Shown: piece after piece, positions 1 through 34,145 of the stretch
Position numbering within the stretch: the first letter of the stretch is position 1
Layout: every line of letters begins with the position of its first letter
Origin: Candidatus Omnitrophota bacterium
GTDB lineage: Bacteria; Omnitrophota; Gorgyraeia; JAGLLT01
Assembly: GCA_023140385.1 (NCBI GenBank)
Contig: JAGLLT010000025.1
Coordinates: forward strand, 1-34,145
Reading direction: 5' to 3'
Length of the DNA: 34,145 nt
Program-made: the position numbers and the translations under genes
Notes under the pieces: model-generated
What the model was told of the DNA's origin: nothing
The model's input: the letters and a program-made list of their open reading frames with translations, nothing else
Database searches by the model: none

Positions 1-396
1 ATTAAGGAGTTAGGCAGTCACTGCCTGGAGGATAAAAAGAAAGATTTTCTGAAGACGGTAAAGAAGGGCGATATTATCACAGCCGGCAGGAATTTCGGAT
101 GTGGTTCTTCGAGAGAGCACGCGCCTTTAGCCATAAAGGGCTGTGGGATTAGCTGTGTGGTGGCTGAGAGTTTTGCCAGGATTTTTTTCAGAAACAGCAT
201 TAATCTGGGCCTCCCGATATTAGAATGTGCCGAGGTTAAAAAGATTAAAGAAGGTGACGCGCTGGAGGTTGATTTGGATAAAGGCGTGATTAAGAATTTA
301 ACTAAAGATGAGACTTACAACACTCAGCCGTTTTCAGACTTTATAAAAAATCTGATTAATCAGGGCGGGTTGATGGCAACACTTAAAAAACCGTGA
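1..396 (+). CDS. leuD: 3-isopropylmalate dehydratase small subunit, C-terminal part (5' end outside window)
   Basis: Frame 1 is open from base 1: [49 protein letters not shown]...; the [14 protein letters not shown] signature is typical of LeuD; followed by leuB. Confidence 0.93.
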
Positions 397-432
397 ATAA
401 GAGTTTGAAGCAAACCCTAAGCACGAAGCACT

Positions 433-554
433 AAATACTAAACAATATCAAATGTTCAAAATGGGAAGTTCAAAACATAAGATTTAATGTTTGGAATATT
501 TGAAAATTAGAATTTAGGATTTATTTAGGATTTAGATATTAGGATTTAGAATTT
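433..554. repeat. Short, ORF-less copy of a hairpin-forming AT-rich element (left arm 433-455, right arm 524-554)
   Basis: 433-455 AAATACTAAACAATATCAAATGT is identical to 1648-1670; 524-554 matches 2119-2149 at 29/31; TCAAATGTTC (448-457) is 9/10 complementary to GAATATTTGA (494-503). Confidence 0.7.
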
Positions 555-587
555 ATTTGGAGTTTGGGATTTAATTAAAAGGAGAGA

Positions 588-1703
588 ATGACGATGTATA
601 AGATAGCGGTTATACCTGGGGACGGAACGGGGCCGGAGGTGGTCAGGGAAGGGCTGAAGGTTCTTGAGGCCGTTAGCGGGATGAAGGGTTTCAAATACGA
701 ACTTGTCAATTATGATTTCGGCGGTGAAAGATATAAAAAAACAGGCGAGGTTTTGCCTGAATCCGCCATTGATGAACTTAGAAAAGTAGATACTATTTTC
801 CTGGGCGCCGTCGGCCATCCCGACGTCAAACCCGGTATTTTAGAGAAAGGTTTACTGTTAAAGTTAAGGTTTTCATTAGATCAGTACATTAACTTAAGGC
901 CGGTTAAATTATATCCGGGCGTCTTAACACCGCTAAAGGATAAGGGGCCTGAGGATATAGACTTTGTGGTAGTACGCGAAAACACGGAAGGCCTTTATGT
1001 GGGTGAGGGTGAGTTTACCGATAAAGATACCGATAAAGAAGTAGCTATTCAGATTTCAAGAAATTCTTATAAGGGTGTTGAGCGTTGTTTAAAGTATGCT
1101 TATGAGTATACTTTAAAGAGAAATAAAGAAAAGAAACTTACTCTTTGCGGCAAGACAAATGTTTTAACATACGCCTGGGACTTATGGGAGAGAACATTTA
1201 ATAAGCTCTCCGCTAATTATCCCGACGTCAAGACAGATTATGCTCATGTGGATGCTACCTGTATGTGGATGGTTAAAAACCCCGAGTGGTTTGATGTCAT
1301 CGTAACGGACAATATGTTCGGTGATATTATTACAGACCTGGGGGCAATGATACAGGGCGGTATGGGAATTGCCGCGGGCGGCAATATCAACCCTGAGGGT
1401 GTTTCGATGTTTGAGCCCATAGGCGGCTCAGCCCCGAAATATACAGGCAAAGACGTCATTAACCCACTGGCGGCTATTTGCGCCTGCGGTATGATGCTGG
1501 AAAATTTAGGCGAAACAGAAGCCGCCGCCATGATTGAAAAGTCGGTTATGAAAGCCACTACCATGATGGACAGCATGTCAGCCGGCCGAATGGGCTATTC
1601 AACTCAGGAAGTTGGAGACTTAGTAGTTAAACATCTGGATAAATCCAAAATACTAAACAATATCAAATGTCAGAAACACAAAACTCAAAAGTATACGATT
1701 TAG
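588..1703 (+). CDS. leuB: 3-isopropylmalate dehydrogenase (isocitrate/isopropylmalate dehydrogenase family)
   Basis: IAVIPGDGTGPEVV, VVRENTEGLYVG, VTDNMFGDIITDLGAMIQGGMG, FEPIGGSAPKYTGKDVINPLAAI motifs; follows leuD. C-terminal tail after ...VVKHLD is encoded by repeat sequence. Confidence 0.93.
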   Translation: MTMYKIAVIPGDGTGPEVVREGLKVLEAVSGMKGFKYELVNYDFGGERYKKTGEVLPESAIDELRKVDTIFLGAVGHPDVKPGILEKGLLLKLRFSLDQYINLRPVKLYPGVLTPLKDKGPEDIDFVVVRENTEGLYVGEGEFTDKDTDKEVAIQISRNSYKGVERCLKYAYEYTLKRNKEKKLTLCGKTNVLTYAWDLWERTFNKLSANYPDVKTDYAHVDATCMWMVKNPEWFDVIVTDNMFGDIITDLGAMIQGGMGIAAGGNINPEGVSMFEPIGGSAPKYTGKDVINPLAAICACGMMLENLGETEAAAMIEKSVMKATTMMDSMSAGRMGYSTQEVGDLVVKHLDKSKILNNIKCQKHKTQKYTI

Positions 1704-2149
1704 AAGATAGAACATTAAAATTCGCGAGACAAATTAGGGAATTTGTTAAAAAGTTACCTAAAAATATAGCTAACATTGAAGACATAAAACAATTAGTGAG
1801 ATCTTCGGGTTCTGTAGGAGCAAATTATATTGAAGCCAATGAATCTCTGAGTAAAAAAGATTTTGCCATGAGAATAAAAATATCCCGCAAGGAGGTCAAG
1901 GAAAGTCGATATTGGCTGAGGCTTGTGGAGACCATGTCTAATTCTTTAGAAGAAGTAAGAAATGAATTAATTAGAGAAGCAACAGAGCTTATGAAGATAT
2001 TTGGTTCAATAGTAGAAAAATCAAAGTAAGTTTTGATGCTATAATTTAGAATTTTGCTTTTTTTTGAATTTTGCATTTGCTTTTGTTTAGAGCCTTTGAA
2101 TTTAGTATTTGAGATTTGTTTAGGGTTTAGATATTAGGATTTAGGATTT
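1648..2149. mobile_element. Four-helix-bundle (IVP-like) ORF flanked by complementary AT-rich arms; candidate non-autonomous or unclassified element
   Basis: Left arm 1648-1670 identical to 433-455; right arm 2119-2149 matches 524-554; AAATACTAAA (1648-1657) is exactly complementary to TTTAGTATTT (2101-2110). Confidence 0.5.
1667..2029 (+). CDS. Four helix bundle protein (23S rRNA intervening-sequence protein / S23 family)
   Basis: YDLEDRTLKFARQIREFVKKLPKN...QLVRSSGSVGANYIEANESLSKKDFAMRIKISRKEVKESRYWLRLV is the characteristic IVP/four-helix-bundle pattern. Confidence 0.9.
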   Translation: MSETQNSKVYDLEDRTLKFARQIREFVKKLPKNIANIEDIKQLVRSSGSVGANYIEANESLSKKDFAMRIKISRKEVKESRYWLRLVETMSNSLEEVRNELIREATELMKIFGSIVEKSK

Positions 2150-2205
2150 GTTCTTAGTTAGTAATTTATAACTAGGTTTTAAGAATGTAAAGAGAGGTAT
2201 TACAA

Positions 2206-3216
2206 GTGAAGCAGTATAATATAGCCGTTGTTGGTGTTGGCGCGGTTGGTAAAGAGATACTTAAAACCTTAAAGACGAGAAACTTTCCGGTCGCGTCTAT
2301 TAAAGTGCTTGCCAGAAGCGCGCGTGAAATTGACGTAGACGGGCAGTCTTATATGGTAGAGGAAATAAGCCCTGAGTCTTTTAAGGGAATTGATATAGCC
2401 TTGTTTGCCGGTACCGAGGGTGAAAAGGGAGCTTCTGTTACTTACGCGCCTTCAGCTGTAAAAGAAGGAGCGGTGGTTATTGATAACGGGGCTGACTTTC
2501 GTTTGAAGGATGATGTTCCTTTAGTTGTGCCTGAAGTAAACGCGGCTGATGTAAAAAACAATAAAGGCATCATCTCCAATCCCAACTGTTCCACCATCCA
2601 GATGGTTTTAGCCCTTCATCCAATTTATAAGTTATCAAGAATAAAGAGAGTCATAGCTAATACTTATCAGGCGGCTTCAGGGGCAGGCCAGAGTGCTTCT
2701 GATGAGCTGTATAATCAAACCGCTGAATTCTTAGACGGTAAAGATTTAACCATTAAGGCCTTTAGTAAAAGAATTGCCTTTAATGTGATTCCCCAGATAG
2801 GAAGTTTTGGCGAACTGGACTATACTACTGAAGAGTGGAAGATGGTATATGAAACCCATAAGATTCTTCACGATGATAATATCAAAATATCAGCCACCAC
2901 TGTCAGAGTGCCGGTTAAAACCGGGCACAGTGAGTCTATATATATAGAGACTGAAAAACCGCTTTTAGTCGATGAAGTGAGGACAGCCTTAAACGCGCAA
3001 AGCGGTATCAAAGTGGTTGATGATATAAACAGCCTCCAATATCCTATGCCTTATGAGTCAGAAGGCACTGATGACGTCTTTGTAGGCCGCATTCGTAAGG
3101 ATCCTTATGTACCTGAAGGCCTATGGCTTTGGGTAACGGCTGATAACTTAAGAAAAGGCGCCGCCCTAAATGCCGTTCAGATTGCGGAAGCATTAATTAA
3201 TGATGGTCAATTTTAA
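2206..3216 (+). CDS. asd: Aspartate-semialdehyde dehydrogenase
   Basis: N-terminal Rossmann VGVGAVGKEILKTL, SNPNCSTIQMVLAL active-site Cys, RVPVKTGHSESIYIE, FVGRIRKD. Confidence 0.94.
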   Translation: MKQYNIAVVGVGAVGKEILKTLKTRNFPVASIKVLARSAREIDVDGQSYMVEEISPESFKGIDIALFAGTEGEKGASVTYAPSAVKEGAVVIDNGADFRLKDDVPLVVPEVNAADVKNNKGIISNPNCSTIQMVLALHPIYKLSRIKRVIANTYQAASGAGQSASDELYNQTAEFLDGKDLTIKAFSKRIAFNVIPQIGSFGELDYTTEEWKMVYETHKILHDDNIKISATTVRVPVKTGHSESIYIETEKPLLVDEVRTALNAQSGIKVVDDINSLQYPMPYESEGTDDVFVGRIRKDPYVPEGLWLWVTADNLRKGAALNAVQIAEALINDGQF

Positions 3217-3934
3217 GCTTACTATAGAATATGACGGTACAAATTACAGCGGCTGGCAAATACAACCCCACCAAAGAACCATCCAGCAGGAAATAGAAAA
3301 ACAACTAAGTAAGATACTCAATCATAAAATAAAGATTACAGGCTCCGGCAGAACAGATGCCGGAGTTCATGCTTTAGCCCAAGTTGCAAACTTCAAAACC
3401 ACATCAACAATAAAACCCGCCAACCTAAAAAAAGCCCTAAATTCACTCATAAATAAAGACATCAAGATAAAGAGCATTACGAAGGTGTCAGATGATTTCC
3501 ATGCCAGATTTTCCGCCAAAAGAAAAACCTACAGATACCAGATAGCCCTAAAAGAACCCAGCGTCTTTGAAAGGTTCTATTACAACTACATCCCATACAA
3601 ACTAAACCTATCCCTAATGAAAAAAGAAGCCAAAGATTTATTAGGCACCCACGACTTCAAATCATTCCAAGGCTCAGCCCGCCTAGCCAAAAACACCAAA
3701 AGAACCATAACCAAAGCCTCACTCATAAAAAAAGAAGATAAGCTCTACTTTACAATTGAAGGAAGCGGTTTTCTATATAATATGGTAAGAAACATAGCCG
3801 GCACCCTAATTGAAATAGGAAGGGGCAAATTCCCTCAAGGCAGTATAAAAAAAATAATAAAAACCAAAGACAGAAGAAAAGCAGGACCTACAGCTAAAGC
3901 TTGTGGGTTGTTTTTGGTTAGGGTGGGGTATTGA
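3200..3934 (+). CDS. truA: tRNA pseudouridine(38-40) synthase TruA
   Basis: KLTIEYDGTNYSGWQIQPHQRTIQQEIE, GSGRTDAGVHALAQVANF, FLYNMVRNIAGTLIEIGRGK; overlaps asd 3' end. Confidence 0.95.
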   Translation: MMVNFKLTIEYDGTNYSGWQIQPHQRTIQQEIEKQLSKILNHKIKITGSGRTDAGVHALAQVANFKTTSTIKPANLKKALNSLINKDIKIKSITKVSDDFHARFSAKRKTYRYQIALKEPSVFERFYYNYIPYKLNLSLMKKEAKDLLGTHDFKSFQGSARLAKNTKRTITKASLIKKEDKLYFTIEGSGFLYNMVRNIAGTLIEIGRGKFPQGSIKKIIKTKDRRKAGPTAKACGLFLVRVGY

Positions 3935-4058
3935 TTTGGGTTGAATTGTATGTGCATGGGGTGTAAGATGGGTGTGTATGGTATTGGATTGCTTTAAAGG
4001 GAGAGTTTGAGTGTTAATTGTTAGGTCATAGAGAAGGTCGTGAGAAAGGAGCAATGAC

Positions 4059-5561
4059 ATGCCTATCAAGATTGCCATAAGTCCAATCTCGGATACTCAA
4101 AAGAATTACTTGCTGATCGCTCAGTCTCGGCCCACCTCATCGCGGGCTATTGAGGCGTTGCTTAACGTTTGTTGTGACGAGGATATAACATCTGGACGGG
4201 AAGCCGTTCACCCAGAATGGGCTAAGATTTTTACAGTGAACATTCGGCAACTCAAAAAACAGCTTAAAGCTTCGCAGTTAGTGCAACTTGAGCAGATTTT
4301 CGGTCAAGCAGCTTTCTATGATCCTGCTGTGCTCAAGATTAATCTCTCTGCGTCACGTCTCGTCTTTCTTTTGGGTGCGGGTGCATCGAAACCACGACCT
4401 TCAGGTATTCCAACAGTTTCAGAACTATTAGTAGACCTGCTTCAGCGCGCACGCAAACTGAACCGCCAAGATCTCGATCGGCTTGCTGATTTCTGCGAAG
4501 AAGCAAACATTACCAACATTGAAGATCTTCTCACGGCAGCACAGTTATCGGAATTCTGTAGCCGGAACCCAACAGTTCTTCGCCTCATTGAGTTTCTCAT
4601 CTATCGCAAAGGGCGTGATGACTCCGAGACCCAGCCTTATCCCACCATGTCACATTCTCGAGGATTCCGTTTGCCAATCGGGGATCTGTCGGCGGTAGCG
4701 TTTCTACAAGACACCCTTCAGGTACTCTTTGGTCTCTTGTCCAGCCGAATGCTCCCGGCAAAGCCCAATGCAGCACATAAGGCAATCGCCAAATATGCGC
4801 ATGCCAACAAATCAACATCAATTGTGACTACCAACTATGACTGCTGTATGGATCTTGCGCTGGGGACCGAAGGAAGGGATTTCTCTTACCTGGTCGATTT
4901 CATGAATAAACAATCCTCTGAAAATCGAGCACAAGCAAAGAGCTCATTGATCAAGCTCCACGGTAGTTTGAATTGGTTTTACTGCGATACATGCCAGCAG
5001 GTCCATCAGATCGATATCAAGAAGACGATTAAGGAGTATCTTACAGACCAAGGATGCTATTCCGTTATTGCTGTATGCAGAGAGTGTGGCGGGCAACGTC
5101 GTGGATTAATTGTTCCACCTTTAGCCATGAAGTTTGATATGGCGCCGCCCCTGACACCGTTGATTGGGAGGACGCAGGAATCGTTCAATGCAGCAGACAT
5201 CATTATAGCTGTAGGTTTCTCCTTCGCCGACGCTGACTTATACATCTCGCGTATGCTTACTAAAGCACTACAATCCTCCAAGGAAACGCAACTGGTCGTG
5301 TTTGACCCGGATTACACTGTTGTGGAAAAACTGAGGCGACAGATGTCTTTACACGTCTCCGGCTTTAACCCAGGCAGGATTCTTAGGGTTGGAGGAGATT
5401 GTTCAGAAATGCTTCCGGCATTTCTGGCGAGACGGCTAAAGTTCATAAAGACTAAGCCGATGGTTGAATTCAAGGACAAAGCGATCAGGGTGCCAACGAA
5501 AGAGAGACAAATCCAGCACCGAACAAAAGCATCCAGGCGACGTCCTAAAGGTCGCAGCTGA
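4059..5561 (+). CDS. SIR2-like domain protein with internal Cys4 zinc module
   Basis: LVFLLGAGASKP, SIVTTNYDCCMDLAL, LIKLHGSLNW, CDTC...CREC, IIIAVGFSFADADLYI are SIR2-like signatures; composition and codon usage differ from neighbours. Confidence 0.85.
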   Translation: MPIKIAISPISDTQKNYLLIAQSRPTSSRAIEALLNVCCDEDITSGREAVHPEWAKIFTVNIRQLKKQLKASQLVQLEQIFGQAAFYDPAVLKINLSASRLVFLLGAGASKPRPSGIPTVSELLVDLLQRARKLNRQDLDRLADFCEEANITNIEDLLTAAQLSEFCSRNPTVLRLIEFLIYRKGRDDSETQPYPTMSHSRGFRLPIGDLSAVAFLQDTLQVLFGLLSSRMLPAKPNAAHKAIAKYAHANKSTSIVTTNYDCCMDLALGTEGRDFSYLVDFMNKQSSENRAQAKSSLIKLHGSLNWFYCDTCQQVHQIDIKKTIKEYLTDQGCYSVIAVCRECGGQRRGLIVPPLAMKFDMAPPLTPLIGRTQESFNAADIIIAVGFSFADADLYISRMLTKALQSSKETQLVVFDPDYTVVEKLRRQMSLHVSGFNPGRILRVGGDCSEMLPAFLARRLKFIKTKPMVEFKDKAIRVPTKERQIQHRTKASRRRPKGRS

Positions 5562-5608
5562 TACTTACCGTTAGAAGGAGAAAAATATTCGAAATATTTT
5601 TTTACATT

Positions 5609-5791
5609 TTGTTTTATCCGTTATTGCTTGTTATTTGGAAAATTCCCAAAAGACTATTTTTAAAAAAAAGCTGGATTACGATGTTTGCCTTCGGGGGAGT
5701 TATATTAAATTTTATAAAATCATTCAAATTTAACTTTATATCCATAGCATTTTTAGCCATAAGTTCTATATTGATTTGTCGTCAACAATGA
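5609..5791 (+). CDS. Hypothetical small membrane protein
   Basis: 60 aa ORF with hydrophobic segments; no recognised family. Confidence 0.35.
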   Translation: MFYPLLLVIWKIPKRLFLKKSWITMFAFGGVILNFIKSFKFNFISIAFLAISSILICRQQ

Positions 5792-5859
5792 CGGCAATAT
5801 CAGAGCAAAGCGGTTAATTTACTGCCTTTTGCGGCTGTTGTTAGAAGGAGAAAATAACT

Positions 5860-6630
5860 ATGACATTAATTTTAACAGAACTTAGCGGAAGAGGAATTAC
5901 AATGGCTGCTGATTCAGCTATTACGCTTAGAAATAGACAAACAGGCCTGTTTTATATTTCTCATGAAAGAGCAAAAAAATTACAAGAAATTCCATATCTT
6001 AATGCTGGAATTTCATGTTGGGGGATGGGCCAAATCGATACTAAATCAACCGATAAGTGGTTATCTGACTTTATTCAGTCCAATTCAGGCATTGAAACCT
6101 TATCTGAATTTGCAGAGAAATTAGTAAGTAAGCTTAATGATCTCATTCCAAATAATGACAATGGAGAACCACGGTTAGGCTTTCACCTATCTGGTTTTGA
6201 AAAAAATAATGACCAAGAACCAATACCATCTTTCTATCATATACATGATGGGCCCAGTGAGGTACTGAGAGACAGAGAAATCGATATCAATTCTAATCAA
6301 TTTAATGCGAATCATGATATGCCACCATTAATATTCAAAAGAGACATTTTATCTCAAAGGAAAGCTTATATAACACGAAATGGAGATTATACATTATATG
6401 CTCAGTTATTTAATGGAATTGAAACCTTCTTAAGAAGCATAGCTAATGATGGAATCATAATTCCGCATTCTATTGATTTAGAAGATCGGGCGGAGTACCT
6501 AGTATTTCAAATACGAACGATGGCTGAACTATACCGACTGAGTAATCTTGTTCCTGGTATTGGTGGGGCTATTGACTATTTAACTATTGATTCTAATGGG
6601 ATCCATAGTTCAGGGACGAGATATCAATAG
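5860..6630 (+). CDS. Proteasome beta-subunit-like Ntn-hydrolase
   Basis: MTLILTELSGRGITMAADSAIT...RAKKLQEIPYLNAGISCWGMGQID: Thr directly after Met, Asp at +17 in the AADS motif, KK-L-x-I segment as in proteasome-fold peptidases; SD TTAGAAGGAGAAAA. Confidence 0.6.
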   Translation: MTLILTELSGRGITMAADSAITLRNRQTGLFYISHERAKKLQEIPYLNAGISCWGMGQIDTKSTDKWLSDFIQSNSGIETLSEFAEKLVSKLNDLIPNNDNGEPRLGFHLSGFEKNNDQEPIPSFYHIHDGPSEVLRDREIDINSNQFNANHDMPPLIFKRDILSQRKAYITRNGDYTLYAQLFNGIETFLRSIANDGIIIPHSIDLEDRAEYLVFQIRTMAELYRLSNLVPGIGGAIDYLTIDSNGIHSSGTRYQ

Positions 6631-6859
6631 AACTTATAATAATTTGCTTCACGCTGACTATTGCTTGCATTCTTTCAGATGTGGTTTGTGCTAGATAAGC
6701 TTATATGTTAGAGTGATAATAAAAATGAAGCAATATAATACTGTTAAAATGACAAATGCAAGAGTTCTATATTGTAAACTAAGAAATTTTATTTCGCAAT
6801 AATGTTATTTTAAATAATACTTAATGTTCATTATGCATTAAAAGGGGATAGGTGGATTG

Positions 6860-7867
6860 GTGCAATTGAAAGCACAACAACAAAGAAAAAAATTTTTAGA
6901 AATTTACAACTTGGAATTTCCTCCATATATTAAGAAGCTAACCATTGGCGATTATAAATTTAAAAGAATAGGGAACTACAAAGAAGCTTCTGATAATATG
7001 ATGTGGCTCTTAACTTCATATGGAAGCGAATTTGATAGACAAACGAAAACAGGTTCACATCAAGTTACTGCAATTGTTGAAGTTCCGCAAACAGAAAAAA
7101 AATGCGAGTTGCCTTGGGGTGATAAAAAGTCAACACAGCTATACGATGTTTTATTTTTATTAACAATTTTTACTGGAAGGAATGTTTTTGAAAAGAATTG
7201 GGATGATGAGAATGATATTGCTATCATCCAAGATTACAGAATGCATCAGTATGGTGGCCAGTTAATTACGTCGTTGAATGGTGAATGGGTTTTTATGAAT
7301 ATAGATACTGGTGAATTTAGATCAGAAGAAGAAATAAAAGGCATGGACAACGTGGAGCAAATGGATTGGAATAAAGTCGATATTGGATTTGAGAAAAATT
7401 TAAATCAAGTTTTAAATAAAATCTCTAGTAAAAGTTGGCAAGACGAGTACGAAGGCGGCTATTTTTTATTATTGTTTAAATCGGCAATGCAAAGACAGAT
7501 TATTGGAACATCTTTTATTTTATGCTGGACAGTTTGGGAGCATATTTTCGCCATTAAAAATCGTAATTGGTTAGATGATAAAACTATTGAACAGATGAGT
7601 AGTGATAAAAAAATCAGTTATATATTAAACAAATATTTTTTAAAGGATATTGATGATGGTGCTAGAAAAAATATACAGAGAATTAATAAAACGAGAAACA
7701 GGTTAGTTCATTTTGGTAAGAAAACAGATAATGTTGATTTTGCAGAAATGAACATGTTTATTCGATTAACTGAGCAATTAATAGCTACTATTTTAGGTTT
7801 GCGGCCGTCAAATCTTTTTAATTCATTTGATGAGTTAGATAATTTTTTAAAAAAAAGTAAACATTAG
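6860..7867 (+). CDS. HEPN-like domain protein (putative RNase, C-terminal Rx4H motif); GTG or TTG start
   Basis: ORF open from TTG 6857/GTG 6860; RINKTRNRLVHFGKK motif near the C-terminus (R-N-x3-H, 7694-7711) typical of HEPN/Apea-like domains. Confidence 0.55.
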   Translation: MQLKAQQQRKKFLEIYNLEFPPYIKKLTIGDYKFKRIGNYKEASDNMMWLLTSYGSEFDRQTKTGSHQVTAIVEVPQTEKKCELPWGDKKSTQLYDVLFLLTIFTGRNVFEKNWDDENDIAIIQDYRMHQYGGQLITSLNGEWVFMNIDTGEFRSEEEIKGMDNVEQMDWNKVDIGFEKNLNQVLNKISSKSWQDEYEGGYFLLLFKSAMQRQIIGTSFILCWTVWEHIFAIKNRNWLDDKTIEQMSSDKKISYILNKYFLKDIDDGARKNIQRINKTRNRLVHFGKKTDNVDFAEMNMFIRLTEQLIATILGLRPSNLFNSFDELDNFLKKSKH

Positions 7868-7894
7868 GAGGGTAAATGTTTAGTAAGCAATACG

Positions 7895-7915
7895 AAAAGG
7901 GGACAGATACCTTTT
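7895..7915. repeat. REP-like GGGGACAG palindromic motif
   Basis: AAAAGGGGACAGATACCTTTT, imperfect palindrome; similar motifs in other spacers of the window. Confidence 0.4.
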
Positions 7916-7945
7916 AATAATATCTTAGGTGTAATAAAGTATATA

Positions 7946-7988
7946 ATATTAAAATTCCTTAAAAAATGAAGTTCGCATATTAACTGTT
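7946..7988 (+). repeat. Spacer repeat family A, copy 1
   Basis: ATATTAAAATTCCTTAAAAAATGAAGTTCGCATATTAACTGTT, 36/43 identical to 9999-10041. Confidence 0.65.
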
Positions 7989-8021
7989 AGATGAAAGAGT
8001 ATAAATAAAAGGAGGTAAATC

Positions 8022-8363
8022 ATGGAGAACACATCGGGTCAAGGAGAATCGGCAATTGTTCCTGCTGAAATTAAAGGATGGAATTGGGGAGCTTTCTTGT
8101 TAAGCTGGATATGGGCTATAGGGAACAACACATGGATTGGCTTGTTAGCATTAATTCCCTATGCAGGATTTGTAATGGCAATAATACTTGGAATTAAAGG
8201 AAAAGAGTGGGCTTGGAAGAATAAGAAATGGGAAAGTGTGGATCATTTCCAGAGAGTGCAAAAAAAATGGGCATATTGGGGAGTCGCTATCTGTTTATTC
8301 TTTTTTGTAGTAGGTCTTCTCGCATCAATAATTGTACCTATATTAGTAAACATGAGACAATAA
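8022..8363 (+). CDS. Small integral membrane protein (DUF2628-like W-rich AEIKGWNWGAFLLSWIW type)
   Basis: GWNWGAFLLSWIWAIGNNTWIGLLALIPYAGFVMAIILGIKGKEWAWKNKKW plus C-terminal TM; SD AAAGGAGG. Confidence 0.65.
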   Translation: MENTSGQGESAIVPAEIKGWNWGAFLLSWIWAIGNNTWIGLLALIPYAGFVMAIILGIKGKEWAWKNKKWESVDHFQRVQKKWAYWGVAICLFFFVVGLLASIIVPILVNMRQ

Positions 8364-8488
8364 AACCATTTAACACCTATATAAAACAGGGGACACTGGA
8401 CTTACCCTGACAAGACGGACAATTAATTAACCTTATTTCTTTACTCATACTTTACAGGGCTAACATATAACCCAGACTTAATCCCCCC

Positions 8489-8547
8489 CCATGCAAACTT
8501 CCTATAATTGAACTTGAAAGAAGTGCGGTTGCGATGTATTATATATA
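8489..8547 (+). repeat. Spacer repeat family B, copy 1
   Basis: 59 bp, 55/59 identical to 10856-10914. Confidence 0.75.
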
Positions 8548-8566
8548 GTAATTGTTAGGAGAAAAA

Positions 8567-9040
8567 ATGAATAAAAGAATTATACTTGCTTTAATTCTAA
8601 GTAGCTCAATAATTGGGTGCGCGACACGCTTAGTTCAACAGCAATCTAGCAATACATCAATAAATGAAGAGTTTTCTCCGACTGATCCTTTTAAATGGGA
8701 AAACTTAACGCCAATAGAATTCCTAAACTATTTAAAAGAACGCCAAGGAACGCTACTTACAATTTGGGAACCGGCCCCAAGAGACTGGATAAAAAAAGAA
8801 CATATTCCAAAGCTAATGGAGCTCATAGAATCAAACACACCTTGCGCCCATACGGTCGCCGCAATATCATCTTGTCTGCCGCCACCAAAATCCACCATTG
8901 GAGATGAAGCAATATTTCTTATAGATGGTTTTATTGAAGGTAGATATCCGCCGGGTCTTTATTCAAAAGGAAAATCAAAACAAAAAATTGAAAGCATAAA
9001 AGAATGGTATGAAGAATGGAAAAGAAATAAAAAACTATAA
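8567..9040 (+). CDS. Putative lipoprotein of unknown function
   Basis: MNKRIILALILSSSIIGCATRL signal peptide with lipobox IIGC; SD TTAGGAGAAAAA. The ORF track extends upstream to a TTG. Confidence 0.65.
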   Translation: MNKRIILALILSSSIIGCATRLVQQQSSNTSINEEFSPTDPFKWENLTPIEFLNYLKERQGTLLTIWEPAPRDWIKKEHIPKLMELIESNTPCAHTVAAISSCLPPPKSTIGDEAIFLIDGFIEGRYPPGLYSKGKSKQKIESIKEWYEEWKRNKKL

Positions 9041-9102
9041 CAATTTCAAGAAAAAGGGGGCACCTTTTCCATTTAAATCCCCTTAAAGAGGTGAGAAGTA
9101 AA

Positions 9103-9357
9103 ATGAAATTAAATTTTTCAAGAAATGACTTTAAAGATGCATTTATAGGGATGGTAATACTTAGTATTATACTCAGTGTACTCTATTGTGCTATACTTCT
9201 ATTGCCTAATCAGTTCGGAGTGCATGACGAATGGAAAGTCACTCTATTGGCAACCACAAAGGAGCATTGGCCTATTTTTCTTGGTGGTATAATGGTTATA
9301 AGTCTTTTCTATAGTATATTGGAGTTAGTAAAAAAAATAAAAAAAAGACATAAATGA
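9103..9357 (+). CDS. Hypothetical membrane protein (two predicted TM segments)
   Basis: GMVILSIILSVLYCAILLL and IFLGGIMVISLFYSILELV hydrophobic helices. Confidence 0.5.
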   Translation: MKLNFSRNDFKDAFIGMVILSIILSVLYCAILLLPNQFGVHDEWKVTLLATTKEHWPIFLGGIMVISLFYSILELVKKIKKRHK

Positions 9358-9463
9358 AAACAAAGTTAAAAGTTGACCATAAGCCGTTTAAAAAACTTGC
9401 AAAGAATTCCCCCTTTGCCCCTTTGTTTCTGTAAAGCTAATTTAGGATTATATTAAAACAGTG

Positions 9464-9889
9464 ATGAAAGAGGAAATTTATTCAAAAGATTTAGGGATCA
9501 ATCTTAAAACGGGCGGGGAGGAAGAAATCTTTAAATGGTTTTTAGCTTGTTTACTCTTCGGAAAACCCATTCAGCAGAAGGTTGCTAAAAGGGCCTACTT
9601 TGAATTTGAAAAAGAAGGAATTTTGAGCCCGGAGAAAATCTTAAAAGCCGGCTATGATAAATTAGTTGAGATATTAGACAAAGGTCATTATGTGCGTTAT
9701 GATTTCTCTACTGCCAACAAATTATTAGATATTTGTAAAAAATTGAAAAAAGATTATGGAAGTCTATCCAATCTTCTTAAAAAGGCTAAAGACAAAAAAG
9801 AGGTAGAAAAAACACTCCAAGAATTTAAGGGGATAGGGCCGGTGACCATCAAAATATTTTTAAGAGACCTTTGCAATAAAACTAACTAG
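9464..9889 (+). CDS. HhH-motif DNA glycosylase/endonuclease III-like protein (short)
   Basis: EEIFKWFLACLLFGKPIQQKVAKRAYFEF and LQEFKGIGPVTIKIFLRDL helix-hairpin-helix. Confidence 0.6.
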   Translation: MKEEIYSKDLGINLKTGGEEEIFKWFLACLLFGKPIQQKVAKRAYFEFEKEGILSPEKILKAGYDKLVEILDKGHYVRYDFSTANKLLDICKKLKKDYGSLSNLLKKAKDKKEVEKTLQEFKGIGPVTIKIFLRDLCNKTN

Positions 9890-9998
9890 AAAAAGGGAAA
9901 AAGAAAAAAGGGATAGGCGCCTTTTGCCGCCTGGATATTACATATAATTAAGCATCCAGCTTGAAAGTTTAATATATTTTATGTATAATATGTGTGTG

Positions 9999-10041
9999 AT
10001 ATTAAAGTACCTTAAAAAAAGAAGTTGGGGTATTAATTGTT
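9999..10041 (+). repeat. Spacer repeat family A, copy 2
   Basis: ATATTAAAGTACCTTAAAAAAAGAAGTTGGGGTATTAATTGTT vs 7946-7988. Confidence 0.65.
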
Positions 10042-10072
10042 GTATTATAAAAATCTTTAAAGAGAAAGATAA

Positions 10073-10786
10073 ATGAACTCACCTAATTTAAGACGCGAAG
10101 TTAGATATGGAATGCCGGCAGCAGACCAAGTAATGTTTAATAGATATTATGTGCTAGGTTATTCATATTATTTTCGTCAGGCAAAGTGGGCCTTAGAAAT
10201 TGTAGATCCTGATAATCTTGGCTTAGATCGTTCAGATAACTTTCGTCCAGATTATCGAATTCCAGATATGTTTCGCGCCGACCTTGTTGATTATGCTGGA
10301 TCCGGCTACGATCGCGGGCATCTTGTTGCAAGTGCTAATCAGAGAGAAACAGAATTACAAAATAGTGAAACATTCCTTTTGTCCAATATGTCTCCTCAGA
10401 GACCTCGATTCAATAGAAACACTTGGAGAGAATTGGAAGCTGAAGTCAGAAATTTAGACGCAAAGTCTAGAATATTAGAAACGTATGTTATCTGTGGCCC
10501 TATTTTTTATTTCGATCAGCCAGTCGAAGGTATAGGTGCTGACGACCCGAATGAAGTAACCATACCAATACCACACGCATATTTTAAATCTATTTTGACT
10601 GAGAATAATAAAGGGGCTTTGCATATGTGGTCATTTGTATTACCAAACGAAGAATCTGATCAATCACTTGACACGTTTTTAGTTCCAACAACACTTGTTG
10701 AAAAATTAGCCGGCATCAAGTTGTGGGAACAGCTGGTAGGTAAGAAAATTGATAAAGAAAAATCAAGGGTTCGTAGAATGTGGTAA
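10073..10786 (+). CDS. DNA/RNA non-specific endonuclease (NucA/NUC1, beta-beta-alpha metal family)
   Basis: YDRGHLVASANQRETELQNSETFLLSNMSPQRPRFNRNTWRELE: DRGH catalytic motif and NMSPQ..FNR.TW; YVICGPIF. Confidence 0.88.
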   Translation: MNSPNLRREVRYGMPAADQVMFNRYYVLGYSYYFRQAKWALEIVDPDNLGLDRSDNFRPDYRIPDMFRADLVDYAGSGYDRGHLVASANQRETELQNSETFLLSNMSPQRPRFNRNTWRELEAEVRNLDAKSRILETYVICGPIFYFDQPVEGIGADDPNEVTIPIPHAYFKSILTENNKGALHMWSFVLPNEESDQSLDTFLVPTTLVEKLAGIKLWEQLVGKKIDKEKSRVRRMW

Positions 10787-10855
10787 AATTTCCAAGGATA
10801 TAACATTTATATGTCCCCTAAATCGGGGGAAGTCCACTCTGTCTCTCCATGCTAA

Positions 10856-10914
10856 CCATGCAAACTTCATATAATTGAGCTTGAAAGAAGCGCGTTTGCG
10901 ATGTATTATATATA
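10856..10914 (+). repeat. Spacer repeat family B, copy 2
   Basis: 59 bp, 55/59 identical to 8489-8547. Confidence 0.75.
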
Positions 10915-10954
10915 TGCGCTATTAAATACTGGACAAAAATAAAAGGAGAATCAC

Positions 10955-11386
10955 TTGAAATATTTGATTATTTTATTGATAATTATCGCGATCGCGTTTA
11001 TAGCATTTACATACAGCCAAAGAAATCTAAACGCGCCGGATAACGCGATAGTAATAATAAAACCATATTGGCATAATGAAACATGGGTCTTTGATGATAA
11101 AAGAGTGAATTTATATCAAGAACCATTTGTAGCGGGAATACCTGAAATGATTAATCATATGACAAAAGATATTCCCAACGCTAAAAATGGATTTAGATTA
11201 TTGTTTTCAGCTAATTCATTTCCAGCTTATCAAATGAAATTAATCTGGATACGAGAAGAGAGTGGTGGAAATTGGTATTATTTAGAGGATTTACAAACGG
11301 AAGGCTGGTTATGTCCAGCTTTATTTAAGTATTACAAAAAGACTCCAAAAGAAATATACGCTAAAGCAGAGGCAATAAATGAATGA
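10955..11386 (+). CDS. Membrane-anchored protein of unknown function (DUF6717-like), TTG start
   Basis: N-terminal TM helix then NAIVIIKPYWHNETWVFDDKRVNLYQEPFVAGIPEMINHMTKDIPNAKNGFRLLFSA; SD AAAAGGAGAATCAC before TTG. Confidence 0.65.
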   Translation: MKYLIILLIIIAIAFIAFTYSQRNLNAPDNAIVIIKPYWHNETWVFDDKRVNLYQEPFVAGIPEMINHMTKDIPNAKNGFRLLFSANSFPAYQMKLIWIREESGGNWYYLEDLQTEGWLCPALFKYYKKTPKEIYAKAEAINE

Positions 11387-11410
11387 TTATCCACCTAATT
11401 AGTTAATGCA

Positions 11411-11430
11411 CCCGACCCTGAAGTGTCGGG
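11411..11430. terminator. Candidate hairpin (possible terminator)
   Basis: CCCGAC-CCTGAAGT-GTCGGG; no clear T-tract follows. Confidence 0.3.
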
Positions 11431-11475
11431 GCGGGGGAATTTAAGTGTTCAAAGGAGAGAAAAGGGAGGTTGAAT

Positions 11476-11868
11476 ATGCGCTTGGAAGTATTTTCGTTAT
11501 GCGACGCGGCAACGGCCGACACAGGAAAGCTAAATATTTTAGGGGCTTTTGATATAATCTGGAGTTCAAAAATGCCGGCGATCCATCCACAATGCACTAT
11601 CGCTCTTAGAATTAGATTTGACGCGATTGAAAGGGGTGAACATAAAATTTCTGTTAATTTTGTAGATATAGACGGTAAGCACGTCCTTCCACCGGCTAAC
11701 GGCATAATTAAAGTCAATTTTCCCGATGAACAAAGCTCCGGTTCATCTCATCTAATCCTCAACATTCAAAGATTAAAGCTGGAAAAATATGGAGAATACT
11801 CTATAGACTTAGCTATAGATGGAAGAAGTGAAGCATCGCTGCCACTTTTTGTCAAAAAAAGACAATAA
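11476..11868 (+). CDS. DUF6941-like protein of unknown function
   Basis: MRLEVFSLCDAATADTGKLNILGAFDIIWSSKMPAIHPQCTIALRIRF; SD GGGAGG. Confidence 0.6.
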   Translation: MRLEVFSLCDAATADTGKLNILGAFDIIWSSKMPAIHPQCTIALRIRFDAIERGEHKISVNFVDIDGKHVLPPANGIIKVNFPDEQSSGSSHLILNIQRLKLEKYGEYSIDLAIDGRSEASLPLFVKKRQ

Positions 11869-11907
11869 TGTAGGGCAGGTCCACTGAGCTATCCCGGAGG
11901 ACATAAT

Positions 11908-12270
11908 ATGAAGAAAACGTGGGTTCCTAAAATTATAGCCATTCTAATAACAACTGTTATAGTTACAACTACTATACATTTAAGTCATTTGACAGGAGGA
12001 AGTCTTGTTCGAAAGAAATTATTGAACGATGAAAAACTTGTGAAAGTTTTAGATTATATTAAGGAATCTGGAGTTAAAATACAAGATATTTCCTTAGCCG
12101 GCAAAGAGCCGCCAACGTATCCAAGTTTTTTTGTTTTTATATTTTTGCTTGTTTCCCTTTTTTTGGGCATTCATTTTGTTAGCATGAAGATTGTAAAAAA
12201 ACTTTTTAATATCTGCCGACAATCGCGCGAATGCCTATTGAAATTGAAATCGGAGGAACGCAATACTTGA
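11908..12270 (+). CDS. Hypothetical membrane protein
   Basis: Two hydrophobic helices; SD CCCGGAGG. Confidence 0.5.
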   Translation: MKKTWVPKIIAILITTVIVTTTIHLSHLTGGSLVRKKLLNDEKLVKVLDYIKESGVKIQDISLAGKEPPTYPSFFVFIFLLVSLFLGIHFVSMKIVKKLFNICRQSRECLLKLKSEERNT

Positions 12271-12388
12271 ATTTAGTAATGGATAGTGTAAAAGATGTTC
12301 CTCTATTATGCTTAGAGATGTTTTTGTATCTTTTTAGCGGATGATAGTGTATGATGATTAAAGTAAATTATTAAAAAAGAGAGATATT

Positions 12389-13981
12389 ATGGAAAAGAAA
12401 AAGAGATTTAATGAACTTGGGCTTTCAGCAAAGGTGTTGGAGGCAATTAATAAAAAGGGTTTTGAAGAGCCAACCGCGATTCAGGCTCTGACTATCCCTG
12501 TTATGTTAAGAGATGATACTAATATCATTGCTCAGGCTCAAACAGGTACAGGCAAAACAGCCGCGTTTGGGTTACCTCTGATAGAAATGATTAACGCGGA
12601 TTCCAAAACAGTTCAGGCGCTAATCCTGGCTCCTACACGAGAGTTAGCCATTCAGGTATCGGAAGAAATCAATTCACTCAAAGGGAAGAAGGATATCAAA
12701 ATAGTTCCTATATATGGCGGCCAGTCTATTGATCAGCAGCTGCGCAGACTGAAAAAAGGTGTGCATATTGTTGTTGGAACTCCGGGCAGGATAATTGATC
12801 ATCTTAACAGAAGAACGCTAAAGCTTGGAGAAATTGAGCATTTGATACTTGATGAGGCGGATGAAATGCTTAATATGGGATTCATCGAAGATATGGAAAA
12901 AATAATGAAGTATACAAATCCCAAGAAAAGAACACTCTTGTTTTCCGCGACAATGCCCAAAAGGATAAAGGACCTTGCCCACAAATACATGGAAGGTTAT
13001 GAGTTTCTCGCGGTTAAGGCAGAGCAGTTGACAACTAATCTCACCGAGCAAATATACTTCGAGGTAAAAGTTTCTGACAGGTTTGAGGCGCTATGCAGGA
13101 TAATAGATATTGAAGATGAGTTTTACGGATTAGTTTTCTGCAGAACAAAGAGTAATGTTGATTCTGTTTCAGGCCATTTAATAGATAGAGGATATGACGC
13201 GGGAGCTATTCATGGAGATATTTCACAGGCGCAAAGAGAAAGAACTCTGGATAAATTCAGGAAACAAAGAGTTCGTATTCTTATAGCAACGGATGTTGCC
13301 GCTCGCGGAATTGATGTTATTAATCTCACCCACGTTATCAACTATTCACTGCCTCAAGACCCGGAGTCGTATGTTCATCGAATAGGCCGTACAGGAAGGG
13401 CCGGGAGTGAGGGTACGGCTATTACGTTTATTACCCCTAGTGAGTATAATAAGCTGATGCATATACAGCGGTTTGCCAAGACTGATATTAAGAAATCAAA
13501 AGTACCGCAGGTAAAAGATATCATCGAATCCAAAAAGAAAAAGATACATGATGATCTGACAGCTGTTCTTAATGATAAGATTGATCCTAATTATTATAAC
13601 TGGGCTAAGAAATTACTTGAGAATAATAACCCCCCGGAAATATTAGCCGCGATATTAAACCATTGCTTCGAAGAAGAGCTTAATCCTAATACTTATGGTG
13701 TGATAAAAGATGTCAGTGGAAAAGGAAAGCAGCTTGATCAACAGGGCAAAGCAAGGCTTTTTGTAGCGCTTGGCAAGAAAGACAAGATGAATGCCAAAAA
13801 ACTTGTTGAGCTTATTATGAGCAAGGTTTCAGTTAAGTCCAAACATATCAGTGATGTACAGGTAATGGAAAAATTCTCTTTTATAACAGTTCCTTTTGAA
13901 AAAGCGGAAAAAATCGTTGTCAGCTTTAGGGAGAAGGGTAAAAAACCGCTGATCAGTCATGCTAAGAAAACCAAAAAGTAA
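12389..13981 (+). CDS. deaD: DEAD-box ATP-dependent RNA helicase with C-terminal DbpA-type RNA-binding domain
   Basis: AQTGTGKTAAF, PTRELAIQV, LDEADEMLNMGF, SATMP, HRIGRTGRAG; C-terminal LFVALGKKDKMNAKKLVELI. Confidence 0.92.
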   Translation: MEKKKRFNELGLSAKVLEAINKKGFEEPTAIQALTIPVMLRDDTNIIAQAQTGTGKTAAFGLPLIEMINADSKTVQALILAPTRELAIQVSEEINSLKGKKDIKIVPIYGGQSIDQQLRRLKKGVHIVVGTPGRIIDHLNRRTLKLGEIEHLILDEADEMLNMGFIEDMEKIMKYTNPKKRTLLFSATMPKRIKDLAHKYMEGYEFLAVKAEQLTTNLTEQIYFEVKVSDRFEALCRIIDIEDEFYGLVFCRTKSNVDSVSGHLIDRGYDAGAIHGDISQAQRERTLDKFRKQRVRILIATDVAARGIDVINLTHVINYSLPQDPESYVHRIGRTGRAGSEGTAITFITPSEYNKLMHIQRFAKTDIKKSKVPQVKDIIESKKKKIHDDLTAVLNDKIDPNYYNWAKKLLENNNPPEILAAILNHCFEEELNPNTYGVIKDVSGKGKQLDQQGKARLFVALGKKDKMNAKKLVELIMSKVSVKSKHISDVQVMEKFSFITVPFEKAEKIVVSFREKGKKPLISHAKKTKK

Positions 13982-14055
13982 TGACTTAATATTCAATCTT
14001 CTGTAAATTGCAGCGACACAATACTAATTTCCTTTCCTAAAGTATCTAAAATACA

Positions 14056-15351
14056 ATGTCAATGAATAGATTGCCGATCAAAATAGTAGTCGTCGCAACA
14101 TTATTCCTAATGGCCGTAGTTATCTCACCGGTTAGCGGCGCGGAGAAGGTAGAGCCTTGTTTTGACAAGCTTCCCGTTGGATGGACTGTTGCTAAATCTT
14201 TCGTAGTGTCCGGGGATGGAACAGCTGCTATCGGCAAAAGGCTTGGCGTGCCCATCAAGAAGGTATCTAACATATTTCTCCTGGTGCATGGCCGGCAGAT
14301 TCAAGTAAACATTCTTGAGGCGAAAAGTGACGATGATGCTGTCAGGCTCCACTCGGTAATTTCACGGATGAAAGGAAGCCCCGCCTTTTGCGTTCAAAAG
14401 AACAGGCAGGTGATTGAATTTACAGGCAGTAACGTTACCGTTGCCCTCGCGACAAAGATTTCATATGAGTTGGGTTTTATCTGTAAGCCCAGCGAAGCGC
14501 AATACCGAATTACGGCTGATATCGCGACTATTGATGAAGCTGATTATATGTCTTCTAATAAACTGTTTAATTTGTTAATAAAAGCAACTATTAACTCTAT
14601 AGACAAACAAACGTCTTCTCAAATTGCCGAGCTCTCGAAACACTTCCAGTTTGGCAGCCAAATTACCTTGCGGGCATCCGGTCAAAAGACGCGGCCTGCC
14701 TATAGTTTTAGTCCGGTTCCTTTTAAAGAGGAAGCTTCAATCAAATCCGGAACCGCTACTTATTCATTCTGTGAGACGCATAATCTGCTTGGTGTGCCAT
14801 ATGTTACTCTTACAGCCGACATTACAACGCGCGAGGCCGGAGTTACACCAACGGCAAGAGAAGCGGACGAGATGCTTCTTGCTTCGACTACATTTTGGCC
14901 GGTTAATGATCCAAAAATAATATCGCTTGCCAAGAAAATTACCGCGGGCAAAGTAACCAGAGAAGACAAAGTTAACGCGATATTAAAGTGGCTTGTTCCG
15001 GGCAGGAACGTTAAATTTGGCGGGCCGATTATCGGTTCGCGATGGGGTGTTAAGAAAGTTTTGAGGCAAAAATATGGACGCTGCTGGGACTTTTCGGACT
15101 GCTTTGTTACCTTATGTCGTGCTTCTAATATTCCCTGCAGACAGGTTGGCGGCTGGCTCTATGGGATGGGCGGCCATATCTGGGCGGAAGTGCTTTTTGA
15201 GGGCAAGGGTTGGCAGCAAGTAGACCCCACAGGCGACGGTAAACTCAACTGTGGGATTTATCACATTCCCTATTTCGTAACCGAAGACGGCAATATGCCA
15301 ATCCTCTATATATCAATGCCGAAAATTGATGCAGTCGATACAAAAAGATAA
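14056..15351 (+). CDS. Secreted transglutaminase-like superfamily protein
   Basis: Signal peptide; C-terminal GRCWDFSDCFVTLCRASNIPCRQVGGWL...GHIWAEVLFEGKGWQQVDPTGD (Cys-His-Asp triad). Confidence 0.8.
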   Translation: MSMNRLPIKIVVVATLFLMAVVISPVSGAEKVEPCFDKLPVGWTVAKSFVVSGDGTAAIGKRLGVPIKKVSNIFLLVHGRQIQVNILEAKSDDDAVRLHSVISRMKGSPAFCVQKNRQVIEFTGSNVTVALATKISYELGFICKPSEAQYRITADIATIDEADYMSSNKLFNLLIKATINSIDKQTSSQIAELSKHFQFGSQITLRASGQKTRPAYSFSPVPFKEEASIKSGTATYSFCETHNLLGVPYVTLTADITTREAGVTPTAREADEMLLASTTFWPVNDPKIISLAKKITAGKVTREDKVNAILKWLVPGRNVKFGGPIIGSRWGVKKVLRQKYGRCWDFSDCFVTLCRASNIPCRQVGGWLYGMGGHIWAEVLFEGKGWQQVDPTGDGKLNCGIYHIPYFVTEDGNMPILYISMPKIDAVDTKR

Positions 15352-15414
15352 TAGAAAGAAAAAGTCGCTATTAATGTATCCCAAAAAGCGTAGATAGCTT
15401 TATTTATTTTTTTA

Positions 15415-15442
15415 TTGATTTCATAGTTGATTCTGTTATAAT
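15415..15442 (+). promoter_or_regulatory. Candidate sigma-70-type promoter
   Basis: TTGATT-N16-TATAAT upstream of 15500 ORF. Confidence 0.5.
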
Positions 15443-15499
15443 AAAAAGTACCTGATTGAAAAGATAAAAAGCAAAATAACTTTAAATAAGGAGGCGGAA

Positions 15500-16285
15500 A
15501 TGAGAAAATTGTTAAATCAGAGAGCTTGTTTCATCATTTTTCTAATTGTTTTTTTAGTAGTTGCTTCTACCGCCTGGACAGAAGCGGCTATTTACAAATG
15601 GCTCCAGCCTTATGATTTGGAAAATGGTTATGATATTGAGTCATATTACGCGGAGGATTCCGGTGCTTTGCATATAGTGGCTGATGATTGGCTTTGCACA
15701 AATAATTTACCGGTGACCGATATTCACTGGTGGGGTTCTTACTGGGAAAACATAGGGGGAAATTGGGTTCCTTACGCGGGGGAAGAGGATCCTTATCGCG
15801 CGCTTGGAACGTCGCCTCAATTCCTTCTGCGTATTTACACGGATGTACCCGTGAGCGGAAATAACCCTTATAGCCATCCCGGTGACATGATCTGGGAACA
15901 CCCTACCTCTTTTCCGGGAGGTTTTGTCGGCCATGAGCAGAACCCTATTATGGAGAATGCTTCAAAGTTTGAATGGAATTGGAACCTGAGAGAAGAGTGG
16001 TATTTTAATCAGGATCCCGGTGAAAATGTCTACTGGCTGAGTATTTTTCAGATTCTTCGGCCGAACGACCAGTATCTTTGGGGCTGGGAAACTTCCTCCG
16101 AACACTGGAACGATATTGCCACTTATTGGGATGGCGATGAATGGTATCCTGTAGCGGAGGAACTGACCGATATGGCCTTTGGCTTGACCACACCTATTCC
16201 GACTCCCGGCGTGATGCCGCTTTTGGGCTCTGTTTTATTTGGCCTTTATGGATTTAACGCGGTATTCAGAAAGAAAAAACAGTAG
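15500..16285 (+). CDS. Secreted protein with PEP-CTERM-like C-terminal sorting tail
   Basis: N-terminal signal; W/Y-rich body; C-term TPIPTPGVMPLLGSVLFGLYGFNAVFRKKKQ (Pro motif, TM, basic tail). Confidence 0.6.
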   Translation: MRKLLNQRACFIIFLIVFLVVASTAWTEAAIYKWLQPYDLENGYDIESYYAEDSGALHIVADDWLCTNNLPVTDIHWWGSYWENIGGNWVPYAGEEDPYRALGTSPQFLLRIYTDVPVSGNNPYSHPGDMIWEHPTSFPGGFVGHEQNPIMENASKFEWNWNLREEWYFNQDPGENVYWLSIFQILRPNDQYLWGWETSSEHWNDIATYWDGDEWYPVAEELTDMAFGLTTPIPTPGVMPLLGSVLFGLYGFNAVFRKKKQ

Positions 16286-16310
16286 CAGAAAAAGATTACA
16301 CCTATTTTTT

Positions 16311-16357
16311 AAAGGGGGCAGGCGGATAATTAAAAAATCGCTCTGACCCCTTTTTTG
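16311..16357. repeat. REP-like GGGGGCAG...CTGACCCC palindrome (possible terminator)
   Basis: AAAGGGGGCAG ... CTCTGACCCCTTTTTT complementary arms followed by T-tract. Confidence 0.45.
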
Positions 16358-16398
16358 ATGGTAAGGCCGGCGGCTCCCGGCTTCAATAATTGTTTTAC

Positions 16399-16427
16399 TT
16401 GACGGGGTTTTTAAAAAGGAGTATAAT
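16399..16427 (+). promoter_or_regulatory. Candidate sigma-70-type promoter
   Basis: TTGACG-N17-TATAAT upstream of 16470/16479 ORF. Confidence 0.6.
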
Positions 16428-16478
16428 GAAGTTGTTCTGTTGAGATGGTTGTTATTTTGACGGGAAGAGGTGAAAGAA

Positions 16479-16772
16479 ATGAATGAGAAACAGATGAAAA
16501 GATGGGAGTGGATTAGAAGGCCGGGCAAAAAACACTTCATATGGGTTCGCTGTGTATTGGGATGGGGCGTACTTACGGCAGTTCTTTATTCGATTATTAC
16601 GTCAATACTTAATATGCAGGCTTTTTTTACTATTTTACCCATTGCTGTTATTGTGTTCCCAATCGGAGGTATTTTTATTGGTTCATGGGCGTGGAACATA
16701 ACCGAGAAAAAATATAAACGGGCAATGAGAAATAAATCAAAAATTACCGTAGGAGTGGATATACCCGCTTAA
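16479..16772 (+). CDS. Small membrane protein of unknown function
   Basis: Two TM segments; SD AAGAGGTGAAAG; start at either 16470 or 16479. Confidence 0.5.
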   Translation: MNEKQMKRWEWIRRPGKKHFIWVRCVLGWGVLTAVLYSIITSILNMQAFFTILPIAVIVFPIGGIFIGSWAWNITEKKYKRAMRNKSKITVGVDIPA

Positions 16773-16832
16773 AGAGTCAGGCACGTCTAAAAGCCCCCTC
16801 TACAGCTTAACGGAACTTCCCCATAAAACCCC

Positions 16833-16861
16833 TTGACAACAAGATGATATTGTGATAAGTT
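16833..16861 (+). promoter_or_regulatory. Candidate promoter for rplM-rpsI
   Basis: TTGACA-N17-TAAGTT. Confidence 0.45.
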
Positions 16862-16897
16862 AATTGGACAATTTAAACTGTATAACAAGAGTGAATT

Positions 16898-17338
16898 ATG
16901 TTAAATAAAGCAAAAACTTATACTCCTAACGTAAATGACATTAAGCGAGGCTGGTTTATTATCGATGCCAAAGGCAAGATATTAGGCAAGCTGGCGACCA
17001 AGGCGGCGGTTTACCTGCAGGGAAAAAATAAGACAGATTATACTCCGTATATAGATGGCGGAGATGAGGTGATTGTAGTAAATGCTGAAAAGATTGTCGT
17101 GACCGGCAAGAAGCTCGAGCAAAAGATGTATAAAAGATATTCAGGTTATCCGGGCGGATTAAAAGAGACGCCTCTTGAAGAGATGCTCAAGAGAAAGCCT
17201 GAAGAGGTTATAAGATTAGCGGTTAAGGGAATGCTGCCGAAAAACAGGCTGGGCAGTAGAATGATAGTAAGATTAAAGGTATATAAGGGAGAAGCTCACC
17301 CTCATAAGTCACAAAAGCCTGTGCCTTTAGAAATATAA
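16898..17338 (+). CDS. rplM: 50S ribosomal protein L13
   Basis: [56 protein letters not shown]. Confidence 0.96.
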
Positions 17339-17356
17339 AAACATTTCGGAGAAAAA

Positions 17357-17758
17357 ATGGCTAAGAAGGTTACGCAGAGTAAAGTATTAAAAGGAAAAAG
17401 GAAGAGCGCGGTCAGCAGAGTAAAGCTTTCAGGCGGTAAAGGAAACTTTGAAGTGAATGGAAAAAGCCTGGATAAATACTTTATCTCTGAAATTCAGCAA
17501 ATGCTGATTAAGGAGCCGCTTACCATAACCGAGACAATTACTAAGTACGATGTAATGGTAAATGTCAAAGGCGGAGGTTTGTCCGGGCAAGCCGGAGCTA
17601 CCAGACTTGCCATAGCCAGAGGGTTAATTCTGCAAGAACCAGATTTAAGAAACGTTTTGAAAAAGGCAGGTTTTTTAACTTGTGACGCGCGCCAGAAGGA
17701 ACGGAAAAAGTATGGCCAGAAGAAGGCGCGAAAACGCTTCCAGTTCTCAAAGCGTTAA
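17357..17758 (+). CDS. rpsI: 30S ribosomal protein S9
   Basis: [12 protein letters not shown]...[21 protein letters not shown]...[22 protein letters not shown]. Confidence 0.96.
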
Positions 17759-17792
17759 TATTTTCACGACAATTTAATTTAGAGAAAATTAG

Positions 17793-17850
17793 TGCCTATC
17801 CTTTCGGCTGTTCATAGATAAAATAGCTTGACGGGATAGGCATTTTCTTT
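17793..17850 (+). terminator. Candidate terminator hairpin downstream of rpsI
   Basis: TGCCTATCC (17793-17801) perfectly complementary to GGATAGGCA (17834-17842) followed by TTTTCTTTT. Confidence 0.5.
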
Positions 17851-17856
17851 TATAAT
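17828..17856 (+). promoter_or_regulatory. Candidate promoter of the arg-dap supercluster
   Basis: TTGACG-N17-TATAAT, ~110 bp upstream of argC start. Confidence 0.65.
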
Positions 17857-17894
17857 TTTACCATCTGTAAAGTATTAAATATTAGACGGTAAAA
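17856..17894. promoter_or_regulatory. Candidate operator: 11-bp inverted repeat overlapping the predicted transcription start
   Basis: TTTTACCATCT / AGACGGTAAAA (10/11 complementary) immediately 3' of the TATAAT box. Confidence 0.45.
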
Positions 17895-17966
17895 TAAGTT
17901 TCATTCTTAAATCAAAAAAAACCGCGCGGTGTGGTTTTTACACTCGTTTATAAAGAGAGAAAAGCG

Positions 17967-18989
17967 ATGTTAAAAGTAGGAGTTATCGGAGCGACCGGTT
18001 ATACCGGCGAAGAGTTGGTCAAGATATTGCTCAATCATCCAAAAGTAGAGCTTACTTCAATAACGGCCAAAGTTGAAAAGGAGAGCAGAATGTCCGACCT
18101 TTTTGGCAGGTTTTTGGGTAAGTGCGACCTGATGTGTAAGAATTTAGATGTTGATGAGGTGGCAAAAAAGACGGACCTGGTATTTTTAGCCCTGCCGCAC
18201 GGGGTCTCTATGCAGTACGCGAAAGCCTTCTTAAAGAAAGGGAAAAGGGTTATTGACTTAAGCGCGGACTACAGGTTAAGTGACGCGTCTTTGTATAAAG
18301 AGTGGTATCATATCAAACATACCGATGAGGTTAATTTGGCGGAAAGCGTCTACGGTATGCCCGAGGTCTATAAGAGCCAGATAAAAGAGGCACGCCTGGT
18401 GGCCAATCCCGGCTGTTATCCAACGGTGTCAATTTTGTCTTCTCTGCCTATGGCAGCCAGGCATCACCTGGGTTTATCCGGTATTATCATTGATGCCAAG
18501 TCAGGAATTACCGGTGCCGGCAGGAAGGCCGCTTTAGGGCTTCACTACTCTGAGATTAACGAGAGCATAAAGGCCTACAAGATAAATGAACATCAGCATA
18601 TACCGGAAATAAACCAGGAATTAACGAAGGCAAGAGGCAGTAGAGTAGACGTTACCTTTGTTCCTCACGTTGTGCCGCTAAACAGGGGTATACTGGCGAC
18701 TGTTTATATGATGTATAGGGAAAAGGTAAGGCAGGATGACGTCTTGAGCATTTACAAAGACTATTACAAAAAGGCGCCGTTTGTAAGGGTGCTTGACGAA
18801 GGAAGGCTTCCTGAGATTAAAGATGTGGTATATACCAACTACTGCCACATAGGATTGAAGGTTAACGAAGAAAAAGGGCTGGTAATCGCGGTTGCTGTAA
18901 TAGATAATCTGTTAAAGGGGGCCAGCGGCCAGGCGGTTCAGGATATGAATATTATGAATGGTTTTAATGAAACCGAAGGGTTGATATAG
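17967..18989 (+). CDS. argC: N-acetyl-gamma-glutamyl-phosphate reductase
   Basis: MLKVGVIGATGYTGEELVKILLNHP, FLALPHGVS, VANPGCYPT; ORF track start is further upstream but RBS GAGAGAAAAGCG fits 17967. Confidence 0.95.
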   Translation: MLKVGVIGATGYTGEELVKILLNHPKVELTSITAKVEKESRMSDLFGRFLGKCDLMCKNLDVDEVAKKTDLVFLALPHGVSMQYAKAFLKKGKRVIDLSADYRLSDASLYKEWYHIKHTDEVNLAESVYGMPEVYKSQIKEARLVANPGCYPTVSILSSLPMAARHHLGLSGIIIDAKSGITGAGRKAALGLHYSEINESIKAYKINEHQHIPEINQELTKARGSRVDVTFVPHVVPLNRGILATVYMMYREKVRQDDVLSIYKDYYKKAPFVRVLDEGRLPEIKDVVYTNYCHIGLKVNEEKGLVIAVAVIDNLLKGASGQAVQDMNIMNGFNETEGLI

Positions 18990-20189
18990 ATGAAATTTGT
19001 TTCAGGCGGCGTAACTTTACCTGTTGGTTTTAAAGCGGCGGGAATTCACTGCGGAATAAAGAAAAGAAAGCTTGATCTGGGGATTTTGCGTTCAGACTAT
19101 CCGGCAAAATCAGCCGGTGTCTTTACAACCAATAAGTTAAAAGCTCCTCATATTGAGCTTGATAAAGAACATATAAGAAAAGGTAAGATCAGGGCGCTTC
19201 TGGTAAATAGCGGAAATGCCAACTGCTACAACGGCAAAAGAGGCCTGGATGACGCGAAGGCCCTGATTCAAAAGACATCTGCCCTATTAAAGGTTAATAA
19301 GGGGGAAGTTCTTATTGCCTCAACGGGGGTTATTGCCAAGCCGTTACCTGTTTCTTTAATGGTTGGCAGGATACCCCAGCTTATAGATAAACTGGGCGAG
19401 GATAAAGAAGGCGGTTTTGCCCAGGCTATTTTGACAACCGATAAGAAAGTTAAGCAGGCGGCGATTGAATTTAAGATAGGCTCAAAGGTTGTCAGGCTGG
19501 CAGGCTGTATTAAAGGTTCGGGGATGATACAGCCGCATATGGCAACGACCCTTTGTTTTTTGACAACCGACGTTGAGATAAGTAAAGGAGCCCTTAATAA
19601 AGCTCTGAGATTGGCTGTGGATGAATCTCTCAATCTTGTAACCGTTGACGGGGACATGAGTCCCAATGACAGTGTTATAATTTTGGCTAACGGCCGGGCA
19701 AAAAATAAGGCTATTGATTTACATACAGCGTCTTTCGGTACCTTTACTAAGGCACTGACCCTTATTTTGATGAAGCTGACAAAGATGCTTATTGAAGACG
19801 CTGAAGGTTCGACAAAGGTTATTACTATAGAGGTTAAGGGCGCCAAAAACAGGCAGGAGGCGAGGAAGGCGGGTTTTGCCGTTGCCAATTCTAATCTTGT
19901 TAAAACCGCCTTTTACGGCCAGGACCCGAACTGGGGCAGAATGCTTTCCGCTGTAGGCTCATCAGGCGTTTCTTTAAAGCCGCGGGAGGTTGAGTTGTCG
20001 TTTGGAGGAGTAAAGGTTTTTAAAAATTTTGAGCCGCAGAAGATTGATAAAAGAAAACTGGAAAATATTTTCAGGAAGCCGGAAATTTTAGTCACGGTGG
20101 ACTTAAAGGCGGGCAGTAAGAGCGCGACCGTTCTTACCTGCGACTTGACAAAAGACTATATTAGTATAAACGCTCACTACAGGACATAA
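18990..20189 (+). CDS. argJ: Bifunctional glutamate N-acetyltransferase/amino-acid acetyltransferase
   Basis: VNSGNANCYNGKRGLDDA, STGVIAKPLP, KGSGMIQPHMATTLCFLTTD autoprocessing site, GQDPNWGRMLSAVGSSG. Confidence 0.95.
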   Translation: MKFVSGGVTLPVGFKAAGIHCGIKKRKLDLGILRSDYPAKSAGVFTTNKLKAPHIELDKEHIRKGKIRALLVNSGNANCYNGKRGLDDAKALIQKTSALLKVNKGEVLIASTGVIAKPLPVSLMVGRIPQLIDKLGEDKEGGFAQAILTTDKKVKQAAIEFKIGSKVVRLAGCIKGSGMIQPHMATTLCFLTTDVEISKGALNKALRLAVDESLNLVTVDGDMSPNDSVIILANGRAKNKAIDLHTASFGTFTKALTLILMKLTKMLIEDAEGSTKVITIEVKGAKNRQEARKAGFAVANSNLVKTAFYGQDPNWGRMLSAVGSSGVSLKPREVELSFGGVKVFKNFEPQKIDKRKLENIFRKPEILVTVDLKAGSKSATVLTCDLTKDYISINAHYRT

Positions 20190-20194
20190 TTATT

Positions 20195-21061
20195 ATGGAA
20201 AGTATAATCAAAAAAGCTGACGTATTGATTGAGTCCCTGCCGTACATTCAACGCTTTAATAAAAAGATTGTCGTTATAAAATATGGCGGCGCGGTTATGG
20301 AAAACGATGAGATGAGAATGAGCACCCTTGAGGATATAGTCTTTATGAACTTTGTGGGGATGAAACCTGTTCTTGTTCACGGAGGAGGCCCCTTTATCAA
20401 CGAAAAGATGCAAGAGGCGGGTAAAAAGCCTGAATTTATCGATGGCCATAGAGTAACGGATGAGCATACCGTCCAGATTGTGGAAGAGACCTTGTCTGAA
20501 CTGAATAAAAAGATTGCCAAAGAGATCAGGCAATTGGGCGCTCTGACCGAGAGCCTGGGAGGCAGGGTTGACAACCTGCTAAAGGTGAAGGAGCAGACTG
20601 CCGCTCAGAAAAAAAAGTTTGGCTTTGTGGGTGAGATTGAAAGTGTTAATCCCCAGGCCATTAAAAAGACGCTTAAGGCGGGAAAGATTCCCGTGATATA
20701 TCCCGCGGCTTTAGGTGACAAAAATGAGGCATATAATGTTAATGCTGATTTAGCCGGCGCTAAAATAGCGGTGGCGCTTAAGGCTAAGAAGTTCGTCCTA
20801 TTGACAAATACTCAGGGAATAATGATGAATCAGGATGACGAAGAGTCTTTGGTGTCAACGCTGAGGGTGAAAGAGGTAAAGGATCTGATAAAAAGAGCTG
20901 TAATCAAAGGCGGAATGCTGCCCAAGGTTAAGGCGTGCGTAGAGGCCCTGAAGGGGGGAGTTGATAAAACTCACATAATTGACGGCAGAATTCCTCATTC
21001 GCTGCTGTTGGAAGTATTTACCGATAAGGGAATTGGAACGGAAATAATTAAGGTTAAGTAG
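20195..21061 (+). CDS. argB: Acetylglutamate kinase
   Basis: VVIKYGGAVME, VLVHGGGPFINEKM, YNVNADLAGAKIA, KGGMLPKVKACVEAL. Confidence 0.96.
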   Translation: MESIIKKADVLIESLPYIQRFNKKIVVIKYGGAVMENDEMRMSTLEDIVFMNFVGMKPVLVHGGGPFINEKMQEAGKKPEFIDGHRVTDEHTVQIVEETLSELNKKIAKEIRQLGALTESLGGRVDNLLKVKEQTAAQKKKFGFVGEIESVNPQAIKKTLKAGKIPVIYPAALGDKNEAYNVNADLAGAKIAVALKAKKFVLLTNTQGIMMNQDDEESLVSTLRVKEVKDLIKRAVIKGGMLPKVKACVEALKGGVDKTHIIDGRIPHSLLLEVFTDKGIGTEIIKVK

Positions 21062-21071
21062 AGAAAATAAT

Positions 21072-22253
21072 ATGGTTAAAAATAATGTAGTAGAACAATA
21101 TAGCAAATACGTAATGACTACTTACACAAGAACTCCGCTGGTAATTGTTAAGGGCAAGGGCAAATATGTCTGGGATGATAAAGGCAAGAGGTATCTTGAC
21201 TTTTTTCCGGGGTGGGCGGTAAGCGGTTTAGGCCACTGTCATCCGCGGGTTGTAAAAGGAGTTAAGGAGCAGGTAGAGAAAATCATCCACGTCTCTAATA
21301 ACTATTACAATGTTTTACAGGGAGAGTTGGCGGGAGAGATAATTAAAAACTCATTTCCCGGCAAAGTGTTTTTTTGCAATTCGGGAGCGGAGGCGGTTGA
21401 GTCAGCTATAAAGCTGGCCAGAAAATACGGCGGCTCCAAAAGATATGAGATAATAGGCATGAACAACTCCTTTCACGGCAGGACGCTGGCAGCTATAACC
21501 TTGACGGGACAAAAGAATTATCAAAAAGGCTTTGAGCCTCTACCCGCGGGATTTAAGCATGTACCCTTTAATGATTACACGGCGCTGGAAAAAGCAATAA
21601 CCAAAAAGACAGCGGCGATAGTTATTGAGCCCATACAGGGGGAAGGCGGAATTAACGTGGCCGGCAAGGCCTACCTGAAAAAGGTGAGGAAGTTGTGCGA
21701 CAAGAGAGATATCCTGTTGATACTTGATGAAATTCAGACCGGATTAGGCAGAACGGGAAAGATGTTCTGCTATCAGCACTACGGCATTACGCCTGACGCG
21801 ATGACCTTAGCTAAAACTTTAGGCGGGGGGCTTCCTATTGGGGCGCTGGTAGCCGGCTCTAAGGTGTCAGAGGTTTTAACCCCCGGGACACACGCGAGCA
21901 CCTTTGGCGGGAGTCCGATAGTTTGCGCGGCCTCTCTGGCAGTATTTGAGGCGATAAAGAAGGACAAACTGCTTAAAAATGTGAATTCGGTAAGCAAATA
22001 CCTGTTTAAGAAAATAGCGTGGTTAAAAGTTAAATATCCTGATATAATAAAAGGAGTAAGGGGTAAAGGCCTGATGATTGGAGTTGTCTTAAAATGTCCC
22101 GGAGCTGAAATTGCCTCCAGGGCATTAAAAAAGGGCCTGCTTATTAACTGTACGCAGACTAATATAATCAGGCTGCTGCCTCCTTTAACTATAAGTAAAA
22201 AGGATGTAGACAGAGCCGTGAGCATTTTGGATAAACTTTTAAAGACGAGATAA
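21072..22253 (+). CDS. argD: Acetylornithine aminotransferase
   Basis: YLDFFPGWAVSGLGHCHP, FCNSGAEAVESAIKLARKYG, LDEIQTGLGRTGKMF, LAKTLGGGLPIGAL. Confidence 0.95.
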   Translation: MVKNNVVEQYSKYVMTTYTRTPLVIVKGKGKYVWDDKGKRYLDFFPGWAVSGLGHCHPRVVKGVKEQVEKIIHVSNNYYNVLQGELAGEIIKNSFPGKVFFCNSGAEAVESAIKLARKYGGSKRYEIIGMNNSFHGRTLAAITLTGQKNYQKGFEPLPAGFKHVPFNDYTALEKAITKKTAAIVIEPIQGEGGINVAGKAYLKKVRKLCDKRDILLILDEIQTGLGRTGKMFCYQHYGITPDAMTLAKTLGGGLPIGALVAGSKVSEVLTPGTHASTFGGSPIVCAASLAVFEAIKKDKLLKNVNSVSKYLFKKIAWLKVKYPDIIKGVRGKGLMIGVVLKCPGAEIASRALKKGLLINCTQTNIIRLLPPLTISKKDVDRAVSILDKLLKTR

Positions 22254-22256
22254 AAA

Positions 22257-23183
22257 ATGAAGCATAAAGATTTAATTTCCATAGAAGAGCTTACAGTAAA
22301 AGAGGTTAATCAGATTTTGGATTTAAGCGCCAGGCTCAAGGCAAATAAAGCCGGGGGTGTTAATCTTAAAGGTAAGACGCTGGGGCTGGTATTTCAGAAA
22401 CCTTCCAACAGGACGAGGGTTTCCTTTTGGGTGGGAATGAGTAAGCTAAAAGGACACTGCATCTATCTTTCTCCTCAGGAACTGCAGCTTGGAGAAAGAG
22501 AGTGCGTTAAGGACGCGGGCAGGGTTTTATCAAGGTATCTTGATGTTATCGCGGCAAGGACGTTTTCGCATAAAATGCTGCTGGAGCTTGCCAAATATTC
22601 TTCGGTGCCGGTAATAAACGCCCTGACAGACCTTTTGCATCCCTGCCAGGCGTTGAGTGATATATTAACGATTAAGGAGATAAAAAAGAGCTTTAAGGGT
22701 ATCAAACTTGCCTATGTCGGAGACGGCAATAATGTTCTGCACTCCCTGTTATACGCGGCGGCGAAGGTGGGGCTGGATATTTCTTATGCCGTGCCTAAGG
22801 GATATGAGCCTAATGAGGAGATTTTAAGGAAAGCAAAGGTTATAGCAAAAAAAACAAGGTCTAAAATTGAAAAGTCCAATGATGCTAAAAAGGCGGCAGA
22901 AGGAGCTGATTTTATCTATACAGACGTCTGGACCAGCATGCATCAGGAGAAAGCGGCCGCTAAAAGAAAGGAGGCCTTTAAGAGTTTTCAGATAAACACA
23001 AAGCTTTTGTCCTTTGCCAAAAGAGGCTGTCTGGTGATGCACTGTCTGCCGGCAAAAAGAGGATTAGAGATAACGGATGAGATTATGGACGGGCCTCAGT
23101 CGATTGTCTATGACCAGGCTGAAAACAGGCTCTATGTGGAGCAGGCAATATTGTATTTATTATTAAAGGATAATAAAAGATGA
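22257..23183 (+). CDS. argF: Ornithine carbamoyltransferase
   Basis: KPSNRTRVSF carbamoyl-phosphate motif, LLHPCQALSDILTI, VMHCLPAKRGLEIT. Confidence 0.94.
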   Translation: MKHKDLISIEELTVKEVNQILDLSARLKANKAGGVNLKGKTLGLVFQKPSNRTRVSFWVGMSKLKGHCIYLSPQELQLGERECVKDAGRVLSRYLDVIAARTFSHKMLLELAKYSSVPVINALTDLLHPCQALSDILTIKEIKKSFKGIKLAYVGDGNNVLHSLLYAAAKVGLDISYAVPKGYEPNEEILRKAKVIAKKTRSKIEKSNDAKKAAEGADFIYTDVWTSMHQEKAAAKRKEAFKSFQINTKLLSFAKRGCLVMHCLPAKRGLEITDEIMDGPQSIVYDQAENRLYVEQAILYLLLKDNKR

Positions 23184-24094
23184 AGATCGCGAAAATATTT
23201 ATTTTAGCTCTTGCATTTTTTTCCTTCGCGCAGGCGGCGCGGGGAGATATCGTTTATCTGAAGAACGGAGCTCAATATCAGGGTGAGGTTCTTAGAGAGA
23301 CTCCTGATCAGGTGATGATAAGGCTTAAAATAGGTGTCCTGACAATTGACAGAAAGGATGTGGAGTCTGTCAAAAGAGAGATAAAAAAGGTAGAGCCCGA
23401 AGAGGAGATAAAGACATTAACTAAAGATGAGAGTATCCTCGAAGAACTAAAGAAGGCGTCAGAAGATATCATTAGTTATAAATGCGATATGAGGGTTGAG
23501 CTTTATGATAAGTCTATCATAAAAGGCAATTTGCTTTTTATGAGGCCGGATAATATGAAGGCTAACTACAGTGTCTGGACTGATAAAGAGGGAATGGGAA
23601 GGCTTATTGTAACCGCTCTCTCGGACGGTAAGGTTTTCTGGATGTATTATCCGCAGTTAAACGTTGCCTACAGGCAGGACGCCTTTAAGTCTAACGCTTT
23701 TGTGCCCGGAGGCGATGAGTTACTGCCCTCCGCCCTGATAGAGAAACTGATTGAAAACGGCTGCCGGGTTTTGGAAGAGGACATAATCGGCGGGGATAAG
23801 GTGTACTGTATTGAAGGCGCCGGAGGTGAATTTGGCGGCGGATTCGGTGATGTAGGCCAAAAGATGGCGGTGGCTAAGTGCAGGTTGTGGCTTAGGATCG
23901 CGGATGGTTTTTTAGTGAAGAGTGTCGGCTATTCAGAGCAAGGCGATTTGCTCTTTATAACCAAAAATATGGATATAGAAACTAATATTGAGGTTGAAAA
24001 GGCTGAGTTTAGCTTTCAGCTTCCTGAAAATGTGCAGGTAATTGATTCCGCGTTTTTAAAAGATATGGAAAAGTTATTTGACGAAGAGAATTAA
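23180..24094 (+). CDS. Secreted LolA-like / outer-membrane lipoprotein-sorting-like protein
   Basis: Signal peptide; N-terminal DIVYLKNGAQYQGEVLRETPDQVMIRLKIGVLTIDRKDVESV repeat-like module; LolA-fold-like body (SYKCDMRVELYDKSIIKGNLLFMRPDNMKANY). Confidence 0.6.
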   Translation: MKIAKIFILALAFFSFAQAARGDIVYLKNGAQYQGEVLRETPDQVMIRLKIGVLTIDRKDVESVKREIKKVEPEEEIKTLTKDESILEELKKASEDIISYKCDMRVELYDKSIIKGNLLFMRPDNMKANYSVWTDKEGMGRLIVTALSDGKVFWMYYPQLNVAYRQDAFKSNAFVPGGDELLPSALIEKLIENGCRVLEEDIIGGDKVYCIEGAGGEFGGGFGDVGQKMAVAKCRLWLRIADGFLVKSVGYSEQGDLLFITKNMDIETNIEVEKAEFSFQLPENVQVIDSAFLKDMEKLFDEEN

Positions 24095-24106
24095 AGGAAA
24101 GAAATT

Positions 24107-25294
24107 ATGAAAAAAGTTGTTCTTGCTTATTCAGGCGGATTGGATACTTCTATAGCGGTAGGGTGGCTTAAGGATAGAGGGTTTGAGATTATTGCTTATT
24201 TGGGTGACGTTGGGCAGAAAATTGATAGAGCTAAAATAATCCCCAAGGCCAAGAGGTCCGGTGTCAGCAAGATTGTTATTGAAGACCTTAGAAAGGAGTT
24301 TGTCGACTCTTATATTAAGCCGGCTATTAAGGCAAATGCCGTCTATGAAGATAAATACTTTTTAGCAACAGCTCTTTCAAGGCCGCTTATAGCTAAGAGG
24401 CAGGTTGAGACAGCCAAGAAGGAAGAGGCCGGTTATCTGGCTCACGGATGTACCGGTAAAGGTAATGACCAGGTAAGATTTGAGATGACCTTTGCCTCAT
24501 TAGCGCCCGAGCTAAAAATTGTGGCGCCGGCAAGGGAGTGGGACTTTGCTTCGAGAGAAGAGCAGGTTGATTTTGCTGTGGAGCACAAAATACCGGTTGA
24601 CGTTAGTAAAAAAAGTCCTTATTCAATAGATGAAAACCTTTGGGGTGTAAGTATTGAGTGCGGTGTTCTTGAGGACCCTGAAAAGGTCTTGCCGGAAGAT
24701 GCCTACCTCCTGACTAAAAGCCCCGAACAGGCGCCTTCAAAGCCGAAACTTGTAAGCATTGCCTTTGAAAAGGGCGTTCCGGTCGGACTTGATGGGAAAA
24801 AGATGAACTTAATCGCGCTGATTAACAGTTTAAATACCATTGGCGGAGCTTGCGGAGTAGGCAGAAGTGATTTAATTGAAAACAGGACCGTAGGCATTAA
24901 GTCAAGAGAGGTATATGAAGCGCCTGCCGCCGCTATTTTAACCTTTGCCCATAAAGAACTTGAGGCAATGACGCTTGACAAGGAAACCGCCCACTTTAAA
25001 AAGACGATTGAGCAAAAGTACGGCCAGCTTATTTATAACGGCTGTTGGTTTACTCCTTTAAAGGCCTCTCTGGATGCTTTTATTAATGAAACGCAAAAGA
25101 CGGTCTCAGGAGAGATAAAGTTAAAATTATATAAAGGCAACATTATTATCTGCGGGAGAAAGTCCAGACTTTCCTTGTATTCAAAAGAGCTTGCCACCTA
25201 TTCACAAGAGGACATTTTTGACAGAACGGCGGCCAGCGGGTTTATTAAACTCTTAAGCCTGCCTTATAGATTAACGGGAAAAAGAAGAAAATAA
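24107..25294 (+). CDS. argG: Argininosuccinate synthase
   Basis: VVLAYSGGLDTSIAVGWLKDRG, AHGCTGKGNDQVRFE, YSIDENLWGVSIECG. Confidence 0.96.
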   Translation: MKKVVLAYSGGLDTSIAVGWLKDRGFEIIAYLGDVGQKIDRAKIIPKAKRSGVSKIVIEDLRKEFVDSYIKPAIKANAVYEDKYFLATALSRPLIAKRQVETAKKEEAGYLAHGCTGKGNDQVRFEMTFASLAPELKIVAPAREWDFASREEQVDFAVEHKIPVDVSKKSPYSIDENLWGVSIECGVLEDPEKVLPEDAYLLTKSPEQAPSKPKLVSIAFEKGVPVGLDGKKMNLIALINSLNTIGGACGVGRSDLIENRTVGIKSREVYEAPAAAILTFAHKELEAMTLDKETAHFKKTIEQKYGQLIYNGCWFTPLKASLDAFINETQKTVSGEIKLKLYKGNIIICGRKSRLSLYSKELATYSQEDIFDRTAASGFIKLLSLPYRLTGKRRK

Positions 25295-25328
25295 TTCAGG
25301 ATTAAGTTTTTAATTTTTGGAGAGAAAG

Positions 25329-26717
25329 ATGAGCAAAAAGTTATACGGAACAGTTTTTGCTAAAAAAAATACAAAAGAAGTTGAGGATTTTGTAGCCAGT
25401 ATTGATGTTGACTATAAGCTTCTTGGATATGACATCTTAGGCAGTATAGCTCACGCGAAGATGCTGGGTGAAAGAAAGATAATTTCCAAAAAAGATTCTC
25501 AAAGCTTAGTTAAGGGTCTCAAAAATATCTTAAAGAAAATGGAGTCCGGTAAAATCAGTATGACTTCTGAAGGCGTGGAAGATGTGCATACATATGTTAA
25601 TTTGCTTCTTAATAAAGAAGTTTCTAAAAAAGTAGCCGATAAGCTGCATACAGCCAGGTCCAGGAATGACCAGGTAGTACTTGATACCAGAATGTATTGT
25701 CTTGATGCTGTCCAAGAAGTTGCTTTAAAGATTATTGATTTACAAAAAGCTATCTTAAAGCAGGCAGAAAAGAATATTTCTGTAATTATGCCGGTCTATA
25801 CGCATTTACAGCCGGCCCAGGCAATACTGGCTTCACACTTGTTTTGCGCTTATGTAGAAACGCTCCAAAAGGATAAACTAAGAATGATGCATGCTGTAAG
25901 CAATACCGATGAAATGCCTTTAGGTAGTTGCGCGGCCAGAGGGACTACTCTGGAAATTGACAGAAATTTTGTGGCCAAAGAGTTAGGTTTTTCGAAGGTC
26001 AGTTCTAACTCAATTGAGTCAGTATCATCCAGAGATTATATCTTGGAGATACTATCAGCTATAAATATCCTGGCTATTAACTTATCAAGGATAGCCGAGG
26101 ATTTAATTATTTATTCAACCTATGAATTTTCATTTATTGAAATTGATGAGGCTTATTTAACCGGCTCAAGCATGATGCCTAATAAGAGAAACGCTGATAC
26201 GTTGGAATTAGTTAGGGGCTTTGCTTCAAAGGCATTGGGCGCTCTTACACAGGTCTCAGGGCTTTTAAAAGGCCTGCCGCATGCCTACAACAGAGATATG
26301 CAGTTTGACAAGGAGGCTCTCTTTGAGTCCCTTGAAGGTATAATTGCTTGTCTTAAGATAATAGAAGGAGTATTTAACAGCCTTAAGTTTAATAAAAAGA
26401 AACTTGAGATTTATCTGGCTGAAAATGATTTTATCTTTGCCACTGATCTGGCGGAATATCTGGTTAAGAAGGGGGTTTCTTATAGGGACGCTCACGATAT
26501 AACCGGCAAAATGATCAGATTCTGTCTGGATAAAAAGCTAATGATAAAAGATATTTCAGATACGGAATTAAAGAAAATCTGTAAATATTTTAATAAGAAA
26601 GTGCTTGATAAATTGACTGATGCTTCTTCTTCGGTTAAAGCGGTTAAATCAGAAGGAGGAACTTCACCCGTATCAGTCAAGAAGCAGATTGGCCACTGGA
26701 GAAAGGTATTAAAATAA
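25329..26717 (+). CDS. argH: Argininosuccinate lyase
   Basis: EDVHTYVNLLL, HTARSRNDQVVLDTRMY, PVYTHLQPAQ, GSSMMPNKRNADTLELVRG. Confidence 0.96.
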   Translation: MSKKLYGTVFAKKNTKEVEDFVASIDVDYKLLGYDILGSIAHAKMLGERKIISKKDSQSLVKGLKNILKKMESGKISMTSEGVEDVHTYVNLLLNKEVSKKVADKLHTARSRNDQVVLDTRMYCLDAVQEVALKIIDLQKAILKQAEKNISVIMPVYTHLQPAQAILASHLFCAYVETLQKDKLRMMHAVSNTDEMPLGSCAARGTTLEIDRNFVAKELGFSKVSSNSIESVSSRDYILEILSAINILAINLSRIAEDLIIYSTYEFSFIEIDEAYLTGSSMMPNKRNADTLELVRGFASKALGALTQVSGLLKGLPHAYNRDMQFDKEALFESLEGIIACLKIIEGVFNSLKFNKKKLEIYLAENDFIFATDLAEYLVKKGVSYRDAHDITGKMIRFCLDKKLMIKDISDTELKKICKYFNKKVLDKLTDASSSVKAVKSEGGTSPVSVKKQIGHWRKVLK

Positions 26718-27968
26718 ATGCACGAATTTAAGTATAAGAAGAACAAGTTTTATTGCGAAGATGTGGCTCTTGAGAAACTGGCCGGTGAGTTTAAAACACC
26801 TTTGTATGTTTACAGCCATAAGACTATAGTTGATCATTTTAACAAGATAAAGAGAGCCTTTAGCGAGTTTAAACCGTTAATCTGTTATTCGGTAAAGTCG
26901 AACGCTAATTTAAATATCCTGCGTATTCTCGTTAAAGAAGGCGCGGGCTTAGATGTCGTCTCAGGCGGTGAACTTTATAAGTCCCTGAAGGCGGGGGTCA
27001 AACCTTCCAAGATAGTTTATGCCTCTGTGGGTAAGACCGATGAGGAAATACAAGAGGCCTTAAAGGCGGGGATTTTATTTTTTAATGTGGAGTCGGTTCC
27101 CGAGTTAGAGAATATAAACCGCATAGCTAAAAAGCTCAAGAAAAAGGCCAACGCGGCTATAAGGATTAATCCTGATGTTGATCCCGAGACACATGAGTAT
27201 ATTACCACCTCTAAGAAAGAGAATAAGTTTGGAATTGACTTAAAAGCGGCCGGGGAGATATTTTCATCAATGGATAAGTATGAATGCCTTAATTTAAACG
27301 GCATTCATCTGCATATCGGTTCTCAAATTACCAAGGCCAAGCCTTATAAGGATGCCCTTAAGAAGATTATCGGTTTTATTAAGGCTAATAAGATAAACCT
27401 GGATTATATTAACTTGGGCGGCGGCTTGGGTATTGTCTATGATAATGAGAAGCCGCAGACGGCTGAAAGCTTTGCTAAGGCTATCGCGCCTTTATTAAGA
27501 AAGATTAATGCCCGCCTCATCTTAGAGCCCGGCAGATTTATTATGGGTAATAGCGGCGTTCTGGCGGCCAAGGTGATTTATGTTAAAGACGCTCCCACTA
27601 AGACGTTTGTAATTACGGATACAGCCATGAATGACTTAATGCGGCCGTCATTATATAGGGCCTTTCACGCGATTGTGCCTTTGAGGAAGAAGTCGAGATT
27701 ATATTTTAAGAAGCCGGTTGATATCGTTGGCCCGGTGTGTGAAACGGGAGACTTTTTGGGTAAGTCAAGAAAGTTTCACAAGGTAGAAGGCGGCGACTTT
27801 CTGGTTGTCCTGGGAGCGGGGGCTTACGGATTTTCTATGTCTTCAAACTATAACGCCAGGCCCAGGGCGGCCGAGGTATTGGTAAAAGGTAATAAGTATT
27901 ATCTTATAAGAAAGAGAGAAACCTACCAGGATTTAATCGCGACTGATTTGAAGGTTAAGGGAATATAA
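26718..27968 (+). CDS. lysA: Diaminopimelate decarboxylase
   Basis: PLICYSVKSNANLNILRIL PLP-Lys, GIHLHIGSQI, LGGGLGI, LEPGRFIMGNSG, GPVCETGDFLG. Confidence 0.95.
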   Translation: MHEFKYKKNKFYCEDVALEKLAGEFKTPLYVYSHKTIVDHFNKIKRAFSEFKPLICYSVKSNANLNILRILVKEGAGLDVVSGGELYKSLKAGVKPSKIVYASVGKTDEEIQEALKAGILFFNVESVPELENINRIAKKLKKKANAAIRINPDVDPETHEYITTSKKENKFGIDLKAAGEIFSSMDKYECLNLNGIHLHIGSQITKAKPYKDALKKIIGFIKANKINLDYINLGGGLGIVYDNEKPQTAESFAKAIAPLLRKINARLILEPGRFIMGNSGVLAAKVIYVKDAPTKTFVITDTAMNDLMRPSLYRAFHAIVPLRKKSRLYFKKPVDIVGPVCETGDFLGKSRKFHKVEGGDFLVVLGAGAYGFSMSSNYNARPRAAEVLVKGNKYYLIRKRETYQDLIATDLKVKGI

Positions 27969-28774
27969 TGAGTTTTGATTTTATAAAAGCGGAAGGGGCG
28001 GGTAATGATTTTATTATTATAGACGCGGTAAGTTTGCCCCCGGCCGCGAACATAAAAGAATTGGCAGAGAGGTTTTGCGAAAGAAATAAGTCAATCGGCG
28101 CGGATGGCCTTTTGGTCTATGGTGAGTCGACGAACTGTGATTTTAAGATGTCCATATATAACCCGGACGGCAATGAAGTAGAGATGTGCGGTAATGGAGC
28201 CAGATGTTTGGCTCTCTACGCGTATCAGAAGAAGGCGAAAGAGAACAGGATGATGATTGAGACGAAAGCCGGCCGCGTTGGGGTTGAGATAAAAGACGAG
28301 ACGGTTAAGTTGAAACTGACAGAGCCGAAGGACGCCAGGCTGAATTTTGATTTGGCGGTCGGCGGTGAGAATTTAAAAATAAGTTTTATAAATACCGGCG
28401 TACCTCATATTGTTTGTTTTGTGGATGATGTTAGCAAAATAGATGTTAAGACAATTGGCAGAGGCGCGCGTTTTCATGATGAGTTTAAACCTCAGGGAAC
28501 GAATGCCAACTTTGTGGAGATTTTGGAGCCCGGGAAGTTAAAGATAAGAACCTACGAAAGAGGCGTAGAGGAAGAGACGCTTGCCTGCGGTACGGGTTCG
28601 GCGGCCGCCGGGGTTATAGCGGGGCTGTTAAAAAAAGTTACTTCTCCGGTTGAGATTGAGACTGCTTCAGGGGAAGTACTGAAAATTTATTTTGATATTG
28701 AAACTGGTACCTGTAAAAATGTATACTTAGAAGGCAAATGCAGTCTGGTTTATGAAGGGAAGATAGGAATTTAA
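27968..28774 (+). CDS. dapF: Diaminopimelate epimerase
   Basis: AEGAGNDFIIID, YNPDGNEVEMCGNGARCLALY, RTYERGVEEETLACGTGSAA. Confidence 0.96.
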   Translation: MSFDFIKAEGAGNDFIIIDAVSLPPAANIKELAERFCERNKSIGADGLLVYGESTNCDFKMSIYNPDGNEVEMCGNGARCLALYAYQKKAKENRMMIETKAGRVGVEIKDETVKLKLTEPKDARLNFDLAVGGENLKISFINTGVPHIVCFVDDVSKIDVKTIGRGARFHDEFKPQGTNANFVEILEPGKLKIRTYERGVEEETLACGTGSAAAGVIAGLLKKVTSPVEIETASGEVLKIYFDIETGTCKNVYLEGKCSLVYEGKIGI

Positions 28775-28790
28775 ATATTGGAGGTTGAAT

Positions 28791-29666
28791 ATGTTTAAAG
28801 GTAGTTTTACGGCGCTGATTACGCCTTTTGACAAGGATGGTCAGATAGATGAAGCTAAATTTAGGGAGTTGATAGACTTCCAGATTGAGAACGGCATAGA
28901 GGGTATTGTCCCCTGCGGATGTACGGGGGAAGCGGCTACGCTTTCGCATCCGGAGCAAAAGAGACTGATAAAAATCGCGGTGGAAGCGGTGAACAAAAGA
29001 ATTCCGGTGATGGCCGGGACCGGCTCCAATAGTACCGATGAGGCTGTAGATCTTACTGAGCACGCTAAAAAGGCTGGTGCCGATGGAGCTTTAATAATTA
29101 CCCCGTATTACAATAAGCCCACGCCCCGCGGCCAGGTACTGCATTATGAAAAAATCGCTAAAAAAGTAGATATACCTATCGTCCTGTATAATGTGCCTTC
29201 AAGGACAGGTGTTTCAATGAAGCCGGAGGTGATAGCTGAACTTTCTAAGATAGACAATATCACGGCTATAAAAGAAGCCAGCGGCAGCCTGGAGCAGGTG
29301 AGCCAGATTTTATCCCTTTGCGATATAGATGTATTATCCGGTGATGACTCTTTAACACTGCCGATGATGGCCTTAGGAGCCAAGGGTGTGGTTTCTGTAG
29401 CCGCTAATGTTGTACCGGAAGAAGTGAGTGGTATGACAAAGGCTTTTCTTGAGGGAAATACGGAAAAGGCCAAAGAGCTGCACTTTAAGCTGTATCCGAT
29501 TTTTAAGGCGATGTTTATTGAAACTAATCCCATAAGCGTGAAAACGGCTATGATGTTTATGGATATGCTTAACGGTGTTTTGCGTTTACCGCTTTGTGAT
29601 ATGATGGAGGAAAACCAAAAGGTACTCAGAAACGCGCTTATTAAAGCGGGGTTAATAAGAAGATAG
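28791..29666 (+). CDS. dapA: 4-hydroxy-tetrahydrodipicolinate synthase
   Basis: GSFTALITPFDKDGQID, CGCTGEAATLSHPEQ, YYNKPTPRGQ, YNVPSRTGVSM, IKEASGSLEQ. Confidence 0.96.
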   Translation: MFKGSFTALITPFDKDGQIDEAKFRELIDFQIENGIEGIVPCGCTGEAATLSHPEQKRLIKIAVEAVNKRIPVMAGTGSNSTDEAVDLTEHAKKAGADGALIITPYYNKPTPRGQVLHYEKIAKKVDIPIVLYNVPSRTGVSMKPEVIAELSKIDNITAIKEASGSLEQVSQILSLCDIDVLSGDDSLTLPMMALGAKGVVSVAANVVPEEVSGMTKAFLEGNTEKAKELHFKLYPIFKAMFIETNPISVKTAMMFMDMLNGVLRLPLCDMMEENQKVLRNALIKAGLIRR

Positions 29667-29680
29667 AGGGAATTAATAAA

Positions 29681-30481
29681 ATGATAAATGTTGTTTTGAG
29701 CGGGGCTTGCGGTAAGATGTCGGGGCGCATTGCGGCTATGATGGCGGGCGAGAAGAATATTAGGATAGCGGCGGCCATTGAAAAAAAGGGGCATAGCGGT
29801 GTCGGCAAGAAATTTTCAGATGTAGCCGGTATTGACTCAAATATTGTCGCCTGCGGGATAACCGATGACTTAAAGAAGATTATTAATAATATTGACGTTA
29901 TTGTTGAATTTACCACTCCTAAAAGCACTTTGGAGCATCTGCAGGAAGCTGTAAGGTTTAAAAAGGCAATAGTAATCGGAACCACCGGATTTAACAGGAT
30001 TGAAGTTGAAAAAATTAATAATGCCTCGCAGAAGATTCCCGTGTTTTTTTCGCCGAACACGAGTATTGGAGTTAATTTGGTTTTTGATATCCTTGATAAA
30101 ATAGGCAGGGCTTTGCCGCTTAACTATAATGTAGAGATAGTTGAAACACACCATAAGTTTAAAAAGGACGCTCCCAGCGGGACGGCAAAAAAGATGGCTG
30201 AGATAATTGCCTCATCCAGAAAGCAGAATGCCGACAAGGTGGTTATATACGGCCGCAAGGGGCGGACCGAAGAAAGGCCGGAAAATCAGATATGTATTCA
30301 CGCTCTCAGGGCCGGCGGCGTTAAGGGGAAGCATGAAGTGAGGTTTGTCAGCGAAGAGGATGAGATAGTAATAACGCATAGCGCTTTCTCCAGGGATATT
30401 TTTGCCAAAGGAGCTGTGCAGGCCGTAAAATTTATTGTGAAGAAGAACAAAGGGCTTTATTCAACGGCGGATTTGATATAG
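29681..30481 (+). CDS. dapB: 4-hydroxy-tetrahydrodipicolinate reductase
   Basis: VVLSGACGKMSGRIAAM, VVEFTTPKSTLEH, IGTTGFNR, ETHHKFKKDAPSGTA. Confidence 0.95.
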   Translation: MINVVLSGACGKMSGRIAAMMAGEKNIRIAAAIEKKGHSGVGKKFSDVAGIDSNIVACGITDDLKKIINNIDVIVEFTTPKSTLEHLQEAVRFKKAIVIGTTGFNRIEVEKINNASQKIPVFFSPNTSIGVNLVFDILDKIGRALPLNYNVEIVETHHKFKKDAPSGTAKKMAEIIASSRKQNADKVVIYGRKGRTEERPENQICIHALRAGGVKGKHEVRFVSEEDEIVITHSAFSRDIFAKGAVQAVKFIVKKNKGLYSTADLI

Positions 30482-30511
30482 TTACGGTTGACTATTAGGA
30501 GAATGGTAAAA

Positions 30512-31684
30512 ATGGGATTTAACATTGAAATAGCGGAAAGGTTGAAGAATTTACCTCCTTATCTGTTTGCTGAAATAGATAAAAAGAAAAAGCAGAAGAT
30601 AAAAGAGGGTAAAGATATTATAGATCTTGGCGTCGGTGATCCGGACACTCCTACGCCCCCATATATTGTTGACCGGCTGTGCGAAGAGGTAAGAGATGCC
30701 GGAAGTCACCGTTATCCGTCAGGCAGGGGACTTATTGAATTCCGGGTGGCGATAAGCAGGTGGTATAAGAAAAGGTTTAACGTGGCGCTTGACCCGGAGA
30801 GTGAAATCCTGCCTTTGATAGGCTCCAAGGAAGGTATTGCCCATATGCCGCTGGCTTTTATCAATCAGCGGGATACCGCCCTAATACCTGATCCGTGTTA
30901 TCCTCCCTACAGGTCGGGTGTTATCCTTGCCGGAGGGGTGCCTTACTATATGCCTCTTTTAGAGCAAAACGCTTTTTTGCCTGATCTGGATGAAGTGGAT
31001 TACCAGGTAGCCCAAAAGGCAAAGATTATCTATTTAAACTATCCCAATAATCCGACCGGCGCTTGCGCCACGGAGGATTTTTTTAAAGAGACTGTGAAGT
31101 TTGCCGAAACCAACAAGGTTATAGTTTGCCACGATGCCGCTTATTCGGAGCTATCATTTGAGGAGAATAAGCCGCTTAGTTTTTTACAGATTGAGGGGGC
31201 GAAGGACGTAGGTGTTGAATTTCATTCTCTTTCCAAAACCTTTAATATGACCGGCTGGAGGGTTGGTTTTGCCTGCGGTAGACCCGAAATCATAGCTGCC
31301 CTGGGCAAGGTCAAGGAAAATATAGACTCCGGTGTGTTTGAGGCTATTCAGCGCGCGGGTATTGAGGCTCTGGAGAAAGAGACCGACCACCTTAAAAATT
31401 TAATTGACCTTTACCGCCAGAGACGGGATGTCTTGGTGGAAGGGCTGGGTTCGTTAGGCTGGAAGGTTTTAAAGCCCCGCGCTACCTTCTACGTCTGGAT
31501 ACCGGTTCCGCCGGGATATACGTCTATGGAGCTGGCCGATAAACTGCTTGAGAAAGCAAGTGTCGTTGTTACCCCCGGGGTGGGCTTTGGAGATAACGGG
31601 GAAGGTTATATACGGATAGCCTTGACGGTTAATAAAGAAAGAATTGAAGAAGCGGTCGAAAGGATAGCGGGGCTTCATGAGTAG
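30512..31684 (+). CDS. dapL: LL-diaminopimelate aminotransferase (class I/II aminotransferase)
   Basis: LKNLPPYLFAEIDKKKKQKIKEGKDIIDLGVGDPDTPTP, LNYPNNPTGA, HSLSKTFNMTGWRVGFACG; placed with dapF/A/B and lysA. Confidence 0.88.
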   Translation: MGFNIEIAERLKNLPPYLFAEIDKKKKQKIKEGKDIIDLGVGDPDTPTPPYIVDRLCEEVRDAGSHRYPSGRGLIEFRVAISRWYKKRFNVALDPESEILPLIGSKEGIAHMPLAFINQRDTALIPDPCYPPYRSGVILAGGVPYYMPLLEQNAFLPDLDEVDYQVAQKAKIIYLNYPNNPTGACATEDFFKETVKFAETNKVIVCHDAAYSELSFEENKPLSFLQIEGAKDVGVEFHSLSKTFNMTGWRVGFACGRPEIIAALGKVKENIDSGVFEAIQRAGIEALEKETDHLKNLIDLYRQRRDVLVEGLGSLGWKVLKPRATFYVWIPVPPGYTSMELADKLLEKASVVVTPGVGFGDNGEGYIRIALTVNKERIEEAVERIAGLHE

Positions 31685-32207
31685 GCTTTATATAGGGGTG
31701 GGATCTAATAAAGGCGACAGGCAGAAGTATATAAAAAGGGCTCTTGATCATCTTAGGGCGGATGAAAATATTGAGATAAAAAAGACATCGGAGATTATCG
31801 AGACCGAGGCGGAAGGCAATAATGACCACCCTATGTTTTTAAATTCAGTTATTGAGCTTGAGACCTTCCTTGATCCATATACCCTGTTTAAAAAACTTAA
31901 AAATATAGAACGCCTGCTTGGAAGAAAAGAAGGGCAGGATAAATGGTCTCCCAGAGTAATAGATTTGGATATAGTACTTTTTGATGATTTGGTAATTAAA
32001 GGAAGAAATCTTAAAATCCCCCACCCTTTAATGCATAAAAGATACTTTGTTTTAAAGCCCTTATCTGAGATCGCGCCTCTGGCAAAACATCCTATCCTCA
32101 ACAAAACCATCTCAGAGCTTTTAAATGAACTGGAGGCGGTTAATGAAGTTGATAAAAACTCCGGGAACCATGAACAGTGTATCCCGGATGAGGCACAAGG
32201 AGAATAA
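31677..32207 (+). CDS. folK: 2-amino-4-hydroxy-6-hydroxymethyldihydropteridine pyrophosphokinase
   Basis: LYIGVGSNKGDRQKYI, KNIERLLGRKEGQDKWSPRVIDLDIVLFDD, IPHPLMHKRYFVLKPLSEIAP. Confidence 0.95.
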   Translation: MSRLYIGVGSNKGDRQKYIKRALDHLRADENIEIKKTSEIIETEAEGNNDHPMFLNSVIELETFLDPYTLFKKLKNIERLLGRKEGQDKWSPRVIDLDIVLFDDLVIKGRNLKIPHPLMHKRYFVLKPLSEIAPLAKHPILNKTISELLNELEAVNEVDKNSGNHEQCIPDEAQGE

Positions 32208-32985
32208 GAGCATAGGATTTGTGCCGACTATGGGTTGTTTGCACGAGGGCCATTTAAGCCTTGTAAGAAAGGCAAAAGTGGAATGTGATGTTGTAGTCCT
32301 TAGTATATTTGTGAATCCTATCCAATTTGGCCCGCGCGAAGATTTCAAAAGATATCCGCGGTATCCGTCAAAAGATAAAATGTTAGCCCGGCGAGAAGGT
32401 GTTGATTATATCTTTATGCCGGCGCCTCCCGTTATGTATCCAGAGAATTTTCAAACCTGTGTTTTACCCGGTAAACTTTCAAGCGGCCTTTCGGGAGCGG
32501 CGCGCCCCGGGCATTTTAAAGGGGTATGTACCGTAGTGGCTAAACTATTCAATATTGTCGAACCCGACACCGCTTATTTTGGACAGAAGGATTTTCAGCA
32601 AGCGCAGGTTGTAAAGCAGATGATTAAAGACCTGAATATGAATGTCGGGGTGAAAATTTTACCCATTGTTCGTGAGCCGGACGGGTTGGCGATGAGTTCC
32701 AGAAACAGGTACCTTAATGACAGCGAAAGAAAAGAAGTTCCTGTTTTGTACGAATCTCTCAGAGAGGCAAAAAGGTTAATCAGGGACGGTTGTCGGAATA
32801 CGGGCAAAATAAAAAAAACAATAAAAAAGACGATAAACACCGCAAAATATGTTAATATTGAATATATAAAGTTATTAAATCCTGACACCCTGGAGCCGGT
32901 GGATAAAAATGACAAAAAATTTTTAGTCGTCATAGCCGCGAGGGTGGGTAAAGTTAGGTTGATTGACAACGTGATAGTTAGCTGA
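32143..32985 (+). CDS. panC: Pantoate--beta-alanine ligase
   Basis: IGFVPTMGCLHEGHLSLVRKA, SIFVNPIQFGPREDFKRYPR, YFGQKDFQQAQVVKQM, DGLAMSSRNRYL. Confidence 0.96.
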   Translation: MKLIKTPGTMNSVSRMRHKENKSIGFVPTMGCLHEGHLSLVRKAKVECDVVVLSIFVNPIQFGPREDFKRYPRYPSKDKMLARREGVDYIFMPAPPVMYPENFQTCVLPGKLSSGLSGAARPGHFKGVCTVVAKLFNIVEPDTAYFGQKDFQQAQVVKQMIKDLNMNVGVKILPIVREPDGLAMSSRNRYLNDSERKEVPVLYESLREAKRLIRDGCRNTGKIKKTIKKTINTAKYVNIEYIKLLNPDTLEPVDKNDKKFLVVIAARVGKVRLIDNVIVS

Positions 32986-33003
32986 GGAGAAAATTTATTT
33001 TAG

Positions 33004-33810
33004 ATGGTAAAAGTATCAATAGTTGGCTGCGGCACTATCGGTTCGGCAATAGCTGAGTCACTTGAAAATAGTTTTTCGGATAAGGTAGAATTGACCGCTC
33101 TCTGCGACATAGATAAGCGGCAGGCGGATAAGCTGGTAGAGAAGTTAAAGAAAAGCCCCAGGATACTCAGCCTTGACGCGCTGATTGAAGTTAGTGATTT
33201 GGTGGTTGAGGCCGCCTCGGGTAATGTGGCAGCTGAAGTTGTCAGAAAGTGTCTTGAGAACGGCAAGGATGTTATGGTGATAAGTATCGGCGGCTTGATT
33301 GGGCAGGCTCATCTATTTGAACTGGCTGAAAAAAGTAAAGGGCGTCTTTATTTACCGTCCGGCGCTTTGTGCGGCATTGATGCTGTCAGGGCGGTGTGTG
33401 AGACGGAGATTAAAATAGTGGAGCTGATTACCAGAAAACCCCTTGAGGGCTTAAGAGGGGCTCCTTATTTTAAGGAAAAGGGCATTGATATAGACAAAAT
33501 TGACAAAGAAACCGTAGTTTTCGAGGGAAGCGCGGCCGAAGCCATAAAAGGATTTCCTAAAAATGTAAACGTCTCTGCTATCTTGAGTATCGCGGGAATA
33601 GGCCCGGAGAAGACTATGGTAAAAATTGTGACTTCGCCGGCGTACAAAAAAAACAGCCACCAGATAATTGTAGAAGGCGCTTTTGGCAGATTAGAGGCAA
33701 GGACGGATAATGTGCCCTCTCCCCAAAATCCCAAGACCAGTTATTTGGCGATTTTGTCGTGTATTTCAACCCTGAAGCAAATTTTTAGCCATGTTAAAAT
33801 CGGAGGTTAG
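33004..33810 (+). CDS. nadX: L-aspartate dehydrogenase
   Basis: VSIVGCGTIGSAIAESL, LVVEAASGNVAAEVVRKCLENGKDVMVISIGGL, YLPSGALCGIDAVRA. Confidence 0.88.
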   Translation: MVKVSIVGCGTIGSAIAESLENSFSDKVELTALCDIDKRQADKLVEKLKKSPRILSLDALIEVSDLVVEAASGNVAAEVVRKCLENGKDVMVISIGGLIGQAHLFELAEKSKGRLYLPSGALCGIDAVRAVCETEIKIVELITRKPLEGLRGAPYFKEKGIDIDKIDKETVVFEGSAAEAIKGFPKNVNVSAILSIAGIGPEKTMVKIVTSPAYKKNSHQIIVEGAFGRLEARTDNVPSPQNPKTSYLAILSCISTLKQIFSHVKIGG

Positions 33811-33868
33811 TGTAGTTTTAGTATAGAAAAAGAAACAAAATCTAAACAAGGGGAGGAGGTGGAGATAA

Positions 33869-34063
33869 ATGGCGCAGAAAGTTGAAAGGTGTGGTATTAA
33901 AAAAGAGCCTGGCTATTTATACTTTATTGATAAAGACGGTGATGTAGCCAGAGCTAAAATGGCAAGAGGCGGTAAGAAGAAAGCAAAGAAGAAAGTAGTA
34001 AAGAAAAAAGTAGCAAAGAAAAGGGTTATCAGGAAAAAAGTAGTAAAGAAAAAAAAGAGGTAA
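33869..34063 (+). CDS. Lysine-rich small basic protein with short conserved-looking N-terminal module (histone H1-like tail)
   Basis: MAQKVERCGIKKEPGYLYFIDKDGDVARAKMARGGKKKAKKKVVKKKVAKKRVIRKKVVKKKKR; SD AGGGGAGGAGG. Confidence 0.8.
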   Translation: MAQKVERCGIKKEPGYLYFIDKDGDVARAKMARGGKKKAKKKVVKKKVAKKRVIRKKVVKKKKR

Positions 34064-34118
34064 AAAAAAGGACGGGTTCGTTTTTTAGGTGATTAAGAAA
34101 ATGAACCCGTCCTTTTTT
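34064..34118 (+). terminator. Rho-independent terminator
   Basis: AAAAAAGGACGGGTTC (34064-34079) perfectly complementary to GAACCCGTCCTTTTTT (34103-34118). Confidence 0.9.
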
Positions 34119-34145
34119 GTATGTAAATTGTAATCACAAGTGCGA

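Follow-up and report, generated by a model that had tools for sequence, protein, structure and literature searches.

The gap between leuD and leuB in the window (the whole stretch of DNA analysed, 34,145 nt of a Candidatus Omnitrophota contig) holds a 143-bp ORF-less, MITE-like derivative of an IVP element (412..554, +), one built around a gene for a 23S rRNA intervening sequence protein. An arm model built from IVP elements recognises both arms of this copy, which also retains a remnant of IVP 5′ coding sequence; the feature is very likely a worn, non-autonomous copy of an IVS-type mobile element.

Anatomy of the short copy and its full-length neighbour

The short copy lies between the 3′ part of leuD (1..396, +) and a leuB-type isopropylmalate dehydrogenase gene (588..1703, +), the host gene that separates it from a full IVP copy. 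Its left arm (412..445, +, 37.7 bits) consists of four AAAYHCK heptads followed by AAACAA; its right arm is inverted (521..554, +, 38.4 bits), and the two 34-nt arms are inverted repeats of one another. The element's architecture, its ends, the matching of the arms and the reading-frame remnant are all shown directly. This remnant, MFKMGSSKHKI* (452..487, +), aligns locally to the starts of IVP ORFs with a score of 24.2, compared with 14.1±1.6 (SD) for shuffled queries. The sequence after the ATG therefore points to an internal deletion rather than to a palindrome that never held a gene, and an internally deleted IVP element is the reading that we favour as likely. With all but the first IVP codons lost, the short copy is nearly one long palindrome, within which an inner hairpin (448..503, +) forms by pairing of TCAAATGTTC (448-457) with GAATATTTGA (494-503), including one G-U pair. 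The window copy is worn, folds only weakly (z -2.6) and is probably dead. No Rfam family reached its gathering score in a search of the window.

The full copy carries an IVP gene (1667..2029, +) encoding a 120-aa four helix bundle protein that matches both PF05635 (E 4.5e-16) and TIGR02436. Its right arm is intact (2116..2149, +, 38.5 bits), with an extra, weaker arm beside it (2083-2116, 18.7 bits), and asd follows downstream (2206..3216, +). Its left arm is truncated or degenerate: only 1641..1660 (+) fits the model, scoring 13.7 bits where the other three arms reach 38-39, and this stretch merges with the end of leuB, whose ORF extends to 1703. Elsewhere in the window, a 59-nt direct repeat (8489-8547 and 10856-10914, 93% identical) precedes two ORFs, and 15-nt repeats encoding a lysine-rich tail (33982-34056) are followed by a terminator-like inverted repeat (34061-34121).

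The annotation of the surroundings (the leuD end, leuB, the IVP gene and asd) is correct, and most specific claims of a preliminary description, made from the sequence alone, held. As it stated, 433-455 matches 1648-1670 at 23/23 positions and 524-554 matches 2119-2149 at 29/31. The short and full regions share an uninterrupted identical run of up to 23 nt; in 300 shuffles the longest such run averaged 9.4 nt and never exceeded 13 nt. The self-folding that it proposed for 448-457 and 494-503 was confirmed, with the one G-U pair, and the mini-ORF that it read from 452 is present at 452-487, the alignment score given above supporting its suggestion of an IVP N-terminal remnant. Its interval of ~120 bp (433-554) failed, the true arms at 412-445 and 521-554 giving 143 bp.

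The same arms enclose IVP genes across phyla

Searching bacterial and archaeal genomes with the window IVP protein gave at least 555 related stretches; the best 80 were retrieved, and their sources range over many bacterial phyla and include Methanophagales archaea. Dispersal across phyla is shown: full elements bearing these arms are present in 24 named phyla, including Archaea. When left flanks were aligned on their common motif, a sharp edge appeared 28 nt 5′ of AAACAA, together with four 7-nt AAAYHCK repeats, and the right flank proved to be an inverted copy of the left arm with an end just as sharp. Both arms were found in 63 full elements, mostly 448-485 nt long (median near 470 nt) and with a 34-nt TIR. 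The complete element consists of inverted heptad arms enclosing one IVP gene, with the ATG directly after the left arm. The arm model, learned from IVP (PF05635) elements outside the window's own phylum, detects the window short copy and tens of other short copies, and returned 0 arms in 197 kb of shuffled sequence. Two window-like elements, one from Thermodesulfobacteriota and one from Pseudomonadota, share 91.6% DNA identity over 462 bp with flanks that do not match; for any single case of such cross-phylum near-identity, mis-binning of a metagenome contig is conceivable.

The two arms of an element also agree with each other. Agreement at columns 6, 13, 20 and 27 is seen in 75-92% of elements, compared with 43-49% expected, and in freely varying arm columns it is no better than chance. 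Typed by the seventh base of the heptad, the clearly typed elements comprise 36 G/G, 20 T/T and 3 C/C pairs, with 0 mixed. Among 25 short copies, three covarying positions occur both as G-C and as U-A pairs, that is, with double changes, and folding predicts a hairpin spanning the whole short element that is strong in fresh-looking copies (z to -8.4). Arm agreement is what a paired stem needs, and this is its likely meaning, with shared descent of both arms contributing. Arm type switches at least 10 times on the IVP tree, which is weakly resolved, so that independent changes cannot be counted from it. Changes of R to I and D to I at IVP alignment columns 31 and 46 accompany T-type arms; these signals are weak, and the columns could be recognition residues or could simply carry phylogenetic signal.

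Short copies form an old family

In 59 genomes of the class, the arm pattern gave about 115 matches compared with about 9 for a reversed control pattern, many of them pairs 60-110 nt apart. These genomes yielded 47 distinct short elements, with length modes of 137 and 145 nt; the short form is an old family whose members differ little in size. Short and long forms lie side by side in many genomes; in some, such as G009, G047, G052 and G057, arms are present and the IVP gene is absent, which counts against the preferred reading. The window's own genome (G000) has 15-21 places matching the window short copy besides the copy itself and only four IVP genes, of which, on inspection of their flanks, the window's alone was seen to be flanked by these arms.

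Copies in this genome adjoin start codons, lying just 5′ of them with a constant right flank. Thirteen of them (L002-L010, L012, L014, L017 and L019), the window copy not among them, are also alike outside the arms, mostly over a right flank of ~40 nt, TTTAAACGTATAAAGGGTAAATAGTTTTGACAATACG; some also share a left flank beginning TAATGTCAAAAGTTGTATGA, and the outer ends of this composite repeat resemble inverted repeats (TATTGTCAAAA). These 13 copies may have multiplied inside a larger composite repeat carrying the short element, a possibility under which copy number overstates transposition because the 13 belong to one repeat. A search of the same genome for the outer repeat lacking the short element found none. 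As a separate observation, L010, L014 and L039 carry a further palindrome, CCTGCCTGCCGGCAGGCAGG or similar, inside the loop or an arm, which belongs to another repeat family.

Age and setting of the insertions

The leu-operon insertion is old, and orthologous sites are empty in related genomes. A genome of another genus in the same family (G002) has a short copy at the identical leuD-leuB position, so the insertion is most simply older than the split of the two genera, which we consider likely. In G010, G005 and G013, leuD and leuB are directly joined or separated by a short armless spacer, and the surroundings of leuB in the remaining class members examined yielded no arms. The place that the window IVP holds 3′ of leuB is taken in G002 by an IVP (L164) belonging to a different subfamily.

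Full elements favour a particular setting. The upstream neighbour is co-directional in 55 of the 61 with a clear upstream gene, and two co-directional genes flank 43 of the 63. The left end often lies a few nucleotides from a stop codon, whose last two bases belong to the element itself in ten instances. Target preference and selection cannot be distinguished as the cause of this placement; in the mechanism that we propose, the element would insert in sense just past stop codons within operons, doing little harm. A second leu site is occupied elsewhere: IVP elements lie between leuC and leuD in Planctomycetota (L088, L100, L103, L114 and L159) and Kiritimatiellota (L152), beginning a few nucleotides past the leuC stop and differing in arm type (T and G), which could reflect repeated insertion into a single site or turnover there.

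Other IVP lineages keep the period and change the heptad

Around IVP genes of other subfamilies in the class, the best internal period of the upstream flank is 7 in 24 of 32 cases. Their inverted arrays vary by locus (CGTATAG, CAGTGNN, CTCGTAT, GTTCAAG and others), and arms match far better within a locus than between loci (32.7 versus 17.8). Ten plasmid IVPs from cyanobacteria, Bacteroidota and Chloroflexota likewise show period 7, upstream in 9/10 and downstream in 10/10. One IVP gene of Planktothrix has AATCCCC on its flanks; this is complementary to GGGGATT, a type of heptad abundant in Nostoc (PMC4692102). We found no report linking IVP genes to intergenic heptads in the open-access literature searched, subscription papers and preprints being outside its scope.

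Evidence on mobility

A clean empty site is seen for a related element: on the Nostoc flagelliforme plasmid pNFSY05 an IVP element, bordered by an imperfect direct duplication of 14-18 bp, splits a gene whose counterparts in four other Nostoc records are intact. No target-site duplication was found in 61 window-like elements by either a fixed or a flexible search, and further Nostoc plasmid sites (L281-L284), examined as a second set, lacked clean junctions. On two cyanobacterial plasmids (L262 and L263) an IVP element lies between cas1 and cas2, which are adjacent in related plasmids; comparison with L277 and L278 makes presence and absence visible without giving exact ends. Plasmids searched for window-like IVPs gave only matches of 41% identity or less. 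Phages and viral contigs were considered as vehicles and rejected, no window-like IVP having been found in them. No element has been observed moving, and the enzyme that mobilises it is unidentified.

Proposed mechanism and rival explanations

Our explanation rests on three inferences of decreasing confidence. The paired arms, as a hairpin of RNA or single-stranded DNA, would be the recognised unit; the IVP would be a recognition or chaperone protein that served ORF-less copies in trans; and, least securely, an enzyme not encoded by the element would cut and join. The preliminary reading of a non-autonomous, internally deleted copy of an IVP element is supported, because arms learned only from IVP elements recognise both ends and an IVP 5′ coding remnant is kept, and because short and long forms coexist in many genomes and the leuD-leuB site is empty elsewhere. 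It needs limits: the short form is an old family and its insertion is old, not a fresh deletion of the adjoining copy. That description also called the element mobilised; mobilisation in trans by the IVP is inferred, not shown, and on present evidence we lean slightly towards doubting it.

The strongest rival, itself weak and unlikely, is that a Y1 (IS200/RAYT-like) transposase moves the element in trans, as with REPINs, the IVP being a passenger. In support, Y1_Tnp genes occur in all 23 arm-bearing genomes and all 11 Y1-free genomes are without arms (Fisher p = 0.004), and window-like copies lack target duplications. Against it, 20 Y1 loci inspected for flanking arms gave 0 clear arms, with one 20-bit match at best; the presence of a window-like IVP tracks arms across genomes about equally well (p = 0.002); and Y1 is common and may merely mark genomes rich in mobile elements. 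Both association tests assume that genomes are independent, which is not quite so.

We consider it unlikely that the element is a retroelement, its transcribed hairpin being reverse transcribed with the IVP acting like Avd. The likeness of PF05635 to Avd (PMC10053308), the strong sense orientation in operons and the one insertion with a 14-18 bp duplication favour this view. Against it, PF00078 reverse transcriptase was not found in the window's own genome (about 93% complete) and is absent from six arm-rich genomes in all (G000, G010, G015, G033, G043 and G051). Reverse transcriptase was rejected as a partner, being missing in most arm-rich genomes and showing no overall association with arms (p = 1.0).

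It is very unlikely that the short element began as a host RNA or DNA structure in operons (a leader, a terminator or an RNase III site) and acquired an IVP gene later. The element is palindromic and lies between co-directional genes, and copies in the window's own genome keep a constant right flank and lie just 5′ of start codons, as this rival would have it; against it, the short copy retains IVP coding sequence, the same operon lacks the element in most related genomes, and the same arms accompany IVP genes in 24 phyla. Finally, the possibility that the arms are generic A+T-rich intergenic sequence resembling the IVP copy by chance, which the preliminary description had named as its own refutation, is all but excluded: the sequence is indeed A+T-rich and repetitive, but shuffled controls yield no arms and chance matches reach at most 13 nt against the 23 nt observed.

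Returning to the IVS-type mobile element as the preferred reading, a bolder version can be stated. IVP genes would be the core of an unrecognised and very widespread mobile class whose ends are inverted heptad arrays, the heptad being free, its period of 7 and the agreement of the two arms fixed; the IVP would recognise the arms and move gene-bearing and gene-less copies; and many intergenic heptamer repeats (of cyanobacteria, Xanthomonas and others), together with rRNA IVSs, would be members or leftovers of it. We offer this tentatively, judging it a little more apt to fail than to stand, and the Xanthomonas and Beggiatoaceae cases lie outside our analysis. A single short copy is ordinary; its interest is as a pointer to a widespread and poorly described class of elements. 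IVSs in rRNA genes have been known for decades with their spread and the role of S23p/IVP unexplained, and bacterial heptameric intergenic repeats have been described without an evident mechanism. That IVP genes across dozens of phyla lie in operons with inverted heptad arrays regularly on either side, and have ORF-less satellites, makes both puzzles testable, perhaps as one mobile family, and a free heptad with a fixed period would, if true, be an unusual recognition rule.

Comparison with known systems

PF05635 resembles Avd of diversity-generating retroelements and belongs to the same fold family (PMC10053308). Unlike those systems, the window's genome is without a reverse transcriptase as judged by PF00078, and the retroelement criterion of such an enzyme in the element or genome fails, none being found in G000.

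Like MITEs and REPINs, the short element is palindromic, ORF-less, multi-copy and presumably moved in trans. It meets the MITE criteria of being short and ORF-less, of having TIRs in common with a gene-bearing relative and of occurring in multiple dispersed copies (partly one composite family). The criterion of a target-site duplication fails in the 61 window-like elements, one Nostoc relative having 14-18 bp, and we therefore call the element only MITE-like. The REPIN/RAYT criterion of a Y1 gene flanked by the repeats also fails (0/20 Y1 loci with a clear arm). Unlike either group, its arms are heptad arrays, its transposase partner is not known and its gene-bearing relative encodes an IVP, not a transposase.

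Heptameric intergenic repeats include GGGAATC and GGGGA(T/C)T in Xanthomonas and Nostoc (PMC4692102) and TAACTGA in Beggiatoaceae (PMC4679880). The heptanucleotides of Calothrix are another such repeat. The arms share with these their period of 7, their intergenic position and their multiple copies, and the Xanthomonas repeats often form inverted pairs; the sections of PMC4692102 and PMC4679880 that bear on the matter do not tie intergenic heptads to IVP genes.

A close likeness is also seen to the IVS in the 23S rRNA of Coxiella burnetii, which carries an S23p gene, is 428-444 nt long, has TIRs forming a 28-bp stem and heptameric direct repeats (GACAGAT) just 5′ of the S23p ATG, and is thought to have been acquired horizontally (PMC4990558). 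Compared with it, the window-type element has another heptad, many dispersed copies and ORF-less derivatives. Like rRNA IVSs, it combines an IVP/S23p gene (PF05635; in the short copy only a 5′ remnant) with TIRs that pair and heptads before the ATG; unlike them, the window element lies outside 16S and 23S rRNA genes, between the protein-coding leuD and leuB, and is therefore not classed as an rRNA IVS but described as an element built like one.

Follow-up and report, generated by a model that had tools for sequence, protein, structure and literature searches.

The window analysed here (34,145 nucleotides of the genome of an Omnitrophota bacterium) contains, between truA (end at 3934) and a DEAD-box helicase gene (start at 12389), an island (3935-12388) in which all genes of the ORF list are co-oriented on the plus strand, and the question raised by this locus is what kind of genetic element assembled these genes. 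A sequence-only reading had pointed to a GTTAG motif in each of six successive spacers of the island, interpreted these motifs as R' boxes of attC sites, and accordingly proposed an integron-derived array of the CALIN type, i.e., a cluster of attC sites that lacks an integron-integrase (PMC9024848).

Table 1. Features of the truA-helicase island and its flanks (R1, attC covariance model; R2, attI model; the E-values of both models are rough)
Feature	Position	Strand	Evidence and remarks
truA, left flank	3200-3934	+	order asd-truA, island, helicase gene conserved in the sister genus (G002)
Pc-attI module 1, putative array head	3941-4026	+	TTGAAT 3941-3946, TAAGAT 3964-3969, crossover G|TTAGGT 4020; R2 3995-4025, 9.3 bits, E=0.087, weak alone; aligns with the family element; attI at the same position after truA in G002
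SIR2-domain gene, probable cassette 1	4059-5561	+	Pfam SIR2_2 9.5e-10; PADLOC SIR2 families
Probable degenerate attC	5518-5576	+	R'' ACCGAAC, R' GTTAGAA at 5570; R1 9.9 bits, E=3.9, not significant alone
Undecided spacer ending in GTTAGAA at 5840	5780-5846	+	no R1 match; fold z=-1.41
Accessory gene without assigned function	5860-6630	+	ORF; neither a Pfam nor an NCBIfam match; no homologue among 146 relatives
Possible degenerate attC ending at GTTAGAG 6707	6634-6713	+	best R1 match in the window, 15.4 bits, E=0.17; folds poorly
HEPN (Apea-like) gene	6857-7867	+	PF18739 7.5e-5, slightly below the gathering score
attI module 2	7921-7992	+	crossover 7986; promoter half less clear; R2 7952-7991, 24.5 bits, E=1.1e-6; 80-90% identical to G002 spacers and to C4
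Small accessory gene	8022-8363	+	ORF; no homologue in 146 relatives
Pc-attI module 3, subtype 2	8511-8560	+	TTGAAA 8514-8519, TATTAT 8537-8542, GTTAGGA 8554; apparent internal deletion; R2 8542-8559, 8.0 bits, E=0.23, weak alone; 93% identical to 10856-10914
Accessory gene	8567-9040	+	ORF; no Pfam match
Pc-attI module 4	9958-10045	+	TTGAAA 9961-9966, TATAAT 9984-9989, crossover decayed to GTTGTAT at 10039; R2 10005-10041, 14.3 bits, E=0.0022; G002 counterpart precedes the same (endonuclease) gene
DNA/RNA non-specific endonuclease gene	10073-10786	+	PF01223 1.9e-43; sole island gene common to G002
Pc fragment, subtype 2, without attI core	10878-10929	+	TTGAAA-17-TATTAT; 80-83% identical to heads in L088 and L091
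DUF6717 gene	10955-11386	+	PF20475 5.7e-12
DEAD-box helicase gene, right flank	12389-13981	+	87% identical homologue borders the G002 island

In G002, a genome of the same family, the corresponding island spans about 10.5 kb between asd-truA and the helicase gene; the endonuclease gene (86% DNA identity) and three spacer elements match those of the window, and the other cargo differs. A search for related loci with TruA as the query returned only a Clostridium homologue, and an Rfam scan of the whole window produced no match. The position between the leuB-like gene and asd is a second spot of gene turnover, being occupied by a four-helix-bundle-like gene in the window (1667-2029) and by a different small gene in G002.

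The six GTTAG motifs are present on the plus strand exactly at 4020, 5570, 5840, 6707, 7986 and 8554, and the identity of 5570-5584 with 5840-5854 was likewise confirmed. The motif is not enriched window-wide (44 occurrences vs 57 expected); among the 13 island spacers, it occurs in all of the first six. Under dinucleotide shuffling of each spacer, the probability of at least six of the 13 spacers containing the motif is 0.003 and that of all of the first six containing it is 3e-6; given that the six spacers were chosen after the fact, the former value is the fairer one. The location of each motif 13-39 bp before the next start, as originally described, does not hold: 5570 requires a 60 aa ORF with a TTG start and 6707 an ORF of about 25 codons, the next sizeable ORF past 6707 starting at 6857.

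The verdicts on attC given here rest on a covariance model (R1) derived from 29 aligned sites out of the 37 attC sites found beside the intI genes of relatives. When the window was scanned with this model, no significant attC was detected. The same model identified real attC sites elsewhere in the window's genome, namely at C6 (three), C38 (four to five), C14, C48 and C54, as well as sites of 45.3, 19.5 and 17.7 bits in the truA-helicase island of G002, one of which is a textbook attC (R'' GCTCAAC ... R' GTTAGAT), the other two being weaker. The upstream arms previously described at 8460/8553 and 7922/7978 turned out not to be attC arms, as neither is picked out by R1 on the plus strand; the bottom strand of 8459-8560 folds like shuffled sequences (z=-0.05, vs z=-7.3 for a true attC of the same genome, at C6). 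None of the bottom-strand folds of the attC candidates in the window was better than those of shuffles (z=-0.77 for 5518-5576), and when pairing of the R''/R' arms and of the L-boxes was scanned for ad hoc, the sites of the window were indistinct from background. On the basis of the covariance model and of folding, the reading of the six spacers as canonical attC sites was rejected.

Both of the best full-length plus-strand matches to R1 end exactly at nominated GTTAGs (6707 and 5570), and, for the SIR2 gene, the start GTTAGGT predicts an R'' box ACCTAAC, where ACCGAAC is found at 5518. Judging from these sequence features, 5518-5576 and 6634-6713 are probably decayed attC sites, degenerate at best. 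The coincidence of these two matches with GTTAG and the enrichment of the motif in the island spacers are what could be expected of a canonical CALIN, with all six GTTAGs as R' boxes and the genes as ordinary promoterless cassettes; nevertheless, given that the window contains neither a significant attC nor attC-like folds and that 4020, 7986 and 8554 match an attI model (see below), we consider this explanation very improbable. A CALIN comprises at least two attC sites without an integron-integrase nearby: tblastn detected no IntI remnant in the window, and the island does consist of co-oriented single-gene units with cargo differing between relatives, but the best R1 matches stay at the E-values listed in Table 1.

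A feature overlooked in the sequence-only reading is that several of the GTTAG spacers resemble one another over the approximately 50-90 bp that end with GTTAG. A repeat search inside the island revealed blocks 50-59 bp long in common between spacers (93% and 80% identical), and the aligned copies constitute a single element of about 90 bp that consists of TTGAAA, 17 nt, TATAAT, a leader and the 3'-end TATTAATTGTTAGAT, and is located shortly before the next gene. In seven relatives, the stretch that separates the first cassette from the divergent intI contains a sequence resembling TTCGTCTATTAATTGTTAGAC, which is therefore attI by position. The attI model (R2) was built solely from seven attI sites adjoining integron-integrase genes of other families, with no sequence of the family studied here, and its four best matches in the window are all located in island spacers on the plus strand (modules 2, 4, 1 and 3, in this order). 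By virtue of this homology to sites located between intI and the first cassette, with the end at G|TTRRRY, the repeated spacer element is best described as a predicted Pc promoter plus an attI site rather than an attC, which is the central result of this work. Hence the GTTAGs at 4020 and 7986 are the predicted crossovers of attI-like sites, and that at 8554 is probably an attI-like crossover as well, instead of the R' boxes of attC that they had been taken for.

Across 34 copies of the element, conservation drops from about 1.5 bits per column at GTTAG to 0.33 in the next five columns; some of these copies were picked by the core, which inflates the former figure and leaves the downstream drop unaffected. 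By itself, the pattern TATTAATTGTTAG shows no enrichment relative to a reversed control, and only the longer model is informative. One R2 match in another contig, at C8:7007 (E=0.0026), is without a normal crossover and was set aside as a probable false positive. The possibility that the repeated leader encodes a leader peptide was rejected as well, given that a MILKFLKK-like frame, as inspected by eye, is not retained in every copy.

A sigma-70-type promoter is predicted in most of the attI-like modules, with hexamers of the TTGAAA-17-TATAAT type at modules 1, 3 and 4 (for the region overall, promoter-like sites are not in excess, with 34 observed vs 29.5 expected), so that the description of the genes as promoterless cassettes would not apply to several of them, which are located directly behind a Pc-like promoter. 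Given the conservation of the -35 and -10 hexamers, and that one copy of the element precedes a metal-permease gene on another contig without attC nearby, it could be argued that the element is a mere common promoter with a leader, typical of this lineage and with no tie to integrons, and that the island is an ordinary turnover hot spot. We consider this quite improbable because the element was found with a model made exclusively from intI-adjoining sites in other families, other copies head attC arrays, and the similarity stops at the crossover.

No match to the integron-integrase model TIGR02249 above the curated cut-off was found in the window's genome (92.7% complete, so that a gap is possible) or in G002; the tyrosine recombinases matched by the model in the former are XerD, XerC and one other. 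This cut-off was exceeded in 9 of the 117 relatives searched, including the congener G001, where an incomplete intI lies at the end of a contig (293 bits). The genomes are fragmented, and absence of intI may reflect assembly gaps; at a head, a stretch of 109 bases is identical between the ends of two G002 contigs (C11 and C17), as typically happens where a repeat interrupts an assembly. At C6:25072 of the window's genome, the same attI core is followed first by a cassette with the start GTTATAG, for which the R'' box CTATAAC is a full match (7 of 7), and then by another two attC sites; the alignment of this locus to G001 begins 54 bp beyond the stop of the G001 intI, and therefore intI has been lost there in the window's genome.

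When 15 genomes were searched with R2 at E<=0.02, seven matches were found in G000, ten in G002, five in G083, two each in G014, G037 and G026, and one each in G001, G008 and G052; there were none in G003, G004, G007, G011, G013 and G084. Five of these R2-negative genomes belong to intI-less relatives; given that G084 possesses intI, R2 misses some attI sites. Most of the solo attI copies have attC within about 0.2-2 kb downstream, and they mostly head one to four cassettes. At a second locus of G083 (L128, C5, 5389-5655), 206 bp of the intI-attI head are present at 99.5% identity, and of intI itself only 51 bp from the 3' end remain beside it, which suggests that solo heads derive from whole heads that lost intI.

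Several observations on the integrons of relatives are worth recording in their own right. Several relatives of the class (L043-L049) have an inverted repeat resembling ACGAAnTTCGT at two places, one in the promoter region of intI and the other within attI, and this repeat could be a regulator's operator. At L042 (G084:C44), the attC array and intI are on the same strand, unlike in the other relatives; in this genome R2 detected no attI, and the locus is possibly an inverted-integrase integron. At L095 (G001:C194, 3549-5509), a solo attI heads a lone gene for a 605 aa OLD/AAA-type ATPase with a 47.9-bit attC, a possible defence cassette.

Many island genes are followed at the 3' side by repeats of the GGGGACAG...CCTTTT type, both in the window (7898-7916, 8385-8396 and 9054-9070) and in G002 (many L029 spacers); these may be of a type connected with REP-associated transposases. 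Their distribution, along with the turnover of cargo between genera, would fit homologous recombination or transposition at such repeats as the main force behind the island, with the integron pieces as bystanders. However, the homology to attI, the abrupt loss of similarity at the crossover and the attC sites in G002 would all be left unexplained, which makes this scenario extremely unlikely. The repeats may nonetheless add to the turnover, which is compatible with an integron origin.

Taken together, the homology to attI, the absence of intI from the window and the assembled genome, the different cargo at the same place in G002 and the loss of intI at the in situ locus argue that the truA-helicase island is, with high probability, a largely decayed multi-attI integron cassette array without an integrase gene. 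Independent models and the comparison of relatives thus support the part of the original proposal that concerns an integrase-less, integron-derived array with G|TTAG boundaries; CALIN status, with no significant attC, is not supported. We infer the following order of events and route of the extra heads. An integron head would have been established after truA, with module 1 as the head of the array, behind which IntI would have placed genes by inserting cassettes at G|TTAG; the clearest captured unit would be the SIR2 gene, which ends in the degenerate attC at 5518-5576. Subsequently, intI would have been lost and the attC sites would have decayed. Further heads, descended from duplicated integron heads that lost intI, would have come to lie inside the array (modules 2 to 4 and the Pc fragment at 10878), each internal module directly before one accessory gene that is probably still driven by the promoter part, i.e., the promoters would be active. 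Given that Pc is well matched where the crossover has decayed (10039 and its G002 counterpart, before the endonuclease gene), it fits that promoters have been kept for expression. An alternative in which the integron is distributed, so that numerous Pc-attI platforms along the chromosome are served in trans by a single integrase, an internal Pc-attI is the 3' recombination site of the preceding unit, and gene-plus-promoter units move as cassettes with attI instead of attC at their boundaries, is tentative and appears rather unlikely.

Like CALINs, some of which are found at other loci of the same genome, the decayed array in the window lacks an integrase and consists of co-oriented single genes of integron origin; unlike them, it contains no recognisable attC and has several attI copies instead. 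Compared to complete integrons, attI is present (modules 2 and 4 with the best E-values, Table 1) but no intI adjoins it. Another published parallel is an integrase-less array headed by attI, owing to which the replicon has more than one attI; attI without an adjoining integrase is common to both, whereas that case involves one extra attI with true attC, and here several attI sites are found in one array and more across the chromosome. Archaeal integrons, in the part of the account considered here (PMC9668308), have an attI that is semi-conserved across phyla with a canonical insertion point, a likeness to the window, and many CALINs, proposed to be usable in trans; unlike in the window, the attI described there adjoins intI, with no dispersed copies in that part of the account. 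The integrons of the same class (in G014, G037, G052, G062, G072, G083, G084 and G092) share with the window the attI core TATTAATTGTTAG, the upstream Pc and the attC type, and differ from it in having intI and clear attC beside attI. In the literature searched, 'integron' occurs alongside 'Omnitrophota' or 'Omnitrophica' in only one paper, which mentions it once.

Given that attI sites other than those of class 1 are poorly described and are not detected by the standard tool, IntegronFinder 2 (PMC9024848), integrase-less arrays have been judged by attC alone. With the attI model, the heads of such arrays can be recognised and prove to be dispersed, with up to ten matches per genome, in a little-known bacterial class with intI in 9 of the 117 genomes searched, which suggests how captured genes keep a promoter once attC and intI are gone.
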